NCBI RefSeq assembly: GCF_013409935.1
Contig: NZ_JACCCO010000002.1
Location: forward strand, 124,001 to 188,000
Direction: 5' to 3'
Origin: Streptosporangium sandarakinum
GTDB lineage: Bacteria; Actinomycetota; Actinomycetes; Streptosporangiales; Streptosporangiaceae
Length of the DNA stretch: 64,000 bases
In this document: piece by piece, positions 1 through 64,000 of the stretch
Layout: each line of letters begins with the position of its first letter
Position numbering within the stretch: position 1 is the first letter of the stretch
The notes under the pieces: generated by a model
Databases searched by the model: none
The model's input: the letters and a program-made list of their open reading frames with translations, nothing else
What the model was told of the DNA's origin: nothing
Made by a program: the position numbers and the translations under genes

Positions 1-126
1 GGCATGCGCCGCGAAGCCCACCTGGTGGAAAACGAGTTCGTCAAAGGCGAATGGACCGACGAGGTGATCTACGCGATGCTGCGCCGCGAGTGGGACGCCC
101 ACCCCCTGACGAAGGAATCACCATGA
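1..126 (+). CDS. GNAT N-acetyltransferase, C-terminal end only
   Basis: The window opens inside this gene: frame 1 is open from base 1 to the TGA at 124-126 and encodes the last 41 residues. The segment MRREAHLVENEFVKGEW followed by a Tyr-Ala-Met-Leu-Arg-Arg-Glu-Trp stretch is typical of the C-terminal beta strands of RimJ/RimL-like acetyltransferases, which move an acetyl group from acetyl-CoA to an amine. The acetyl-CoA-binding part lies outside the window. Its stop overlaps the next start as ATGA, so the two genes are probably translationally coupled. The substrate cannot be told from this fragment. Confidence 0.6.
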   Translation, partial: GMRREAHLVENEFVKGEWTDEVIYAMLRREWDAHPLTKESP

Positions 127-440
127 CCATCCTGCACCTGGCCCTGGCCGCCGACTGGGACGCCGCCCGCGAAGCGGGGGAGTACCGCGTCTCCACCCTC
201 GGCCGCACCCTGGAGGAGGAAGGCTTCATCCACGCCTGCGCCGACCACGCCCAGCTGCACGCCGTCGCCCGCCGCTACTACGGCGACATCGCCGACCCCC
301 TGGTGCTGCTGACCATCGACCCCACCGGCCTGGACGTCCGCCTGGAGGTCCCCGCCGGCGCGCAGGAGGCCTTCCCCCACCTGTACGGGCCGCTGCCGCT
401 CACCGCGGTCGTCTCCGCCACCCCCTACACCCGGCCCTGA
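123..440 (+). CDS. DUF952 family protein
   Basis: A 105-residue soluble protein. The start ATG at 123 overlaps the upstream stop by four bases; an in-frame start further upstream at 51 would lie inside the acetyltransferase gene and is unlikely. The sequence shows the DUF952 signature: a hydrophobic N-terminal strand (ILHLAL), an EEGFIHAC segment at about residues 36-43, a Leu-Leu-Thr-Ile-Asp strand and a PHLYGPLP motif near the C-terminus. The biochemical role of DUF952 is not established. In many bacteria it sits beside small metabolic or acetyltransferase genes, as here. Confidence 0.85.
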   Translation: MTILHLALAADWDAAREAGEYRVSTLGRTLEEEGFIHACADHAQLHAVARRYYGDIADPLVLLTIDPTGLDVRLEVPAGAQEAFPHLYGPLPLTAVVSATPYTRP

Positions 441-444
441 CCCC

Positions 445-476
445 GCCTGCGGCGCCGGTACCCACCCGCCGCAGGC
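445..476. terminator. Hairpin between convergent genes
   Basis: A perfect 10-base inverted repeat (GCCTGCGGCG at 445-454, complement at 467-476) with a 12-base loop lies just after the DUF952 stop and before the end of the opposing ABC permease gene. There is no T-tract, as is common for actinomycete terminators. It could serve both directions. Confidence 0.5.
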
Positions 477-571
477 CAGGGGCACGACAGGGGAGCACAT
501 CGGACGGCCCCCGCCCGAGAGGACCGCGACCCCGCCGCACACCCGAGACGCCCACCGCATCCCGGTGCGCC

Positions 572-1375
572 TCACGCGCACAGCGTCCGCTGGATGCGCC
601 GCGCCGCGAACGCCAGGCCCGCCACCGCCATCACCACCAGATACCCCGCATGCCCCACAAGGCCCCAGCCCACCTGCCCGATCGCCAGGCCCCGCACCAG
701 CTCCACCGCGTGGAACAGCGGCGTCGCCACCACCACGGCCTCCATCACCGCCGGATAGTCCGAGACCGGGGAGAACGTCCCGGAGAACAAGAACAGCGCG
801 AACTGCCCCGTGCCGAGCAGATCGAAATCCTGCCAGCCCCGCATCAGCGTGCTGAGCGCCATCCCGACGCCGCCGAACGCCAGGGCCACCAGCATCGCCG
901 CCGGGAACGCCGCCAGCGCCCACCACCCGCCGGTCAGCCCCATCGCCACCATCACCACCAAGAACGCCCCCGTGTAGACGGCACTGCGCACCAGCGCCCA
1001 CGCCAGCTCACCCACCGCGATCTCCACCGGCCGCACCGGCGTCGCCAGGATCGCCTCGAACGTCTTGGCGTACTTCATCTTGAAGAAGAAGTTGAACGTG
1101 GTCTCCGCCAGCGCCCCCGACATCGCCGAGACCGCCAGCATCGCCGGGGCGACGAACGCCGCGTAGTCCACCACGCGCCCGCCGCCCACCTCCAGCCGCC
1201 CCACCAGGGCGCCCACCCCCACGCCGATCGACAGCAGATACAGCACCGGCTCGAAGAACCCGGAGACCACGACCAGCCAGTACGCCGGACCCGAGCGCAG
1301 CGCCCCGACGTTGCGGCCCATCACCGCCCCGACCCGGACCGGGGACAGCCGCGCCGCCACCATCGCAGAAACCAT
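572..1375 (-). CDS. ABC-2 type transporter permease (DrrB/NodJ-like), second subunit
   Basis: A 267-residue integral membrane protein with about six hydrophobic segments and the ABC-2 permease pattern: a first helix with a Gly-Phe-Phe-Glu-Pro motif (about 39-43), a central Lys-Thr-Phe-Glu-Ala-Ile-Leu-Ala-Thr-Pro region (about 99-108) and a conserved C-terminal helix. It should form half of the membrane channel of a drug or lipid exporter with the permease and ATPase encoded upstream. The ATG at 1375 follows AAGGA at a good distance. The gene is third in a co-directional operon, 21 bases after the preceding stop. Confidence 0.88.
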   Translation of the reverse strand: MVSAMVAARLSPVRVGAVMGRNVGALRSGPAYWLVVVSGFFEPVLYLLSIGVGVGALVGRLEVGGGRVVDYAAFVAPAMLAVSAMSGALAETTFNFFFKMKYAKTFEAILATPVRPVEIAVGELAWALVRSAVYTGAFLVVMVAMGLTGGWWALAAFPAAMLVALAFGGVGMALSTLMRGWQDFDLLGTGQFALFLFSGTFSPVSDYPAVMEAVVVATPLFHAVELVRGLAIGQVGWGLVGHAGYLVVMAVAGLAFAARRIQRTLCA

Positions 1376-1396
1376 GACGTCCTTCCAGGCCCCTCG

Positions 1397-2152
1397 TCAG
1401 TCCCGCAGCCGCCGGCCGAACGCCGACACCGCCCACGCCGTACCCGCCGCGGCCCACACCAGCAGACACGCCACATGCGCCCATACCGGCCACGCCGGAA
1501 AGACCCCCAGCGTCGCCGCCCGGCTCAGCTCCACCCCGTGCCACAGCGGCGAAAGACACGCCAGGACCCGCGCCGGCCCCGGCAGCTGCTCGACGGGGAA
1601 GAACACCCCCGAGAACAGCGCCGAGGGGATCATCACGAACCGGAACAGCAACGCGAAGTAGCTGTCGTGCTCCACCGTCGCGGCGAACGCCGTCACCGGC
1701 GCCGCAGCCGCCAGCCCCACCAGCGCCACCACCGCCAGGCTCAGCGGCGCCCACGGCGAGCGCAACGCGCCGAACAGCGCCGTCACCCCCAGGAACACCG
1801 CCGCCGCGACCACCACCCGCAGCAGGATGTACACAAGACGCCCGGCCACCATCTCACCGACCCGCACCGGCGCGGCGTACATCGCGTGGTAGGAACGCAC
1901 CCACTTGAAGTCGCCCATCACCGAGTACGTCGACTCACCGATCGCCGTCTGGAACGCCGTCGAGGCCAGCACCCCCGGCGTGATCCACGCCAGATACCCC
2001 ACCCCGCCGATCTCACCGACGTATCCGCCCACGCCCAGCCCGATACCGGCCAGAAACAGCACCGGCAGCACGAAGGAGGAGAACACCGACCCCCGCCACA
2101 GCCGCCGGTACATCACCAGGTGCCGCTCCAGCACCGCCGCCGTCGCACCCAT
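1397..2152 (-). CDS. ABC-2 type transporter permease (DrrB/NodJ-like), first subunit
   Basis: A 251-residue membrane protein, paralogous to the permease just downstream. It has an N-terminal cytoplasmic helix (ERHLVMYRRLWRG), a Phe-Val-Leu-Pro-Val-Leu-Phe-Leu first membrane segment and the FKWVRSYHAMYAAPV coupling-helix region at about 82-96 that contacts the ATPase. It starts 6 bases after the ATPase stop. Two different permeases with one ATPase imply a heterodimeric channel and a homodimeric motor, as in DrrAB and NodIJ exporters. The substrate is unknown; antibiotics or lipids are typical for the family. Confidence 0.88.
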   Translation of the reverse strand: MGATAAVLERHLVMYRRLWRGSVFSSFVLPVLFLAGIGLGVGGYVGEIGGVGYLAWITPGVLASTAFQTAIGESTYSVMGDFKWVRSYHAMYAAPVRVGEMVAGRLVYILLRVVVAAAVFLGVTALFGALRSPWAPLSLAVVALVGLAAAAPVTAFAATVEHDSYFALLFRFVMIPSALFSGVFFPVEQLPGPARVLACLSPLWHGVELSRAATLGVFPAWPVWAHVACLLVWAAAGTAWAVSAFGRRLRD

Positions 2153-2158
2153 CGCCCC

Positions 2159-3079
2159 TCACTCCACCAGCGTCCGGCCGGTCAGCTGCAGGAACACATC
2201 CTCCAGCGTCGAGCGCCGCACCAGCACCCCCGACGGCGCAAGACCCCGCCGGTGCACCTCCGCCACCGCGTCGTCCCCGTCGTCGACGTACAGAAGCACC
2301 CGGTCGGGCAGCGCCTCGGCGCGGCCCACCCCGGCCAGCTTCCCGGCGTGGTCGCCCTCCTCGGCGAAGCGCAGCTCCACCACCTCCGGCGTGCAGTGCG
2401 CCGCGATCAGCGACCGGGGCGAACCCTCGGCGACGATCCGTCCGCCGTCCATCACCACCAGCCGGTCGCACAACTGCTCGGCCTCGTCCATGTAGTGCGT
2501 CGTCAGCACCAGCGTCACCCCGCGCCGCCGCAGCTGGAACAGCCGCTCCCACAGCAGGTGACGCGCCTGCGGGTCCAGCCCGGTCGTCGGCTCGTCCAGC
2601 AGCACCAGCGCGGGATCGCCCACCATCGCCCGCGCGATCGTCAGGCGCCGCTTCATACCGCCCGACAACGGCTCGACCTGGCTTGCGGCCCGGTCCCGCA
2701 ACTGGGCGAAGTCCAGCAGCTCATCGGCGCGGAGACGCGCCTCCGCCCGCGACAAACCGAAATAACGGGCATAAGTCGTCAAGTTCTCACGCACCGTCAA
2801 ATCCGGATCCAAATTGTCCAGCTGAGGACACACCCCCAACCGCCCCCGGATCCGCACCCCGTCCCGCACCGGATCCATCCCGAAAATCCGCAGCTCACCC
2901 GACGACGGCATCGACACACACCCGATCATCCGCATCGTCGACGACTTCCCCGCCCCGTTGGGACCCAGGAAACCGAACGCCTCACCCGGCGCCACATCCA
3001 GATCGATCCCATCGACCGCGGTGAAATCCCCGAAACGTTTGACCAGCCCGCGCGCGTGAATAAGAGACTGCACAGCCAC
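2159..3079 (-). CDS. ABC transporter ATP-binding protein (DrrA/NodI-like)
   Basis: A 306-residue ATPase with Walker A GPNGAGKSS (39-47), signature LSGGMKRR (138-145), Walker B VLLDEP (159-164) and H-loop TTHYMDEA (193-200). The C-terminal extension of about 90 residues after residue 215 is typical of DrrA/NodI proteins. It powers the two permeases encoded directly downstream. The start is taken as GTG 3079. No convincing Shine-Dalgarno precedes it, so a GTG at 3073 or a leaderless transcript is possible. The family includes self-resistance exporters of antibiotic producers, but no biosynthetic cluster is visible here. Confidence 0.9.
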   Translation of the reverse strand: MAVQSLIHARGLVKRFGDFTAVDGIDLDVAPGEAFGFLGPNGAGKSSTMRMIGCVSMPSSGELRIFGMDPVRDGVRIRGRLGVCPQLDNLDPDLTVRENLTTYARYFGLSRAEARLRADELLDFAQLRDRAASQVEPLSGGMKRRLTIARAMVGDPALVLLDEPTTGLDPQARHLLWERLFQLRRRGVTLVLTTHYMDEAEQLCDRLVVMDGGRIVAEGSPRSLIAAHCTPEVVELRFAEEGDHAGKLAGVGRAEALPDRVLLYVDDGDDAVAEVHRRGLAPSGVLVRRSTLEDVFLQLTGRTLVE

Positions 3080-3212
3080 AAACCCGGACCGTAACAGAGC
3101 CCCCCGACAAACCCGAAAGGATTAAACCCCCACCCCGGCCACCCACCTACAAAACCGACCCCCGCCCCCTTGAAACCCCCGCCCCCAGCCGACCCACCCG
3201 CAAAGGACACCC

Positions 3213-3494
3213 ATGTCGGATCCGCTGCTCATCCTGGCCGTCACGATCCTGGCCGCCATCATCGCCATCGCCCTCATCATCTGGGCCGTCCGCATCGCCC
3301 AGCGCCCCCGCAACGCCCTGCTGCACGGCGGCCTCAGCCCCGAACTCCTCACCCGAGCCCTCGAACTCAAAGCCACCGACCAGTTCGACCAGGCCGTCTT
3401 CCTCGTCCGCGGCGAAACCGGCCTCAGCCACCGCGCCGCCACCCGCCTGGTCAGGAAACTCCGCCCCGCACCCCCCGCACCCCCCGCCCTCTGA
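3213..3494 (+). CDS. Small membrane-anchored protein with L7/L12-like C-terminal domain
   Basis: A 93-residue protein. Residues 5-30 form one strongly hydrophobic helix (Leu-Leu-Ile-Leu-Ala-Val...Trp-Ala-Val). The rest, especially QAVFLVRGETGLS at about 60-72, resembles the C-terminal domain of ribosomal protein L7/L12 (pattern KAVxLVRexTGLgLkeAkxLV). The start ATG is preceded by AAGGA. A longer paralogue at 12761-13228 shares QAVFLVRGETG almost exactly. It is convergent with the neighbouring recombinase gene. Function is unknown; such anchored L7/L12-like proteins are common in actinomycetes and may mediate protein contacts at the membrane. Confidence 0.75.
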   Translation: MSDPLLILAVTILAAIIAIALIIWAVRIAQRPRNALLHGGLSPELLTRALELKATDQFDQAVFLVRGETGLSHRAATRLVRKLRPAPPAPPAL

Positions 3495-3649
3495 CGCACC
3501 CGCCACACCCCGGCAGGACAGGACACAGGCCAGAGGCGGGGGAGCGGAACACCGCACCCCGGCCCGGCTCGCCCCCGCCGCCCACCCCACAAGGCAGGAC
3601 GCGGGGGAGGGGACAGCCCCGCGCCCCTCCACCGCCGCCCCCGGCCGCC

Positions 3650-4669
3650 CTACGACTCCCGCCGCTCCCCATCGGCATCGGCCAGCCGCTCCAGCACCCC
3701 GTACGCCGGATTGCCCCGCGCCGCCCGCCGCACCTCACGCGCCGTGGAAGCCACATACGCCTGACCCGTCACGATCGAGGCATGCCCCAGCAACTCCATC
3801 AACTCATGCGCCGAAGCCCCCCGCTCGGCCAGCCGCGTGGCGAACTCATGCCGCAGCGCATGCACCAGCGTCCCCCGCTGCACCCGATCATGCACCCCCG
3901 CATACCGGTAGCACTGCCGCACCAGATACTGCAGCCCGCCCCGCCGCAACGCCTCGTTGCGATTGTCCACCAGCAACGGCGCCGACCGGGGGAGCGCGGC
4001 CAGCCCGAAACGCCGCATCCGGCTGTCCAGGTACCGCTCGATCAGCAACTCCACCGGCGCCTCGATCGGCAGCGAACGCGTCCGCCCACCCTTGCCCACC
4101 ACCTGCACCCGCCGATCCCCGGCCGAACCACCCACCGACCCCAGCGTCAACCCCAAAAGCTCCGCCGACCGCATCCCCGTCACCAGCGCCAGCGCCAGCA
4201 CCACCAGATCCCGCTCCACCCACGGATCCCGGGCCTTACGCGCCCCCGCCGCGATCCGCTCCAGCAGCATCCCCGACGCATCCCCATCACCCAGCAACGG
4301 CTTGGGCGCCTTGGCCGGCTGCCGCGGCCGGGGGACCGCCGCCATCGGATTGCCCTCCACCAGCCCCTCGGCCACGCAGAACGTCAGAAACTGGTTCCAG
4401 GCGCTCCAGGCCCGGTTCACACTCGCCGCCGACCGCGGCCCGGCGAACTCGGCGAACGCCGTCCGCACCAGCCGCCCCGACAGACCACCCACCTCGAGCT
4501 CACCCGGCGCGCACCCCGCCTGAGCGGCCGCCAGCTCCGCCACCGCACGCAGATCCCGGGCGTACCCGGCGACCGTGTGCGCCGACAGCTTCTTGACCCG
4601 CAACGCGAACAAGAACTCCTCGGCCGCCTCACGCACGCTCATCGGCCCGCCCGCCTCACCGCCGCCCAT
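3650..4669 (-). CDS. Tyrosine recombinase, XerC/XerD-like
   Basis: A 339-residue site-specific recombinase. The N-terminal core-binding domain (about 12-115) is followed by a catalytic domain with all expected residues: Arg167, Lys193 (GKGGR), His270-x-x-Arg273 (HALRH), His296 (LLGHAS) and nucleophile Tyr305. The length fits Xer-type enzymes rather than larger phage integrases. Start 4669 has GGGAGG seven bases upstream; an internal ATG at 4642 is less well placed. The frame stays open far upstream, but that part is composition noise. A dif-shaped inverted repeat lies 40 bases upstream of the start, a possible substrate or operator. A second recombinase is at 13529-14659. Confidence 0.88.
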   Translation of the reverse strand: MGGGEAGGPMSVREAAEEFLFALRVKKLSAHTVAGYARDLRAVAELAAAQAGCAPGELEVGGLSGRLVRTAFAEFAGPRSAASVNRAWSAWNQFLTFCVAEGLVEGNPMAAVPRPRQPAKAPKPLLGDGDASGMLLERIAAGARKARDPWVERDLVVLALALVTGMRSAELLGLTLGSVGGSAGDRRVQVVGKGGRTRSLPIEAPVELLIERYLDSRMRRFGLAALPRSAPLLVDNRNEALRRGGLQYLVRQCYRYAGVHDRVQRGTLVHALRHEFATRLAERGASAHELMELLGHASIVTGQAYVASTAREVRRAARGNPAYGVLERLADADGERRES

Positions 4670-4708
4670 CACGCACCTCCCGCCCCACGACAGGGGACCA
4701 CCCGCAAA

Positions 4709-4734
4709 TGATGCATAAGTGCGATTATGCATCA
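4709..4734. other. dif-like inverted repeat upstream of recombinase
   Basis: Two perfect 10-base arms, TGATGCATAA (4709-4718) and TTATGCATCA (4725-4734), flank a 6-base centre GTGCGA. This is the geometry of a Xer core site: two recombinase arms around a 6-bp crossover region, with the conserved inner ATAA...TTATG. The local sequence is AT-rich in very GC-rich surroundings. It sits 40 bases upstream of the recombinase start, so it could be the recombination site or an operator. The arms are more symmetric than a typical chromosomal dif. Confidence 0.55.
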
Positions 4735-5467
4735 AACACACCGGCAACCACAGCCGACACCCCGGAACAGGCCCACCACGAACACCCACCGACGCACCAC
4801 GCACCATCCACCCGGCACCGCACACCCGCCCGCATCCGTAGCGAAACCCGCGGCGAACGCCGATGCCGATGCCGACGTCGAGACCGAGACTGAGACCGAG
4901 AAGAACACGACACGCGAGGCCGAGGCACGACGACCGGAGCGGCGACCGTACAAAAGACGCATCGCACGGAAGACCCGTCCCGCGCCTTCGCACCGCCGCA
5001 CCGGGCGGGACCGAACGCCGCCGGGCGCCGGGAACGGTCGGGCGCGCCGACACCCGATCCCGGACGGGACCCGTACCGGCCACCGCGCGGACCGCACCCG
5101 CCGCCGACCCCGCGTCGCCATCCGCCCGGCCGCTGATCCCACCGGTGTCGGGGCCGGGCGCACCCGGCCTCAGGCGCCCGGTCTGACCGCCAGGCGCGAA
5201 ACGATCATCGGGCGCGGGACGAGCGCCTCCCGTCACGAACCCGTTCCCGCCGGCCGCCGCCGGGCTGCCCGACGGCAGGCGTGCCACCACGGCCGGGACG
5301 ATCATGACAGGCGGGACGGCGAGCAGGCGGGTCCGGCGAACCTGACAGCCGGCATGCCGATAAGGGCGGCCGCTCCAAGAGAGCCCCGCCGCGAGCCCCG
5401 CCGCACCCTCCGGTCCCCTCACCGCCGCGGCCGGTTTTCCGGCACCCGGCACACCATCAAAGCGGAC
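4735..5467. other. No gene recognised; intergenic sequence
   Basis: About 730 bases between the dif-like site and the palindrome cluster. Open frames on both strands encode only Arg/Pro/Thr-rich, low-complexity translations without recognisable domains or credible ribosome binding sites. I see no RNA gene here. Confidence 0.5.
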
Positions 5468-5509
5468 ATAAGATCTTATACCGCACAGAAGCTGAATTCT
5501 GTCCGGTAT
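5468..5509. repeat. AT-rich palindrome cluster (12-bp palindrome plus 13-6-13 inverted repeat)
   Basis: ATAAGATCTTAT at 5468-5479 is a perfect 12-bp palindrome. Overlapping its last two bases is an inverted repeat with 13-base arms, ATACCGCACAGAA (5478-5490) and TTCTGTCCGGTAT (5497-5509), one mismatch and a 6-base centre GCTGAA. There is no T-tract, so a terminator is less likely than a protein-binding or recombination site. It is the second inverted repeat with a 6-base spacer within 800 bases of the recombinase gene. Confidence 0.5.
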
Positions 5510-5592
5510 GAGATCCACCGTTCTGCCCATGTTCGTGATCACTGCCATTGGCCCCCCGTCCCCATCGGGCCGACACGGTCCCAGCAGACCTG

Positions 5593-5608
5593 GCGCTAGA
5601 CCTAGCGC
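5593..5608. repeat. 16-bp palindrome
   Basis: GCGCTAG (5593-5599) and CTAGCGC (5602-5608) form a perfect dyad around a 2-base centre. CTAG is rare in high-GC DNA, which makes the double occurrence notable. It is a possible operator; no adjacent gene start is evident. Confidence 0.35.
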
Positions 5609-5638
5609 GTCCGGTGGTTTTCCCAGCAGGCCTGACAC

Positions 5639-5667
5639 AAGATCGGCAGCCCTCCCCTGCCGATCTT
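5639..5667. terminator. Stem-loop, possible terminator
   Basis: A perfect 11-base stem, AAGATCGGCAG (5639-5649) and CTGCCGATCTT (5657-5667), with a 7-base C-rich loop. The + strand continues with TG rather than a long T-run, so termination is plausible but not certain. It lies between the palindromes and the promoter of the two-component operon and may insulate that operon. Confidence 0.4.
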
Positions 5668-5794
5668 TGCGTGATGTCCCGGTCCCGCCGAATCCGAGGC
5701 AGCCCCATCGATCATGAGGCATCCTGTCGGACGGTGCCGGATGTCGCGCCTTGTCGGCCGTATGTCACGGTTTATCGACGGCGGCCACCGTCAG

Positions 5795-5873
5795 CGCGAC
5801 CGTGACACGACCATGACACGGCGCGGACGAGGCGGGGACACGGCCGGCCGACAGTGGATGGGTTCGACCGGCG
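5795..5873 (+). promoter_or_regulatory. Inverted-duplicate control region, copy A (OmpR-type boxes)
   Basis: Bases 5795-5856 are identical to the reverse complement of 11906-11967. Similarity continues with four mismatches to 5873/11889. Within it, TGACACG occurs at 5803-5809 and again at 5814-5820, exactly 11 bp apart on the same face, the usual arrangement of direct half-sites bound by OmpR/PhoB-family regulators. This copy lies upstream of the response-regulator gene (start 5896). The other copy is upstream of the ddl operon. I infer a shared operator for autoregulation and target control. Confidence 0.75.
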
Positions 5874-5895
5874 AGCGAGTTACGGGGGGCGTGCA

Positions 5896-6585
5896 GTGAA
5901 ACTCGGCGGCGTGTCGCGAGTGTTGTTGATCGAGGATGACCCGGCCGTGCGTGAGGGCCTTGAGCTGGCCCTGAGTCGGCATGGGCACCGGGTGCGCGCG
6001 GTGGAGTCCGGTGAGCAGGGGCTGGAGCGGCTGCGTGCGGACCTTCCCGATGTCGTCGTGCTCGATCTGATGTTGCCTGGCATGGACGGGTTCGAGGTCT
6101 GCCGCCGTATCCGGGCCGCCGGTGAGGTACCGATCATCATGCTGACCGCGCGCGGTGACGACATGGACGTGGTGGCCGGGTTGGAGGCGGGCGCCGACGA
6201 CTACGTGGTCAAGCCGGTGCAGCCCAGGGTGCTCGAGGCGCGCATCCGCGCGGTGCTCCGGCGGATCGGCCGGGACCAGGCCGAGCTGGAGCGGCACGGG
6301 GACCTGACCATCGACCGGGCCGCGCTGACGGTCTCCCGCCGCGGCGTGCCGGTGGGCCTCGCCCCGACCGAGCTGCGCCTGCTGCTCGAGCTGTCCGGCA
6401 CGCCGGGCCGGGTGCACAGTCGCCAGCAGCTGCTGGAGTCGGTGTGGGAGCACGACTACTTCGGTGACTCGCGTCTGGTGGACGCGTGCGTGCAGCGGTT
6501 GCGCGCGAAGATCGAGGACGACTCGGCGGCGCCCGTCTACGTGCAGACGGTGCGTGGGTTCGGGTACCGGTTCGGGCCGGTGTGA
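5896..6585 (+). CDS. OmpR/PhoB-family response regulator
   Basis: A 229-residue two-component regulator. The receiver domain has acidic pair Glu13-Asp14-Asp15, phospho-acceptor Asp57 (VVLDLMLPG), Thr84 and Lys106. A winged-helix DNA-binding domain occupies about 130-227 (ELRLLLEL, then RLVDACVQRLRAKI and VRGFGYRF). GTG 5896 is preceded by a G-run; an in-frame ATG at 5854 falls in the repeated control region and is unlikely. It is first in an operon with the kinase (8-base gap) and a lipoprotein. It probably binds the TGACACG direct repeats upstream of its own gene and of the convergent ddl operon. Confidence 0.92.
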   Translation: MKLGGVSRVLLIEDDPAVREGLELALSRHGHRVRAVESGEQGLERLRADLPDVVVLDLMLPGMDGFEVCRRIRAAGEVPIIMLTARGDDMDVVAGLEAGADDYVVKPVQPRVLEARIRAVLRRIGRDQAELERHGDLTIDRAALTVSRRGVPVGLAPTELRLLLELSGTPGRVHSRQQLLESVWEHDYFGDSRLVDACVQRLRAKIEDDSAAPVYVQTVRGFGYRFGPV

Positions 6586-6592
6586 ACCGCCG

Positions 6593-8083
6593 GTGACGCC
6601 TCAGCCGAGCCTGGGGCTGCGTGCCCGGCTGCTGTCCGCCTTCGCGCTGCTGTGTGTGGTCACCGCGGCGGCGGTGGCCGGCGGCATCTACGTCCAGGCT
6701 CGCAGCGCCATCCTGCAGCGGACCCAGGACGCCGCGGTGAAGGCGACGACCAGCCGTCTGCAGGCGCTCTACCCGCTGCGGAGCGCGACGCCGGGCCCGG
6801 AGGAGCTCGGTGGGATCGCCGCGGCCGCGGCCGCGGCCGACCAGGGCATGCTCGCGGTCGCCGTCTACCGCGGGACGCACTCGCCGTTCCCGCCGAGCCC
6901 GCCCCCGCCTCCGAGACGGGGGGATCCGGGCCTGAACACGGCGGTCCTGAACCTTGAGGTGATTCCCGGGCAGCTGCGGCGGGTGGTGGCCGGCGGCGAC
7001 ACCGCGTGGCAACGCGTGGTGTGGCAGGACACCCCCTTCCTGCTCATCGGCATGCCGCTGCTGATCACCGAGAGGGGCCGGACGACGCGGATGTCCGGCA
7101 TCGAGGTCTACGTCGCGCGCAACCTGCTTCCCGAGCAGCAGAGCATCGACGAGCTCGCCATACGTGCCTGGCTCATCGGCGGGGCGGCCCTGGCGTTCGC
7201 GGTCATCCTGGCGTCGCTGGCCGCCCGTGGCGTGCTGCGTCCGGTGCGTGAGCTCGGCCGGGCGGCGCGTCTGCTGGGCGAGGGCGAGCTGCGGGCCAGG
7301 GTCGCGGTCCGCGGCTCCGACGAGCTGGCGGAGGTGGCGCGCACGTTCAACGACACCGCCGCGGAGCTGGAACGGCACGTCAGGCAGCTGCGCGAGATGG
7401 AGGCCGAGGCCCGCCGGTTCGTGGCCGACGTGTCCCACGAGCTGCGCACCCCGCTGGCCGCGCTCACCGCGGTCGCCGACGTCCTGGACGAGGAGGCGGC
7501 CCGGCTGCCCGAGCCCGCCGGCCGGGCCGCCAGGCTGGTCAGCCAGGAGACGCTCAACCTCACCGTTCTGGTGAACGATCTCATCGAGATCAGCAGGTTC
7601 GACTCCGGTGTCGCGGCCCTCGCGTTGAACGAGGTCGACGTGGCCGAGCTGGTACGCGCGACCCTGCGCGTCCGGGGCTGGTCGCAGCAGGTGAGCGCCG
7701 ACCTTCCCGTCGCGGTGACGGCGCGGCTGGACCCGCGCCGGGTGGACGTCGTCCTCGCCAACCTCGTCGGCAACGCCCTGCGGCACGGTGAGCCACCGGT
7801 GTCGATACGGCTCCGCGCCGACCCGCACCGGATCTTCCTGGAGGTCCGCGACCACGGGCCGGGGCTGGACGAGGCGGTGCTGCCGCATGTGTTCGACCGG
7901 TTCTACAAGGCCAGCGCGGCAAGGGCCAGGTCCGAGGGCAGCGGCCTGGGCCTGGCCATAGCGCGGGAGAACGCGCGCCTGCATCGCGGCGACCTCACCG
8001 TCGCCAACGCCCCGGACGGCGGCGCCGTCTTCACGTTGCATCTGCCGCGCCGGGCACACGAACCGGACGGAGGCTCCGAGTGA
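6593..8083 (+). CDS. Membrane sensor histidine kinase
   Basis: A 496-residue kinase: TM1 about 13-35, an extracytoplasmic sensor of about 150 residues with a Pro-rich stretch near 100-110, TM2 about 192-211, HAMP about 213-265, HisKA with phospho-acceptor His282 ([12 protein letters not shown]), and an HATPase domain with N box (GNALRHGEP), G1 (DHGPGLDE), F box (FDRFYK) and G2 (GSGLGLAI). It should phosphorylate the response regulator encoded 8 bases upstream. GTG 6593 has a weak ribosome site, consistent with translational coupling. The extracytoplasmic domain, perhaps with the following lipoprotein, would sense the signal. The signal is unknown; cell-wall stress is suggested by the putative target operon. 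Confidence 0.92.
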
Positions 8084-8574
8084 GGACCGGGCCCGCCCGC
8101 CGCGTGCTCGCCGCGGGCCTCGTGTCGCTGGTCGCCGTGAGCGGCTGCGGCGTGCAGCCCAGCGATGCCATCCCCGCCGGCGACCCGCCGAGCGGGCCCG
8201 TCGCACCGACCATCGCACAGGCCATGAAGTTCACCATCTACCTGGTGAAGGACGGCCGGCTCCGCGCGGTGACGCGGACCGGTCTCCGGCTGCCCCAGGC
8301 GGACACGCTCGCGTTGCTGGCCGCCGGACCCACCCCGACGGAACAGACGCGCGGGTTCACCACCGAGGTCCCGCCCGGAGCCGTCCCCTTCTCGGTGACC
8401 GTCGGGCCTTCCGGCATCGTGGCGGTGAACCCGTCCACCCCGGCCCGTGAGCTGTCCGCACTGGCCATCGCGCAGATCGTGTGCACGGCCGCCGCCGCGA
8501 CGCCGGAAGGCTCCGGCCGGGTCACCGTCGTCGGCGCCGGGCGGGGCGCCGGCCCCCGCGACTGCCCGGGGTGA
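8080..8574 (+). CDS. GerMN-domain lipoprotein of the two-component operon
   Basis: A 164-residue exported lipoprotein. The N-terminus has Arg residues, a hydrophobic stretch and a lipobox VSGC with Cys23 as the lipidation site. Residues about 45-150 fit the GerMN fold ([15 protein letters not shown], then [10 protein letters not shown] and a VNPSTP turn). The GTG start overlaps the kinase stop as GTGA. The order regulator-kinase-GerMN lipoprotein recalls the MtrA-MtrB-LpqB set of actinobacteria, where the lipoprotein modulates the kinase, but this protein is much smaller than LpqB. An accessory sensor role outside the membrane is inferred. Confidence 0.8.
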
Positions 8575-8670
8575 CGGCGGCGACCCGTTCTCCGCTCCGG
8601 GTGGATCGCCGTGGTGCCGGAAAGGTCGAGCGGAACGTACGGCCGCGGCGGCGACCGCGACGAGGGCGCG

Positions 8671-9363
8671 TCAGTCGGCCAGCGCGAAACCGGCCGCCGC
8701 CTCCGCGTGCAGCCGGGCGCTCGGCAGCAGCGGGACGGCGGCGTCCTTCTCGGTGATCAGGAGTTCGATCTCCGTGCAGCCGAGGATGACGCCTTCGGCC
8801 CCGTCGGCTGCGAGATCGGCGACGACCTGGGCGTAGGCGTCCCTGGACGACTCCCGGAGCACCCCGCGCACCAGCTCGTCGAAGATCACGCGATGGACCA
8901 GCTCCCGCTGCTCACGCCGCGGGACGACCACGTCGAGGCCGTGGGCGGCCAGCCGGTCCCGGTAGAAGGGCTGTTCCATGGTGAAGCGGGTGCCCAGCAG
9001 ACCGACCTTGCGCATCCCCCTGGCGCGGACCTCCGTGCCCACGGCGTCGGCGATGTGCAGCACGGGCACGCTCGCGGCCCGCGCCACGTCGTCGCTCACC
9101 CGGCTGAAGGTGTTGCTGCAGACGAGCAGGACCTCGGCGCCGAGATCCTCCAGTTTCCGGCCGGCGTCGGTCAGCAGGGTGCTCACCTCGTCCCAGCGGC
9201 CGGCGAAGACGAGGTCCTCGACGGTCGTGTAGTCGACCGACCAGATGAGGCTGTTGGCGGAATGGCTGCCGCCGAGTCGTTCGCGTACCCGCCGGTTGAT
9301 GACCTGGTAGTAGATCACCGTTGATTCCCAGCTCAATCCGCCGATGAGACCGATGGCGCGCAT
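8671..9363 (-). CDS. Aspartate/glutamate racemase family protein
   Basis: A 230-residue cytoplasmic enzyme with the Asp/Glu racemase fold: N-terminal IGLIGGLSWEST (4-15), first catalytic region VCSNTFSR (81-88) and second region GCTEIE (195-200) with Cys196. Position 83, a catalytic Cys in classical racemases, is Ser. The YgeA subgroup carries Thr there, so a one-cysteine, stereo-biased enzyme is possible. ATG 9363 has GGAG five bases upstream; the long upstream extension of the frame is not coding. It is last in the ddl-murF operon, after a 133-base gap. It probably supplies a D-amino acid for cell-wall precursors. Confidence 0.85.
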   Translation of the reverse strand: MRAIGLIGGLSWESTVIYYQVINRRVRERLGGSHSANSLIWSVDYTTVEDLVFAGRWDEVSTLLTDAGRKLEDLGAEVLLVCSNTFSRVSDDVARAASVPVLHIADAVGTEVRARGMRKVGLLGTRFTMEQPFYRDRLAAHGLDVVVPRREQRELVHRVIFDELVRGVLRESSRDAYAQVVADLAADGAEGVILGCTEIELLITEKDAAVPLLPSARLHAEAAAGFALAD

Positions 9364-9496
9364 GGAACTCCGTTTTCTGTGGTCTGCGCCGGCACACCGA
9401 TCGGTGCCGGCCGTGATGACGGTGCCGTCACCGGCCCGGCGGTGCGTCGGCAGGGACTTTCCCGGCCCGCTCGGTCCTTGGGCGGCGCGCCGGCGG

Positions 9497-10876
9497 TCAG
9501 GCGCCGGCCAGTGCGCGGGCGCAGGCACCGAGCCCGATCTCGCTGGAGGCTTTGATGAACACCACGTCTCCCGGTTCGAGAAGCGCGGTGGCCAGCTTGA
9601 GGGCCTGGGCCGCGTCTTCGGCGGTGTGGACGGCCACACCCAGGTTCGGGGACTTCGCGGCCTCCGCCATCGCGAGCGGGTCTCCTGTTCCGACCGTGAT
9701 CAGCGCGTCGAAGCGGAGGTCGGCGACGAGCCGGCCGATCTCGGTGTGCCGGGCGCGGGAGGTGTCCGCCTGCTGCCCCATCGCGCCGAGTACGGCGACG
9801 GTACGGCGGGTGCCGGCCAGGGCCTTCGCCGCCCGCAGTCCGGCCCGCATGGATTCGGGGTTGGCGTTGTAGGCGTCGTTGACGATGGTGATGCCGTCAG
9901 GGCGTTCGGTGATCTCCAGCCGGCCCGCGGAGCGCCGCCGTGCGGCGTTCAGCCCGTCGGCGATCTCGGTGGCGTCCAGGCCGAGTGCGGTGGCGACGGC
10001 GGCGGCGGCCAGGGCGTTGCTCACCTGGTGCTCGCCTATGAGGTCGAGTTCGACCGGGGCGCGGCCGGAGGGCGTCACCAGCTCGAATGCCGTTCGCGCC
10101 CGGTCGCCCATCCGCACGTCTTCGGCTCGTACCCGCGCCTGCGGTGACCTGCCGTACAACAGGATCTGGGCTCTGGTGCGACCGGCCATGCCCAGGACGT
10201 ACGGGTCGTCGGCGTTGAGCAGGGCGAACCCGTCCGCCGGAAGTGCCTCGACCAGCTCGCCCTTGGCCTCGGCGACGTCGGCCGGCCCGGTTCCCATGCG
10301 TTCCAGGTGTGCGGTGCCGACGTTGAGCACCAGCCCGACCTGGGGTGGTGCGATCCCGGTCAGATATGTCAGGTCGCCTTTTCGGCCTGCGCCCATTTCC
10401 AGCACCAGGTATCGGGTGGCGGCATCGGCGCGCAGCACGGTGAGTGGCAGGCCGAGCTCGTTGTTGAACGACCTGTCGGTGGCGACCGTCGCGGCGTGTC
10501 TTTCGAGTATCTGGGCCAGCAGGTCCTTGGTCGTTGTCTTGCCCACGGAGCCGGTCAGGCCGATCACGGTCGGGCTGATGTGTTCGAGCAGGTGCCTGGC
10601 CAGCAGGCCGAGCGCGAGCTGGACGTCCTGGACCACGAGGGCGGGCGCGCCGGCGGGCCTCAGGGTCAGCGCGGCGACGGCGCCGGCTGCGATGGCGCCG
10701 GCCGCGTAGTCGTGGCCGTCAACGCGGGTGCCGACCGTCGCGGCGAACAGGCCGCCGGGCACCACCTCGCGGGAGTCGACCGCTGCGGGTGCCGTCACCA
10801 GCGCCCGCTGGTCGCGCACGTCGTACATGTTTGCGCCGACGACCTGCGCGATCTTGTTCAGCGTCATGGGGATCAT
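9497..10876 (-). CDS. murF: UDP-N-acetylmuramoyl-tripeptide--D-alanyl-D-alanine ligase (MurF)
   Basis: A 459-residue Mur ligase with N-terminal domain (DSREVVPGGLF at about 34-44), central ATPase domain with P-loop TGSVGKTTT (108-116), SFNNELGLP (136-144) and EMGAGRKGD, and a C-terminal domain with NDAYNANPESM. It adds a D,D-dipeptide to UDP-MurNAc-tripeptide in the cytoplasm. Its ATG overlaps the ddl stop as ATGA, so dipeptide synthesis and attachment are coupled. The housekeeping murF of actinobacteria normally sits in the dcw division cluster. This copy, outside that cluster and beside a regulatory system, is probably an additional specialised one. Confidence 0.92.
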   Translation of the reverse strand: MIPMTLNKIAQVVGANMYDVRDQRALVTAPAAVDSREVVPGGLFAATVGTRVDGHDYAAGAIAAGAVAALTLRPAGAPALVVQDVQLALGLLARHLLEHISPTVIGLTGSVGKTTTKDLLAQILERHAATVATDRSFNNELGLPLTVLRADAATRYLVLEMGAGRKGDLTYLTGIAPPQVGLVLNVGTAHLERMGTGPADVAEAKGELVEALPADGFALLNADDPYVLGMAGRTRAQILLYGRSPQARVRAEDVRMGDRARTAFELVTPSGRAPVELDLIGEHQVSNALAAAAVATALGLDATEIADGLNAARRRSAGRLEITERPDGITIVNDAYNANPESMRAGLRAAKALAGTRRTVAVLGAMGQQADTSRARHTEIGRLVADLRFDALITVGTGDPLAMAEAAKSPNLGVAVHTAEDAAQALKLATALLEPGDVVFIKASSEIGLGACARALAGA

Positions 10877-11829
10877 GAGCCGCTCCTGGCGAGCGCGAGG
10901 TCGATGAGGCGGCGCAGCAGGTCCGGGTACGGGACGCCGCTGGCGGCCCAGGCCTTGGCGTAGACGGAACGGGAGGTGAAGCCGGGCATGGTGTTGATCT
11001 CCAGCACGTACAGGCGTCCCGTGTCCTCCTCGTAGAGGAAGTCGACACGGGCCAGGCCGTAGCCACCGATCGTCCGGAAGGCGCGCAGGGCCAGCTCCCG
11101 CACGTTTCCGGTCACCCGTTCGGGCAGCGCGGCGGGGATGACGGCGATCTCGGCCGGGCTGAGGTACTTGGCCTCATAGTCGAGCCAGTCACCGGGCGCG
11201 GTGAGTTCGCCGGGCACCGAGGCATCGGGGGTGTCATGGCCGCCGAGCACGCCGCAGATGAGCTCGCGTGCGGTCACGCCCTGCTCGACGATGACCACCC
11301 GGTCGTAGGCCAGGGCCAGTTCCACGCCCGCGCGCAGCTCATCCATGGAGGTGACACGTGAGATGCCGATGGAGGAGCCCATACTGGCTGGTTTGACGTA
11401 CATCGGCCAGTCGAGCGGCTTCACCAGCCCCTGGTGGTCGGTGGTGGTGCGCCATTCGTGGCCGGTGAACCACACATGTGGGGTGGTCGGAATGTCCTCT
11501 GCCAGGAATGCGCGCCGCATCGCGACCTTGTTCATGGCCACGGCCGATGCCAGGACGCCGCAGCCCACGTACGGGATGCCCAGCGTCTCCAGGTGCCCCT
11601 GGACGACGCCGTCCTCGCCGAACGGCCCGTGCAGCACGGGGAAGACCACGTCCGCCAGATCGCGTCGCAGCTGCGTCGGCCACCTGCCCTGCCGGTCGAT
11701 GATGACGGCGAAGGGCTCGTACAGATCCCTCGGCAGAGCATCGAGCACGGCCTGCGCCGACTGCAGCGACACCTCATGCTCGGCGGACGGTCCGCCCGCC
11801 AGCACTGCCACGCGGATGCGTTCGGTCAC
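10873..11829 (-). CDS. ddl: D-alanine--D-alanine ligase family protein
   Basis: A 318-residue ATP-grasp ligase: N-terminal AGGPSAEHEVSLQSA with Glu17, VLHGPFGEDG (65-74), KPASMGSSIG (146-155), an omega-loop EAKY with Tyr222, and the C-terminal LEINTMPGFT metal-binding motif. The Tyr in EAKY marks D-Ala-D-Ala ligases; VanA-type depsipeptide ligases lack it, so glycopeptide-type D-Lac resistance is not supported. GTG 11829 begins the operon ddl-murF-racemase. The inverted copy of the two-component control region lies 60-138 bases upstream, suggesting induction by that system. Confidence 0.92.
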   Translation of the reverse strand: MTERIRVAVLAGGPSAEHEVSLQSAQAVLDALPRDLYEPFAVIIDRQGRWPTQLRRDLADVVFPVLHGPFGEDGVVQGHLETLGIPYVGCGVLASAVAMNKVAMRRAFLAEDIPTTPHVWFTGHEWRTTTDHQGLVKPLDWPMYVKPASMGSSIGISRVTSMDELRAGVELALAYDRVVIVEQGVTARELICGVLGGHDTPDASVPGELTAPGDWLDYEAKYLSPAEIAVIPAALPERVTGNVRELALRAFRTIGGYGLARVDFLYEEDTGRLYVLEINTMPGFTSRSVYAKAWAASGVPYPDLLRRLIDLALARSGS

Positions 11830-11888
11830 GGTCGATCAGCCTTTCTTCGGTGGTACGGAGACAGCCGGACCCGCTGCTGGGGAACAGG

Positions 11889-11967
11889 CGCCGGTCGACC
11901 TCGTTCACTGTCGGCCGGCCGTGTCCCCGCCTCGTCCGCGCCGTGTCATGGTCGTGTCACGGTCGCG
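11889..11967 (-). promoter_or_regulatory. Inverted-duplicate control region, copy B
   Basis: The reverse complement of 11906-11967 is identical to 5795-5856. On the minus strand it reads towards ddl just as copy A reads towards the response regulator. The two TGACACG half-sites lie at 11953-11959 and 11942-11948, about 113 bases upstream of the ddl start. The surroundings differ, so only the control region was duplicated or conserved. Confidence 0.75.
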
Positions 11968-12077
11968 GCGGCCGTCGTCATCTCGACTCGATGAGCCTGG
12001 TGATCTTCAGGGTGCGGTCGGTGAGCCCGGTGAGGTCCTCGGCGGGCAAGGGCGTCCGCTCCCGGGGCCGGGGTGCC

Positions 12078-12122
12078 GGCTCCCCCGGCCCCGGCTCCCC
12101 CGGCCCCGGCTCCCCCGGCCCC
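12078..12122. repeat. Three tandem copies of a 15-bp GC unit
   Basis: The unit GGCTCCCCCGGCCCC is repeated exactly three times, followed by a decayed fourth copy. It lies in the 250-base gap upstream of the next gene, and no domain is recognised in any frame. Probably slippage-prone noncoding DNA. Confidence 0.8.
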
Positions 12123-12214
12123 GGGTTCTCCGGCGGCGGGGCGGGCGTGGCTCGGCGAGATTGTCGGTGGTGCGCCCTACCATGAGCCGTCTCACGGGAA
12201 GGGACGCTGCATCG

Positions 12215-12688
12215 ATGCCGGAGCCGCTGAATTCGCCGACAGTGCCGTTGCTGGTCACCACCGATCTGCCGCCGGATACCGACCTGGCGGAGTTCGGCCG
12301 CGTCGTGGCCGACGCGGTGCGCACCCTCACCTGCGAGGAGGGGGTCTCACATGAGGGGTTCCTGCGGGGTGGGGTGTTCTGGCTGGATCCGCCGCGTCCG
12401 GGTGGCCCGGGTGCGGCGCCGGTTGCGGCCGGTGAGCTGCGGTTCGCGGCGCTGATCGGTCATCTGTCGGTGCCGGGGATGCGGGCGACGGCGCGGGAGG
12501 TGGCCGCCCGCGCCCGGAAGGTGATCACGCGGGCGGTGGCGGCGCGTTACGGTGACCTGGGCAGTCCGGCGGCGGTGCTGGCGATCCGCGCCGAGGATGT
12601 GGGTGAGCGCACTCCCCCGTCGGCGGTCGTGGTCGCCACGGGCGGCGCGGCGGCCGAACCGGCCGTGGCCGTTCGGGCCTACGCCTGA
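12215..12688 (+). CDS. Hypothetical protein, 157 residues
   Basis: I do not recognise this protein. It is soluble and acidic at the N-terminus (TTDLPPDTDLAEFGRVV), with an amphipathic region ATAREVAARARKVITRAVAARYG at about 85-107 and a hydrophobic C-terminal strand. ATG 12215 follows GGGAAGGGA about ten bases away; ATG 12182 in the same frame is an alternative. Third-position G+C is high, as in neighbouring genes, which supports coding. It stands between the ddl operon and the L7/L12-like gene, at the right edge of the accessory segment. Confidence 0.6.
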   Translation: MPEPLNSPTVPLLVTTDLPPDTDLAEFGRVVADAVRTLTCEEGVSHEGFLRGGVFWLDPPRPGGPGAAPVAAGELRFAALIGHLSVPGMRATAREVAARARKVITRAVAARYGDLGSPAAVLAIRAEDVGERTPPSAVVVATGGAAAEPAVAVRAYA

Positions 12689-12760
12689 TGTCTCCCGGAG
12701 TCCGGGTGGCCGGGCCGTGCGGGAAAGCACCCGAGACGGTCAGGACGGTGCGGGGCCGAG

Positions 12761-13228
12761 TCAGTCGAGGGAGTCGACGAAGCGCTCGGCGTCGGCCTCG
12801 TCCATGCCGGTCTCTCCCCTGACGAGGAACACCGCCTGCTCGGCGCGGCCGGCGGCCTTGAGGTGGCGGACGCGGGTGGCCAGGTCGGCCGCGGGCTGCG
12901 GAGCGGCGACCGGGCCGGGCGCGGCGGGGCCGGGGTGGAGGGGGGCGCGGTACGGCGGGCGCCCCGCGGCGAGGTCGTCGGTGTAGCGTTTGGCGTCGGC
13001 CAGGCCGAGACCGGTCTGCTCGCGGACGAGTTTGACGGCCTGGATGGTCTTGCCCGCGGTGATCAGGCTGGTGGCCTGGCGGTGCAGTTCGGCGGGGTCG
13101 AGCCGCGGCCGGGGGGCCGATGTGACGGAGCCGCGGTTGGCCCGGCGGATCACCCCGATGAGGAACGCGGCCGGTACCGCGAGCAGCGCGACCAAGATGA
13201 TCAGTTCGGTGGGCCCGAGGTTCGCCAT
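12761..13228 (-). CDS. Membrane-anchored protein with two L7/L12-like segments
   Basis: A 155-residue protein. Residues 7-26 are one hydrophobic helix. Two separate stretches then resemble the ribosomal L7/L12 C-terminal domain: IQAVKLVREQTGLGLADAK (about 60-78) and QAVFLVRGETGMDEADAE (about 132-149), joined by a Pro/Ala-rich linker. It looks like an internally duplicated version of the 93-residue protein at 3213-3494. It is divergent from the tyrosine recombinase gene at 13529. Role unknown; a membrane-tethered interaction domain is inferred from L7/L12, which recruits GTPases on the ribosome. Confidence 0.75.
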   Translation of the reverse strand: MANLGPTELIILVALLAVPAAFLIGVIRRANRGSVTSAPRPRLDPAELHRQATSLITAGKTIQAVKLVREQTGLGLADAKRYTDDLAAGRPPYRAPLHPGPAAPGPVAAPQPAADLATRVRHLKAAGRAEQAVFLVRGETGMDEADAERFVDSLD

Positions 13229-13528
13229 GGCGTGATCGTACGCCCGGCGCCGGGACGGCGAGGAGGGTACCGGGGCAGGCCGCTCCGATTCCCCCGCCCT
13301 CCCCTCCCCGCCTTCCTCCGGGCGGCCAGGAGGGGCGGACTGTGACGGGGACGCCGACGGGGGCCGCCGGGAGGAAGGTGGGTTCTCCTGCCCGTCGGGG
13401 CCTTCTCCGGTGAGCCTTCTCCGGTGGGTCTCCGCCGGGGTGCGGCCGCCGGTGGGCGAAGGCGGGGACGGTTGTCGGCGCCGGCCGGTACGGTCAGTGG
13501 TGATCGAGGAAGGGTGCCTGCGAAGACC

Positions 13529-14659
13529 ATGCGGCCAGCGGAGCTGAATCGTCTCACCGTGCAAGAGTCGGCCGATCGGTATGTGGAGCTGATCCGGGCC
13601 AAGACGTCGACGGGTGCGCTGTCACCGTCGACGGCGGAGGTGTACGCGCGCGACGTCGTCACGTTCGTGCGCCTGGCCGGTGAGGAGGTGGTGCTGGACG
13701 ACCTGACGGGTGAGGACGTCGACGCGGTGCTTCTGGCCTTCGCCCGCAAGCCCGACGGGCGGCGCGCCGAGCCGGACGGCCGCCTGCAGTCGGCCTCCTC
13801 CCAGGCGCGTTTCCGCCGGTCGGTGTCGGCGTTCTTCAAGCACGCGGCGCTGGCGGGCTGGGTGCAGGTCGACCCGATGACGTCGTCGACGGTGACGGCC
13901 AGGGAACGCGGGGGGCTTTCGGCGCAGCGGCGGGCGCTGACGCGTGAGCAGGCCCAGGGGCTGGTCGGCGCGGCCCGCCGGCTGGGAACGCCCGGACAGG
14001 AGACGGCCGAGCCGGCCGCCGCTCAGGGGGTGCGGCGGGTGCGGCGCGACCAGCGCACCGAGATGCGTGACGCGCTGATCGTGCTGCTTCTGACCGCGGT
14101 GGGGCCGCGGGTGTCGGAGCTGGTGCGCGCCAACGTGGAGGACTTCTACACCAACGACGGCGTGCGGTACTGGCGGATCTTCGGCAAGGGCGGCAGGACG
14201 CGGGACGTGCCGCTGCCGGCCGATGTGGCGGAGGTGCTGGACGGATACCTGCTGCGGGGCCGTCCCGCGACGCCGGAGAAGGCGCTGCTGCTGTCGTGGC
14301 GGGGGCGGCGGCTGGCGCGGGGGGACGTGCAGGCGGTGATCGACCGGGTACAGCGGTGGGTGGAGGCCGACCGGCGCCGGTCGGTGACGCCGCACGGGCT
14401 GCGCCACACCACCGCCACGCATCTTCTGGCCGACGCGGTGGACATGGACGCGGTGCGGCGGGTGCTGGGGCACAGCGACCTGGCGACGCTGGGCCGCTAC
14501 CGCGATGAGCTGCCCGGAGAACTGGAGGTGGCGATGCGGTCCCATCCGCTGCTGCGCCCGGCGCGCCGCGGCGCAACGGAAGTCCCGCCGTCCGCTGTTC
14601 CGCTCCCCCCGGAGGTGGGTGGGTCAGGCCAGCAGTTCCCCGACGAGGTCGCGCAGTGA
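13529..14659 (+). CDS. Tyrosine recombinase, XerC/XerD-like
   Basis: A 376-residue recombinase with core-binding domain (about 10-115), a variable linker (about 150-175) and a catalytic domain carrying Arg194 (GPRVSEL), Lys220 (GKGGR), His289-x-x-Arg292 (HGLRH), His315 (LGHSD) and Tyr324 (GRYRD). The Pro-rich tail after 345 is unusual. ATG 13529 is chosen; GTG 13514 in frame is possible. It shares only the family motifs with the recombinase at 3650-4669, so they are not a recent duplication. The last 36 bases overlap the 3' end of the opposing small gene. Confidence 0.87.
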   Translation: MRPAELNRLTVQESADRYVELIRAKTSTGALSPSTAEVYARDVVTFVRLAGEEVVLDDLTGEDVDAVLLAFARKPDGRRAEPDGRLQSASSQARFRRSVSAFFKHAALAGWVQVDPMTSSTVTARERGGLSAQRRALTREQAQGLVGAARRLGTPGQETAEPAAAQGVRRVRRDQRTEMRDALIVLLLTAVGPRVSELVRANVEDFYTNDGVRYWRIFGKGGRTRDVPLPADVAEVLDGYLLRGRPATPEKALLLSWRGRRLARGDVQAVIDRVQRWVEADRRRSVTPHGLRHTTATHLLADAVDMDAVRRVLGHSDLATLGRYRDELPGELEVAMRSHPLLRPARRGATEVPPSAVPLPPEVGGSGQQFPDEVAQ

Positions 14660-14974
14660 GCGGTCGCGGGCGCCGGTCAGGGCGCCGGCGGCGTCGCTTT
14701 CCAGCAGGGCGATGAGGGTGTGGACGATGAAGGCGGCGTCGGTTCCGGGGCGGGCCTGGGCGACGAGGTCGGTGAGGTGGCGCAGCGTCTGGTGGGTGAG
14801 CCCGGCGGGGCGGCGCGGATTCCCGGGTGTTCCGGGGTGGTGGGGGCGCGGGTGGGCGCGGTCCAGCAGCAGGGCGGCGATGCGTTCGGCGGGTCCGGCG
14901 GCCGGTGCGGCGGGCGCGGGGCCTGGGCGGCCTGGGCCGGGCGGTGGAAGGGATGTGGCGGTGTGGTCGTTCAT
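14624..14974 (-). CDS. Hypothetical protein, 116 residues, 3' overlap with recombinase gene
   Basis: A small protein with a Pro/Ala-rich N-terminal third and a helical C-terminal part (LTHQTLRHLTDLVAQARPG, AAFIVHTLIALLESD, RSLRDLVGELLA). I do not recognise the family. ATG 14974 has GGGGAG six bases upstream, a good ribosome site that favours a real gene. It is tail-to-tail with the recombinase and shares its last 36 coding bases with it, so its C-terminus and the recombinase tail constrain each other. Confidence 0.6.
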   Translation of the reverse strand: MNDHTATSLPPPGPGRPGPAPAAPAAGPAERIAALLLDRAHPRPHHPGTPGNPRRPAGLTHQTLRHLTDLVAQARPGTDAAFIVHTLIALLESDAAGALTGARDRSLRDLVGELLA

Positions 14975-15175
14975 CGCTTCTCCCCTCTGGGGCGCACCCA
15001 GCGGCATAGGCCCATGATTTTACTGTTCTCCCCCGTTTTCGTCGCCGGGGGCGGCCGTGTGACGGGCCCGCCGATGTCACCGGGCGCCGCCCGGGGGCGG
15101 TCCGGCGTGGCCGTGCCTCGCGGGGGAAGCCGCCGCGGGCGCCGGGGCGAAAAGCCGTAAGGGGGGTTCGCCGGG

Positions 15176-16201
15176 TCACAGTCCCAGGGCGGCCCGGGTC
15201 AGCGCCCGGCACCGGGCCGGGTCGGTGAGCACCTCGGCCGAGCCGGTGAGCTGGTCGATCGATCCGCCGGGCGGCAGCGCCCGTACCCGCGGGTCGGTGA
15301 TCGCGGCGGTGAACGTCTCGGCGAGTCCTTCGGCCTCCTCGGCCGGTGAGCGCCGCCCGGCCGTCGTCGCGGTGCCGGTGGCCGTCGCGGTGCCGGGCGG
15401 CGCGGCGGGTGAGCGTTCGCGCAGGGCCGCCACCTGACGCCAGGCCCGCCGCAGGTGGTCCCGGCGCAGGGACCGGTCTCCGGTGGCCAGCGCCGCCGCC
15501 AGCGCGTCGGCGGTCTCGGCCGCGCCCGGCAGCCGGGCGAACGCGCTGCCCAGCCATCTGTCGTACGGGGGCCAGCGCCGCCGCGTCAGCAGCGCCAGGC
15601 GCATCAGGTCGCGGGCCAGGCCCGCGGTGAGCGCCGCCGCTCCCAGCTCGTCGCCGACCTCCGAGCAGCGGGCGGCGTGGCCGTACCCCGCGGCCAGGCG
15701 CCGCCACTGGGCGGCCAGCACGTAACGCTCCACGTCGGGCGGATACCGGCGCAGCGCCTGGCGGGCGCGGCCCAGCAGACCGGCGTCGTCGCGGAAGACC
15801 TCCCCGCCGCAGGTGCCGGCCAGCCGCTGCCAGGGAACGGCCAGCCAGTCCAGCGGCCCGATCGGCCGCAGCGGGTCGAAGCCGAGCCGCGCCACGAGCC
15901 AGGCCCCCGTCTCGGCGACCTCCACGCCGCCGGTGCCGAGGGTGACGGGGCGGCCGCCGTAGGAGGGCGGCAGGGCGTGGCCCAGTGTGGCGCGCACCGC
16001 TTCGCTCTGGCCGGGGCCGGTGAGCACCACCAGCCGGACTCCGTGCCGCGGGCCGGCCGAGGCGGGGGTGTCGAAGGACAGGACCTCCGAACCCTCCCCC
16101 AGCAGGGCCGCGGCGTGCGGCACGCCCGCCAGCGCGGGGCCGGCGACCTGCTCGTAGAAGCCACGGGAAAGCGGTAACCCGGGAACGAAATCGAACATCA
16201 T
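15176..16201 (-). CDS. DUF4037 domain-containing protein
   Basis: A 341-residue protein. The start FVPGLPLSRGFYEQVAGP and the segment HAAALLGEGSEVLSFDT (about 25-41) fit the nucleotidyltransferase-like N-terminus of DUF4037 proteins, and helical repeats follow (ERYVLAAQWRRLA, GDRSLRRDHLRRAWRQV). The usual acidic motif after SFDT is replaced here by SAGPRHGV, so catalytic capacity is uncertain. The start is MM at 16201/16198; an upstream ATG at 16237 is less likely. A repeated Thr-Ala linker (about 273-282) is low complexity. Function unknown. Confidence 0.75.
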   Translation of the reverse strand: MMFDFVPGLPLSRGFYEQVAGPALAGVPHAAALLGEGSEVLSFDTPASAGPRHGVRLVVLTGPGQSEAVRATLGHALPPSYGGRPVTLGTGGVEVAETGAWLVARLGFDPLRPIGPLDWLAVPWQRLAGTCGGEVFRDDAGLLGRARQALRRYPPDVERYVLAAQWRRLAAGYGHAARCSEVGDELGAAALTAGLARDLMRLALLTRRRWPPYDRWLGSAFARLPGAAETADALAAALATGDRSLRRDHLRRAWRQVAALRERSPAAPPGTATATGTATTAGRRSPAEEAEGLAETFTAAITDPRVRALPPGGSIDQLTGSAEVLTDPARCRALTRAALGL

Positions 16202-16267
16202 TTCGTCTACTCTGCCGTTTCGCGGTGCCGTCCGCACCGGGTTTTCCCCCGCGCCTCCCCGGGCGGG

Positions 16268-17071
16268 TCAGCCGCCGGTCAGGGGCGAGGCGGCCACCGT
16301 ACGGCGTCGCAGGCCGAGCCGCTCGTAGACGCCGATGGCGGTCGGGTTGTCGCTGTCGACCATCAGCGCGCCGCGGCCGCAGGCGGCGACCAGCTCCGCC
16401 AGGACGAACCGGCACACCCGTTCGGCGTGGCCGCGGCCGCGGTGCGCCGGGGCGGTGGCCACACCGGCGACGAATCCCACCTGCGGGCAGGACCAGGCGT
16501 CGGCGGCGGTGGCGATCAGGCGGCCCGAGCCGTCCCGCAGGCCCGCCCAGCGGCGGACCCCGGCGACGCCGGGCCTGGCCCACGCCGACGGTGAGGCCTC
16601 CTGAAGCAGCGCGGCGACCTCGGCGTCGGCGTCGTCCAGCCACCGCACCCCACCGTCACCCTCACCCTCACCGTCGCCGGTGGCGGTGGCGGTGGCGGGC
16701 GGGGGCGGCCGGTCGGTGTCCATCCACTCGAAACCCACCGGCTTCACCCCCAAGAGGCGCGCCAGCTCCTCCATCAGCGGCCACTCGCCCAGCAGCCGCC
16801 ACTGCGGCCCCAGCCGCGGGGCCAGCGACCGCACCAGGGCGGCGACCTGCGGCGCGGGGCCCCGCACCGCCATCCGATCGCGCCGGTTGAGGTCCGGGCA
16901 GGCCACCGCCAGCGCCTGGCCGCACGTCCAGGCCCGCACCCCCGGCCGCGCGCCCTGGGCCGCCCACAGCAGCAGCGCGTCGGAGCCGCAGGCGCCGACG
17001 ACGTCGGCGGCGCGGGTCAGCTCGGTGACGGCGCCGATCGTCTCACCGGTCGCCTCACCGGCCGCGGTCAC
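16268..17071 (-). CDS. GNAT family N-acetyltransferase, two-domain
   Basis: A 267-residue acetyltransferase. The C-terminal half holds the GNAT core: VGFVAGVATAPAHRGRGHAE (about 204-223) with the acetyl-CoA-binding Arg-Gly-x-Gly turn, and DSDNPTAIGVYERLGL near the end. The N-terminal half (1-120) is a degenerate GNAT-like domain, joined by a Thr/Ala and Gly/Glu low-complexity linker (about 127-139) encoded by short DNA repeats. The GTG start overlaps the purB stop as GTGA, so it is cotranscribed with purB. The substrate is unknown. Confidence 0.82.
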   Translation of the reverse strand: MTAAGEATGETIGAVTELTRAADVVGACGSDALLLWAAQGARPGVRAWTCGQALAVACPDLNRRDRMAVRGPAPQVAALVRSLAPRLGPQWRLLGEWPLMEELARLLGVKPVGFEWMDTDRPPPPATATATGDGEGEGDGGVRWLDDADAEVAALLQEASPSAWARPGVAGVRRWAGLRDGSGRLIATAADAWSCPQVGFVAGVATAPAHRGRGHAERVCRFVLAELVAACGRGALMVDSDNPTAIGVYERLGLRRRTVAASPLTGG

Positions 17072-18498
17072 AGGATCGCGCCGGGCCGGTAGGCGGCGGC
17101 CTGCGGGTGACGCGCGACGATCTCCTCGATCCGGCCGACGACCGAGCCGACCTGCTCGGCGGCGGCGCCGGTGAACGCGATCCGCTCGGCCAGCAGCTCC
17201 CGCAGCCGCGGCGCGTCCAGCGGGAAACGCTCATCGGCGCCCAGGCGCTCCAGCAGCTCGTTGGCGCCGCCCTGCTCGCGCATGGCCAGCGCCGACGCCA
17301 CCGCGTGCTCCTTGATCACCTCATGGGCGCTCTCGCGGCCCATCCCGGCCCGCACCGCCGCCATCAGCATCCTGGTCGTCGCCAGGAACGGCAGGTAGCG
17401 GTCGAGCTCGGCGGCGATGACCGCCTCGAACGCGCCGAACTCCCCCAGCACCGTCAGCATCGTCTCGGCCAGGCCGTCGAAGGCGAAGAACGCGTCCGGC
17501 AGCGCCACCCGCCGCACCACCGAGCAGGACACGTCGCCCTCGTTCCACTGGTCGCCGGCCAGCTCGGCGGCCATGGAGGCGTATCCCCGCAGAACGACGG
17601 TCAGGCCGTTGACGCGTTCGCAGGAACGGGTGTTCATCTTGTGCGGCATCGCCGAGGAGCCCACCTGCCCCGGCGCGAAGCCCTCGGTGACCAGCTCGTG
17701 CCCGGCCATCAGCCGGATCGTCCTGGCCAGCGAGGACGGCGCGGCGGCCAGCTGCACCAGCGCGGTGAGCACCTCGTAGTCCAGGGAACGCGGATACACC
17801 TGCCCCACGCTCGCGAAGCGGCGCGAGAACCCCAGGTGGGAGGCGACGGCCTCCTCCAGCAGCGCCAGCTTCTCCCGGTCGCCGCCCAGAAGGTCCAGCA
17901 TGTCCTGGGCGGTGCCGACCGGGCCCTTGACGCCCCGCAGCGGGTAGCGGCCGATCAGCTCCTCCAGCCGGTCGAACGCCACCAGCAGCTCCTCGGCCGC
18001 CGAGGCGAACCGCTTGCCCAGCGTGGTGGCCTGCGCGGCGACGTTGTGGGAGCGGCCCGCCATCACCGTCTCCGCGTGCTCGGCGGCCCGCGCCGCCAGC
18101 GCCGCCAGCAGCGCCACACAGCGGTCACGCACCAGGAGCAGGCTGTCGCGGATCTGCAGCTGCTCGACGTTCTCGGTCAGGTCACGGGAGGTCATGCCCT
18201 TGTGGACGTGCTCGTGCCCGGCCAGGGCGTTGAACTCCTCGATACGGGCCTTGACGTCGTGGCGGGTCAGCCGCTCACGGGCGGCGATGGAGTCCAGGTC
18301 CACCCGCTCGGCGACCTTCTCGTAGTCGGCCACGACACCGGGCGGCACCGCGACGCCGAGGCGGGCCTGCGCCGACAGCACCGCCAGCCACAGGCGCCGT
18401 TCGGCCACCACCTTGTACTCGGGAGACCACAGCCGCACCAACTGCGGCGAGGCGTAACGGGCGGCCAGGACATCGGGAATGGGCGGCTTCGCAGTCAC
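17068..18498 (-). CDS. purB: Adenylosuccinate lyase
   Basis: A 476-residue fumarase/aspartase-superfamily enzyme of purine synthesis. It splits SAICAR and adenylosuccinate, releasing fumarate. The signature loop GSSAMPHKMN lies at 280-289, preceded by the TSRDLTENVEQLQ helix (about 103-115) and catalytic-site His151 (AGRSHNVAAQATT). GTG 18498 has GAGG six bases upstream. Length and motifs are normal. It heads a two-gene unit with the downstream GNAT gene. Confidence 0.95.
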   Translation of the reverse strand: MTAKPPIPDVLAARYASPQLVRLWSPEYKVVAERRLWLAVLSAQARLGVAVPPGVVADYEKVAERVDLDSIAARERLTRHDVKARIEEFNALAGHEHVHKGMTSRDLTENVEQLQIRDSLLLVRDRCVALLAALAARAAEHAETVMAGRSHNVAAQATTLGKRFASAAEELLVAFDRLEELIGRYPLRGVKGPVGTAQDMLDLLGGDREKLALLEEAVASHLGFSRRFASVGQVYPRSLDYEVLTALVQLAAAPSSLARTIRLMAGHELVTEGFAPGQVGSSAMPHKMNTRSCERVNGLTVVLRGYASMAAELAGDQWNEGDVSCSVVRRVALPDAFFAFDGLAETMLTVLGEFGAFEAVIAAELDRYLPFLATTRMLMAAVRAGMGRESAHEVIKEHAVASALAMREQGGANELLERLGADERFPLDAPRLRELLAERIAFTGAAAEQVGSVVGRIEEIVARHPQAAAYRPGAIL

Positions 18499-18594
18499 GA
18501 TGCCTCAGTGTATTGGCCCCCGCCACACCGCCCGGCGGCTCCCCCACCCTTCACGCCCGCCCGCCGCCGCGCCGCCCGCCCACCGCGTGAAACA

Positions 18595-18644
18595 CCGCGC
18601 GCCGCCGCACCCCCCTTTCACAAGGGGTGCACGGCGGCGCGCGG
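18595..18644 (-). terminator. Strong hairpin downstream of the RND pump gene
   Basis: Arms CCGCGCGCCGCCG (18595-18607) and CGGCGGCGCGCGG (18632-18644) are perfectly complementary, and the inner CACCCC/GGGGTG extends the stem. It lies between the RND stop at 18679 and the purB start, so it probably terminates the pump transcript on the minus strand. Confidence 0.6.
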
Positions 18645-18678
18645 CGAGGAGAGCCTCACAAGGGGCCCCTGGGAAAGC

Positions 18679-21600
18679 TCAGCCCTCCCGGGTGGCCGGC
18701 TGCAGATCCGCGGCGTCGTAGACCTTCAGCTCACGGCCGCCGTCACCGCCGCCGCGGCGGCGGCGCAGCCGCTCCTTGGCCCCCTCCAGCATCACGTACA
18801 GCGTCGGCACCAGGACCAGCGTCAGGATCGTCGACGACACCAGCCCGCCGATCACGACGATCGCCAGCGGCTGGGAGATGAACCCGCCCGACCCGGTCAG
18901 GCCCAGCGCCATCGGCACCAGCGCGAACACCGTCGCCACCGCCGTCATCAGGATCGGCCGCAACCTGCGCCGGCCGCCCTCGACGACCGCCTCGGTGACG
19001 CCCATGCCCTGGGCGCGGTACTGGTTGATCAGGTCGATCAGCACGATCGCGTTGGTCACCACGATGCCGATCAGCATCAGCATGCCGATCAGCGCCGGCA
19101 CCCCCATCGGCGTGCCGGTGGCCACCAGCAGCCCGATCGCGCCGGTCGCGGCGAACGGCACCGACACCAGCAGGATCAGCGGCTGGGCGAAACTCCGGAA
19201 CGTCGCCACCATGATCATGAAGACGATCGCGATCGCCGCGAGCATCGCCAGGCCCAGCTGCCCGAACGCCTCCTCCTGGTCGGCGCTGACGCCGCCCAGG
19301 CTCCACTGCGCGCCCGCCGGCAGCGTCAGCTTCTCCAGCCGCTCGTTCAGCGCCGCCGTCACCGCGCCGACGTCCTGGCCGGCGGCCGTGCCCGACACCG
19401 TGGCGCTGCGCTTGGAGTCGATCCGGGTGACCTGCGTCGGCCCGGCGGCCCGCACCACCTCGGCCACGTCCGACAGCTTCACCACACCCGCGGCCGACGG
19501 CAGCTTCAGCGCACCGATCTCCTTGAGGTCCTCCGGGGCGTCCCCGGAGCGCAGGATCACATCCTCGCTGCGGCCCTCCACCGTGACCTGGCCCATCGGC
19601 GCGCCACGGAACCGCTGCGCCACCAGCTGGCCGATCTGCGTCTCGCTCAGCCCGCGCGCCGCGGCCTTCTTGCGGTCCACCCGCACCTCGACGCGCTCAC
19701 CGCCGGCCTGCAGGTTGGAGGAGACGTCCCGCAGCTGCGGCAGGTCCGCCATGGCCTTGCGGACCTGCTCGGCCGCGGCCCGCAGCGTCTCGGTGTCGGG
19801 CGCCTGCACGATCACCTTCAGCTGGTCCGCCGAGCCGCCCATGCCGCCCTGCGACGCGCCGACCGTGACGTCCCCGACGCCGCCGAGCCCGGCCAGCCGC
19901 CGCCGCAGCGTCTCCTGCACCGCCTCGGCGTCGACGTCCTCGCGCAGCGTCACCGAGTAGGAGGCGCTGTCGCCCGAGCCGCCGGAACCGCCCAGGAAAC
20001 CACCGCCGGCGCCGACCGTCACCTGGTACGACGCCACCTGCGGCAGGGAGGTGATGACCTTCTCCACCTTCTTGGCCGCCGCGTCGGTGGTGGCCAGGTC
20101 GGTGCCGGCCGGCATCTTCTGGCTCACCGACACCGCGTCGCCGCCCGAAGCGCTCAGGAAGTTCGTCTCCAGCCGTCCCGCGAGGCCCATCGTGAGGGCG
20201 AACACCACCACACCCACCGCCAGGGTGATGAGGCGGTGCCGGGTGGCGAACCGCAGCACCGGCAGGTAGGCCCGCTGCAACGGGCTGCGCAGCTCCTTGG
20301 CCTCGGCCTCCTCCCGCAGCTGCCGCATCCGCTGCGGATCGGCCTTCGGCGTCTTGAGGAACCAGTAGGCCAGCACCGGCACCGCCGTCAGCGACACCAG
20401 CAGCGACGCCAGCAGCGCCACCGTGACCGTCACCGCGAACGGCGCGAACAGCTGCCCCACCATGCCGCCGACCACCGCGATCGGCACGAACACCGCGACC
20501 GTCGTCAGCGTCGAGGCCGTCACCGCGCCGCTGACCTCCCGCACCGCGGCCAGCACCGCCTCACCCTTGGCCTCGCCGTACTCCAGGTGCCGCTTGATGT
20601 TCTCCAGCACCACGATCGAGTCGTCCACCACCCGGCCGACCGCGATCGTCAACGCGCCCAGCGTCAGCAGGTTCAGCGAGTAGTCCCCCAGCCACAGCGC
20701 GATCAGCGCGATCACCACCGACAGCGGGATCGACACCGCCGTCACCAGCGTCGAGCGCACCGACAGCAGGAACACCAGGATCACCACGACGGCGAACGCC
20801 AGGCCCAAAAGGCCCTCGGTCGTCAGGTCCTCGATCGAGCGCTCCACGTAGGGGGCCTGGTCGAACACCACCGTGATCGCCGAGGCGTCACCGACCGCGC
20901 GGACCAGCTCCGGGATCCTCTCCCGCACCGCGTGCGAGATCGCCACCGCGTTGCCGTCGGGCGTCATCGTGACCGACACCCCCAGGCTCGGCTCGCCGCC
21001 GGTGCGCGTCAGCGACGTCGCCGACGCGAGCGCCGTCTCCACCGTCGCCACATCCCCCAGCCGGACCGGCTGGGGCCGGGGCGGCGCCGCCACCGCACCC
21101 CGCGCACCCTGCGCGCCGCTCTGAGCACCCTGGGCGCCCTGGGCGCCCGGGGGGACGGCCGTACGGCCCTGCGGCTGCGCCTGCTGCGGCGCGGCCGCCG
21201 CGGCCGGCGCCAGATACAGGTTCCGCAGATCCTCGATCGAGGAGATCCGCCGGCCCACCTGCACCGTCAGCGACCTGCCGTCGGCCACCAGGCTGCCCGC
21301 CGGGATCGGCTGGCCGTTGGCCCGCAGCGCGTCGGCGATCGCGGTCACCGCGATCCCCCGCACCGCCAGCTTCACCGGATCGGGGGTGATGACCACCGTC
21401 TCCTTGCGCGTGCCGGTCACCGTCGCCTGCCGCACCCCGGCGATGCCCTGCAGCTGCGGCACCATCAGCCGCTCCAGCCTCTCGGCCATCGCCTGCTCGT
21501 CCCCGCCGGTGCCCACCGCCAGCGTCATCACCGGGATGTCGTCGGTGCCGCCGGAAAGGACCTGCGGATCGACGCCCTCCGGCAGCCGCGCCGAGATCCG

Positions 21601-21942
21601 CGACAGCGCCTGCTGCATCTTGGCGACCGAGTCGTCGATGTCGGTGCCGTAGGCGAACGCCACCTGCACCTGCGCCGACCCCTCCCGCGAGGTCGACGTC
21701 ACCTCCTCCACCCCGGCGAGGCCCTGGAAGGCGTCCTCGATGGGCGCGGTGACCTGCTCCTCCACGATCTCCGGGGACGCCCCCGGATAGGAGGCGAACA
21801 CGAACGCCCCGGGAAACGACAACGACGGCAGCAACTGCTGCTTCAACGACGGGATCGCGAAAGCGCCGAACGCGCTCAACACGACCGCGATCAGGATCAC
21901 GAGGCTGCGGTTGGCGAGGCTCAACCTGGCCAGGGCGGTCAT
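18679..21942 (-). CDS. RND-superfamily efflux pump (AcrB/HAE1-type)
   Basis: A 1087-residue inner-membrane exporter driven by proton influx, with twelve predicted membrane helices in the two-half RND layout. The first helix is at about 10-30. Two large extracytoplasmic loops follow, with porter-domain repeats such as APIEDAFQGLAGVEEV (about 66-81). The helix-4 region VVDDSIVVLENIKRHLE (about 436-452) carries the Asp pair for proton relay. A Gly-Ala-Gln-rich insert lies near 262-284. No membrane-fusion partner or outer-membrane channel gene is adjacent. It is divergent from a MarR regulator, which probably represses it. Confidence 0.9.
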   Translation of the reverse strand: MTALARLSLANRSLVILIAVVLSAFGAFAIPSLKQQLLPSLSFPGAFVFASYPGASPEIVEEQVTAPIEDAFQGLAGVEEVTSTSREGSAQVQVAFAYGTDIDDSVAKMQQALSRISARLPEGVDPQVLSGGTDDIPVMTLAVGTGGDEQAMAERLERLMVPQLQGIAGVRQATVTGTRKETVVITPDPVKLAVRGIAVTAIADALRANGQPIPAGSLVADGRSLTVQVGRRISSIEDLRNLYLAPAAAAAPQQAQPQGRTAVPPGAQGAQGAQSGAQGARGAVAAPPRPQPVRLGDVATVETALASATSLTRTGGEPSLGVSVTMTPDGNAVAISHAVRERIPELVRAVGDASAITVVFDQAPYVERSIEDLTTEGLLGLAFAVVVILVFLLSVRSTLVTAVSIPLSVVIALIALWLGDYSLNLLTLGALTIAVGRVVDDSIVVLENIKRHLEYGEAKGEAVLAAVREVSGAVTASTLTTVAVFVPIAVVGGMVGQLFAPFAVTVTVALLASLLVSLTAVPVLAYWFLKTPKADPQRMRQLREEAEAKELRSPLQRAYLPVLRFATRHRLITLAVGVVVFALTMGLAGRLETNFLSASGGDAVSVSQKMPAGTDLATTDAAAKKVEKVITSLPQVASYQVTVGAGGGFLGGSGGSGDSASYSVTLREDVDAEAVQETLRRRLAGLGGVGDVTVGASQGGMGGSADQLKVIVQAPDTETLRAAAEQVRKAMADLPQLRDVSSNLQAGGERVEVRVDRKKAAARGLSETQIGQLVAQRFRGAPMGQVTVEGRSEDVILRSGDAPEDLKEIGALKLPSAAGVVKLSDVAEVVRAAGPTQVTRIDSKRSATVSGTAAGQDVGAVTAALNERLEKLTLPAGAQWSLGGVSADQEEAFGQLGLAMLAAIAIVFMIMVATFRSFAQPLILLVSVPFAATGAIGLLVATGTPMGVPALIGMLMLIGIVVTNAIVLIDLINQYRAQGMGVTEAVVEGGRRRLRPILMTAVATVFALVPMALGLTGSGGFISQPLAIVVIGGLVSSTILTLVLVPTLYVMLEGAKERLRRRRGGGDGGRELKVYDAADLQPATREG

Positions 21943-21993
21943 GGGGGCCGACTCCTAGGGGACGTCACAGGGAATTCCGCCCCACACTAACAC

Positions 21994-22008
21994 TTAGCCT
22001 CAGGCGAA
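21994..22008. promoter_or_regulatory. Candidate MarR operator
   Basis: TTAGCCT and AGGCGAA flank a central C as a 15-bp dyad with one mismatch, midway between the divergent RND and MarR genes. Position and symmetry fit a MarR-family site controlling both promoters. Confidence 0.4.
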
Positions 22009-22056
22009 TATTCAGCCACATCCGATGTTCCTGATAACCTTCTCAGGAAGCGAGAG

Positions 22057-22515
22057 GTGCACGTGAACGACGAACGCGACCAGCTGATCGACCGCATCAG
22101 CGCCACCCAGCGCGACCTGGGCCGCCTGATCACCCGGCGCCACCACTCCCCCCTGTTCGACTCCAACCTCACCATGCGCCAGCTGAAGGTCGTCCTGCTC
22201 CTGTCCTGCCAGGACTCCGCCTCCGGCCAGGACCTCGCCCACCACCTCGGCGTCGGCCTGGCCACCGTCACCGGCATCGTCGACCGCCTCGTCGCCCACG
22301 GCCTGGTCACCCGCCGCGAAGACCCCCACGACCGCCGCGTGCGCCGCATCCAGCTCACCCCCCGCGGCCGCGCCCTCACCGAGCAGATCTCCGACGCGGG
22401 CCTCGCCGACTTCCGCCGCCTCCTGCAACGCCTGGACACCCCCACCCTCCACGACCTGGCCGCCGTCCTGGCCAAACTCCACACCGCCGCCGGCGCCCTG
22501 GCCACCGGCCACTGA
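22057..22515 (+). CDS. MarR-family transcriptional regulator
   Basis: A 152-residue winged-helix repressor: a dimerisation helix at each end, recognition region SGQDLAHHLGVGLATVTGIV (about 60-80) and wing EDPHDRRVRRIQLT (about 88-101) with the usual Asp-x-Arg pair. GTG 22057 is chosen with AGGAAG upstream; GTG 22063, two codons in, is equally plausible. It is divergent from the RND pump with 114 bases between, so it is probably the pump's ligand-responsive repressor. Confidence 0.88.
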   Translation: MHVNDERDQLIDRISATQRDLGRLITRRHHSPLFDSNLTMRQLKVVLLLSCQDSASGQDLAHHLGVGLATVTGIVDRLVAHGLVTRREDPHDRRVRRIQLTPRGRALTEQISDAGLADFRRLLQRLDTPTLHDLAAVLAKLHTAAGALATGH

Positions 22516-22607
22516 CCCCCCGCCGCGGCCCGGCCCTTCCGCCGCCTCACCCCCGGTCCCCGCCGTACCGCCGCCGCCCCGCCCAGACCGCCACCCGGAA
22601 GACGACC

Positions 22608-23381
22608 ATGCCCGCCTACCTGGAAACCCTCTTCTCCCTCACCGGCCGCACCGCCCTCGTCACCGGCGCCTCCTCCGGCATCGGCCACGCCATCGCCGAA
22701 GCCCTCGGCCGCGCCGGCGCCTCCCTCGTCATCACCGCCCGCCGCCCCGGCCCCCTCACCCAGGCCGCCGAACGCCTCACCGCCCTCGGCATCCCCACCA
22801 CCGCGATCCCCGCCGACCTCGCCGACCCCTCCGCCATCGACGACCTGTGCCGGCAGGCCACCGCCTCCCGCGGCGACATCGACATCCTCGTCAACAACGC
22901 GGCCAACAACATCCGCCGCCCCCTCGACGAGCTCACCGCCCACGACTACGACCACACCCTCGCCGTCAACCTCACCGCCCCCTACCTCCTGGGCCGCTTC
23001 TTCGGCCCCCGCATGGCCGCCCGCGGCTGGGGCCGCATCCTCAACCTCGGCTCCCAGCAGTCCCTCAGAGCCTTCGGCGACAGCGGCGCCTACGGCATCG
23101 CCAAAACCGCCGTCACCGGCCTCACCCGCTCCCAGGCCGAGGCATGGTCCCCGCACGGCGTCTGCGTCAACACCCTCATCCCCGGCTTCACCCTGACCCC
23201 CCTCACCCGCCCCGCCCAGGCGATCCCCGGCCGCGTCGAAGCCCTCGCCGCCCGCACCATGAACCGCCGCAACGCCGTCCCGGCCGACTACGCCGGCATC
23301 GCCGTCCTCCTCGCCTCCCCCGCCGGCGCCCACATCACCGGCCAGGCCGTCTGCGTCGACGGCGGCTTCTCCGCGCACTGA
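22608..23381 (+). CDS. Short-chain dehydrogenase/reductase
   Basis: A 257-residue classical SDR: cofactor loop TGASSGIGHAIA (about 18-29), NNAAN (about 95-99), and catalytic Ser149, Tyr162 and Lys166 (GAYGIAK). The C-terminal GQAVCVDGGFSAH is typical. Residues after the second strand (TARRPG) favour NADP. The overall pattern is nearest the gluconate 5-dehydrogenase-like SDRs, but the substrate is not certain. It lies 92 bases after the MarR gene on the same strand and could be under its control. Confidence 0.87.
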   Translation: MPAYLETLFSLTGRTALVTGASSGIGHAIAEALGRAGASLVITARRPGPLTQAAERLTALGIPTTAIPADLADPSAIDDLCRQATASRGDIDILVNNAANNIRRPLDELTAHDYDHTLAVNLTAPYLLGRFFGPRMAARGWGRILNLGSQQSLRAFGDSGAYGIAKTAVTGLTRSQAEAWSPHGVCVNTLIPGFTLTPLTRPAQAIPGRVEALAARTMNRRNAVPADYAGIAVLLASPAGAHITGQAVCVDGGFSAH

Positions 23382-23829
23382 GCCCGCGAGGGGGCGCCGG
23401 TTTCTGGACCGAGGAGTGAGCGAGCGCAGCGAGCGAACGACGAGGGAAGACACCGGGCTTGAGCCCCCGAGCCGCGACGCGCCAGCGTCGCCATGAGCCC
23501 GCCCGGGACGCCCTACCTCGTCGTTGTCTGTTTTTGGTGTTTTCTTGGGATTTTCACTGGTCCGGTTGGCTTTACGAAGTAGATCAATAAATGTTCCGGG
23601 CCGGGCGGATGCGCCGCCCGGCCGCCGCGAGGTGTGAGACGCCCGCCGGCGGGCAGCGGTCTCCGCGCAGCTCAGCGCCGTAAGGTCCCGCCCGCCCCCA
23701 CCGCCCCGCGCGGCCCCGGGCCCCGCGGGACCGTACGGCGCCGGGCCCGCCCACGGACCGAACCATCCCCCGGGCGGCCGGGACCCCCGACCCGGCCACC
23801 CGGGGAACCGATACCAGAAAAGAGACACG
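23382..23829. other. Gene-free spacer with GAGC-rich repeat and AT-rich patch
   Basis: After the SDR stop, bases 23416-23446 hold an imperfect GAGCGAGCGCAGCGAGCGAA repeat. This is followed by an unusually AT-rich patch (about 23520-23595), which includes the TTTACGAAGTAGATCAATAA motif annotated separately. No gene is supported on either strand; the minus-strand frame through the patch has no start or domain. Confidence 0.5.
23568..23590 (-). promoter_or_regulatory. TTTACnnnGTAGAT motif, copy 1
   Basis: GGCTTTACGAAGTAGATCAA, the first of three distant copies (others near 36121 and 56504). The core TACnnnGTA is symmetric and resembles BlaI/MecI/CopY-type operators. Unlike the other two copies, no gene starts just downstream on the minus strand. 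Confidence 0.45.
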
Positions 23830-25008
23830 GTGGCCCAGCAAGGAAGCATCGACTCACCCACCGGCCCGGACACGGCGCCCCGGACGCGAACCCCCTCCTC
23901 CCCCGCCGTCCTGCCCGTCGGCGTGGAGGAGGAGTTCTTCCTCATGGATCCCGACACCGGGCAGACCGCCCCGCGCGCCTCGGCCGTCCTGGCGACCGTA
24001 CGGCCCCGCCAGCGCGAGCTCACCCAGCGGGAGTTCACCACCTGCCAGGTCGAGATCGCCTCCAACCCCCACACCGACCTCGGCCTGCTGCGCGCCGAAC
24101 TGACCGACCTGCGCACCGAACTGGCCCGCGCGGCCCGCGACGCCGGGTGCCGCCTGATCGCCTCCGGCTCGGCGCCGCTGGAGCACTCCGCCAGCGGCGC
24201 CCGCCTCACCGACAACCCCCGCTACAAGTGGATGGCCCACGAGTACGGTGCCATGGCCCGCGGCGAGAACTGCTGCGGCTGCCACGTCCACGTCGAGGTG
24301 CCCGACCGGGAGGAGGCCGTCCAGGTCTGCAACCACCTGCGGCCCTGGCTGCCCACCCTGCTGACGCTGACCGTCAACTCCCCCTTCACCGGCGGCGCCG
24401 ACAGCCGCTACGGCAGCTGGCGGGCGATGGCGTTCTCCCGCTGGCCCAGCGCCGAGCTGCCGCCCTACTTCGAGTCGGCCGCCGACTACACCGCCACCCT
24501 GCAGGCCCTCATCGGCTCGGGCGCCATCCTGGACGAGGCCATGGTGTACTGGCTGGCCCGCCCCTCCCACCACCTGCCCACCGTCGAGGTGCGGGTGGGC
24601 GACGTGTGCCCCACGGTGGAGGAGTCGGTCGCCTTCGCCGCCCTCGTGCGGGCCCTGGTGACGACCGTGCTGGGCGACGTCCGCGCCGGAGTGCCCGCGC
24701 CCCGGCCGCACGAGCCGCTCCTGCACGCCGCCTACTGGCGGGCCGCCCGCGACGGCCTGGAGGGTCAGGGCCTGGAGCTGACCTCGGCCACCCTGGTGCC
24801 GGCCTGGCGGCTGGCCGAACAGCTCCTGGAGCGCGTCCGCCCCGCCCTGTCGGCCGCGGGCGACACCGACATGGTCGTGGACCGCCTGTCGTGGCTGCGC
24901 GAGACGGGCTCGGGGGCCGCCCGGCAGCGGGCCGCCTTCGCCGAGCGCGGCAGCTTCGCCGACGTCGTGACGGCGCTGAGCCGGCAGACCGCGCCGCTGG
25001 CCGGCTGA
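23830..25008 (+). CDS. Carboxylate-amine ligase, GCS2 family (YbdK-like)
   Basis: A 392-residue ATP-dependent ligase of the glutamate-cysteine ligase 2 family. Landmarks are VGVEEEFFLMD (about 28-38), TCQVEIASNPHTDL (about 73-86), GENCCGCHVHVEV (about 146-158), the SPFTGGADSRYGSWR active-site region (about 185-199) and a C-terminal helix with DRLSWLRETG. GTG 23830 has AAGAGA upstream. YbdK proteins show weak gamma-glutamylcysteine synthesis, and their physiological role is not settled. It appears to be a single-gene unit closed by a hairpin. Confidence 0.88.
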   Translation: MAQQGSIDSPTGPDTAPRTRTPSSPAVLPVGVEEEFFLMDPDTGQTAPRASAVLATVRPRQRELTQREFTTCQVEIASNPHTDLGLLRAELTDLRTELARAARDAGCRLIASGSAPLEHSASGARLTDNPRYKWMAHEYGAMARGENCCGCHVHVEVPDREEAVQVCNHLRPWLPTLLTLTVNSPFTGGADSRYGSWRAMAFSRWPSAELPPYFESAADYTATLQALIGSGAILDEAMVYWLARPSHHLPTVEVRVGDVCPTVEESVAFAALVRALVTTVLGDVRAGVPAPRPHEPLLHAAYWRAARDGLEGQGLELTSATLVPAWRLAEQLLERVRPALSAAGDTDMVVDRLSWLRETGSGAARQRAAFAERGSFADVVTALSRQTAPLAG

Positions 25009-25027
25009 CCCCGCTGGCCGGCGCGGC

Positions 25028-25071
25028 GGCTCTCCCCGGGGCGGCCGGGCCAGGCCACCCCGGGGAGAGCC
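25028..25071 (+). terminator. Strong hairpin after the ligase gene
   Basis: Perfect 14-base arms, GGCTCTCCCCGGGG (25028-25041) and its complement (25058-25071), with a 16-base loop, 20 bases after the stop. There is no T-tract. It could also block read-through from the opposite direction. Confidence 0.6.
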
Positions 25072-25199
25072 GGCGGGGCCGGCAGCCGGCCGCCGGGCAC
25101 CACGCCCCGGCCCGGCCGCCGAACAGCGGCAGCGGCCCCAGCCCGGCGGTTCGACCCCCCACCCGGGCAGACCCGCCCCGCCGGCCTCCGGCGGTCCGG

Positions 25200-25736
25200 T
25201 CAGGCGGCGCCGAGGCCCGCGGTGGTGCGGGCGTAGTGCTCGGCGATGTCGTCGCTGGTCGTGGTCCACACGCCCGGGTGGTTGACGACGTACTCGAGCG
25301 CCTGGTCCAGGTACTTCATCCGGAACGCCTGGCCGGTGACGAAGGGGTGCAGGGCCAGCGCCATCACGCGGCCGCTGTGCTCGGAGTCCGCGTGCAGCTG
25401 GTCGAGCTGGTCCTTGACGATCTGCACGAAGTCGGGGCCGCTGACGGAGTGGGCGGTGAACAGCCCCAGGTCGTTGAGTTCGAGGGTGTAGGGGACGCTC
25501 AGCAGTCCCGGCACGTTCAGCCGGAACGGCTGGTCGTCGGCGGTCCAGTCCAGCACGTAGTGGAGACCGAGTTCGGCCAGCAGCGCCGGGGTCTGGAACG
25601 TCTCGCTGAGGGCGGGTCCCATCCAGCCACGGGGACGCTGCCCGGTCGCCTTCTCGATGGTTTCGACGACCTCGGTCAGGTAGGCGCGTTCTTCCGCCTC
25701 GACCTCGGCCTGCACGGTGGAGTTGTTCTTGCCGTG
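25200..25736 (-). pseudogene. Polysaccharide deacetylase family, N-terminal half missing
   Basis: The open frame encodes the C-terminal part of a chitin-deacetylase/PuuE-like polysaccharide deacetylase: HGKNNST, EAEERAYLTEVV, RPRGWMGPALSETFQTP, LDWTADDQPF and ALHPFVTGQAFRMKYLDQAL. Homology begins abruptly after an in-frame TGA at 25737-25739. The metal-binding Asp-His-His motifs of the N-terminal half are absent. A GTG at 25715 could start a 171-residue product, but that would lack the catalytic centre. The break falls beside an equally broken regulator gene, so one deletion or rearrangement probably damaged both. Confidence 0.75.
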
Positions 25737-25741
25737 TCAAT

Positions 25742-25755
25742 ACGAACCGGTTCGT
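25742..25755. promoter_or_regulatory. Perfect 14-bp palindrome, likely TetR operator
   Basis: ACGAACCGGTTCGT at 25742-25755 is a perfect palindrome, 46 bases upstream of the remnant TetR start. TetR-family regulators often bind such sites in their own promoter. It survives between two truncated genes. Confidence 0.55.
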
Positions 25756-25800
25756 CTCCCCAATGCGATAGCGTGAGCCCGTCAGCACCACGGAGGTGAC

Positions 25801-26210
25801 ATGAGCGCGACGGCTTCGAGGCCGACCTGAAGCTGATGCTCAAAGACGCCTGGATCGACACGATCGGCGACACACGCGGCGTGCTCGCCTCGATCGTCGC
25901 CGAGTCCCAGCACGACCCCGACCTGGCCGCGGAGTTCCGCAAACGCCTCATCAGCCCCGCCAGCGCACTGGTCGCAGAGCGCATCCGCCGAGCCCAGGCG
26001 GACGGACAGGTCGCCGCCGACATCGACCCGCACCGCGTCATCGAGCTGATCTACGCCCAGCTGTACTACCGGCTGCTCATCGCACCCGGACCCCACGACG
26101 AGGCGTACGTCGACGACGTCGCCGAACTCGCCATGCGCGGACTCAGGCCCGCCCGCCAGAACGACCGACCGGCCACCCAGGACGACACGGGCACAGAAAC
26201 CGAACGGTGA
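25801..26210 (+). pseudogene. TetR-family regulator, DNA-binding domain deleted
   Basis: A strong ribosome site (GGAGGTGAC) leads into ATG 25801, which encodes only nine residues before a stop. A different frame then carries DGFEADLKLMLKDAWIDTIG and the ligand-binding C-terminal domain (AEFRKRLISPASALVAERIRRAQ, HRVIELIYAQLYYRLLI), typical of TetR proteins. The helix-turn-helix of about 50 residues is gone and the junction is out of frame. ATG 25836 could give a 124-residue effector domain without DNA binding. It is opposite the truncated deacetylase, probably its former target. Confidence 0.75.
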
Positions 26211-26344
26211 CACCCTCGGCCCGCGGACCCGGGCGGCGCCACCCCCGAACCCCGTCCCTTTTGCGGCTTTTGACCGAGGATCTCCGTACGGCCGGGACGA
26301 TCTCCCGGTGGACGAGGAGAGTATGACTGATCTACCCTTCCGGT

Positions 26345-26611
26345 ATGACGAAGCGGATCACCATCTCCCTGCCCGACGACCTCGCCGACGAGGCCCAGGG
26401 ATCGGGCAACGCCTCCGGCTACATCGCCGGCGCCCTGCGCGAGCAGCGCCGCATCCGCGACGGCATGGCCGCCCTGGAACGCCTCTGGGGCCCCGGCTGG
26501 GCCGACGGCATCAGCGACGCCGACCGCACCCGCGCCAGCCGCCTGTTCGACACCCCGCCCGAGCAGGCCCGCCCCGCCGGCACCCGCCGCCCCTCCCAGG
26601 ACGTGGCGTGA
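26345..26611 (+). CDS. Ribbon-helix-helix antitoxin-like protein
   Basis: An 88-residue protein. The N-terminal TKRITISLPDDLADEA is a classical ribbon-helix-helix strand and helix (CopG/VapB type), followed by SGYIAGALREQRRI. The Pro-rich tail (TPPEQARPAGTRR) would contact or neutralise a toxin. The next gene starts at its stop (GTGA overlap), the usual layout of a toxin-antitoxin operon, which RHH antitoxins repress. No strong Shine-Dalgarno precedes ATG 26345, so the message may be leaderless. Confidence 0.72.
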   Translation: MTKRITISLPDDLADEAQGSGNASGYIAGALREQRRIRDGMAALERLWGPGWADGISDADRTRASRLFDTPPEQARPAGTRRPSQDVA

Positions 26612-27054
26612 GCACCGGACCCGAAGGACTCACCGGCCACGTCCTCGACTACGACGCCCTCTGCCACCTCCTCGACGGCAAAAGCGACTACGGCCGGGAG
26701 ATCGTCCGCCAGTCCGTCCTGCGCAACACCACCCTCCTGCTGCCCGCGCTGGCCGCCCAGTGCGCCGCCGCGCTGCGCCCCGCCCAGACCGACGCGCTGC
26801 TGGCCGTACCGGTGATCACGATCGGCGCCCTCACCGCCGCCGACGTCGCCGCCACCACCCGCCTCGGCCCCGCCCTGACCGCCCCCTCCCGCAGACGCCC
26901 GCCCGGCGGCGAACGCGACGCCGAACTCGTCGCCGCCCTCGCCGCCACCCACGCCGTACTGCTGGCCGAATCCCGCGGCGGATGGCGCATCGTCACCCCC
27001 ACCCCGCACCTGTACGACGGCGCACCCGGCGTCCGCCTGGAGATCCTCCCCTGA
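26608..27054 (+). CDS. PIN-domain-like toxin candidate of a toxin-antitoxin pair
   Basis: A 148-residue protein. It opens with a strand and acidic residues (HVLDYDAL, about 10-17), has central helices, then GERDAELVAALAATHAVLLAE (about 98-118) and GGWRIVTPTPHLYDG (about 120-134), matching the order of PIN ribonucleases. The last acidic position (usually T-x-D) reads T-P-T here, so the fold is degenerate or divergent. GTG 26608 overlaps the antitoxin stop. A VapC-like role, cutting RNA when free of antitoxin, is inferred from context more than sequence. Confidence 0.6.
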   Translation: MSTGPEGLTGHVLDYDALCHLLDGKSDYGREIVRQSVLRNTTLLLPALAAQCAAALRPAQTDALLAVPVITIGALTAADVAATTRLGPALTAPSRRRPPGGERDAELVAALAATHAVLLAESRGGWRIVTPTPHLYDGAPGVRLEILP

Positions 27055-27254
27055 ACACCCCCGGCAGAGCCGCGCAGCCCCCCTCCCCTCCTCTGCCGGG
27101 CCACCCGCCCCCGCGAGCCCCCCGCGAAGCCCCCGAACGGCCACCCGGCGGCCCACCGGACGCGCCCGGGAAAGAACCGCGGATGACAGGCCCCGCGAGC
27201 CACCCCTAAAGTGGAGCGCGTCAGCGCCCCTCCGATCCACGCAGGTCGCCTACC

Positions 27255-27728
27255 GTGCCCACCGATCCCCCGGGGTTCGAGCTGCCACTGCGGCTCCTCC
27301 TCGGCTTCCGCGTCCTCATCGACGACCTGCACGCCGAACTCGCCCGCCAGGGCCACCCCGACATGCGGCCCATGCACGGCTTCGTACTGCAGGCCATCGG
27401 CCGCGGCGGCACCACCGCCGCCGACCTCGGCCGCATACTGGGCATCTCCAAGCAGGCCGCCGGCAAGACCATCGACACCCTCCAGAACCTCGGCTACGTC
27501 GAACGCGGCCACGACCCCGGCGACGCCCGCCGCAAAGTCGTCCGCCTCACCCCGCGCGGCATCGACAGCCTGATCCGCTCGGCACAGATCTTCGACGAAC
27601 TACGCGCCCGCTGGGCCGCCGTCATCGGAGCGGAACGGCTACGCGCCCTGGAGGCCGACCTGCGCGCCCTCACCCCCGGCGACCTCTTCCGCCTCGACGT
27701 ACCAGGCTGGTTCGGCGGCCACCACTGA
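27255..27728 (+). CDS. MarR-family transcriptional regulator
   Basis: A 157-residue winged-helix regulator: recognition region TTAADLGRILGISKQAAGKTI (about 56-76) and wing GHDPGDARRKVVRLT (about 86-100). GTG 27255 is chosen. It is convergent with a LysE-type exporter and lies 200 bases after the toxin gene. Its target is not evident. Confidence 0.87.
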   Translation: MPTDPPGFELPLRLLLGFRVLIDDLHAELARQGHPDMRPMHGFVLQAIGRGGTTAADLGRILGISKQAAGKTIDTLQNLGYVERGHDPGDARRKVVRLTPRGIDSLIRSAQIFDELRARWAAVIGAERLRALEADLRALTPGDLFRLDVPGWFGGHH

Positions 27729-27789
27729 CCACCAGGCCACCGCCGATCACCAGGCCACTACCGAACCCGCAAGCCCGCAAGACGGCCGC

Positions 27790-28458
27790 TCACCCCGCGA
27801 CGGCCACCCCACCGGAACGGTCGGCGGCCACCCGGACCGCCACCGCCGCCAGCATCGTCCCCGTCAGATAACGCCACACCCGCGCCCACCCGGGCCGCCG
27901 GCCCAGAAACCCCGCCACCGACCCGGCCGACACCACGATCAACGCGTTCACCGACACCGCCACGGTGATCTGCACCAGCCCCAGCACCAGGCTCTGCGCC
28001 GCCGCGCCACCCCGCGCCGGATCCACGAACTGCGGCAGCACCGACACGTACAGCACCGCGATCTTCGGGTTGAGGAGATTCGTCACCAACCCTCCCGAGA
28101 ACAACCGCCCCGCGCCCTCGGCCCGCACCACACCCTCGGCCCGCGCCGCGAACCCGCCCGGAACCACCGCGGCACCCGGCCGCACCGCCTGCCACGCCAG
28201 CCACAGCAGATAGGCCGCCCCGGCGAACTTCACCGCGGTGTACAGCCCCGGCACCACCGCGAACACCGCCGCGAGCCCCGCCACCGCCGCCAGCAGATAC
28301 ACCGCGAACCCCGCGGCGACCCCCGCCAGCGCGATCAGACCCGCCCGGCGGCCCTGCCCCACCGACCGCGACACCAGATGAACCATGTTCGGCCCCGGCG
28401 TCAGAACCACACCCAGCGCAACCCCCGCGGCCCCGATGACCGCACCCGTGGACACCAT
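27790..28458 (-). CDS. LysE/RhtB-family amino acid exporter
   Basis: A 222-residue membrane protein with six hydrophobic segments. The first helix is followed by the family hallmark LTPGPNMVHLVSRSVGQGRRAG (about 18-39), and FSGGLVTNLLNPKIAVLYVS (about 119-138) is the second conserved loop. The ATG at 28458 has GAGGA eight bases upstream; the frame extends further but without homology. Such proteins export amino acids, homoserine lactones or analogues. Confidence 0.88.
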   Translation of the reverse strand: MVSTGAVIGAAGVALGVVLTPGPNMVHLVSRSVGQGRRAGLIALAGVAAGFAVYLLAAVAGLAAVFAVVPGLYTAVKFAGAAYLLWLAWQAVRPGAAVVPGGFAARAEGVVRAEGAGRLFSGGLVTNLLNPKIAVLYVSVLPQFVDPARGGAAAQSLVLGLVQITVAVSVNALIVVSAGSVAGFLGRRPGWARVWRYLTGTMLAAVAVRVAADRSGGVAVAG

Positions 28459-28691
28459 GACCGCATCCTCACCCCACCCCGTCACCCCGGGAAACAGCCA
28501 ATCCCGCCAAGTGGCCCACCCCGGCCCTCCGCTCGGGTCGCCGTCACCAGGGGCGAAGTGGCTCTGGGTGATCGTGATTCGAGTGGCCCGCATGATGAAA
28601 GGCATCTTGAGACGAGGGCAATGCAGCTGAGCGTCGCGTTTCAGGTTCGCTACGTCACGATCGCAACTCGAACATACTGGTCCATAGCCGC

Positions 28692-29267
28692 ATGATTACA
28701 AACCATGTTCCTCCTGGCGCTCCGCTGGAGATCGGGAGAAAGGGTGCGGGCATGCGACGCGAAGGGCAAGAACGGAATCCTGGTGAAGCTCGCCACGGCG
28801 GCGCTGGAGCTGCCGGAGGAGATCTCCGCAAGGCGTTGTATCCCGTGGTCGGCGAGCGGACGCTGGAAGACATCATCGCCGAGGCCAAGGCGAACGAGAA
28901 GGAACTGCGCCGCGAAATCCACGAGGGCCTGAACGTGGTGGAGAAATGGGATTCGGCCAACAAGGACGTCTTCTACGGTAAGGCCGGTGATCCGACCGGC
29001 GGCGACCGTGAGCATGTCGAGGTCTCCGCGCTGGCCCTTCACCTGGTCCAGGCGGCGGTCGTCTACCTGAACACCAGGATGGTACAGATCGTCCCGGCCG
29101 AGCCGAAGTGGCGAAAGAGGCTCACCGACGCCGACCGGCGCGGCCTGTCGGCTCTGTTTTGGAGTCATCTGAACCTGTACGGCAAGTTCGAGCTGGACAT
29201 GAGCAAACAGCTCGACCTCGGGCCGGGCCTGAGCGCCCAGGTTCAACAGTCAGATGATCCACTCTGA
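28692..29267 (+). pseudogene. Tn3-family transposase, C-terminal remnant
   Basis: The second half of this 191-codon frame matches the extreme C-terminus of Tn3-type transposases: RREIHEGLNVVEKWDSANKD, an ALALHLVQAAVVYLNTRMVQ helix in place of the usual LNLLVNAIVVWNT, and LSALFWSHLNLYGKFELD near the end. The remaining 800 or so residues, with the DDE catalytic residues, are missing. The first 55 residues lack clear homology and may cross a frameshift. Base composition is lower in G+C than neighbours. No resolvase or intact terminal repeats were found. Confidence 0.75.
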
Positions 29268-29335
29268 GCCTTGGATCCACGGAGCCGAATATGGGCGCGA
29301 ATACCCTGAAAGAGGGAGTGGGTCTGTCGGGACGC

Positions 29336-30130
29336 TCACATGATGTCTCGCCGCAACGGGGCCGCGACGGCGATGGCAACCGCGATCAGGGCATAGCCGA
29401 CCAAGACGCCACCACCTGCCGGCGCGGACAGGAGCCGGGCTGCGGAGGTACCGGTCTGACCGGCCACGGCGTCCGCCAGATAGGTGAAGCCGGTCAGCGC
29501 GGCAGTGGCGCCGCCCGGGAGATACGGATAGAGCACTTTGATCCCCGGGACGAACATCAACACGGTTTCGATCATGTAGAAATAGGCGCCGACGGCGACG
29601 AGAGCGGTCACCTGGTTGCGGAGGAGAGCGCCCACGGCGACGCCCAGCAGGGTGTAGACCCCCATGGTCAGGGCGATGCGGGCCAGCAAGGCCGCGACCA
29701 TGACGGTCGGCAGGCCGAGCGTGATGCCCTTGAGCATGGCCACGCCGAACAGAGCGCCGCCGGCCACAGCCGCGGCTATCGCGCCGTAGGCGAGCCCGGC
29801 CCCGGTGTAGATCGCCAGCTTGGCTGCCAGCCAGGTCCAGCGTCTGGGAGCGAACAACGTCGTGGTGGTGATGGTCCTGTGCCGGTACTCCGAGGACACG
29901 GCGATGGTGCCGAGCAGAGCGGGGGCGAAGACGGTGAAGCCCAGCAGGCCCAGCAGCATGTGGGTGCCTTGGGCGGTGTCCAGCCCGGGCAGCGGAGGGG
30001 TGAAGTTTTCCGGCCCGGCAAGTGCGAGCAGGCCGATGAGCGCTCCGCTGCCCAGCGCGGCCAGCAGACCCCACAGCCAGAGCCTGGTGCCGGCCAGGCG
30101 TGTCCATTCCGCGGCAAGGAGTGCGGTCAT
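29336..30130 (-). CDS. ABC-2 type transporter permease
   Basis: A 264-residue membrane protein with six hydrophobic segments. The first is preceded by AAEWTRLAGTRLW, and the cytoplasmic SSEYRHRTITTTTLFAPRR (about 78-96) is the coupling region typical of this family (consensus EYRxGTI). It forms the channel of the ATPase encoded upstream, whose stop it overlaps by four bases. Third gene of a three-gene minus-strand operon divergent from a YtrA-type regulator. Confidence 0.88.
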   Translation of the reverse strand: MTALLAAEWTRLAGTRLWLWGLLAALGSGALIGLLALAGPENFTPPLPGLDTAQGTHMLLGLLGFTVFAPALLGTIAVSSEYRHRTITTTTLFAPRRWTWLAAKLAIYTGAGLAYGAIAAAVAGGALFGVAMLKGITLGLPTVMVAALLARIALTMGVYTLLGVAVGALLRNQVTALVAVGAYFYMIETVLMFVPGIKVLYPYLPGGATAALTGFTYLADAVAGQTGTSAARLLSAPAGGGVLVGYALIAVAIAVAAPLRRDIM

Positions 30131-31008
30131 CGGGAACCTCCGGTGAGGTGCAGGAACGCCTGTTCGAGGGTGGGACGTTCGGGGGTGATCTCGTGCAGCG
30201 TGACGCCGTGGGAGGCGGCCGCGGCGGCGACCTGCGCGGTGCTGAGGCCGTGGATGCGAAGGAGGTCCGGTTGCGGATGTTCCACCCGGACTCCGCTCGC
30301 CATCAGCCTGGCCGCGAACAGGTCCGCTTGCGGGGCGCGGACCAGCACGGTGGCTGTGCCGTACAGGCCGGTGATGGGCCCGGTGGTGACCAGCCGTCCG
30401 TCGCGGATCACCACCACGTGGTCGGCCATGTGCTCGATCTCGCCGAGCACATGGCTGGAGATGAGGATGGTGCGGCCGTCGGCGGCCAGCTCGCGGACGA
30501 ACTGCCGCAGCCAGGCGATGCCTTCGGGGTCCAGGCCGTTGCTCGGTTCGTCCAGCAGCAGCACCTGGGGGTCGCCGAGCAGCGCGGTGGCCAGGCTGAG
30601 GCGTTGCCGCATGCCGGTGGACAGGGTGCGCGTGGGGCGGCCGGCGAAGGCCGACACCCCGGTCAGGTCAGCGACCTGGTTGACCCGGGCCGTGCCGTGC
30701 CGGCCCATGCGGGCGTAGACCCGCAGGTGGTCGTGGGCGGTGTGGGCGGGGTGGAAGCCCGCGCCGTCCAGCACGGCTCCGACGGCGGCCGACGGGTGGG
30801 GCAGGTCGGCGTAGCGGTGACCGCCGAACGTGGCGGTGCCGGAGGTCGGCGTGACCAGGCCCAACATCATCCGCATGGTGGTGGTCTTGCCGGCGCCGTT
30901 CGGCCCCAGGAATCCCGTCACGACGCCCGCTCCGGCCTCGAAACTGAGGTCGGTGACGGCACTGATCGGCCCGAACGCCTTGGTCAGGCCCCGCGCCTCG
31001 ATGTTCAT
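30127..31008 (-). CDS. ABC transporter ATP-binding protein
   Basis: A 293-residue ATPase: Walker A GPNGAGKTTT (about 35-44), signature LSTGMRQRL (about 134-142; STGM replaces the usual SGGQ), Walker B VLLLDEPSNGLDP (about 154-166) and His in LISSHVLGE (about 186-194). The STGM form is normal for YtrB/BcrA-like exporters, which confer or sense resistance to cell-wall-active peptides. Overlaps with genes on both sides indicate one transcript. The substrate is unknown. Confidence 0.9.
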   Translation of the reverse strand: MNIEARGLTKAFGPISAVTDLSFEAGAGVVTGFLGPNGAGKTTTMRMMLGLVTPTSGTATFGGHRYADLPHPSAAVGAVLDGAGFHPAHTAHDHLRVYARMGRHGTARVNQVADLTGVSAFAGRPTRTLSTGMRQRLSLATALLGDPQVLLLDEPSNGLDPEGIAWLRQFVRELAADGRTILISSHVLGEIEHMADHVVVIRDGRLVTTGPITGLYGTATVLVRAPQADLFAARLMASGVRVEHPQPDLLRIHGLSTAQVAAAAASHGVTLHEITPERPTLEQAFLHLTGGSR

Positions 31009-31361
31009 GCCATCACCGCGATCAGCCGGCGCTGAAGCTGTTCGGCGCCCGGGACACTGAGGATCAGCTCGTCGTGGCCCCGCACCCGGCTCTTCAGGAC
31101 GATCCGCAGGCCGCTGTCCTCCCGCCGGGCGGCGACCAGACGCTTGACGCCGGTCAGGGACGTCCAGGTGCCGGCCTTGATGACGCCGGAGACGAGCAGG
31201 CCGTAGTGCGTGCCCGTGGCAGCTCCAAGCGGCCGGTCGAGCAGGTGCACCTCAGCGATCGCCCTCAGCGGCACGCTCACAGCGCCGGCCCTGGTGAACA
31301 ACCGTGCCCATGGGGCGAAGCGGACGGTCAGCGTTTCCTGGCGGATCTCTACCTGCAGCAT
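31005..31361 (-). CDS. Small protein, possibly PH-like fold, first gene of ABC operon
   Basis: A 118-residue, strand-rich protein (LQVEIRQETLTVRF, VSVPLRAIAEVHLLD, TWTSLTGVKRLVAA, RIVLKSRVRGHDELILSV) ending in an amphipathic helix. The alternating strands recall bacterial PH-like domains, but I cannot name a family with confidence. ATG 31361 has GGAGG seven bases upstream and is preferred over ATG 31382. It overlaps the ATPase start (ATGA), so it belongs to the transporter operon and is probably an accessory factor. Confidence 0.7.
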   Translation of the reverse strand: MLQVEIRQETLTVRFAPWARLFTRAGAVSVPLRAIAEVHLLDRPLGAATGTHYGLLVSGVIKAGTWTSLTGVKRLVAARREDSGLRIVLKSRVRGHDELILSVPGAEQLQRRLIAVMA

Positions 31362-31386
31362 GATGTGCCCTCCGAATGCCATCTGT

Positions 31387-31410
31387 TCTATTAGTTGTAT
31401 ATCAGATAGA
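31387..31410. promoter_or_regulatory. Imperfect dyad in divergent GntR/ABC promoter
   Basis: TCTATTAGTT (31387-31396) and ATCAGATAGA (31401-31410) form an imperfect inverted repeat around GTAT, with 7 of 10 positions symmetric, in an AT-rich 57-base gap. Position between the divergent operons and nearness to the regulator start fit an autorepressed YtrA-type operator. Confidence 0.5.
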
Positions 31411-31418
31411 GTTGTGGC

Positions 31419-31808
31419 GTGCAGCTGACCCTTGACCTCGACAGCGAGGTCCCGATCTACCAGCAGATCCGGGACCGGATCGTGGAGGCGATCGCTAGAC
31501 GGCAGGCGCGCGAAGGCGACCCGTTACCCTCCACGCGGCAACTCGCCGCGGATTTCGGCATCAACTTTCATACCGTGAACAAGGCCTACGACCTGCTACG
31601 ACAGCAGGGCGTGATCCGGATCAACCGCAAGAGCGGCGCGGTCGTACGGCGTGATGCCGCCACCGGCCCGCCCGGGGCCCCCTTTATCGACGACTGGGAG
31701 GGACACATGCGTGTGCTGCTGGCAGAAGCCACCGTTCATGGCATGGACCGGCAGGATGTGCTGCGCCGATGTGAGGCGCTACTGATCGGTTTCGAGGAGG
31801 GCGCATGA
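31419..31808 (+). CDS. GntR-family regulator, YtrA subfamily
   Basis: A 129-residue regulator: an N-terminal winged helix (VPIYQQIRDRIVEAIARRQ, LPSTRQLAADFGINFHTVNKAYDLL at about 42-66) and a short C-terminal dimerisation helix, the size class of YtrA proteins that control ABC transporters. GTG 31419 has no obvious ribosome site, so the transcript may be nearly leaderless. It is divergent from the ABC operon and overlaps the next gene by ATGA, so it probably represses both units until a cell-envelope signal arrives. Confidence 0.88.
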   Translation: MQLTLDLDSEVPIYQQIRDRIVEAIARRQAREGDPLPSTRQLAADFGINFHTVNKAYDLLRQQGVIRINRKSGAVVRRDAATGPPGAPFIDDWEGHMRVLLAEATVHGMDRQDVLRRCEALLIGFEEGA

Positions 31809-32950
31809 TCCTGACCCTTTGCGCCAGCGTGATCCTCATCGCGCTGGTCACGTCCCTGATGCTGGCGCTTCCGGCGCTGGCCAGGCCCACCCTGCCGTTC
31901 GGAGTGCGCGTGGGCATCCAGCGGGTGGGCGATCCCGTCATCGTCGCGGCGCGTCGGTTCTACGCTCGCCTGACCGTCCTGGTGGCTGTGATCGCTGCGG
32001 TGATCTCGATCCTGGCGCTGCTGCTCTCGGGATCTGCCATCACGATCGGCCTCACCACGACGGTGGTGATGACCGTGGACCTGCTGCTGTTCTACCGCGC
32101 TCATCGCATGGTCCGCGCCGCCAAGCTCGCCGGCGGGTGGGCGGCCGAGCGTCGTCAGGGCGTCACCGTGGACACCACCTTCCGCACCGACCCGGTCCGC
32201 GTGCCGTGGTTGTGGAGCCTTCCCGCCCTGGCCGTGCTGCTGCTCACCGCGGGCATCGGCTGGGCGCGCTACGACGGACTGCCCGCCACGCTACCGCTGT
32301 CTCTCGGGTACGGCACAGCCCCCTCACAGCGTGAGCCGACAACGGTGCTGAGCGCCTTCCAGCCGGTGATCTACCAGATCGCCATCACCCTGATCGTTCT
32401 CGTCACGGTCCTGGCCGTACTGCGCGCCCGCCCCGACCTCGATGCCGCCAGACCCCAAGGCTCAGCCCGCCGCTACCGCACCTACCTGCGCGGCGTCGCG
32501 ACGATGTCGCTGCTGTCGGCGGCCTGCCTGAACCTCAGCCTGTTCTTCACAGGTCTACGGCTGTGGGAGATCGTCACTCCTGCGATCGTCTGGGAGGTGG
32601 TCATCTTCGCCCCGCTCATCGTGCTGCTGGGCGGCTGGCTGATCTGGGAGATCAAGGTGGGCCAGGCCGGGCACCGGCTCCCCGCCCTGCCAGGCGAGGA
32701 ACTGGAGGACTCCGGGGTCGGCCCGCGCGAGGACGACCGCCACTGGTTCCTCGCCGGCGCCGTCTACGTCAACCGCCGCGACCCGGCCCTGCTCGTGCAC
32801 GCCCGTCTCGGCTCCTCCTCGTGGACCCTCAACCTCGGCCATCCGATCGCCTGGCTCCTGCTCGGCGTCCTCGCCGTCGCCTTGATCGTGTTCGCGGGGC
32901 TGGCGCTGGCAGACGTCGTCGATCTGCCGGAGAAGCACAACCTCTTCTGA
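31805..32950 (+). CDS. DUF1648/DUF5808 membrane protein
   Basis: A 381-residue protein with about seven membrane helices (about 1-20, 50-68, 72-92, 135-153, 188-207, 227-250, 257-275) and a final helix near 350-372. The segment WARYDGLPATLPLSLGYG resembles DUF1648. The cytoplasmic stretch DDRHWFLAGAVYVNRRDPALLVHARLG... (about 304-330) is DUF5808. Such proteins commonly follow YtrA-like regulators in actinobacteria. The ATGA overlap with the regulator gene indicates cotranscription. Function unknown; an envelope-stress accessory role is inferred. Confidence 0.8.
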   Translation: MILTLCASVILIALVTSLMLALPALARPTLPFGVRVGIQRVGDPVIVAARRFYARLTVLVAVIAAVISILALLLSGSAITIGLTTTVVMTVDLLLFYRAHRMVRAAKLAGGWAAERRQGVTVDTTFRTDPVRVPWLWSLPALAVLLLTAGIGWARYDGLPATLPLSLGYGTAPSQREPTTVLSAFQPVIYQIAITLIVLVTVLAVLRARPDLDAARPQGSARRYRTYLRGVATMSLLSAACLNLSLFFTGLRLWEIVTPAIVWEVVIFAPLIVLLGGWLIWEIKVGQAGHRLPALPGEELEDSGVGPREDDRHWFLAGAVYVNRRDPALLVHARLGSSSWTLNLGHPIAWLLLGVLAVALIVFAGLALADVVDLPEKHNLF

Positions 32951-33105
32951 ACTTGGATGACCAACCTCGCAACCACGCAGAGCAACGACAATCACTCGGC
33001 GCTACATCACCCCTGATGACGGTGACCCGAACGGGGGGGCTACCCCCACCGCACAGACCCGGCACGGCGGTTTCACCCCCACCCCACAGTGGCAGGCTCA
33101 CAACC

Positions 33106-34275
33106 ATGGACGAGGAATGGGACCTGGTGGTCATCGGAGGCGGCCCCGCCGGATCAGCCGCCGCCCTGCAAGCCAGGCGACTCCGCCCCGACGCACGCAT
33201 CCTCCTGCTGGACCGCGCGGACTTCCCCCGCGACAAGGCCTGCGGCGACGGCATCGCCGCCCACGCCCGCGACGAACTCGCCCACCTCGGCCTCGACGGC
33301 ATCATCGACGACTACCGCCCCACCCCCCGACTGGCCGTCATCTCCCCCGGCGGCGCCCGCGTCGAAGCCGCCGTCGCCCGCCCCAACCACGTCGTCCCCC
33401 GCACCGTCTTCGACGCCCGCCTCATCGACGCCGCCCGCGCCCACGACATCGAGGTCCGCCGCCACCGCGTCCGCACCCTCACCACCCGCGGCGGACTCCC
33501 CCTCATCGACGACACCATCACCGCCCGCACCGTCATCGCCGCCGACGGCGCCAACTCCACCGTCCGCCGCCTCCTCGGCCTGCCCCCCTCCCCCGACCGG
33601 CACACCGCCATCGCCGTACGCGGCTACGCCGACGTCCCCGCCGACGACGACACCCAGCTCATCGCCATGCAGAAAGACGGCTGGCCCGCCTACGCCTGGT
33701 CCTTCCCCATCGGCGACGGCACCGCCAACGTCGGCTTCGGCATGCTGCTACCCCGCCTGCGCGCCACCGGCCTGCCCGGCCGCCAGGTACTCCACGGCCG
33801 CCTGGCCGAACTGCTGCCCCACCTGCCCGCCCGCGACCTGCGCGCCCACCACTTGCCACTGTCCCCCGGCCGCCCCCGCCCCGGAGCCGGCCGCGTACTC
33901 CTCGCCGGCGACGCCGCCGGCCTCATCAACCCCCTCACCGGCGAAGGCATCTACTACGCCCTCGTCTCCGGCCGCCTGGCCGGCCAGGCCGCCGCCACCG
34001 CCGGCACCGACCCCCTGACCGCCTACCGCCACGCCCTGCGCGCCACCCTCGGACGCCACCTGCGCACCACCGACGCCCTCCACCTGGCCGCCCAGTCACC
34101 CGCCTTCATCGACGCCGCCGTCACCACCGCCGCCCACCGCCCCGAGGTCTTCGACCTCCTCGTCGAGGTCGGCCTGGGCGCCGGCACCGTACCGCCGCCA
34201 CTGGCCTGGGCCGTCGCCCGCCGCTGGCTGACGGCCGCCCTCCCCCTGCCCGGACGGCGCCACCACACCCCCTGA
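33106..34275 (+). CDS. Geranylgeranyl-reductase-family FAD-dependent oxidoreductase
   Basis: A 389-residue flavoprotein: dinucleotide-binding motif VVIGGGPAGSAAA (about 8-20), the DFPRDKACGDGI motif (about 41-52) characteristic of geranylgeranyl reductases, AADGANSTVRRLL (about 144-156) and the second FAD motif GDAAGLINPLTGEGIYYAL (about 268-286). It should reduce isoprenoid double bonds, for example menaquinone or lipid side chains, using reduced flavin. ATG 33106 lacks a strong ribosome site. The gene stands alone. Confidence 0.88.
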   Translation: MDEEWDLVVIGGGPAGSAAALQARRLRPDARILLLDRADFPRDKACGDGIAAHARDELAHLGLDGIIDDYRPTPRLAVISPGGARVEAAVARPNHVVPRTVFDARLIDAARAHDIEVRRHRVRTLTTRGGLPLIDDTITARTVIAADGANSTVRRLLGLPPSPDRHTAIAVRGYADVPADDDTQLIAMQKDGWPAYAWSFPIGDGTANVGFGMLLPRLRATGLPGRQVLHGRLAELLPHLPARDLRAHHLPLSPGRPRPGAGRVLLAGDAAGLINPLTGEGIYYALVSGRLAGQAAATAGTDPLTAYRHALRATLGRHLRTTDALHLAAQSPAFIDAAVTTAAHRPEVFDLLVEVGLGAGTVPPPLAWAVARRWLTAALPLPGRRHHTP

Positions 34276-34350
34276 ACCCGCCCCGCCCCCGGGTACGGAC
34301 CTCACACCCCGGGCCGTCCCACACCTCACCGCGCGGACCCGCACCGGACA

Positions 34351-35445
34351 TCAGAGCAGGCGCACCTCACGCACCGCCGCCGCCGGAGCCATGAAGTCCA
34401 GCATCCGCATCCCCTCCTCCTCCAGCGCCGCCCGCTCCGCCGCCGCCACCGGCTCGAACAGATCCACCTCCAGCACCGCCTTCCCCCGCGCCGACCGCAC
34501 CGCCCACAACCCCCGCACGAACCCGTCCACCAGCACCGTCGCCCTGATGATGCCGTTCACGGTGAACACCCGCCCCCGGTAGGCGTCGGCCATCATCCGC
34601 ACACGGGTCCGCTCGGCGAACGACAGCAACGTGTTGTCGAACTCCGCCAGATAACGCACCGGAGCCGGAACATCGGGATCGGGCCGCGGCGCCTCCGGCA
34701 GGTCCACCAGCCGCACCCCGTCCCCGGTCACGAACGACCGCAACCCCATCCCCTCCACCACCTCACCCAGCCGGGTCAACCCCGACCACTGCTGCAGGTC
34801 CATCACCGTGGCCGGACCATAAGCGGCGAGATAACGCCGCACCATCTCCGCCGGCCCGCCCCGCCCGTCCAGCGGACGGCCCAGCCACGCCTCGGCGCTG
34901 GTGTGCGCAGGCTTGCCGCCCACCCCCCAGATCCCCCGCGGCGGCACCTGCACCAGCGCCACCCTCGCCCGCACCAGATGCACCAGATCAGCCGCGGCCG
35001 CCTCCGGCCACCGCTCCTCCAGCAGCCGCCCCAGCTCCGCGAAGGTCAGCGGCCGCTCCTCCACCAGAGCCCGCCCCGCGGCCTCCGCCGCCTCCACATC
35101 CACCCCGGCCAGCCTCCTGCCCACCGGCCCACGCAGCACCCGATCCAGCACCGGCCGCAACAGCGGACGCAACACCAGGCAGTCCTCGGCGGCGACCAGA
35201 TGGATGGTCGAACGCATCAACGCCAGCCGCACCACCCGCCGCTCCCGCAGGAGACCCGACAGCTCCTCATGGGTGAAACCCGCAAGACGCGACCACAACC
35301 CGACGTACGGCGGGTCCGGCGCCTGCGCCTGCATGCCGTACAGATGCCGCACCGCCTCCAGCGCCGTCAGCGGCGAACGCCGCAGCAGCAACTGCCGCTC
35401 CAGCGTGGCCCGGTTCAAAGCACGGAGGCCGAGCACCTCGGGCAT
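34351..35445 (-). CDS. Winged-helix DNA-binding domain protein (HTH_42)
   Basis: A 364-residue member of the HTH_42 family (YcaQ relatives). Hallmarks are LNRATLERQLLLRRSPLTALEAVRHL split by GMQAQAP near 36-42, repeated winged-helix units (EERPLTFAELGRLL, GPATVMDLQQWSGL) and LAEFDNTLLSFAERTRV. Some relatives are DNA glycosylases that unhook interstrand cross-links; the many actinobacterial paralogues are mostly untested. ATG 35445 has AAGGGA upstream and is preferred to 35472. Confidence 0.82.
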   Translation of the reverse strand: MPEVLGLRALNRATLERQLLLRRSPLTALEAVRHLYGMQAQAPDPPYVGLWSRLAGFTHEELSGLLRERRVVRLALMRSTIHLVAAEDCLVLRPLLRPVLDRVLRGPVGRRLAGVDVEAAEAAGRALVEERPLTFAELGRLLEERWPEAAAADLVHLVRARVALVQVPPRGIWGVGGKPAHTSAEAWLGRPLDGRGGPAEMVRRYLAAYGPATVMDLQQWSGLTRLGEVVEGMGLRSFVTGDGVRLVDLPEAPRPDPDVPAPVRYLAEFDNTLLSFAERTRVRMMADAYRGRVFTVNGIIRATVLVDGFVRGLWAVRSARGKAVLEVDLFEPVAAAERAALEEEGMRMLDFMAPAAAVREVRLL

Positions 35446-35516
35446 GAGAAGTCCCTTTCCGTCGGGGGGCACGGAATCCGCACCCTATCGAGACGGCGGC
35501 CACCCCGCCCCACCCC

Positions 35517-36101
35517 TCACACCCGCTCCAGCGCCCGGTACGGCGGCGGCGACTCCACCTCCACCCGGTCACCGGCCCGCACCGCGCCACCGGCCACCAC
35601 CACACCCATCACCCCCGCCCGGCGCACCACCCGGCCCTCCTCGTCCCGCCCCACCACCCGCGCCAGCAACCCCGGCCGGAACGCCTCGATCTGCGCGCAC
35701 GGATTACGCAACCCCGTCACCCGCACCACCGCCTCCCCGCCCAGCCGCAGCAACGCCCCCGCCGGCAACCCCAGCAGGTCCACCCCGCGCGTGGTGATGT
35801 TCTCCCCCAGCTCCCCCGGCCCCACGGAGAACCCCGCCGCCCGCAGCTCCTCGTGCAGCTCGGCGTGGATCAGGTGGGCCTGGCGCAGGTTCGGCTGGGA
35901 AGGGTCCCGCGCCACCCGGGAACGATGCCTGACCGTCACCCCCAGGTGCGCGTCCCCCTCCACCCCCAGGCCCGCCAGCAGCCGGATCACCGGCTCGCAT
36001 CCCTTGCTGAAGGTGTGCCCCGCGCTACGGCTCACCGCCGTCACGTACGCCCCGCCCACCGGCCGCTCCCTCCTCGTCGAGTCCTCTTCTTCCATGATCA
36101 T
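35517..36101 (-). CDS. MOSC domain-containing protein
   Basis: A 194-residue MOSC-domain protein. It has GVEGDAHLG (about 47-55), GPGELGENITTRGVDL (about 96-111) and the conserved VTGLRNPCAQI with Cys (about 130-140), the residues of molybdenum-cofactor sulfurase C-terminal-like proteins that handle sulfur or bind the cofactor. ATG 36101 has GGGGTG at a good distance; ATG 36095 is possible. One copy of the TTTACnnnGTAGAT motif ends about 17 bases upstream, a likely promoter or operator element. Confidence 0.87.
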   Translation of the reverse strand: MIMEEEDSTRRERPVGGAYVTAVSRSAGHTFSKGCEPVIRLLAGLGVEGDAHLGVTVRHRSRVARDPSQPNLRQAHLIHAELHEELRAAGFSVGPGELGENITTRGVDLLGLPAGALLRLGGEAVVRVTGLRNPCAQIEAFRPGLLARVVGRDEEGRVVRRAGVMGVVVAGGAVRAGDRVEVESPPPYRALERV

Positions 36102-36119
36102 TTTTTCACCCCGGCGGTC

Positions 36120-36142
36120 GCCTTTACGATGTAGATCACAAA
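36120..36142 (-). promoter_or_regulatory. TTTACnnnGTAGAT motif, copy 2 (upstream of MOSC gene)
   Basis: GCCTTTACGATGTAGATCAC on the plus strand. Read on the minus strand it lies just upstream of the MOSC start. The symmetric TAC-GAT-GTA core suggests a BlaI/CopY-type operator or a promoter element. It overlaps the last codons of the upstream GNAT gene. Confidence 0.5.
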
Positions 36143-36669
36143 GGATCGCGGCCGATCCGGTACAGCACGTGGCGGCGCAGCGGGCTGCCGGCGGGCACCC
36201 TCGGATGGTCGAAGTCGTCGGCCGGGTCCCGCCTCATGCCCAGCCGCTCCATCACCGCCCGCGACCGCAGGTTCCCCACCGCCGTCATCGACACGATCTC
36301 CCGCCGCCCCGCCGGGCCGAACCCGTACTCCAGCGCCGCCCGCGCCGCCTCGGTGGCGTAGCCGTGCCCCCAGGCCCGGCGGGACAGCCGCCAGCCCACC
36401 TCCAGCGCCGGGGTGAAGTGCGCCTCGAACCGCTGCCACGCCAGCCCGGTGAACCCGATGAACTCCCCCGTCGCCCGGACCTCCAGCGCCCACAGGCCGT
36501 AGCCGTGCTCGTCGAACGCCGCCTCGATCCGGCCCACCATCGCGTCGGACTCCTCACGCGTCAGCGGCGCGGGAAAGTGCCGCATCACCTCGGGGTCGGC
36601 GTTCAGCTCGGCGAACGGCTCCAGGTCCGTCTGCCGCCATCTGCGCATGACCAGCCGCTCCGTCTCCAC
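36136..36669 (-). CDS. RimJ/RimL-type GNAT acetyltransferase
   Basis: A 177-residue acetyltransferase: TERLVMRRWRQTDLEPFAEL (about 3-22), FIGFTGLAWQ, EVGWRLSRRAWGHGYATEAA (about 93-112) with the acetyl-CoA loop Arg-x-x-Trp-Gly-His-Gly, and GNLRSRAVMERLGMR. This is the pattern of the RimJ/RimL group acting on protein N-termini or small amines. GTG 36669 follows GGAGG; the upstream ATG at 36810 would add an Ala/Pro-rich tail without homology. Confidence 0.87.
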   Translation of the reverse strand: METERLVMRRWRQTDLEPFAELNADPEVMRHFPAPLTREESDAMVGRIEAAFDEHGYGLWALEVRATGEFIGFTGLAWQRFEAHFTPALEVGWRLSRRAWGHGYATEAARAALEYGFGPAGRREIVSMTAVGNLRSRAVMERLGMRRDPADDFDHPRVPAGSPLRRHVLYRIGRDPL

Positions 36670-36848
36670 GATCCCCTCCCCTGCTCCGCGGCGCCGCCCT
36701 CCCGGGCTTTTCGCCGGGCGCCGCGCCGCGACCGGACAGGCCACCGGTGGTGCGCTGACCTGCGTGGACACGGCGGACGGCGACCCGGCCCCGACACGCC
36801 ACCGCATCATGGCGGAATAACCTCCGCCGGACGTCGGTTACAGTAATC

Positions 36849-37010
36849 GTGCCGATGTGGTTTGTGTCCCCCGGGCCGCAAATTACCGCCTTCACGGAAT
36901 ACCGTTCGGCTGGAGCCGTGTTGTGCCTCTCGCCGAGGAGGCGACCGCCACATCGGCACTAAACGTCCCGCCCCGCGAGCGCTCCGGCGCCGCGGGGCGG
37001 TCCTTTTTCC
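36849..37010 (+). ncRNA. Structured RNA candidate with intrinsic terminator
   Basis: GTGCCGATGTGG (36849-36860) pairs perfectly with 36948-36959, closing an 87-base region that contains three further hairpins: ACGG...CCGT, CGGCT...AGCCG and GCCTC...GAGGC. A strong terminator with T-tract follows. A plausible -10, TACAGT (36839-36844), places the RNA start near 36851. No coding frame fits. It could be a free small RNA or an attenuator for the secreted protein gene 180 bases downstream. I could not match it to 6S, 6C, SRP or a known riboswitch from memory. Confidence 0.6.
36968..37008 (+). terminator. Intrinsic terminator of the structured RNA
   Basis: CCGCCCCGCG (36968-36977) pairs with CGCGGGGCGG (36991-37000), followed directly by TCCTTTTT. 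This is one of the few hairpins in the window with a real T-tract. Confidence 0.8.
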
Positions 37011-37192
37011 CGGCCCGTTCCCGCTCGCCCCGCGCCTCGGCACGCCCCGGACGCGCCCGAGCGGTCGTCCAGGCATTTCACCCGGGTTCGTGTCATCAGC
37101 CACGAAGCGGCCGTGAGTGACGTCGCACCCGCAGCGGAAAGAGCCGGTGAACTTCTGTCCCGTTCGCCGCATCCAATCCGTACGTGAACACA

Positions 37193-37774
37193 ATGACGAA
37201 GACGCTCACGACCGCCGCCCTGTCCGTGGTCTCCGCCGCGACGCTGTTCGCCGCACCCGCCGCCCACGCGGCCACCGGAGGCAAGGCCGCCTGCCCCACT
37301 CCGAGCAAGGCGGAGATCAAGCGTTCCGATGGCTCCAAGATCGACAAGCCCGCGAGGGGCGCCACCGCCATCAGAGGCGTACGCGTCGGTCACATCCCCA
37401 AGGGCTTCACCTACGGCGGGGTGGTGACCGGCAAGCACCACGGCGTCACCGAGTACGGCTACCAGTGGGGGGACGACCGGCCGAACGCCGACCCCCGGCA
37501 GCGAAGCCTGTGGGTGCGCGTCCTGTGCTGGCCGGACGCCAGGAGGCTCGCGAACCTCAAGCGCCTCCCCGTGACCTACGGAACCTTCACCGGAGACGTG
37601 AGGACCGCGACGATCGGCGGTCGCCGGGTGCTGACGAAGGAGGGCGACGGCGCGCTCGGCGACGGGCGGTACGTCGGCTGGGTCGAGCGGAAAGGGGTCG
37701 TCGTCACCGTGATGGCCAGCACGCCGCTCGTCGCCGAACTCGACAGGATCGTCGCCGGCGTCCGTCTGCCCTGA
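37193..37774 (+). CDS. Secreted hypothetical protein
   Basis: A 193-residue protein with a clear Sec signal: Lys near the start, a hydrophobic core and an AAPAAHA cleavage region (about 19-25). The mature part is soluble, with two Cys (about 34 and 115) that could pair, and a strand-rich C-terminal half (GRYVGWVERKGVVVTVMAS). I do not recognise the family. ATG 37193 is preferred; GTG 37184 would add three residues. The 520-base gap upstream contains the structured RNA. Confidence 0.72.
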   Translation: MTKTLTTAALSVVSAATLFAAPAAHAATGGKAACPTPSKAEIKRSDGSKIDKPARGATAIRGVRVGHIPKGFTYGGVVTGKHHGVTEYGYQWGDDRPNADPRQRSLWVRVLCWPDARRLANLKRLPVTYGTFTGDVRTATIGGRRVLTKEGDGALGDGRYVGWVERKGVVVTVMASTPLVAELDRIVAGVRLP

Positions 37775-37888
37775 GCGCCCCCGCCCCGTGCCGGCCGCCC
37801 GAGGGCCGGCGGATGGACGTCACCGGCAGGGGGCGAGGTGTGAGACCGCGAGGCTCATCCCTCGGCACCACCGCGTAGGGTCTCCTCC

Positions 37889-38413
37889 ATGCAGGGCATG
37901 GTCACGATCCGCGAGGCGGGGCCCGGCGACGGGGACGCCCTCGGCGAGATCCACGCGATCTCCTGGGGCGTCTCGCACGGCCCGTTGTGCGCGCCGAAGG
38001 TCGCCGCCGCCGGTGTCCAGGAACGGCGCACCAAGTGGAACGCCATCCTGGCCGAGGACAAGGGCAAGGACACGATTCTGCTCGCGCTCCTGGACGATCG
38101 CCCCGAAGCCTTCGCCCGCTTCGGGGCCTCCTCCCGCCCCGGCCTCGCGGAGATCCACACCTTCTTCGCCCACCCGGACGTCTGGGGCAGCGGCCTGGCG
38201 GCGGCCCTGCTGGCCGCCGCCTTGGGCCGGCTGCGGGAGGCCGGCCATGACCGCGTGCATCTGTGGACGCTTCGGGATTCAGCCCAGGCGCGCCGTTTCT
38301 ACGCCAAGAACGGCTTCGGCGAGACCGGCAGGCGACACGACCACGACTTCGGCGAGGGCCCCCCGCTCGCCCTCGTGGAGCTGGAGCGAACCGTGCCCGG
38401 CCTGGGCCTGTGA
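37889..38413 (+). CDS. GNAT family N-acetyltransferase
   Basis: A 174-residue acetyltransferase: TIREAGPGDGDALGEIH at the N-terminus, IHTFFAHPDVWGSGLAAALL (about 89-108) with the acetyl-CoA loop, and LRDSAQARRFYAKNGFGETG (about 129-148). Start at 37889 or 37898; neither has a strong ribosome site. The substrate is unknown. Confidence 0.85.
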   Translation: MQGMVTIREAGPGDGDALGEIHAISWGVSHGPLCAPKVAAAGVQERRTKWNAILAEDKGKDTILLALLDDRPEAFARFGASSRPGLAEIHTFFAHPDVWGSGLAAALLAAALGRLREAGHDRVHLWTLRDSAQARRFYAKNGFGETGRRHDHDFGEGPPLALVELERTVPGLGL

Positions 38414-38686
38414 CGAACGGAGGAGGTCTCCCGCGTCCTCATCGGCGGAACAGGGGCGGTGGGGCTCGGCGGTATCCGGCGGACGGTGCGGGCCGCCGGG
38501 AGACGGCGCACGGCCCCGTGCGCGCGCGTCGCGGCCGCCGCGACGCGCGCGGAAGGCGGATGGCTTTGCCTGCGGGCTTGGAGAAGGGCTACAAACGTGG
38601 GGACCCCGCTTGTGCGGGTGCGCACAGCCGCCGGCCCCCGGGTCACCGCCTAGGGTGGTGAAACCCGTCCTGCAAGAGGAGAGCCC
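38414..38686. other. Gene-free spacer with possible Rossmann-fold remnant
   Basis: After the GNAT stop, the same frame stays open to the TAG at 38651-38653. It begins with VLIGGTGAVGLGGIRRTV, which resembles the N-terminal NAD(P)-binding loop of an epimerase or reductase and then turns into Arg/Ala-rich sequence. There is no start codon between the GNAT stop and this motif. At most it is a short decayed fragment; no intact gene is supported. Confidence 0.3.
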
Positions 38687-39334
38687 GTGCTCTACCGCCT
38701 GACCAAGATCGTCAGCGCCCCCTTCCTGCACCTGCTGTGGCCGACCACGGTCACCGGGGCCGAGCACGTACCCGCCTCCGGCCCGGCCATCCTGGCCTCC
38801 AACCACCTGTCGGTCCTCGACTCCACCTTCCTGCCCCTGGTGCTGCCCCGCCAGGTCCGCTTCGTCGCCAAGGCCGAATACTTCACCGGCAACCCCGTCA
38901 CCGCGGCGTGGATGCGCGCCACCGGGCAGATCAGCATCGACCGCCAGAGCCCCACCGCCGCCCAGGACATGCTCGACGCCGCCGCCCGGGTGCTGCGCGG
39001 CGGCGAGCTGTTCGGCATCTACCCCGAGGGCACCCGCTCGCCCGACGGCCGCCTGTACCGCGGCAAGGTCGGGGTGGCCTGGCTCGCCCTGGAGACCGGC
39101 GCGCCGGTGGTGCCGGTGGGGATGATCGGCACCGACAAGGTGCTGCCGATCGGCGCCTCGGTGCCCAAGCTCGGCCGCATCGGGATCCGCATCGGCAAGC
39201 CGCTGACGTTCACCGGCTCGGCCGCCAGCGCCCGCGACCGGCGCCGGGTGACCGACGAGATCATGACGGCCGTCCAGGAGTTGTCCGGGCAGGAGTACGC
39301 CGGCGGCTACGCGCCCAGCCGCAGCGCCGGCTGA
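38687..39334 (+). CDS. plsC: 1-acylglycerol-3-phosphate O-acyltransferase (PlsC family)
   Basis: A 215-residue membrane-associated acyltransferase that makes phosphatidic acid. Catalytic motif NHLSVLD (39-45), VRFVAKAEYF (about 57-66), the glycerol-phosphate-binding YPEGTRSPDG (112-121) and GAPVVPVGMIG (about 136-146) are all present. GTG 38687 has GAGGAGAG upstream. Paralogues are usual in actinobacteria, so this need not be the only phosphatidate-forming enzyme. Confidence 0.88.
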   Translation: MLYRLTKIVSAPFLHLLWPTTVTGAEHVPASGPAILASNHLSVLDSTFLPLVLPRQVRFVAKAEYFTGNPVTAAWMRATGQISIDRQSPTAAQDMLDAAARVLRGGELFGIYPEGTRSPDGRLYRGKVGVAWLALETGAPVVPVGMIGTDKVLPIGASVPKLGRIGIRIGKPLTFTGSAASARDRRRVTDEIMTAVQELSGQEYAGGYAPSRSAG

Positions 39335-39512
39335 CCGGGCCCGCCCACCGTCATCCATCCCCGGCCGCGCCGCGCCGCCGTACCGCCGTCCTGCCCGCGG
39401 CGGTCACCGCAGGCGGTGTCCGGGGCGGCCGTTCACGGCGGGACCGGTCGCGCCGGACGGTAGGCTGTCGCCCCCAGGGGAGCCGGATCCGACCGACGGG
39501 GGGTGGCCGAAG

Positions 39513-41144
39513 GTGCCACGCGGCAGGACGATCGCGATCACATCCGCGGCGGTGGTGCTGGTGGCCGCAGGCGGCGGCGCGGGCGCCTGGTGGCTGCTGC
39601 ACACCCGCGGCACCCCGCAGGAGACCGCCCAGCGCTTCACCCGGGCCTGGCAGGGCGGCGACCTGGCCGCCATGCGCGCCGAGCTCGGCAAGGCCGACCC
39701 CGCCTTCGAGGCGACCTACCGCGCCATGGCCGACAAGCTCGGCGCCGAACGCACCGAGGTACGGCTCGGCCAGGTCAGCCGGACCGGCGACGACACCGGC
39801 CGGGCCGGCTACACCGCCACCGTCACGCTGAAGAGCGGCGGCCGGTGGAGCTACTCCGGCGCCCTGGAGCTGGCGGTCGTCGACCGCAACTGGCGAGTGG
39901 TCTGGTCCCCCGCCGCCGTCCACCCCGACCTGGCCCCGGGCCGGTCGTTCGCGCTCAAGGCCCGCTGGCCGCAGCGGGCCGAAATCGTCGCCGCCGGCGG
40001 CGAGCGCATCGACGACGGCTCGGCGGGCGGCTCGGTGCAGCAGCTCGTCGGCTACCTCGACAAGGCCGCCGCCAAGGAGGCCAAGGCCCTCGGCGCGCCG
40101 TACGCCACCGGAGACACGGTCGGCAAGGACGGCCTGCAGCTGGCCTTCCAGCGGCGCCTGGCCGGCGTACCCGCCACCGAGATCCGGATCGTCGACTCCG
40201 GCGGCAAGACCGTCAAGAAGGCCGGTGAGATCGCCGGCCGCGACGGCGAGCCGCTGCAAACCAGCCTGGACCTGCGCGTGCAGCGCGCCGCGACCGACGC
40301 GGTGCGCGACCTGAAGAAGACCGCCTCCCTGGTGGCGGTCAAGCCGTCGTCGGGGGAGATCCTCGCCGTCGCCAACAACCAGGGCGGCTTCAACCGCGCC
40401 CTGATGGGCAACTACCCGCCCGGCTCCACCCTCAAGGCGGTCACCGCGGTGGCGCTCCTGGCCGAGGGCATGAAGCCGGGCGACCGCACCACCTGCCCCA
40501 AGGACGTCAATGTCGGCGGCCTGCCGATCCGCAACTCCCATCACGCCGGCTACGGCTCGGTGACCCTGTCGGACGCCTTCGCCTACTCCTGCAACACCAC
40601 CTTCGCCCCGCTGGCCGCCAAGCGGCTGGGCGCGGCCAAGCTGCTGAAGACCGCCGAGCTGTTCGGCTTCAACACCCCGCTCGACATCGGCGTCCCCGCC
40701 GCCAAGGGCTCCTTCCCCCCGGCGGCCGGCGACGCCGAGCTGGCCGCCGAGTCCTTCGGCCAGGGCCGCATCATCGCCAGCCCGCTGGTGGTCGCCTCGG
40801 TCGCCGCGGCCCTGGCCGACGGGACCTGGCGCCCGCCGACGCTGGTGCCGTCCGTCAAGCAGGACGCCGCGCCGCGCGAGCTGCCCGACGGGGTCGTCCC
40901 CGACATGCACCGGATGATGTCGGCGGTGGTCACCAAGGGCACCGCCAAGGACGCCGGGCTGCCCGCCGGCACCCGCGGCAAGACCGGCACCGCCGAGTAC
41001 GGCCCGCAGGACGACCTGAAGACCCACGCCTGGTTCATGGGATTCCGGGGCGACCTCGCCTTCGCGGTGATCGTCGAGGAGGGCAGCGGCGGCGGAGCCG
41101 TCGCCGCCCCGGTGGCGGCCCGCTTCCTGCGCGCGCTGACCTGA
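39513..41144 (+). CDS. Class B penicillin-binding protein with NTF2-like domain
   Basis: A 543-residue transpeptidase. One membrane anchor (about 6-26) is followed by an NTF2-like MecA_N domain (PQETAQRFTRAWQGGDLAAM, about 34-53), a dimerisation region and a transpeptidase domain with Ser305-x-x-Lys308, Ser359-x-Asn361 and Lys490-Thr-Gly. It cross-links peptidoglycan outside the membrane and is a beta-lactam target. The MecA_N domain places it with MecA/PBP2a-like enzymes, often of low beta-lactam affinity, rather than with septal FtsI. GTG 39513 is chosen; the gene stands alone. Confidence 0.88.
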   Translation: MPRGRTIAITSAAVVLVAAGGGAGAWWLLHTRGTPQETAQRFTRAWQGGDLAAMRAELGKADPAFEATYRAMADKLGAERTEVRLGQVSRTGDDTGRAGYTATVTLKSGGRWSYSGALELAVVDRNWRVVWSPAAVHPDLAPGRSFALKARWPQRAEIVAAGGERIDDGSAGGSVQQLVGYLDKAAAKEAKALGAPYATGDTVGKDGLQLAFQRRLAGVPATEIRIVDSGGKTVKKAGEIAGRDGEPLQTSLDLRVQRAATDAVRDLKKTASLVAVKPSSGEILAVANNQGGFNRALMGNYPPGSTLKAVTAVALLAEGMKPGDRTTCPKDVNVGGLPIRNSHHAGYGSVTLSDAFAYSCNTTFAPLAAKRLGAAKLLKTAELFGFNTPLDIGVPAAKGSFPPAAGDAELAAESFGQGRIIASPLVVASVAAALADGTWRPPTLVPSVKQDAAPRELPDGVVPDMHRMMSAVVTKGTAKDAGLPAGTRGKTGTAEYGPQDDLKTHAWFMGFRGDLAFAVIVEEGSGGGAVAAPVAARFLRALT

Positions 41145-41376
41145 GAGGTGAGCCGGAGAGTGGCGATACCTGCGAGGGGGCTCTCGGCTTGACCCGATCG
41201 GTCGGCGGACGCAGGTGGCCGCGTGGCGCCGATCCGTTTGAGGGTGCGCATGACCGGGCCGGTCTCGATCGTCTGGACGGCATCCGGAGCGCTTACCCGC
41301 TCGGTCGGGTATCGGTAGGGGCCGGCGTCGTCATCGCGTCACGTCCGGTCCGCCGCGCCTCCGGAACACGGAGGGA

Positions 41377-42141
41377 TCAGGGCCGCCGGGCAGAGGCGAC
41401 GAAGATCGGCAGAGCCAGGAACATGCGGCCGGCCCGGGCGCGCTCGGTCTGCTCAGTAGCCCAGGCCGCCTCCTGTTCGACGGTGATGGCTCCGCCGGCA
41501 CGGGCGGCCTCGGCGATCCCGGTGAGCATGGGGAGCATGGCCGCGTCGGTGAAGACGCCGGTATGGACTTCCACGGCGACGTCGTCGAACCCGGCGTCGA
41601 GCAGCAGGTTGCGGTAGCGGCGGGCGGCGCGGGGGTCGGCCGTCTGGTCGGCGCGGGCGTGCACGATGGTGCGGGTGAGCGCCGGATCGTCGGAGTCGAT
41701 GAGGAATGCGTCCCAGTCCTGGCCGATCAGGACGATCCGCCCGCCGGGCACGAGCACCCGCGTGGCCTCCTCCAGCGCTTTCCCGGCGTCGGCGAGGTCG
41801 TGGAAGACCTTGTCGGCGCGGTACCCGGCCACCGTGCCGTCCTGGAGAGGCAGGTCACAGGCGTCACCGACGCGGAAGTCGGCGTCCGGCCGGCGGCGGC
41901 GGGCCGTCGAGATCATCTGCTCGCTGAGGTCCACCCCGATCGCCCGCGCACCCAGTTCCGTCAGCTCGGCCACCGCCCGGCCGGCGCCACAGCCCACGTC
42001 CACCACGCCCGCGCCGGCCGGGTGGTCGAGCAGTTCATAGGACCGGGCACGCAGCGCGGCGGCACCTGGCAGGGCGTCGGCCGCATCCAGCATGCGGATG
42101 GGCGATTCCGTGTGATCAGATGCAGTCGTCGATCTGGACAT
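41377..42141 (-). CDS. SAM-dependent methyltransferase
   Basis: A 254-residue class I methyltransferase: motif I VVDVGCGAGRAVAEL (about 47-61), acidic residue in IGVDLSEQMI (about 69-78), FRVGDACDLPLQDGT (about 90-104) and post-motif VLVPGGRIVLIGQDW (about 131-145). It resembles UbiE/Methyltransf_11 proteins of unknown substrate. ATG 42141 is chosen. A TTGACT -35 and a MerR dyad lie just upstream, and the expected transcript start falls near the ATG, so the message may be leaderless. It is divergent from a MerR regulator. Confidence 0.83.
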   Translation of the reverse strand: MSRSTTASDHTESPIRMLDAADALPGAAALRARSYELLDHPAGAGVVDVGCGAGRAVAELTELGARAIGVDLSEQMISTARRRRPDADFRVGDACDLPLQDGTVAGYRADKVFHDLADAGKALEEATRVLVPGGRIVLIGQDWDAFLIDSDDPALTRTIVHARADQTADPRAARRYRNLLLDAGFDDVAVEVHTGVFTDAAMLPMLTGIAEAARAGGAITVEQEAAWATEQTERARAGRMFLALPIFVASARRP

Positions 42142-42156
42142 GGCACCCAGCATGCG

Positions 42157-42176
42157 ACTTAATGTCGACATGAAGT
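42157..42176. promoter_or_regulatory. MerR-type operator
   Basis: ACTTAATGTC (42157-42166) and GACATGAAGT (42167-42176) form a 20-bp dyad with one mismatch per arm. On the minus strand it lies downstream of TTGACT, with a 19-base gap to a CATGCT -10 candidate. This long spacer is the usual setting of MerR sites and points to the methyltransferase promoter. Confidence 0.65.
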
Positions 42177-42187
42177 CAAGTGCGACG

Positions 42188-42592
42188 ATGAGCATCGGGG
42201 ACATCGCGGCACGGTTCGGCCTGGCAACGCACGTCCTGCGGCACTGGGAGGCGATGGGCCTGCTGGCGCCGGCCCGTATCGGCGGGGACCGCCGCCGGTA
42301 CGGCACCGAGGACCTCTATCGCGTGGCGGCCATCCTGCGCGCCAAGGAGGCCGGCTTCGGCCTGGACGACGTTCGCGAGATGATCACCGCGTCCGATCCC
42401 GCGGAACGGCGCGCCGTCCTGGTGCGACAGCGGGCCGAGCTCGCCCGTCGCATCGCCGAGGCCCAGGTCTCGCTTGAGCTCATCGACTGCGCGCTGGACT
42501 GCGAACACGAAGACCTGGCCGGTTGCCCGCACTTCCAAGCCATCCTGGCCGAGCGCATCTCCCCCGCTCCCCCGCCGCACGTCCGCGTGTGA
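42188..42592 (+). CDS. MerR-family transcriptional regulator
   Basis: A 134-residue regulator: SIGDIAARFGLATHVLRHWEAMGLL (2-26) is the MerR helix-turn-helix and GGDRRRYGTEDLYRV the wing. A long coiled-coil helix (about 75-105) and a Cys-containing tail (DCALDCEHEDLAGCPHF) follow. Three Cys in the tail could bind metal or sense redox. ATG 42188 is chosen because earlier ATGs fall inside the operator dyad. It probably controls the divergent methyltransferase gene and itself. Confidence 0.85.
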   Translation: MSIGDIAARFGLATHVLRHWEAMGLLAPARIGGDRRRYGTEDLYRVAAILRAKEAGFGLDDVREMITASDPAERRAVLVRQRAELARRIAEAQVSLELIDCALDCEHEDLAGCPHFQAILAERISPAPPPHVRV

Positions 42593-42713
42593 CGACCCGG
42601 GTCCGCCACGGTGCCGGCCGCAGACGGTTGAGGTTGACCTTGGGTCAGGGTGGAAGCTCGGCGCAGCGGCACGACGCCGACCGGGACATGACAGATTCGA
42701 AGGACAGGCCACC

Positions 42714-43997
42714 ATGACGCACGCCCTTTCCGACCATGACGGGAACGCCCTGCGGACCGCCGCGTACGGCGTCGTGCCGCTGAGGACCGCCGCCGGTGGT
42801 CATCACGAGATCGCCGAAGCCCCCGGCGCCGCAGGGGCGGCCGCCGCGGACAGCGGGGCCGCACCGGAAACCGCGGCCGGGCAGAGCCGCCCGGAGCTGC
42901 GGAAGGCGATCGAGGAGATCGTCGAGTCCGGTTTCGTCGGGGTGTCGCTGCGCGTGCACGACGAGCGGGGCGAGTGGGCCGGCAGCGCCGGGGCGGCCGA
43001 GCTGGGCGGGACCGCCAAGCCGCCGATCAACGGACACGTCCGGATCGGCAGCAGCACCAAGACCTTCACCGCGACCCTGGTGCTGCGATTGGTGGCCGAG
43101 GGCAGGCTCGGGCTGGACGTCCCGGCGGCGGACCATCTGCCCGGGTTCGGGCTGGACCGGCGGATCACGGTGCGGATGCTGTTGCAGCACACCAGCGGGG
43201 TGTTCAACTTCAGCGGCGAGGTCTACGACGACGGGACGGTCGTGCCGGGGATCCCCATCCCCTACGGCACCACGGGCAAGGAGTGGGTGGGCAACCGGTT
43301 CAAGGCCTACCGGCCGCAGGAGCTGGTGGAGCTGGCGTTGTCCAAGCCTGCGCGGTTCGAGCCGGGGACGGGCTGGAGCTATTCCAACACCAACTACGTG
43401 CTGGCCCGGCTGCTGATCGAGAGGGTCACCGGCCGCCCGCTGGCGGAGGAGATGCGGCGGCTGATCCTGGGGCCGCTCGGGCTGTCGGGCACCGTGGTGC
43501 CGGACGCCTCGCCGGAGATCCCCGCGCCGCACGCCCGCGCCTACTACCGGTACGAGGAGGCCGGCGAGCGGAAGACGATCGACGTCACCCGCCAGAACCC
43601 CTCCTGGATCTCCACCGGCGGTGACATGATCTCGACCACCCAGGACCTGCACACGTTCATCTCCGCGCTGCTGGGCGGCAGGCTCCTGCCGGCCCCGCTG
43701 CTGGCCGAGATGTGCACCCCGTACCCGACGGGCATCCCGAACATGGACTACGGCCTGGGAGTGTTCGTGGTGACCACGGACGGCGGCGGCACCGTCATCT
43801 CCCACAACGGCGCCGCCGTGGGCCACGCGGCGCTGATGTACGGCACCCCCGACGGCGGTAAGACCCTGACCGCCGCACTGAGCTGCGTGGACGACGCCGG
43901 CCTGTCCATCGCAGCGGCGTTCCAGAAGGCCCAGCGGAGGCTCCTCAACGAGGTGTTCTGCGGCGGGCAGGCCGATCCGGCCCAGCCGACGGGCTGA
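42714..43997 (+). CDS. Serine beta-lactamase/D-Ala-D-Ala carboxypeptidase family protein
   Basis: A 427-residue serine hydrolase of the class C beta-lactamase family (DUF/Pfam Beta-lactamase). Nucleophile Ser113 lies in SSTK (113-116), Tyr223-Ser-Asn225 is the second element, and HNGAAVGHAALMYGT (about 362-376) replaces the KTG box. Related enzymes cleave D-amino peptides or esters. No signal peptide is seen: the first 60 residues are polar and Ala-rich, which is unusual, so it may be cytoplasmic or the true N-terminus may be misjudged. ATG 42714 has AAGGACAGG upstream. Confidence 0.83.
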   Translation: MTHALSDHDGNALRTAAYGVVPLRTAAGGHHEIAEAPGAAGAAAADSGAAPETAAGQSRPELRKAIEEIVESGFVGVSLRVHDERGEWAGSAGAAELGGTAKPPINGHVRIGSSTKTFTATLVLRLVAEGRLGLDVPAADHLPGFGLDRRITVRMLLQHTSGVFNFSGEVYDDGTVVPGIPIPYGTTGKEWVGNRFKAYRPQELVELALSKPARFEPGTGWSYSNTNYVLARLLIERVTGRPLAEEMRRLILGPLGLSGTVVPDASPEIPAPHARAYYRYEEAGERKTIDVTRQNPSWISTGGDMISTTQDLHTFISALLGGRLLPAPLLAEMCTPYPTGIPNMDYGLGVFVVTTDGGGTVISHNGAAVGHAALMYGTPDGGKTLTAALSCVDDAGLSIAAAFQKAQRRLLNEVFCGGQADPAQPTG

Positions 43998-44064
43998 GCG
44001 CCTGTGACCCGTACGCCTCAGGGGGCGATCCCTTCCGGTCGTGCGTCAGGTGGAACGCGAACCG

Positions 44065-44099
44065 GGGCCGCGCCGAGCTCGTCAAGCTCGGCGCGGCCC
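44065..44099 (+). terminator. Perfect 15-bp stem-loop after the serine hydrolase gene
   Basis: GGGCCGCGCCGAGCT (44065-44079) pairs perfectly with 44085-44099 around CGTCA, 68 bases after the stop. There is no T-run, as often in high-GC genomes. It probably separates the hydrolase from the next MerR gene. Confidence 0.6.
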
Positions 44100-44162
44100 G
44101 TCCACATGCTCGGCCGTGGTCTGCTCGGTCGCCGGGCTTGAGCACAGGGCAGGATTCTGCAG

Positions 44163-44945
44163 ATGAACGGAGTCACGATCGGGCAGGCGGCGGCATTCGT
44201 CGGCGTCACGGTGAAGACGGTGCGGCACTACCACAAGCTCGGCCTGGTGAAGGAGCCGGAACGCGACGGCTCCGGCTACCGGCGGTACGGATCGGCCGAG
44301 CTGTTACGGCTGGTGCAGGCCCGGACGCTGGCCGCCGCCGGGGTGCCCCTGGCCGAGATCGGGTCCCTGCTCGACGCCGGCCCCGCGCCGTTCGCCGCCG
44401 CGCTCGCCGACGTCGAGCGGCGGCTCACCGAACGGATCGAGGAGCTGATCACGCGGCGTGACACGCTGCGCCGGCTCGCCGACGGTGACCGGGCTCTGCT
44501 GCCCGACCGTGCTGTGGCGCTGCTGGAGCGGCTGTCGGGCCTCGGCTTCTCCGCAGACGAGGTGGCGGCCGCCAGGGAGGGCTGGGTGCTGGCCCGGGCC
44601 CTGGTCCCCGAGGGCTTCGACGACTACCTCACTCATGTCGAACACGCCCTCGACGACACCCGGTTCGTCGCCTTGATCAAGCGCGGCGCCGAAGCCGCGG
44701 CCTGGGAACCGGACGACCCGCGCATCGCCGAGCTCGCCACCGCCATTGCCGACCACTTCCTCGCCAACCCCGCACAGCTGAGGATCGTGACCGGTCTGCA
44801 AGCCCGCACCGAGACCGCGGCCCGGTACGAGCTGATCGCCCTCCACGGCGAGGAGCGGGGATCGGCCGCGGCCCGGGGGGTCACGCTCGTCGAGGCCAAG
44901 CTCCGCGCCGCCGGCATCCATATCCCCGGACCGGGCGCCCGCTGA
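44163..44945 (+). CDS. MerR-family transcriptional regulator with C-terminal effector domain
   Basis: A 260-residue regulator. The N-terminal TIGQAAAFVGVTVKTVRHYHKLGLV (5-29) is the MerR helix-turn-helix, followed by the wing GSGYRRYGSAELLRL and a coiled coil (about 80-105). Residues 110-255 form a helical effector region (VAAAREGWVLARALVPEGFDDYL) that recalls ligand-binding domains of longer MerR proteins, though I cannot name it. No partner gene is adjacent on the same strand. Confidence 0.85.
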   Translation: MNGVTIGQAAAFVGVTVKTVRHYHKLGLVKEPERDGSGYRRYGSAELLRLVQARTLAAAGVPLAEIGSLLDAGPAPFAAALADVERRLTERIEELITRRDTLRRLADGDRALLPDRAVALLERLSGLGFSADEVAAAREGWVLARALVPEGFDDYLTHVEHALDDTRFVALIKRGAEAAAWEPDDPRIAELATAIADHFLANPAQLRIVTGLQARTETAARYELIALHGEERGSAAARGVTLVEAKLRAAGIHIPGPGAR

Positions 44946-45108
44946 CCGCGCCGTGCCCCGGTCCTTCGGCCCGGTGACCGGCCGGGATCCGCCCGCGGAC
45001 ACCGCTGGAGCGGCTCGTCCCACGCTGGGCGCATCCCCCCGGCCGGCGCGGGACGTCGAGGTGGGCGGGGCCGAGCGGGGGCAGCCGGGCGGCGTCCTCG
45101 CCGGCATG

Positions 45109-45155
45109 CGGAAAGGCCGCGCTCCCGCGGGCGATGCGGGGGCGCGGCCTTTCCG
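45109..45155. terminator. Bidirectional terminator between convergent genes
   Basis: CGGAAAGGCCGCGC (45109-45122) pairs perfectly with GCGCGGCCTTTCCG (45142-45155), and the A/T ends of the stem provide partial T-tracts in both directions. It lies between the MerR gene (+) and the MFS gene (-). Confidence 0.75.
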
Positions 45156-45197
45156 GCTTCTCCGGTCCCGGTCAGGTGGCCGGGCGGCGGTGACCCG

Positions 45198-46784
45198 TCA
45201 GGAGGCGCCGACCTTCTGTCCGCCGGTCTCCCCGGCCGCCTGCGCGGGCAGGTCGAGGCTGTCGCGCAGCCGGGCGGGCCGCAGGAACGCCGCGGCGATG
45301 AGGCCGACCACGGCGATGCCCGCCGAGATCAGGAAGATGTGGCCGGTGGCGTCACCGTAGGCGGCCCGGACGATCGTCTTGACCGGCTCGGGCAGCGCGG
45401 CGATGTTGAGGCTGCCGCCGGCCGCCGATCCGCCGCTGACCGGGATGTGGGCCTTGGCAAGGCCCTCGGTGATGCCGGTGGCGACGCGGTTGGCCAGGAC
45501 GGCGCCGAGCACCGAGACGCCGACGGTGCCGCCGAGGGAGCGGAAGAAGGTGATCGCGCCGCTGGCGGCGCCGATCTCCCGCAGCGGGACGGTGTTCTGC
45601 ACGACCAGCACGAGGTTCTGCATGGACATGCCGACGCCGACGCCGACGGCGAGCATGTACACCGAGATCAGCGGGATCGGGGTCTCGTGGTCGATGGTGG
45701 CCAGGCCCGCGAAGCCCGCCAGCAGCACGACCAGGCCGACGAGGATGTAGGGCTTGGTGCGGCCGCTGGCCGAGACCATCCGGCCGCTGATCGTCGACGA
45801 CAGCAGCACGCCGAGCATCATGGGGATGGTCAGCAGACCGGCGGCGGTGGGACCGTAGCCGCGGCCGATCTGGAAGTACTGGCCGAGGAAGACCGAGCCG
45901 CCGAACATGGCCATGCCGACCGCGAGGCTGGCCAGGATGGCCAGCGCCGGGGTGGCGCGCCGCAGGACGTGCAGCGGCACGACCGGCTCGCGGACCTTCG
46001 CCTCCACCCAGGTGGCCACCATCAGCACCAGCACGCCGCCGCCGGCCATGGCCGCGGTCTGCCACGACAGCCAGTCGAAGGAGTTGCCGACGAAGGTGAC
46101 CCAGATGAGCAGGACGCTGACGCCGACGGCGATGAGGGTGGCGCCCCAGTAGTCGATGCTGACGTCCGCGCGGCGCACGGTCGGCAGGTGCAGGGTCTTG
46201 GCCAGCAGCGCGAACGCGGCGATGGTGAAGGGCACGGCGATGAAGAAGCACCAGCGCCAGCCGAGCCAGGAGGTGTCGGCGATGACGCCGCCGAGCAGGG
46301 GGCCGCCGACCGTGGCCACGGCCATGACCGCGCCGAGGTAGCCGTTGTAGCGGCCGCGCTCCTTGGGGGAGATCATCGCGGCGATGACGACCTGCGCCAG
46401 GATCTGCAGGGCGCCCATGCCCAGGCCCTGCAGCGCGCGGAAGGCGATGAGCTGCCCGGTGTTCTGCGCGAAACCGCAGGCCAGCGAGCTCACCATGAAG
46501 ATCACGATGGAGATCTGCAGCAGCAGTTTCTTGTTGAACAGGTCGGCGAGCTTGCCCCAGATGGGGGTGGAGGCGGTCGAAGCCAGCAGGGAGGCGGTGA
46601 CGACCCAGGTGTACTGCGACTGGCTGCCCTCCAGGGCGCCGATGATCTGCGGCAGCGCCACCGAGACGATGGTGCCGCTGATCATGGCGACGAACAGGAC
46701 GAGCAGCAGGCCGCTGAGGGCTTCGAGGACCTCACGGTGGGTCATCGGCTCCGCCGCGGGCGGCGCTGCCGGCTGTGCGCTCAC
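45198..46784 (-). CDS. MFS drug exporter, DHA2 (14-helix) family
   Basis: A 528-residue proton-driven exporter with about 14 membrane helices. Motif C appears as ALPQIIGALEGSQSQYTWVVTASLL near helix 2, motif A as GKLADLFNKKLLL (about 77-89) and the family loop as GLGMGALQILAQVV (about 119-132). EmrB/QacA-type members expel drugs and dyes. GTG 46784 has GGAGG six bases upstream. It is divergent from a TetR regulator with a paired operator between, the usual repressor-pump arrangement. Confidence 0.9.
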   Translation of the reverse strand: MSAQPAAPPAAEPMTHREVLEALSGLLLVLFVAMISGTIVSVALPQIIGALEGSQSQYTWVVTASLLASTASTPIWGKLADLFNKKLLLQISIVIFMVSSLACGFAQNTGQLIAFRALQGLGMGALQILAQVVIAAMISPKERGRYNGYLGAVMAVATVGGPLLGGVIADTSWLGWRWCFFIAVPFTIAAFALLAKTLHLPTVRRADVSIDYWGATLIAVGVSVLLIWVTFVGNSFDWLSWQTAAMAGGGVLVLMVATWVEAKVREPVVPLHVLRRATPALAILASLAVGMAMFGGSVFLGQYFQIGRGYGPTAAGLLTIPMMLGVLLSSTISGRMVSASGRTKPYILVGLVVLLAGFAGLATIDHETPIPLISVYMLAVGVGVGMSMQNLVLVVQNTVPLREIGAASGAITFFRSLGGTVGVSVLGAVLANRVATGITEGLAKAHIPVSGGSAAGGSLNIAALPEPVKTIVRAAYGDATGHIFLISAGIAVVGLIAAAFLRPARLRDSLDLPAQAAGETGGQKVGAS

Positions 46785-46835
46785 GCGCAACCTCCGATCA
46801 AGGGAGAAGGGAATGCAACCCGGACACCATACATG

Positions 46836-46878
46836 CCCAATGGGAAACTTTGCGCATTGAGAACTTATTCCCATTGGG
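46836..46878. promoter_or_regulatory. Paired TetR operators between pump and regulator
   Basis: CCCAATGGGAA (46836-46846) and its exact reverse complement TTCCCATTGGG (46868-46878) face each other. Each also holds its own CCCAxTGGG mini-palindrome. Placement in the divergent promoter fits two TetR dimers. Confidence 0.75.
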
Positions 46879-46894
46879 TAAGCTCGTCCGCATC

Positions 46895-47488
46895 ATGGAC
46901 AGCACACCGGGGCTGCGCGAGCGCAAGAAGGCCGAGACCCGCCAGGCGGTGCACGAGGCCGCGCTGCGGCTCGCCATCGAGCACGGCCTGGACAACGTCA
47001 CCGTCGAGGCCATCGCCGACGCCGCCAACATCTCCCGCCGGACGTTCTCCAACCACTTCGACGGCAAGGAGGACGCGCTGCTGTACGGCGACGAGCAACG
47101 CCTGGGCACCCTGGTACGGCGCGTCCACGAGCAGCCGGCCGGCAGCTCCGCCTGGCAGGCGCTGCGCGGCGCGCTGGAACAGCTCTACGACGAGTCCGAT
47201 GAGGCCGGCGGCTCCGACCGGGAGCTGCACCTGCGCACCCGCCTGGCCATGCGCCACCCCTCACTCCTGGCCAGGCAGCTGGCCAGCAGGGTCCGGCTGG
47301 AGAGCGAGCTGAGCCGGGCGGTGACCGGAAGGGCGCGGCCGAACGGCGTCGACCCCGAGGTGATCACCGCCGCGTTCCTGGCCGCGCTGCGCATCGCCAT
47401 GCAGTGGTGGTGCGCCGAGCAGGAGAGCCGGACGCTGCGTGAGCTGATGGGCAGGGCGCTGGACCAGATGTCCCGCCCGTTCGGCTGA
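46895..47488 (+). CDS. TetR/AcrR-family regulator of the MFS pump
   Basis: A 197-residue regulator with N-terminal helix-turn-helix (TRQAVHEAALRLAIEHGLDNVTVEAIADAANISRRTFSNHF split across about 15-55) and an effector domain with HLRTRLAMRHPSLLARQ (about 111-127) and EVITAAFLAALRIAMQWW (about 154-171). ATG 46895 is chosen. The paired CCCAxTGGG operators lie directly upstream, between this gene and the divergent exporter. Confidence 0.88.
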   Translation: MDSTPGLRERKKAETRQAVHEAALRLAIEHGLDNVTVEAIADAANISRRTFSNHFDGKEDALLYGDEQRLGTLVRRVHEQPAGSSAWQALRGALEQLYDESDEAGGSDRELHLRTRLAMRHPSLLARQLASRVRLESELSRAVTGRARPNGVDPEVITAAFLAALRIAMQWWCAEQESRTLRELMGRALDQMSRPFG

Positions 47489-47530
47489 CCGGCCGGGACG
47501 GCCCGGCCGGCCGTTCAGCCGGACCCGGCA

Positions 47531-47597
47531 CGGCTCAGGCGGACACGCCGGCGTCGCCGTACCGGGTCCGGCTCAGGCGGACACGCCGGCGTCGCCG
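47531..47597. repeat. 38-bp tandem duplication at the 3' end of a TetR gene
   Basis: A 29-bp sequence (47531-47559) is repeated exactly at 47569-47597, a period of 38 bp. The second copy forms the last codons and stop of the TetR gene; the other copy lies beyond the stop. It looks like a recent slippage event and does not alter the protein. Confidence 0.8.
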
Positions 47598-48196
47598 CGA
47601 CCGCCGGGGTCGAGCGCGCTCAGCAGCGGCCACGTCAGGTCGGCCATCCGGCCGGGGGACTGCGGGCACTCGCGCTGGAGCCAGTCGGCGGCCACGCCGA
47701 TGAGCGCGCCGGCGACGAACGCGGCCAGGACGTCCTGCGACGCCTCCGGCGGGCCGGTGGGCCCGGACGGACGGCCGGCGGCGTCGCGGCGCAGGCGGTC
47801 GCGGACGGCCGCGGCGAGGCGGCGGCGGACGTGGTCGGCGACGTGGGCGCTGCCCCGCGGCCCGAGCAGGCCGCGGTAGAGCCCGGCGTGCCCGGCCAGG
47901 CTGGCGAAGAAGGCCGCCAGCGACCCGGGCCCCTCCCCTTCCGGATCGGGCCCCGAGGCGGGCAGGAGCCCGATCAGGTCGTCGATCATCGCGGTGCAGG
48001 CGGCCTCGGCCAGCTCGTGGACGTCCCGGTAGTGGTCGTAGAAGGCGGTGCGGCTCACCCCGGCGCGTTCGGCGACGTCGGAGACGCTGATCCGCGACAG
48101 GTCCCGCTCCTCGGCGAGCTCCAGCAGCGCGCGCGCCAGGGCCGCGCGGGTACGGCGGACGCGCCGGTCACCGGAGGGGACGCCGCCGTCCTTCAT
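47573..48196 (-). CDS. TetR/AcrR-family regulator of the P450 gene
   Basis: A 207-residue regulator: RRTRAALARALLELAEERDL and ISVSDVAERAGVSRTAFYDHY (about 35-55) form the DNA-binding domain, and the effector domain has FFASLAGHAGLYRGLLG (about 96-112) and VLAAFVAGALIGVAADWL. ATG 48196 is chosen; GTG 48205 is an alternative. It is divergent from a cytochrome P450 gene and a 22-bp dyad lies between them, so it probably controls both. Confidence 0.87.
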   Translation of the reverse strand: MKDGGVPSGDRRVRRTRAALARALLELAEERDLSRISVSDVAERAGVSRTAFYDHYRDVHELAEAACTAMIDDLIGLLPASGPDPEGEGPGSLAAFFASLAGHAGLYRGLLGPRGSAHVADHVRRRLAAAVRDRLRRDAAGRPSGPTGPPEASQDVLAAFVAGALIGVAADWLQRECPQSPGRMADLTWPLLSALDPGGRGDAGVSA

Positions 48197-48237
48197 CGTG
48201 GCCACGCCGTAAGTCTAACCTTGCTTACAACTGTCAG

Positions 48238-48259
48238 TTATCTTGCAGCTGTAAGATAA
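48238..48259. promoter_or_regulatory. TetR-type operator
   Basis: Arms TTATCTTGCAG (48238-48248) and CTGTAAGATAA (48249-48259) form a 22-bp dyad with one mismatch per arm, 41 bases upstream of the P450 start. A half-site CTTACAACTG at 48224-48233 suggests a second, weaker site. Confidence 0.7.
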
Positions 48260-48299
48260 CGTGGCGGGGTAGCCGACCATCTCTCGAAGGAGACGCCGG

Positions 48300-49511
48300 A
48301 TGAGCGCCGAGGAGCAGGTCCTGAACTACCCGATCCCGACCGACGCGGCCCTGGAGCCGCCCGCCGAATGGGCCGAGCTGCGCGGCCGGTGCCCGGTGGC
48401 GCCCGTCCGGCTGCCCAGCGGCGACCGGGCGACGCTGCTGACCCGCTACGAGGACGTCAAGCGGGTGCTGGCCGACCCGCGCTTCACCCGCCGGCTCACC
48501 GCGCCCGACGCCGCCCGGCTGTCCGCCGAGGGCGGCGGGGTGTTCAGCAGTGAGATGGCGCAGATCATCCCCGACGGCGGCGAGGAGCACCTGCACTGGC
48601 GCCGCCTGGTCATCAAGTGGTTCACCGCCAGGCGCATGGCCGCCCTGCGGCCCGCGATGACGCGGATCGCCGAGGACCTCGTCGACGACATGATCAAGCG
48701 CGGCGCGCCGGCCGACCTCAAGGCGTCCCTGGGCTTCCCGCTGCCGGTGTACGTGATCTGCGACATGCTCGGCGTGCCCGCCGCCGACCGGGACCGGTTC
48801 TCGTACTGGTCCGACACCATGCTCAACCTCACCCGCTACGACGGGGCCGAGATCGCCGCCGCCCAGGGCGAGTTCTTCCGGTACATGTCCGACCACGTCG
48901 CGGCCAAGCGCGCCGAGCCGGGCGACGACCTGCTGAGCGAGCTGATCGCGGCCGGCGGCCCCGAGGACGGCGGGCTGTCCGACGTCCAGATCGTGGTCAC
49001 CGGCATAGCGCTGCTGGTCGCCGGGCACGAGACCACCGCCAACATGATCGGCAAGATGGTCTCCATGCTGCTGGCCGACCGCTCCCGGTGGGAGCGGCTG
49101 CTGGCCGACCCGTCGCTGATCCGCACCGCGGTGGAGGAGAGCCTGCGGCTGGACGCCAACTCCGGTTTCGGCCTGCCCCGCTACCTGAACGAGGAGGCCG
49201 AGGTCGGCGGCGCGGTCCTGCCCCGCGGCACCACCGTGGTGTGCAGCATGGCCGCCGCCAACCGCGACGAGGACGCCTTCGGCGACGCCGCCGAGATGGA
49301 CCTGACCCGCAGCCCCAACCAGCACCTGGCCTTCGGCTCCGGCTCCCACTCCTGCCTGGGCCAGGCGCTGGCCCGCACCGAGCTGCAGGTCGTGCTGGAG
49401 GTGCTGCTGCGCAGGCTGCCGGCCCTGGAGCTGGCCGTGCCCGCGGCGGAACTGGAGCGGGTGGAGGGGCTGGCCGTCGGCGGCCTGCGCACGGTCCCGG
49501 TCCGCTGGTGA
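48300..49511 (+). CDS. Cytochrome P450
   Basis: A 403-residue soluble bacterial P450. It has I-helix oxygen-activation AGHETT (241-246), Glu280-x-x-Arg283, and the haem-binding FGSGSHSCLG (345-354) with Cys352 as haem ligand. It hydroxylates an unknown substrate with electrons from ferredoxin. No ferredoxin gene is adjacent. ATG 48300 has AAGGAG upstream. A TetR gene and operator lie upstream, suggesting induction by the substrate, for detoxification or secondary metabolism. Confidence 0.93.
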   Translation: MSAEEQVLNYPIPTDAALEPPAEWAELRGRCPVAPVRLPSGDRATLLTRYEDVKRVLADPRFTRRLTAPDAARLSAEGGGVFSSEMAQIIPDGGEEHLHWRRLVIKWFTARRMAALRPAMTRIAEDLVDDMIKRGAPADLKASLGFPLPVYVICDMLGVPAADRDRFSYWSDTMLNLTRYDGAEIAAAQGEFFRYMSDHVAAKRAEPGDDLLSELIAAGGPEDGGLSDVQIVVTGIALLVAGHETTANMIGKMVSMLLADRSRWERLLADPSLIRTAVEESLRLDANSGFGLPRYLNEEAEVGGAVLPRGTTVVCSMAAANRDEDAFGDAAEMDLTRSPNQHLAFGSGSHSCLGQALARTELQVVLEVLLRRLPALELAVPAAELERVEGLAVGGLRTVPVRW

Positions 49512-49590
49512 CCGGCGGCGCCGTACCCGGCGCCTCGTGACGCGCCCGCGCCCCCTCATGAAAGGGCCGGGGGCGACGGCGCGGGGAGGG

Positions 49591-49857
49591 TCAGAGCGGC
49601 AGCGCGGCGGCCTCGTGACGCAGGACGAGGATGAGCAGTGTGGCGATCAGTGTGGCGATCAGCAGCCAGCTCGTCATGAGGACGACCGTCGAGCGGCCCG
49701 GCCGCCGCGACGGGCGCTCGCGCCTGCGGCCGTCCTCCTCGCGGCGCCGCACCCGCCTGTCGAACGACTCCAGGCGAGCCGCCAGCCTCGGGTCCTCATC
49801 GATGAGGTGGCGTTCGATCCGCAGCAGAATCCGCTCTTCCTCCTGCGACCAGGCCAT
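49591..49857 (-). CDS. DUF3040 membrane protein
   Basis: An 88-residue protein: SQEEERILLRIERHLIDEDPRLAARL (3-28) is the DUF3040 signature, then an Arg-rich linker and one or two joined membrane segments (about 58-80). ATG 49857 has GGAGG upstream; the longer frame is not supported. DUF3040 proteins are small actinobacterial membrane proteins of unknown function. Confidence 0.85.
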   Translation of the reverse strand: MAWSQEEERILLRIERHLIDEDPRLAARLESFDRRVRRREEDGRRRERPSRRPGRSTVVLMTSWLLIATLIATLLILVLRHEAAALPL

Positions 49858-49950
49858 GCCGCACCTCCCCGGAACGCAAGGCGTGTGCGGGTTTCCTGCC
49901 CAATCATGATGATCGTTATCCATTCCCGGGGCTGTTGATTTACGGCTTCT

Positions 49951-51006
49951 TTACACCGGCGGGCGGTCCCCGGGCGCGGGGACCGCGTCGGCGCAGCGGG
50001 CCAGCCGCCCGGCCAGGGCCCGGACCTCCTCGCGCAGCCCGTCGGGGGTGACGACGGTGAACGGCCGGCCCAGCCCGGCCAGCATCAGCGCCATACCGTC
50101 CAGCCGCTCGGCCCTGGCGCGCAGCAGGACCCCCCGCGGCGTCGGCGTCAGCGTCGCCACCGACGCCGGCACCCGCTCGCGCGCCTCCGCCGGCGGCATC
50201 TCCAGCAGCACCTCCACCTCGTGCCGGTACGGCACGGCCGCCAGCGAGGCGACCACGTGCGCGACCGGGTCGAAGCCGTCCGGCACCTCGAAGGACCGCC
50301 GCCCCGCCTCGGGTCCCCGCGCCCGGCCCGGCCGCTCCGCCGGCCCCGGACGCCCGTCCGGCTCCCCGGGCCCGGCGGCCGGCTCCACGCGCTCGACCCG
50401 GTCCACCCGGAAGGTGCGCACCTGCCCGCTGGCGTGGTCCAGCCCGGTGACGTACCAGCGGCCGGAGTGGAAGACCAGGCCGTAGGGGTCGAGGTCGCGT
50501 TCCGAGGACTCCTGCCGCCAGGAGCGGTAGGCCAGCCGTACCGTGTGCCCGCGCCGGGCCGCCTCGGCCAGGGTCAGCAGCGGGCCGGCCTTCGGGCGGG
50601 CCTCCGCCGGGGCCGGGTCCCGGGTGTGCCCGAGCGTGGCCTGGACCGCCTCGACGCGCTCGCGCAGCGCCCGCGGCAGCACCCGCTGGATCTTGGCGAG
50701 CGCGCTCTCGGTCGCCGTCTCCCCCACCGACAGCCCGGTCCGCCGCCCGGCCAGCAGCCCCAGCACCACGGCGGCGGCCTCGTCGTCGGTGAACATCAGC
50801 GGCGGCAGCCGGTAGCCGGGCAGCAGGCGGTAGCCGCCGTAACGGCCCCGGGCGGCCTCGACCGGCACCCCCAGCTCCGACAGCCGCACCGCGTAGCGGC
50901 GCACCGTCCGCTCGTCCACCTCCAGCCGCGCGGCGAGCTCGGGCCCGGTCAGGCCGGGGGCGGCCTGCAGCAGCTCCAGCAGGGCGAGCACCCGGGTGAC
51001 CGTCAT
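49951..51006 (-). CDS. WYL-domain transcriptional regulator (YafY-like)
   Basis: A 351-residue regulator: an N-terminal HTH_11 domain (TRVLALLELLQAAPGLTGPELAARLEV interrupted near 15, then DERTVRRYAVRL), a central WYL domain with HSGRWYVTGLD (about 180-190; WYV in place of WYL) and a C-terminal WCX region. WYL domains bind nucleic-acid or nucleotide ligands and can activate or repress. A Gly/Pro/Arg-rich linker (about 211-235) splits the WYL part. It is divergent from the hydrolase gene, its probable target. Confidence 0.88.
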   Translation of the reverse strand: MTVTRVLALLELLQAAPGLTGPELAARLEVDERTVRRYAVRLSELGVPVEAARGRYGGYRLLPGYRLPPLMFTDDEAAAVVLGLLAGRRTGLSVGETATESALAKIQRVLPRALRERVEAVQATLGHTRDPAPAEARPKAGPLLTLAEAARRGHTVRLAYRSWRQESSERDLDPYGLVFHSGRWYVTGLDHASGQVRTFRVDRVERVEPAAGPGEPDGRPGPAERPGRARGPEAGRRSFEVPDGFDPVAHVVASLAAVPYRHEVEVLLEMPPAEARERVPASVATLTPTPRGVLLRARAERLDGMALMLAGLGRPFTVVTPDGLREEVRALAGRLARCADAVPAPGDRPPV

Positions 51007-51084
51007 CGAAACTCCTCACTGATCAGGACCGGCTCTGTCCGGATTCGATCCTACGGTGGAGCCGTTCCGACGAAGGAGAGATCG

Positions 51085-51846
51085 ATGAGCACCTATGTCC
51101 TGGTACCCGGATTCTGGCTCGGCGCGTGGGCCTGGGAGGAGGTCACCGGGCCGCTGCGCGCGGCCGGGCACGACGTCCACCCCCTCACCCTGACCGGCCT
51201 GGGCGACCGCTCCCACCTGGCCGGGCCCGGCGTGGACCTGGAGACCCACATCGACGACATCGTCCAGGCGATCGTCTACGCCGACCTGCGGGAGGTGATC
51301 CTGGTGGCCCACAGCGGCGCCGGCGCCCCCGTCACCGGCGCGGCCGACCGGATCCCCGAGCGGATCTCCCGCGTCGTCTACCTCGACAGCGGGCCGATGG
51401 CCGACGGCCTGACCCAGCTCGACCTCTACGACCCGGCCCAGCGGGAGTTCGTCGAACACAGCGTCGCCGCCTGCGGGGGGACCGCCTACCCGCCGCCCTC
51501 CTGGGAGCAGCACGAGCGCTCCGGCGTCAGCCTGGAGGGGATGGGCGCCGCCGAGCGCGCCAGGTTCACCGCCCGCGCCACCGCGCAGCCGTACGGCACG
51601 CTCACCCGGCCGCTGAAGCTCGGCGGCGGCGCGGACCGGCTGCCCAAGACGCTCATCTCCTGCTCCTACCCCCTGGAGCAGGTCCGCGCGCTGGTCGAGG
51701 CCGGTCACCCGTACTTCGCCGCGCTCGCCGGGCCCGAGTGGAGCTTCGCCGCGGTGCCCACCGGCCACTGGCCGATGTTCTCCGCGCCCGCGGCCACCGC
51801 GGCGGCGCTGGCCGAGCTCGGCGAGCCCGGCGGGCCGCGCGGCTGA
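51085..51846 (+). CDS. Alpha/beta hydrolase
   Basis: A 253-residue hydrolase of the salicylate esterase/EstC-like group: LVPGFWLGAWAWEEV (5-19) with oxyanion residues, GLGDRSHL (about 39-46), nucleophile Ser76 in VAHSGAG, and the catalytic His in TGHWPMFS near the C-terminus. It should cleave small esters. ATG 51085 has AAGGAGAG upstream. The divergent WYL regulator gene, 78 bases away, probably controls it. Confidence 0.87.
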   Translation: MSTYVLVPGFWLGAWAWEEVTGPLRAAGHDVHPLTLTGLGDRSHLAGPGVDLETHIDDIVQAIVYADLREVILVAHSGAGAPVTGAADRIPERISRVVYLDSGPMADGLTQLDLYDPAQREFVEHSVAACGGTAYPPPSWEQHERSGVSLEGMGAAERARFTARATAQPYGTLTRPLKLGGGADRLPKTLISCSYPLEQVRALVEAGHPYFAALAGPEWSFAAVPTGHWPMFSAPAATAAALAELGEPGGPRG

Positions 51847-51916
51847 GAGATCGGCACGACCGAGAGACCGATGCGACCGGGGACCTGCCCCCGCCTTTCC
51901 TAGGCTGATTAATCCT

Positions 51917-51937
51917 TTGCCTATATCTTTTAGGCAA
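51917..51937. promoter_or_regulatory. Inverted repeat upstream of the FBP gene
   Basis: TTGCCTA (51917-51923) and TAGGCAA (51931-51937) are perfect arms around a 7-base AT-rich spacer in an AT-rich promoter region 17 bases before the start. The right part (TTAGGCAAGG) resembles half of an iron box, but the other half is missing. A repressor site seems likely. Confidence 0.5.
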
Positions 51938-51953
51938 GGTAGCGTTCCGCGGC

Positions 51954-52448
51954 ATGAAAGCAGTCTCTGAACAGGAGATCCGAGGCTCGTTCGTCAACTG
52001 TTCCAAGGGAGAGGCCAAACGGCTGACGCTCCCGCGGGACCTGGCCGAGCGTCCCTGGGACGACCTGGACTTCCTGGGGTGGCTCGATCCGGCCGCCCCC
52101 GAACGCGGCTACCTCGTCACCGAGCACGGCGGCGAGGTCGTCGGCGTGGCGCTGCGGCTGGCCGCCCGGCAGCGCGGCGGCCTGCACCGCGGCATGTGCT
52201 CCCTGTGCCTGACCATGCACCCGGGCACCGGCGTCTCCCTGATGACCGCCCGCAGGGCGGGCCCGGCCGGCCGCGACAGCAACTCCGTCGGCCTGTACGC
52301 CTGCACCGACCTGGACTGCTCGCTGTACGTGCGCGGCAGGAAGCTGCCCGGCCTGGGCGGCCGGCTGCAGGAGTCGCTGACGGTGGAGGAGCAGATCGAC
52401 CGCACCCGGACCAGGCTGACGGCGTTCCTGGAGAAGGTCCTCACCTGA
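51954..52448 (+). CDS. FBP-domain protein (FusB-like, EF-G-binding)
   Basis: A 164-residue protein with the treble-clef zinc finger of the FBP/FusB family: Cys82-x-x-Cys85 (MCSLC) and Cys117-x4-Cys122 (ACTDLDC), with HRG before and LYVRGRK after. FusB proteins bind elongation factor G, release stalled EF-G from the ribosome and protect against fusidic acid. Actinobacterial homologues are common and may act in translation recovery rather than resistance. Start ATG 51954 has a weak ribosome site. It is convergent with the esterase gene. Confidence 0.83.
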   Translation: MKAVSEQEIRGSFVNCSKGEAKRLTLPRDLAERPWDDLDFLGWLDPAAPERGYLVTEHGGEVVGVALRLAARQRGGLHRGMCSLCLTMHPGTGVSLMTARRAGPAGRDSNSVGLYACTDLDCSLYVRGRKLPGLGGRLQESLTVEEQIDRTRTRLTAFLEKVLT

Positions 52449-52458
52449 AGGGACCCGC

Positions 52459-53457
52459 TCAGGTGACCCGCTCCCCGGCCGGCTCGCGCAGCCAGTCCTC
52501 GATCAGCGGGAAGGTCAGCTGGGCGATCAGCCGCTGCCCGGAGGCGCTGGGGTGGAAGAAGTCCCACTTGCTCAGCTGGTCCCGGGTGAAGCGGCAGTCG
52601 AACAGCGCGTTGCCGTCGAACCGGCAGGCCGGGCCGTAGGCGGCGCACACCTGCGCCAGCGCGGAGTTGTAGCCGGCGACCCGGGCCCGAACCCGGTCCC
52701 GGCGCTCCCGGTCGGCCGGGGCCGTCGAACGCGGCCGGGCCAGCATGCTCGGGCAGATGCGGCCCACCGCCCAGAACGCCCGCGCCGCCACGCTGTTCCT
52801 GCCCACCTGCCACAGCCGCCTGAGGTCGGGGACGCTGGCCAGGAACACCCGGACGTCCGGCCGCCCGGCCCGCAGCGTCTCCAGCGCCCCGGCCACCCGC
52901 CTGCGGTAGACGTCCACCGGCGTCATCTGCCGCTCGTCGGCCACGCACGCGTCCTGCGCGCCGACCAGCACGGTGACGTAGTCGGCGCGCCGGGCGACGG
53001 CCCCGGCCATCTGCCGGGCCAGGTCGGCGCTGGTCGCCCCGGGCACGGCCAGGTTGACGCCGTGCCCGGCGACCGGGGCGCCGCCGCCCAGCAGCCGCAG
53101 GTAGTGGCTGCGCACCCGCTCGTCGTCGCCCGTCGCCCAGGACCGCGCCGGGCACGGCACGTACCAGCCGCAGGCGTTGAACCCCGAGCTGATCGAGTCG
53201 CCGACCGCCACCATCACCACCGGCCGCCACCCGGCGGGCGCGCCGCGACCGGCCGCCACCGCCCGCGCCGCGACCGGCCGCCCTCCGGCCGCCCGGAACC
53301 CCGTCCGGGCCCCCGCCACCCGCACCGGCGCCGGCACCGTCCGCTTCGCCGTCCCCGCCTCCACCGGCCGCGACCCGGCCGCCCGCGCCGGCGCCGCCGG
53401 GCAGACGGCCACGAGCGTCACCACGCCTGTGAGCACTGTCACAATCCTGCCGGCCAT
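52459..53457 (-). CDS. Secreted SGNH/GDSL-family hydrolase
   Basis: A 332-residue secreted esterase: a signal peptide (about 1-27, ending PARAA), a disordered Ala/Arg/Val-rich region (30-78), then block I VAVGDSISSG with Ser88, block II NLAVPGATS (Gly140), block III GAQDA (166-170) and block V DFFHPSASGQ with Asp and His. Block III reads Gln where SGNH enzymes normally have Asn, an oxyanion-hole residue. Several Cys suggest disulfides. ATG 53457 has GGAGG upstream. Confidence 0.87.
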   Translation of the reverse strand: MAGRIVTVLTGVVTLVAVCPAAPARAAGSRPVEAGTAKRTVPAPVRVAGARTGFRAAGGRPVAARAVAAGRGAPAGWRPVVMVAVGDSISSGFNACGWYVPCPARSWATGDDERVRSHYLRLLGGGAPVAGHGVNLAVPGATSADLARQMAGAVARRADYVTVLVGAQDACVADERQMTPVDVYRRRVAGALETLRAGRPDVRVFLASVPDLRRLWQVGRNSVAARAFWAVGRICPSMLARPRSTAPADRERRDRVRARVAGYNSALAQVCAAYGPACRFDGNALFDCRFTRDQLSKWDFFHPSASGQRLIAQLTFPLIEDWLREPAGERVT

Positions 53458-53623
53458 GGCACCTCCGAGCGGTCGATCACCCCTGTCATGGGATGTATCA
53501 CCGCAGGACACCGCGGCGCCCTTCGTTGACCGAGCACCATGGCTTTCTTGACGTAACGTGGCGGAGGCACTGATACCGGGGCCGTCGTCGAACACGTTCA
53601 GTTTCCGGCATAGAGTGTTCCGG

Positions 53624-54853
53624 GTGAGTGTCGCGCTCGGACTGACCCGCCCCCTCGTGGTGAGAACCACCCTCGTCGGTGACCCCGGCGACCTGCTCGC
53701 GCGACTTCCGGAGGCCGCCCCCTACGCCTGGATCAGGCGCGGCGAGGGGCTGGTCGCCTGGGGTGAGGCCGCGCGTGTGGCCGTGCCGCCCGGCCCCGGC
53801 CGCTTCGACTGGGCCCGCCGGTGGCTCTCGGCGATCCTCGGAGAGGCCCACGTCGACGACGGCGTCGGCGTCCCCGGCTCCGGGCCGGTCGCCTTCGGCT
53901 CCTTCACCTTCGACCCGGACGCCCACGGCTCGGTCCTCGTCGTCCCCCAGGTCGTCCTCGCCCGCCGCGGCGGCCGCGCCTGGCTGACCACCGTCGGCGA
54001 CGAACATCTCGACCTGGTCACCCCGCCCGCCGACCCCGGCCGGATCCGCTACGGCGACGGCAGCCTGACCGCCCCGGAGTGGGAGCACGCCGTGGCGCTG
54101 GCCGTACGGCAGATCAGGTCCGGGCGGCTGGAGAAGGCCGTGCTGGCCCGCGACCTGACCGCCGTCGCCGAGCGGCCGATCGACGTCCGGCTGCTGCTGT
54201 CGCGCCTGGCCTCCCGCTACCCGGAGTGCTACACCTTCTCCTGCGCCGGCCTGGTCGGCGCCACCCCGGAACTGCTGGTCCGCCGCACCGGCGAGACGAT
54301 CGAGTCGCTGGTGCTGGCCGGCACCGTCTCCCGCGGCACCAGCCAGGCCGACGACGACGCGCGAGGCGCCGGCCTGTTCGCCTCGGAGAAGGACCGCTAC
54401 GAGCACACCTGCGCGGTGGAGTCGGTGCGCGAGGCGCTGGCCCCGCTGTGCGCGGAGCTGACCGTGCCCACCGAACCCGAGCTGCTGGTCCTGCCCAACG
54501 TCCAGCACCTGGCCAGCCCGGTCACCGGCCGCCTGGCCGACGGCGCGTCGGTCCTGGACGTGGTGGCCGCCATGCACCCCACCGCCGCCGTCGGCGGCAC
54601 CCCCACCCACACGGCGCTCGACGTCATCCGCGAGCTGGAGGGCATGGACCGCGCCGGATACGCCGGCCCGGTCGGCTGGATCGACGCCCGGGGCGACGGA
54701 GAGTGGGGCATCGCGCTGCGCTGCGCCCAGATCGAGGGACCCCGGGCCCGGCTGTTCGCCGGCTGCGGCATCATGGGCGACTCCGACCCGGCCGCCGAGC
54801 TCGCCGAGGCCCAGGCCAAGCTGCGCGTCATGCAGTACGCCCTGGAGGGCTGA
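53624..54853 (+). CDS. Isochorismate synthase
   Basis: A 409-residue chorismate-utilising enzyme (MenF/EntC/DhbC type) that converts chorismate to isochorismate. The catalytic Lys is in SGRLEKAVLARDL (about 167-179), followed by ATPELLVRRTG, the GTVSRGTS loop, KDRYEHTCAVESV, HLASPVTGRL and HPTAAVGGTPT. GTG 53624 is chosen because family members begin near LTRPLVVRT; the frame is open upstream to 53558. No other menaquinone or siderophore genes are adjacent, so the pathway is not evident from context. Confidence 0.9.
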   Translation: MSVALGLTRPLVVRTTLVGDPGDLLARLPEAAPYAWIRRGEGLVAWGEAARVAVPPGPGRFDWARRWLSAILGEAHVDDGVGVPGSGPVAFGSFTFDPDAHGSVLVVPQVVLARRGGRAWLTTVGDEHLDLVTPPADPGRIRYGDGSLTAPEWEHAVALAVRQIRSGRLEKAVLARDLTAVAERPIDVRLLLSRLASRYPECYTFSCAGLVGATPELLVRRTGETIESLVLAGTVSRGTSQADDDARGAGLFASEKDRYEHTCAVESVREALAPLCAELTVPTEPELLVLPNVQHLASPVTGRLADGASVLDVVAAMHPTAAVGGTPTHTALDVIRELEGMDRAGYAGPVGWIDARGDGEWGIALRCAQIEGPRARLFAGCGIMGDSDPAAELAEAQAKLRVMQYALEG

Positions 54854-55000
54854 GCCCTTCCCCGGGGGCGCCCTGCCCCGGGGGCCCCGCGGCGGCACGG
54901 AGCCCCCGGCCGGGACCACCCGCACGGCGGCTCCGCGGTGACCGTGGTCGGCCCGCCGGGCGGGCTCACCATCTCGAACACCCGGGCCGCCGTCCTCAGC

Positions 55001-55639
55001 TCAGCGCTCCGCGTGGTGCCTGCCCCGGCGCCGCACCCGGAGCACGACGAACACCACCACGGCCAGCGCCACCACGCCCAGCACCACCTTGGACAGGATC
55101 CCGGCGTAGCCCTCCACCAGCTCCCAGTTCTCCCCCAGCAGGTATCCCGCCATCACGAAGACCGTGTTCCAGATGAGACTGCCCAGCGTGGTCAGCGCCA
55201 GGAACACCGGGACCGGCATGCGCTCCACCCCCGCCGGAATGGAGATCAGGCTGCGGAAGATGGGGATCATCCGCCCGAAGAACACGGTCTTACGGCCGTG
55301 CCGGGCGAACCACGCCTCGGTCTTCTCGATGTCGGAGACGTCCACCAGCGGCAGCCTCCGCGCGATGGCCACCACCCGCGCCCGGCCCAGCAACGCCCCC
55401 ACCCCGTACAGCGCCACCGCGCCGACCACCGACCCCAGCGTGGTCCAGAAGATCGCCTCGAACAGCGTCATGTCCCCCTTGCTCGCGGTGAATCCCGCCA
55501 GCGGCAGGATCACCTCGCTCGGCAACGGCGGGAACAGGTTCTCCAGCGCGATCGCCAACCCCGCTCCCGGGGCTCCCAAGGTCTCCATCAGGCTGACCGC
55601 CCAGCCGGCGACTCCGTCGACAGTCGTTGAGGTGCTCAT
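55001..55639 (-). CDS. DedA-family membrane protein
   Basis: A 212-residue membrane protein: ENLFPPLPSEVILPLAGF (about 33-50) is the first reentrant motif and FFGRMIPIFRSLISIPAG (about 119-136) the second, with four to five helices. DedA/SNARE-associated proteins move polyprenyl phosphates or phospholipids between leaflets and help maintain envelope potential. ATG 55639 starts the gene. Confidence 0.9.
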   Translation of the reverse strand: MSTSTTVDGVAGWAVSLMETLGAPGAGLAIALENLFPPLPSEVILPLAGFTASKGDMTLFEAIFWTTLGSVVGAVALYGVGALLGRARVVAIARRLPLVDVSDIEKTEAWFARHGRKTVFFGRMIPIFRSLISIPAGVERMPVPVFLALTTLGSLIWNTVFVMAGYLLGENWELVEGYAGILSKVVLGVVALAVVVFVVLRVRRRGRHHAER

Positions 55640-55857
55640 GCCCCGAACCCTACGAAGCCGTGAGCACCCGCGAGAATGCGGGAACCCGGCGGCTCCTCAC
55701 GGCCTCACCCCACCCCGGGGACGCGGAAAACCCCAGCCCCGCGCCGACCGGCCCGGCCATAGGGCCGCCCGGAAAGTTCCGGGAAACCATGTGATCCATC
55801 CCACATCCCCGCACCGGCCCACCGGCCCGGCCGCCCCCGCCGGCTGCGGGCCGCGCG

Positions 55858-56487
55858 TCACCCGGCCCTCAGGTGGACCGCCTCCCCCTCCTCGACCTCC
55901 GCCCGGCCCGCCGTCAGCGTGGCCACCCAGCCGCCGAACACCGGCAGGTCCGCCTCCCGCACCGCGACCGTGAACCGGACCCCCGCCCCGTAACCGACCT
56001 CCCGCACCTCGTACGGCGAGGCCCGCAGGTCGCTCTCCAGCCGTCCGGCCCGCACGTGGTCCACGCTCACCGCCACCAGCCGCGCCGGGACCATCTCCAC
56101 CAGGCGGGCCCGGTCGAGCGTCTTGCCGACCGCCGAGCCGTAGGCCCGCACCAGCCCGCCCGCGCCCAGCTTCACCCCGCCGAAGTACCGCGTCACCACC
56201 GCCACCACGTCCGACAGCCCCCGGCGCAGCAGCGTCTCCAGCATGGGAGTGCCGGCGGTGCCGCCGGGTTCGCCGTCGTCGTCGGCCTTCTGGACCCCCC
56301 GGTCCCCGCCGATCACGTAGGCCGAGCAGTTGTGCGTGGCGTCGCCGTGGGAGCGCCTGCGCCCGGCGACGAACTCCCGCGCCGCCTCCTCCGAGCCCGC
56401 CGGGGCGACCGCGCACAGGAAACGCGACCGCTTGACCTCCGTCTCGTGCTCGATGATCTCGTCCACGGTCAGGTACGGCTGGCTCAT
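55858..56487 (-). CDS. YigZ/IMPACT-family protein
   Basis: A 209-residue protein of the UPF0029/IMPACT family: SRFLCAVAPAGSEEAAREFV (about 20-39), the hallmark HNCSAYVIGGDRGVQKADDDGEPGGTAG interrupted near 60-75, and RYFGGVKLGAGGLVRAYG (about 100-117). The C-terminal domain has a ferredoxin-like fold. Bacterial members are linked to translation or peptide processing, but their exact activity is not settled. A TTTACnnnGTAGAT motif lies 17 bases upstream of the start. Confidence 0.9.
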   Translation of the reverse strand: MSQPYLTVDEIIEHETEVKRSRFLCAVAPAGSEEAAREFVAGRRRSHGDATHNCSAYVIGGDRGVQKADDDGEPGGTAGTPMLETLLRRGLSDVVAVVTRYFGGVKLGAGGLVRAYGSAVGKTLDRARLVEMVPARLVAVSVDHVRAGRLESDLRASPYEVREVGYGAGVRFTVAVREADLPVFGGWVATLTAGRAEVEEGEAVHLRAG

Positions 56488-56503
56488 CGCACCAGGCTAC
56501 TCG

Positions 56504-56526
56504 CCTTTACAATGTAGATTAATAAG
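56504..56526 (-). promoter_or_regulatory. TTTACnnnGTAGAT motif, copy 3 (upstream of yigZ-like gene)
   Basis: CCTTTACAATGTAGATTAAT, the most symmetric copy (TACAATGTAGA), ends 17 bases before the gene start on the minus strand. Its likeness to BlaI/MecI boxes is closest here. It could overlap the -10 element. Confidence 0.5.
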
Positions 56527-56566
56527 AGGTCCCCGGGGGCGCGGTGCCCGGCGGCCCCGCGCCGCC

Positions 56567-57370
56567 CTACGCCGTCGGCGCGGGGCGGCACACCTCGGCC
56601 ATCACCGAGCCGGCCAGGTCGAACCCGCCGACGTGGGCGAGGTAGCCGCCGGGGGCGAACAGGGAGTCGCCCAGCGGCAGGTAGACGCCGCCGGCCTGCC
56701 GGATCAGCAGCACCCCCGCCGCGACGTCCCACGGCTTGACCCCGGAACCGTAGGCCACGTCCGCCCAGCCGGCGGCGACGTGCGCGAGGTGCAGCGCGGC
56801 GCTGCCCGGCCGGCGCACCGAGGCGAACGCCTCCAGCATCCGGCCGAACCGGTCCAGCGACCCGGCCCGGTCGGCGGCCAGGTCACCGGCCGTGGGGTAG
56901 CCGCTCAGCAGCATCGCCTCCCGGTCACCCGTCGCGCCCCGGCTGCGCAGCCGTACGCCGTTGCACCAGGCGCCGCCCAGGTCGGCGCGGAACTCGTCGT
57001 CGCGCACCGGGTCGTAGACCACCCCCGCCACCGGCTCCTCCCCCACGGCGGCGGCCACCGACACGCAGAAGAACGGCAGCCCGGCGGCGAAGTTGGCCGT
57101 CCCGTCGATCGGGTCGACGTACCAGCGCGGCTCACCGGAGCCGGTGGTGCCGCCCTCCTCCCCGATGATCGTGCTGTCCGGGAACCGCCGGGAGATGATC
57201 TCCCGGATGGTCTCCTCGGCGGCGCGGTCGTGCTCGGTCACCGGGTCGTGGAAGTCGCGCTTGGTCTCGACCTCGGGCCGGGACCGGAACGCCTTGCGGA
57301 GCCGCTCGCCGACCGCGCGGGCGGCCTCCGCCGCGACGTCGCACAGTTCACGCGAGGTGCTCAGGTCCAT
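56567..57370 (-). CDS. Inositol monophosphatase family protein
   Basis: A 267-residue Mg-dependent phosphatase with all metal ligands: EEGG (71-74), DPIDGTANF (86-94) and WDVAAGVLLIRQAGG (about 219-233). Members dephosphorylate inositol 1-phosphate, histidinol phosphate or related sugar phosphates; sequence alone does not decide. It lies on the same strand as the YigZ gene but 79 bases away. Confidence 0.9.
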   Translation of the reverse strand: MDLSTSRELCDVAAEAARAVGERLRKAFRSRPEVETKRDFHDPVTEHDRAAEETIREIISRRFPDSTIIGEEGGTTGSGEPRWYVDPIDGTANFAAGLPFFCVSVAAAVGEEPVAGVVYDPVRDDEFRADLGGAWCNGVRLRSRGATGDREAMLLSGYPTAGDLAADRAGSLDRFGRMLEAFASVRRPGSAALHLAHVAAGWADVAYGSGVKPWDVAAGVLLIRQAGGVYLPLGDSLFAPGGYLAHVGGFDLAGSVMAEVCRPAPTA

Positions 57371-57550
57371 CGAATCCTCCAGCGGCGTCTGCGGGCCGCG
57401 CCGGCCTTCGGCACCCGCATGGTCATCCCATTTTCCCTGATACGTCCCTTTCGCTCCGCCCCGAGCCCCCGGGGCGGGACCGGGGCGAGTTGGTCATGAC
57501 ATTCTGATGTCCGCTACCCTGACCAGGACAGAAGTCCACGGGAGGGCGGC

Positions 57551-58291
57551 ATGAGCGCCGATCTCGGCATCGAGCTGGACAGATCCAGCCCGGTCCCGCT
57601 GTACTTCCAGGTTGCCCAGCAGATCTCCGACGCCATCGGGCGCGGTGACCTCGCTCCGGGGGCGCGCCTGGACAACGAGATCGACCTGGCCGATCGCCTG
57701 GGGTTGTCGCGGCCGACCGTCCGCCAGGCGATCCAGTACCTCGTGGACAAGGGCCTGCTGGTGCGCAAGCGCGGCGTGGGCACCCAGGTCGTGCAGGGCC
57801 GGGTCAACCGCACGGTGGAGCTCACCAGCCTCTACGACGACCTGCGCCGGGCCGGTCAGGAGCCCGCCACCCGGGTGCTGGCCCTGGAGCCGGTCCCGGC
57901 CGACGGGGCCCTCGCCGCGACCCTCGGCGTCCCGGACGGCACCGAGGTGCTGCGCCTGGAGCGGATCCGCTACGCCGCCGGGGCGCCGCTGGCGCTGCTG
58001 CACAACTGGCTGCCCGTCGGGGTGGCCCCGCTGACCGCCGAACGGCTCACCGAGCGCGGCCTGTACGAGCTGCTGCGCGCGGCGGGGGTGCGGATGCGCG
58101 TGGCCAACCAGCGGATGGGGGCGCGGGCGGCCACCGCCGCCGAGGCCAGGCTGCTGGACGAGCGGCGCGGCGCCCCGCTGCTGACGATGCTGCGCACCAC
58201 CTACGACGACCAGGGCCGGGCCGTGGAGCACGGCTCCCATGTCTACCGGGCCTCGCACTACTCCCTGGAGTTCACGCTCATCGAGCGCTGA
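57551..58291 (+). CDS. GntR-family regulator, HutC/UTRA subfamily
   Basis: A 246-residue regulator: N-terminal winged helix (VPLYFQVAQQISDAIGRGDL, LADRLGLSRPTVRQAIQYLVDKG at about 50-72) and a UTRA ligand-binding domain (EVLRLERIRYAAGAPLALLHNWLP, about 134-157, and the ending SHVYRASHYSLEFTL). Such proteins sense sugars or amino acids. ATG 57551 has GGAGGGC upstream. It is divergent from the inositol monophosphatase-like gene, a possible target. Confidence 0.9.
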   Translation: MSADLGIELDRSSPVPLYFQVAQQISDAIGRGDLAPGARLDNEIDLADRLGLSRPTVRQAIQYLVDKGLLVRKRGVGTQVVQGRVNRTVELTSLYDDLRRAGQEPATRVLALEPVPADGALAATLGVPDGTEVLRLERIRYAAGAPLALLHNWLPVGVAPLTAERLTERGLYELLRAAGVRMRVANQRMGARAATAAEARLLDERRGAPLLTMLRTTYDDQGRAVEHGSHVYRASHYSLEFTLIER

Positions 58292-58321
58292 CGGGCCGCC
58301 CTTCGCGGGCCGCGTCGGCGC
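58285..58321 (+). terminator. Stem-loop overlapping the GntR stop
   Basis: GCGCTGACG (58285-58293) pairs with CGTCGGCGC (58313-58321) with one G-T pair, and an inner GGCC/GGCC stem adds stability. It spans the stop codon of the GntR gene. No T-tract. Confidence 0.4.
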
Positions 58322-58521
58322 GGGAGCCGGCGGAGGCGTTCACCCCTCCGGCCGACGGGGTGGAGTGGGCCCACGGCAGGACACCGCCGGTGCGGGCGAA
58401 GGCGTACCAGCGGCCTGGGCGTTTTCCGGATGACCACGGTTTCGGGGACATACCCGGTCCGGGCCTAATACGGTGGCTTGTTGACGATCGGCTAAGCCCG
58501 TAAGCCTTCCGGAGCCTCTCC

Positions 58522-59553
58522 ATGCGTATCGCAGCGGCAATCCTCTCCTTCGTGCTCGCCATCACCATCCCGCCCGCCCGGCCGGCCACCGCCGCGGTCT
58601 CCGCCTCGCCGCTGCCGGGCGGCAAGACCACCTATGTCATCTCACAGGGACATCTGAAGGCCGCCTCCCAGCAGAACTGGGTACGCCTGGGCAGCTACCG
58701 CTTCGCCGCGGACGGCACGGTGAGCGCCGCCCTGTACCTATGGTGGCAGCGTCATCCCAGGGCCAGACAGCGCACCGGCACCGTCCCCGATCCGAGCTGC
58801 ACCACCAGGGCGGGCGGCGTCGCGACGCGTCCCCGCGCCTGCGAGGTGCTCACCGCCGGGGGCTTCACCGGCGCCCCCGACGAGAGCCGCACCGGGACGT
58901 ACACCGTGGCGGGCGACGTGCTCACCATCCGCTGGAAGATCGCCCAGACATGGACGGAGCAGTGGTACGTGCGGCCCTCGCCTGACGGCAGGCTGGCCCG
59001 CCTGGACCTCAAGCAGAGCACGCTGGCCACGCACGGGTACGGCTACGGCAGCAACGCCGCGCTCAGCACCCGCCGCGCGATGAGCTCGGTGAAGGCGTTT
59101 CCCGGCTCCCTCAGGCAGGATCTGACGAGCTGGGCGGGCGGCGAACTCGTCACGTCCGGCGATCAGCCGTTCGGCCACTCCGCCTTCCGTTCCTGCGCCG
59201 CCACCACCTCGTGCCTGACCTACCTGCAGCCATCCTCGCGCGGCGCGTGTCAGAAGTCGGGCGGCTGCCCCAGATACGGTGGCGGAACGCGCCCCGATGT
59301 CAGCTCCATCCAGTACTACCTCACGATGATCTCCAAGACCGACCGCCGCGACACGCTGTGGCACTGGTGCACCTGCCTGGCGATGGAGCGCGGTGAGTTC
59401 TGCTACACCGGCAACTCCCACGTCAAACCGCTCATGCAGATCATCGACGACACGGGAGCCTTCCGCGGCTGGGTCGGTGCGGAGGCATCCTTCTCGACCG
59501 GCTCCCGGGCGACGGACATGATGGCGGTGCTGCGCATCTCCGACTTCCGCTGA
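58522..59553 (+). CDS. Secreted hypothetical protein, Cys-rich C-terminal half
   Basis: A 343-residue exported protein: a signal peptide (about 1-25, ending ATAAV), then a strand-rich region (GKTTYVISQGHLKAASQQNW, ADGTVSAALYLWWQ, AGDVLTIRWKIAQTWTEQWYV) that resembles secreted beta-barrel-like proteins of unknown function. The C-terminal half has about eight Cys (FRSCAAT, GACQKSGGCP, WCTCLAME, EFCYTG), probably disulfide-paired. I do not recognise the family. A TTGACG...TAAGCC pair upstream may be its promoter. Confidence 0.75.
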   Translation: MRIAAAILSFVLAITIPPARPATAAVSASPLPGGKTTYVISQGHLKAASQQNWVRLGSYRFAADGTVSAALYLWWQRHPRARQRTGTVPDPSCTTRAGGVATRPRACEVLTAGGFTGAPDESRTGTYTVAGDVLTIRWKIAQTWTEQWYVRPSPDGRLARLDLKQSTLATHGYGYGSNAALSTRRAMSSVKAFPGSLRQDLTSWAGGELVTSGDQPFGHSAFRSCAATTSCLTYLQPSSRGACQKSGGCPRYGGGTRPDVSSIQYYLTMISKTDRRDTLWHWCTCLAMERGEFCYTGNSHVKPLMQIIDDTGAFRGWVGAEASFSTGSRATDMMAVLRISDFR

Positions 59554-59734
59554 ACAGCCGCCACGCCGCCCGGCGGCCCCTTTCCGGCAAAAAGACCGTT
59601 GATCTGGGTATTCGTCCGCCTAAATGGGTTTTCCCGGGTGGTCCGCGGCGCAGGAACCCGGTCATGGAAGAGCGGCCGCGTGCCGCGACATGACCTCGAG
59701 GTGACCTGCGATTCCGGAAACGCTGGGAACGCCG

Positions 59735-62152
59735 ATGCGCGGACGGGAGCGCGAGCGGGCGGAGGTGCTCCGCCTGCTGGCGGGCGTCCCCGGCCCGGGC
59801 GCGCACGTGCTCCTGGTGGAGGGCGAGCCGGGGATCGGCAAGAGCCTCCTGCTGGCCGAGGCGGCGGCAGCGGCGGCCGCCCTCGGGACGGGCGTCGCCA
59901 CGGGCCGGGCCGACGAGCTGGAACGCATGATGCCCCTGGCGCCGCTGCTGTCGGCGCTGGAGGAGACCACCACCCGCGCCGCGGTCGCCCGGAGCGCCTT
60001 CCCCGGGGGGCCGGGGCTGCTGATGTGGCTGGCCGAGCGGGTGAGCACCGCGCTGGAGCGGCGCGCCGCCGCCGGGCCGCTGCTGGTGGCCCTCGACGAC
60101 CTGCAGTGGGCCGATCCCGTCACGCTCATGGCGCTGCGGACGCTGCCGTCGCGGCTGGCCGGCCATCCGCTGGCGTGGCTGCTGGCGCGCCGCGCCACCG
60201 GCGACGACGACGGCGAGCGGCTGTTCGGCCTGCTGGAGCAGGAGGGGGCCGCCCGGATAACGCTGCGCCCGCTGGACGGCGCCGCCGTGGCGCGGGTGGC
60301 CGCCGACGCGCTGGGCGCCGTGCCGGACGCGGAGCTGACGGCGCTGGCGGCCCAGGCCGCCGGCAACCCGGCGCTGCTGCTGGCGCTGCTGACCGGGCTG
60401 CGCGAGGAGGGCGCCGTCCGGGTGGACACCGGCGTGGCCCGGCCGGCGAATGCGACGGGACCCGCGGGAGAAGCGGCTCCGGCGGGAGCCGGGAGAACCG
60501 CGGGAGCCATGGAGGCCGGAGGGACCGGGGAGGCCGGAGATGCCGGGGAGGCCGGAGATGCCGGAGGATGCGGGAGGGCCGGGGCGACCGCGGGATTCGC
60601 GGGGACCGGAGCTGTGGCGGGGACGCTGCCCCGGCGGCTGCACGCCGCGGTCCGGCGGCGCCTGGAGGAGGTGAGCCCCCGGACCCGCCACCTGCTGGAG
60701 GCCGTCGCGGTGCTCGGGCGGTCCTTCTGCCCCTCCTACGCCGCCGAACTGCTCGGCGAGCCCCCGGCCGCGCTGCTGCCCGCCCTGGACGAGGCCCTGG
60801 CCGCCGGGCTGCTGGTGGTCACGCCCGAGGAGCTGGCCTTCCGCCACGAGCTGCTGTGGCGGTCGGTCCTGGCGACGGTCCCGGCCCCGGTACGGCAGGC
60901 GCTGCGCCGGCAGGCCGAGCGCGTCCCGCCGCCCGTCGCGCCGGTGGCCGCCGCGTTGCTCGCCTGGGACGAGGGCCGCCTCTCACGCGGTCTGGAGCTG
61001 GCCCGCGAGGCCGCCGAGCCGCCACCCGGACTCCCCGGGCCGTCCGGCCGCCGGGATCCCCAGCCGCGGGCCGTGCTCGCGGCGATGCTCATCGACCTGG
61101 GGTTGCTCGACGAGGCGGAGAAGATCACCGCGAGCTCCGCGGCCGAGGCGGCGGGCCGGCCCGCGTGGGCCGCCGCGGTCCTGGTGCTGCGCGCCCGGCT
61201 CGACCTCGCGGCGGGCCGGGCCGGCGACGCGGCCGAGCAGGCCGAGGCCGCGCTGGCGGCCGCCGCCGGCCTGGACGTCCCGGACCTGGCCTGCCTGGCC
61301 CTGTCGGCGCTCGGCGCCGCGGCGCTGCGCGCGGGCGACCTGCCGCGGGCGGTGCGGGCCCTCGCCTCCGGCCAGGCCGCGCGGTCGGCGGGCACGCCGT
61401 ACGGGCGGCTGCGCGCCGAGCTCACGGCCGGGCGGATCGTCGAGGCGCGGGACGGGGCGGCGGCCGCGATGACGCGGCTCGGCGGGCTCTACGACGGCCT
61501 GGCCGGTCACGCCGGAGTGCTGACCGGCGAGCCCGCGGCGGCCGCGTGGCTGGTGCGCACGGCCCTGGCGACCGGGGACCGCCGGCGGGCCGACGAGGTG
61601 GTGGCCGCCGCCGAGGACCTGGCCGGGCGCAACCCCTGCCTGCCGGGCCCGCCGGTGGCGGCCGCCCACGCCCGCGGCCTGCGCGACCGCGACCCCGCGG
61701 AGCTGGGCCGGGCCGCGGCCGGGTACGCCGACCCGTGGGCCAGGGCGTCGGCCGCCGAGGACCTGGGTGTGCTGCTGGGCGCCGCCCCCGGCCGCCGGGA
61801 CGCGGCCGTCGGGACGCTCGACGGCGCCCTTTCCGGCTACGGCGGCGTGGGCGCCCGCCGGGACGCGGCCCGGGTACGGCGCAGGCTGCGCGAGCTGGGC
61901 GAACGGCGGCGCCACTGGGAGCGCGTCGACCACCCCGACTCCGGCTGGTCCAGCCTCACCGGCACCGAGCGCGCCGTCTGCGACCTGGTGTCCCAGGGGC
62001 TGACCAACCGGCAGGCCGCCGAGCAGATGTTCGTCAGCGAGCACACCGTCGCCTTCCACCTGCGGCAGATCTTCCGCAAGCTCGGCGTCCGCTCCCGGGT
62101 CGAGCTGGCCCGGCTGGCCGCCCTGTCGGCCGCCGGCCCGGACGGGGGCTGA
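59735..62152 (+). CDS. LuxR-family regulator with AAA ATPase domain (LAL-type)
   Basis: An 805-residue regulator: N-terminal ATPase with Walker A GEPGIGKS (30-37) and Walker B LLVALDDLQWAD (about 114-125), a helical-repeat middle region (about 430-680) and a C-terminal LuxR helix-turn-helix (LTGTERAVCDLVSQGLTNRQ..., VSEHTVAFHLRQIFRKLGV, about 740-790). Large ATP-binding LuxR proteins act as pathway activators in actinomycetes. A Gly/Ala/Glu-rich, collagen-like insert (about 240-295) is encoded by 18-bp DNA repeats. No biosynthetic cluster is adjacent, so its target is unknown. Confidence 0.9.
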   Translation: MRGRERERAEVLRLLAGVPGPGAHVLLVEGEPGIGKSLLLAEAAAAAAALGTGVATGRADELERMMPLAPLLSALEETTTRAAVARSAFPGGPGLLMWLAERVSTALERRAAAGPLLVALDDLQWADPVTLMALRTLPSRLAGHPLAWLLARRATGDDDGERLFGLLEQEGAARITLRPLDGAAVARVAADALGAVPDAELTALAAQAAGNPALLLALLTGLREEGAVRVDTGVARPANATGPAGEAAPAGAGRTAGAMEAGGTGEAGDAGEAGDAGGCGRAGATAGFAGTGAVAGTLPRRLHAAVRRRLEEVSPRTRHLLEAVAVLGRSFCPSYAAELLGEPPAALLPALDEALAAGLLVVTPEELAFRHELLWRSVLATVPAPVRQALRRQAERVPPPVAPVAAALLAWDEGRLSRGLELAREAAEPPPGLPGPSGRRDPQPRAVLAAMLIDLGLLDEAEKITASSAAEAAGRPAWAAAVLVLRARLDLAAGRAGDAAEQAEAALAAAAGLDVPDLACLALSALGAAALRAGDLPRAVRALASGQAARSAGTPYGRLRAELTAGRIVEARDGAAAAMTRLGGLYDGLAGHAGVLTGEPAAAAWLVRTALATGDRRRADEVVAAAEDLAGRNPCLPGPPVAAAHARGLRDRDPAELGRAAAGYADPWARASAAEDLGVLLGAAPGRRDAAVGTLDGALSGYGGVGARRDAARVRRRLRELGERRRHWERVDHPDSGWSSLTGTERAVCDLVSQGLTNRQAAEQMFVSEHTVAFHLRQIFRKLGVRSRVELARLAALSAAGPDGG

Positions 62153-62217
62153 CCCGGCGGCTCCGCCGGCCGCCGCCGACCACCGCCGGGACCCGCGGGA
62201 GCCGAACTCGGGCGGGG

Positions 62218-64000
<1,783 letters not shown>

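Follow-up and report, generated by a model that had tools for sequence, protein, structure and literature searches.

We found that a promoter box, which stands in two inverted copies before two convergent operons of the window (the whole 64-kb stretch of DNA analysed here), accompanies one sensor kinase gene almost without exception across the genomes of the family. Our best reading is that the box is recognised by the response regulator (RR) encoded between the two copies, and we think it likely that this RR controls both operons through the boxes. The earlier note had proposed one regulator for both operons. That proposal now gains comparative support from the tracking of the kinase, the position of the box at the RR promoter and the narrow set of targets, with binding itself as a prediction.

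Box copy 1 (5795..5873, forward strand) lies 5' of the RR-kinase-lipoprotein operon and copy 2 (11889..11967, reverse strand) lies 5' of ddl. In a repeat search of the window these two 79-nt arms were 95% complementary and formed the best inverted repeat, the runner-up reaching 54 nt at 76%. Their 62-bp cores, 5795-5856 and 11906-11967, match perfectly in inverted orientation. These results bear out the earlier note, which had described perfect reverse complements of 62 bp with weaker similarity further out and had each copy pointing at its own operon, a layout with which the gene coordinates and strands agree. When the segment 5780-5895 was searched against its own genome (40 of 72 first-look candidates scored), matches at E<=0.001 were found at the two places in the window only. 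The genome-wide search for TGACACG-N4-TGACACG that the earlier note had suggested gave exactly two occurrences in the 7.65-Mb assembly (95.6% complete), namely both window boxes, and no third exact place. One more place was found with one mismatch and 33 with two mismatches; the backwards control pattern gave 10 matches at up to 2 mismatches.

The first operon, on the forward strand, encodes the RR (5896..6585), a sensor histidine kinase with HAMP, HisKA and HATPase_c domains (6593..8083) and a small putative lipoprotein (8080..8574), whose lipobox was judged by eye and whose score against Germane was 20.6 bits, under the Pfam cutoff of 23. The RR contains a Response_reg receiver and a Trans_reg_C winged helix, both over their Pfam cutoffs, and belongs to the OmpR/PhoB type. 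The second operon, on the reverse strand, encodes a second D-Ala-D-Ala ligase family protein (ddl, 10873..11829; TIGR01205 over cutoff), a second MurF (9497..10876; TIGR01143 over cutoff) and an Asp/Glu-type amino acid racemase (8671..9363; PF01177, and TIGR00035 over cutoff). The other murF of the genome is at C1:1002402 (52%), and the other ddl genes are at C2:844260 (52%) and, more distant, at C1:3602751 (33%). The window Ddl scored 322.3 against the D-Ala-D-Ala model TIGR01205 (cutoff 245.65) and stayed below the cutoffs for ligases of glycopeptide resistance, with 203.2 for the D-Ala-D-Lac ligase of the depsipeptide (vanHAX) type (cutoff 550) and 220.3 for the D-Ala-D-Ser ligase of the vanC/G types (cutoff 520).

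Each box contains four 11-bp direct repeat units, which are GTGACACGACC, ATGACACGGCG, CGGACGAGGCG and GGGACACGGCC in copy 1 (5802..5845, forward strand) and which occupy 11917..11960 on the reverse strand in copy 2. The consensus of 132 anchored copies matched itself at 27 of 46 positions at lag 11, 16 of 35 at lag 22 and 12 of 24 at lag 33. Two TGACACG half-sites 11 bp apart had been claimed previously; the periodicity at lag 11 upholds the spacing, and the number of units is four. As judged from sequence, the box is a direct-repeat site with the spacing of about 11 bp that is typical of OmpR/PhoB-type regulators, and the four-unit array would offer room for two tandem RR dimers. The fourth unit ends 4 bp 5' of GACAGT (5850..5855, forward strand), which falls in conserved columns across the copies and is our candidate -10 element. 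A scan of 5700-12000 for sigma-70 consensus sequences found no promoter-like site and no consensus -35/-10.

If the RR does act via the box, we expect with some confidence that it activates. An activator-dependent promoter fits because a consensus core promoter is absent. Repression by the RR, with both operons off until a signal arrives, could be pictured from the same layout, in that an array so close to the proposed -10 could hinder polymerase. Such a position beside the -10 is also that of PhoB/PhoP-type activators, and this, together with the missing consensus core promoter, makes us regard repression as unlikely.

One argument for control by the RR comes from the distribution of the box. 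We surveyed 297 family genomes, of which 63 were kinase-positive and 234 kinase-negative, and counted 135 boxes. They are spread over 65 genomes, which include every one of the 63 with the kinase and 2 of the 234 without it. In 62 of the 63, a copy stands 600-1300 bp 5' of the kinase gene, the position of the RR promoter; in the remaining one, G084, the order is box, RR fragment, kinase. The two kinase-negative cases are G204, with a box of 26 bits, and G156, with a truncated box of 52 bits located 4.8 kb beyond a ddl gene, in what looks like a deleted kinase locus. Within the genus, all 14 strong copies fall in 7 of 16 genomes, and these are the kinase carriers. Outside the closer relatives, 27 more distant loci were scanned, and six of them (four of Amycolatopsis, one of Micromonospora and one of Actinophytocola) have a four-unit array at the equivalent place, far over background. 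The other 21 gave no clear array, including the Saccharopolyspora locus L151, whose RR is 80% identical.

Could the box instead be the site or promoter of another factor, such as an ECF sigma factor or a paralogous regulator, with the RR merely one of its targets? We consider this improbable. The binding of the RR is predicted, and weak box-like sequences (20-22 bits) do lie near the locus of a paralogous kinase in two genomes, G006 and G004. But the box follows the presence and absence of the RR's partner kinase almost perfectly, the direct-repeat spacing is that of OmpR-type sites, and four genomes that carry the paralogous kinase and not this one (G001, G007, G008 and G014) had no box at E<=1e-4.

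Control by the RR is also consistent with the genes that follow the extra copies. Among the 63 strong extra copies (45 bits or more), 57 stand 5' of three gene families, namely a TPR-aspartyl protease (32), ddl (20) and a PF00144 serine peptidase (5), and 6 precede something outside these families; without the threshold the three families account for 59 of 73. Two of the 32 box-bearing protease cases are degraded genes. Where the kinase is present, 31 of 34 copies of the protease gene have a box, compared with 0 of 26 copies in kinase-negative genomes. Presence of the box is confounded with phylogeny, in that 16 of these 26 box-less genes come from one genus (g37). The difference persists within genera g4 and g31 taken together (16/19 and 0/4, p=0.004); within g31 alone the comparison shrinks to 4/4 and 0/1.

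The association is looser for ddl. The ddl2 gene is carried by 42 of the 63 genomes with the kinase and by 3 of the 234 without it, yet 26 of the 45 ddl2 copies in kinase-positive genomes had no box within 600 bp; these counts do not support the view that ddl always belongs to the regulon. We considered whether a weak, uncalled box precedes the box-less ddl genes, and a matrix scan of the 400 bp 5' of ddl at 11 loci rejected this. Strong boxes were found only in the window, on the ddl strand, and at L135, on the opposite strand, where the box belongs to the adjacent protease gene; the 10 loci other than the window had no ddl-strand box.

How did the extra boxes arise? In relatives, 6 of 72 extra copies are followed 3' by a remnant of the RR N-terminus. 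Thus these six, at a minimum, arose by duplication of the RR promoter. We infer the same origin for the remaining extra copies and for the window's ddl box, behind which no RR remnant was found. If the extra boxes do derive from the RR promoter, common descent would account for part of their link with the kinase. Concerted evolution was rejected as a general rule, as the identity between extra and RR boxes was 0.834 within genomes and 0.829 between them (n=67, p=0.14). Nor do the data support a perfect match such as the one in the window as the typical case, the mean core identity within genomes being 0.83. The window pair is the extreme (core 0.98, rank 1 of 61), and it is possible that recent conversion or copying lies behind it.

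The two boxes and the genes between them also appear as a unit. A block at 5733..11980 is common to the window and the close relative G009, and was the sole match when 38 kb of the window's genome were compared with 19.3 kb of G009 by blastn; the window flanks had no match in the stretches compared, whereas two core loci of these genomes are 96-97% identical. A 6.2-kb repeat-bounded block in differing flanks, with tyrosine recombinase genes on either side, is what one might expect if the inverted repeats marked the termini of a transposable element and stood before genes by accident. We find this very hard to credit: none of the six genes between the repeats is a transposase, in 25 genomes just one strong copy occurs, the extra copies stand in fixed orientation 5' of specific genes, and the pattern of conservation is that of the repeat array. 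Relatives of the two recombinase genes were not found in 30 loci at E<=1e-6.

Several known systems resemble parts of this arrangement. The PHO boxes of Streptomyces PhoP are likewise direct repeats of 11-nt units, with 7 conserved positions and two units required for binding (PMC6988585, available part). However, the PHO unit is GTTCACC and the window unit is TGACACG-like, the window box unites four of its units in a single conserved module, and the regulator and targets differ. AfsQ1-AfsQ2-AfsQ3 of Streptomyces coelicolor combines an RR, a kinase and a lipoprotein in one operon, as in the window (PMC9739842, available part), and the AfsQ1 site GTnAC-n6-GTnAC has the spacing of window units 1-2 (PMC6988585, available part). 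The likeness is one of operon composition and site spacing: AfsQ1 is described in the same source as not controlling its own operon, unlike the box at the RR promoter in nearly every kinase-positive genome. MtrAB-LpqB and CseBC-CseA also pair an RR and a kinase with a lipoprotein (PMC9739842, available part). CseB, MtrA and MtrB were the best NCBIfam models for the window RR and kinase, but all scores were under the equivalog cutoffs (MtrA 251.8, cutoff 300; MtrB 294.4, cutoff 450; CseB 273.1, cutoff 350; CseC 112.1, cutoff 700).

The vanRSY triads of the Streptosporangiales join vanY-like genes with vanRS-like pairs, rarely also with a racemase and ddl, whose role is said to merit investigation, and the same study suggests that regulon control reaches beyond van genes (PMC8698665, available part). 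Beside the RR, vanY was found in 17 of 19 named loci (L132-L150) and in the window stretch no vanY was found. The RR itself does not reach the cutoff of a curated VanR model, the best such model among the matches listed scoring 157.9 bits (cutoff 350). Compared with these triads, the window adds murF, and the available part of PMC8698665 mentions neither a shared promoter box nor its spread. Dbv6/Dbv22 of Nonomuraea gerenzanensis are also an RR and a kinase, reported as positive regulators of the resistance gene of their cluster (PMC7148328, available part). They sit in a glycopeptide cluster, unlike the window genes; the likeness is one of gene types and role. We recognised no description of the box in a literature judged mostly from less than full texts.

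Based on these comparisons of sequence, we propose a model for the regulation of both operons. A cell-envelope signal would lead to phosphorylation of the RR, which would bind the four-unit array just 5' of GACAGT and activate its own operon together with the ddl-murF-racemase operon. This may result in more stem-peptide ends of the D-Ala-D-Ala type.

Promoter propagation is a familiar concept. We give an even chance to the view that the autoregulated RR promoter is a copy-and-paste module, of which segments of about 80-300 bp with the complete four-unit box have been duplicated more than once before a few envelope genes, namely ddl-murF-racemase, the TPR-aspartyl protease and the PF00144 peptidase, while the 6-kb two-box unit persists as the chromosome around it changes. 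If so, the regulon would have grown from finished promoter copies and not by site-by-site evolution, and two inverted copies bracketing sensor and effector operons would make a compact unit that is stable amid such change. An isolated inverted repeat thus becomes a testable regulon, with a box of about 60 bp that can be found by sequence alone in dozens of species, a regulator to test and only a few target genes. The second ddl, murF and racemase set would be tied to an inducible envelope response, and the family may preserve traces of how a regulon grew as its promoter was duplicated, with remnants of the source gene still attached to some copies.

The window carries two copies of a conserved promoter module, here called the box, at 5795-5873 and 11889-11967. 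They form a 79-nt inverted pair that is 95% complementary, and the perfect 62-bp reverse-complement match described in the earlier note was borne out as the identical part within it; the runner-up pair in a repeat search of the window is 54 nt long at 76%. The gene coordinates agree with the claim that each copy is oriented towards its own operon and that the operons are convergent. Copy 1 precedes the genes for the response regulator (RR; 5896-6585), the sensor histidine kinase (6593-8083) and a lipoprotein (8080-8574) on the forward strand; copy 2 precedes ddl (11829-10873), murF (10876-9497) and a racemase gene (9363-8671) on the reverse strand. A short tandem 15-bp repeat, CCGGCTCCCCCGGCC, lies at 12076-12135, just past the ddl box. 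The genome-wide search for TGACACG-N4-TGACACG that had been proposed gave exactly two occurrences in the 7.65-Mb assembly, both of them the window copies, and box matches at E<=0.001 were found at these two places only (40 of 72 candidates scored). As the genome holds further ddl genes at C2:844260 (52%) and, more distantly, C1:3602751 (33%), and a further murF at C1:1002402 (52%), the window ddl operon is an additional set. By score, curated models place its Ddl with D-Ala-D-Ala ligases rather than with those of the D-Lac or D-Ser type.

We aligned the 14 copies from the genus and then anchored 132 of 134 family copies without gaps; the RR copy of G268, which brings the total to 135, was left out. 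The box core spans about 57 bp. The consensus of the 132 copies matches itself at 27 of 46 positions at lag 11, 16 of 35 at lag 22 and 12 of 24 at lag 33, compared with 19% to 39% at the remaining lags from 3 to 33. The box is built of four direct repeats of 11 bp, with GAC at their centres, followed by GGCC and then a conserved GACAGTGGA. The two half-sites noted before do lie 11 bp apart, but they are only units 1 and 2 of a four-unit array. We infer that GACAGT is a -10 element because conservation drops shortly beyond it and the copies precede start codons; a consensus promoter scan of 5700-12000 found no promoter-like site. Two close parallels to this DNA site are the 11-nt units of PHO boxes and the AfsQ1 site GTnAC-n6-GTnAC (PMC6988585).

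A sequence-only covariance model of the box was searched against 16 genomes of the genus and then 297 of the family (E<=1e-4). In the genus, all 14 strong copies (63.8-78.8 bits; next score 21.7) lie within the seven genomes that have an orthologue of the window kinase (77-100% identical; paralogues, at most 61%). In the family, 135 copies were found in 65 genomes. The kinase, called at E<=1e-160 (weakest match 2.5e-188), is present in 63 family genomes, none of which lacks a box. The RR promoter position, 600-1300 bp ahead of the kinase gene and on its strand, is occupied by a box in 62 of them. The exception, G084, shows the order box, N-terminal RR fragment, kinase; thus, the RR gene looks deleted there. 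Matches occur in two of the 234 kinase-negative genomes: one of 26 bits in G204 and one of 52 bits in G156, covering model positions 1-49 and lying 4.8 kb past the ddl gene, the same ddl-to-box distance as for the RR box of locus L132. Among the named genomes, the box precedes the RR gene at all 19 loci L132-L150 (57-79 bits); none was found before the RR gene of the twentieth, L151. Weak box-like matches of 20-22 bits (G006:C1:91226-91268 and G004:C2:1512064-1512108) adjoin a paralogous kinase locus and point away from it.

At 27 loci outside these 19, we also scanned the 300 bp that precede RR or, where present, the PAP2-RR operon. Six bear a four-unit array scoring -3.7 to 31.6, far over the background maximum of -37.9 (150 windows): L152, L155, L156 and L161 (Amycolatopsis), L160 (Micromonospora musae) and L168 (Actinophytocola). 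L164 and L167 score just over that maximum on the other strand, and 19 loci, including seven from Streptomyces, three other Micromonospora and Saccharopolyspora L151, fall within background. At the Micromonospora loci L160, L153 and L158, a PAP2-family phosphatase gene precedes RR, and a different, convergent ddl (36-42%) faces the operon.

Outside the RR promoter there are 73 extra boxes in 43 genomes, preceding genes for a protein with TPRs and an aspartyl protease domain (hereafter the protease; 33), ddl (21), genes for PF00144 family proteins (5) and others (14). When strong copies are defined as those of at least 45 bits, a threshold picked after the list was seen, 63 copies in 40 genomes remain: protease 32, ddl 20, PF00144 5 and other 6, the last including the G084 locus and the G156 remnant. 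The domains of the protease protein (PF13432 and PF13650) were tested in three cases; PF00144 was assigned by testing one protein and by similarity in four. The start of the protease resembles a Tat signal. Two of the protease genes are degraded (G248, G094), and in G286 a contig end interrupts the ddl case. The distance from box end to start codon is 40-75 bp in 18 of 19 independently located ddl genes and 299 bp in one. In 13 of the 21 ddl cases murF comes next, and 12 have a racemase gene within three genes; behind a ddl box in G152, the fourth gene encodes a protease.

The strongest test of the link between box and kinase is the protease comparison, as this family occurs in kinase-positive and kinase-negative genomes alike (60 copies, 51 genomes). 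A box lies within 600 bp upstream of 31 of 34 copies in kinase-positive genomes versus 0 of 26 in kinase-negative ones (p=5e-14), a contrast confounded by phylogeny because 16 of the 26 come from one genus. Within the two genera that have both kinase states, g4 and g31, the counts are 16/19 versus 0/4 (p=0.004), made up of 12/15 versus 0/3 in g4 (p=0.02) and 4/4 versus 0/1 in g31. The additional ddl gene itself is present in 42 of 63 kinase-positive versus 3 of 234 kinase-negative genomes (p=1e-31). Its possession of a box of its own did not differ significantly (19 of 45 copies versus 0 of 3, p=0.27).

The arrangement of the two operons varies. At L132, L133, L136, L142, L143, L146 and L147 and in G013, the RR operon is preceded by a co-directional ddl-murF, in most cases with the racemase gene. 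Oppositely directed AAA/STAND-type ATPase and vanY genes lie in between, and a box stands at the RR gene only; L135 has the same layout plus a second box belonging to a protease gene. The tandem loci of G078, G236, G248, G042, G167 and G215 have a ddl with its own box, as do the window, G009, G171 and G120, where the ddl and RR operons converge. At L145, ddl directly follows the lipoprotein gene in the same direction and may be transcribed from the RR box. Among loci L132-L150, where some contigs are cut, a vanY-type gene adjoins RR in 17 of 19, and 12 have an adjoining AAA/STAND-type ATPase gene; neither gene turned up in the window. An S11 carboxypeptidase gene takes this place at L093 (G009) and L150.

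Excluding G084, six of 72 extra boxes are followed by an N-terminal piece of RR (E<1e-3), five before protease genes (G294, G120, G248, G018, G100) and the sixth ahead of ddl (G006). In all six, the homologous stretch shared with the RR promoter region of that genome continues beyond the start codon; these boxes are duplicates of the RR promoter. From box identity, the remaining extra boxes, including the window ddl box, would have the same origin. The ddl copy of G006 includes RR coding sequence that the window copy lacks, which suggests that the two arose separately. Extra boxes are no closer to the RR box of their own genome (0.834) than to those of others (0.829; p=0.14), so change in the box is slow everywhere. 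Among within-genome pairs, the two window copies are the most similar (core 0.98, rank 1), which may reflect recent copying or conversion.

In the stretches compared, 5733-11980 is the sole block common to the window and L093 of the close relative G009. Two core loci of these genomes are 96-97% identical and the kinase gene is 97.6% identical at the DNA level, whereas ddl reaches only 91.9%, about as with other genera (92.6-92.8%), hinting that the ddl half was relocated and recombined. Two different tyrosine recombinase genes (3653-4711 and 13424-14656; 28% identical) flank the cassette. Each is near a small protein; the two small proteins share a 40-residue motif (53% identical), which in one weakly resembles the ribosomal L7/L12 C-terminus, below the cutoff.

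Curated cutoffs exclude the window RR and kinase from VanRS, MtrAB and CseBC. AfsQ3 and CseA offer close parallels for the lipoprotein (PMC9739842). According to PMC8698665, vanY with vanRS-like pairs is common in Streptosporangiales and cases with racemase and ddl are rare; regulon control is suggested there to have widened beyond van genes. In our literature searches we came across no account of the box, of its set of targets or of its having spread through duplication.

The earlier proposal of one regulator for both operons is thus supported and widened, as the box tracks the kinase across 297 genomes and has a narrow target set. On this comparative evidence, RR probably controls both operons through the boxes. 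We propose that an envelope signal would act through the kinase to phosphorylate RR, and that two RR dimers would bind the four-unit array. If RR does act through the boxes, repression by it is unlikely; we favour activation of both the RR and the ddl-murF-racemase operons. VanY or S11 carboxypeptidase genes adjoin RR in relatives, where the targets include the PF00144 protein, Ddl and MurF. These neighbours and targets, the protease excepted, belong to families that make or act on stem-peptide ends, and the outcome of the response would be more precursor ending in D-Ala-D-Ala.
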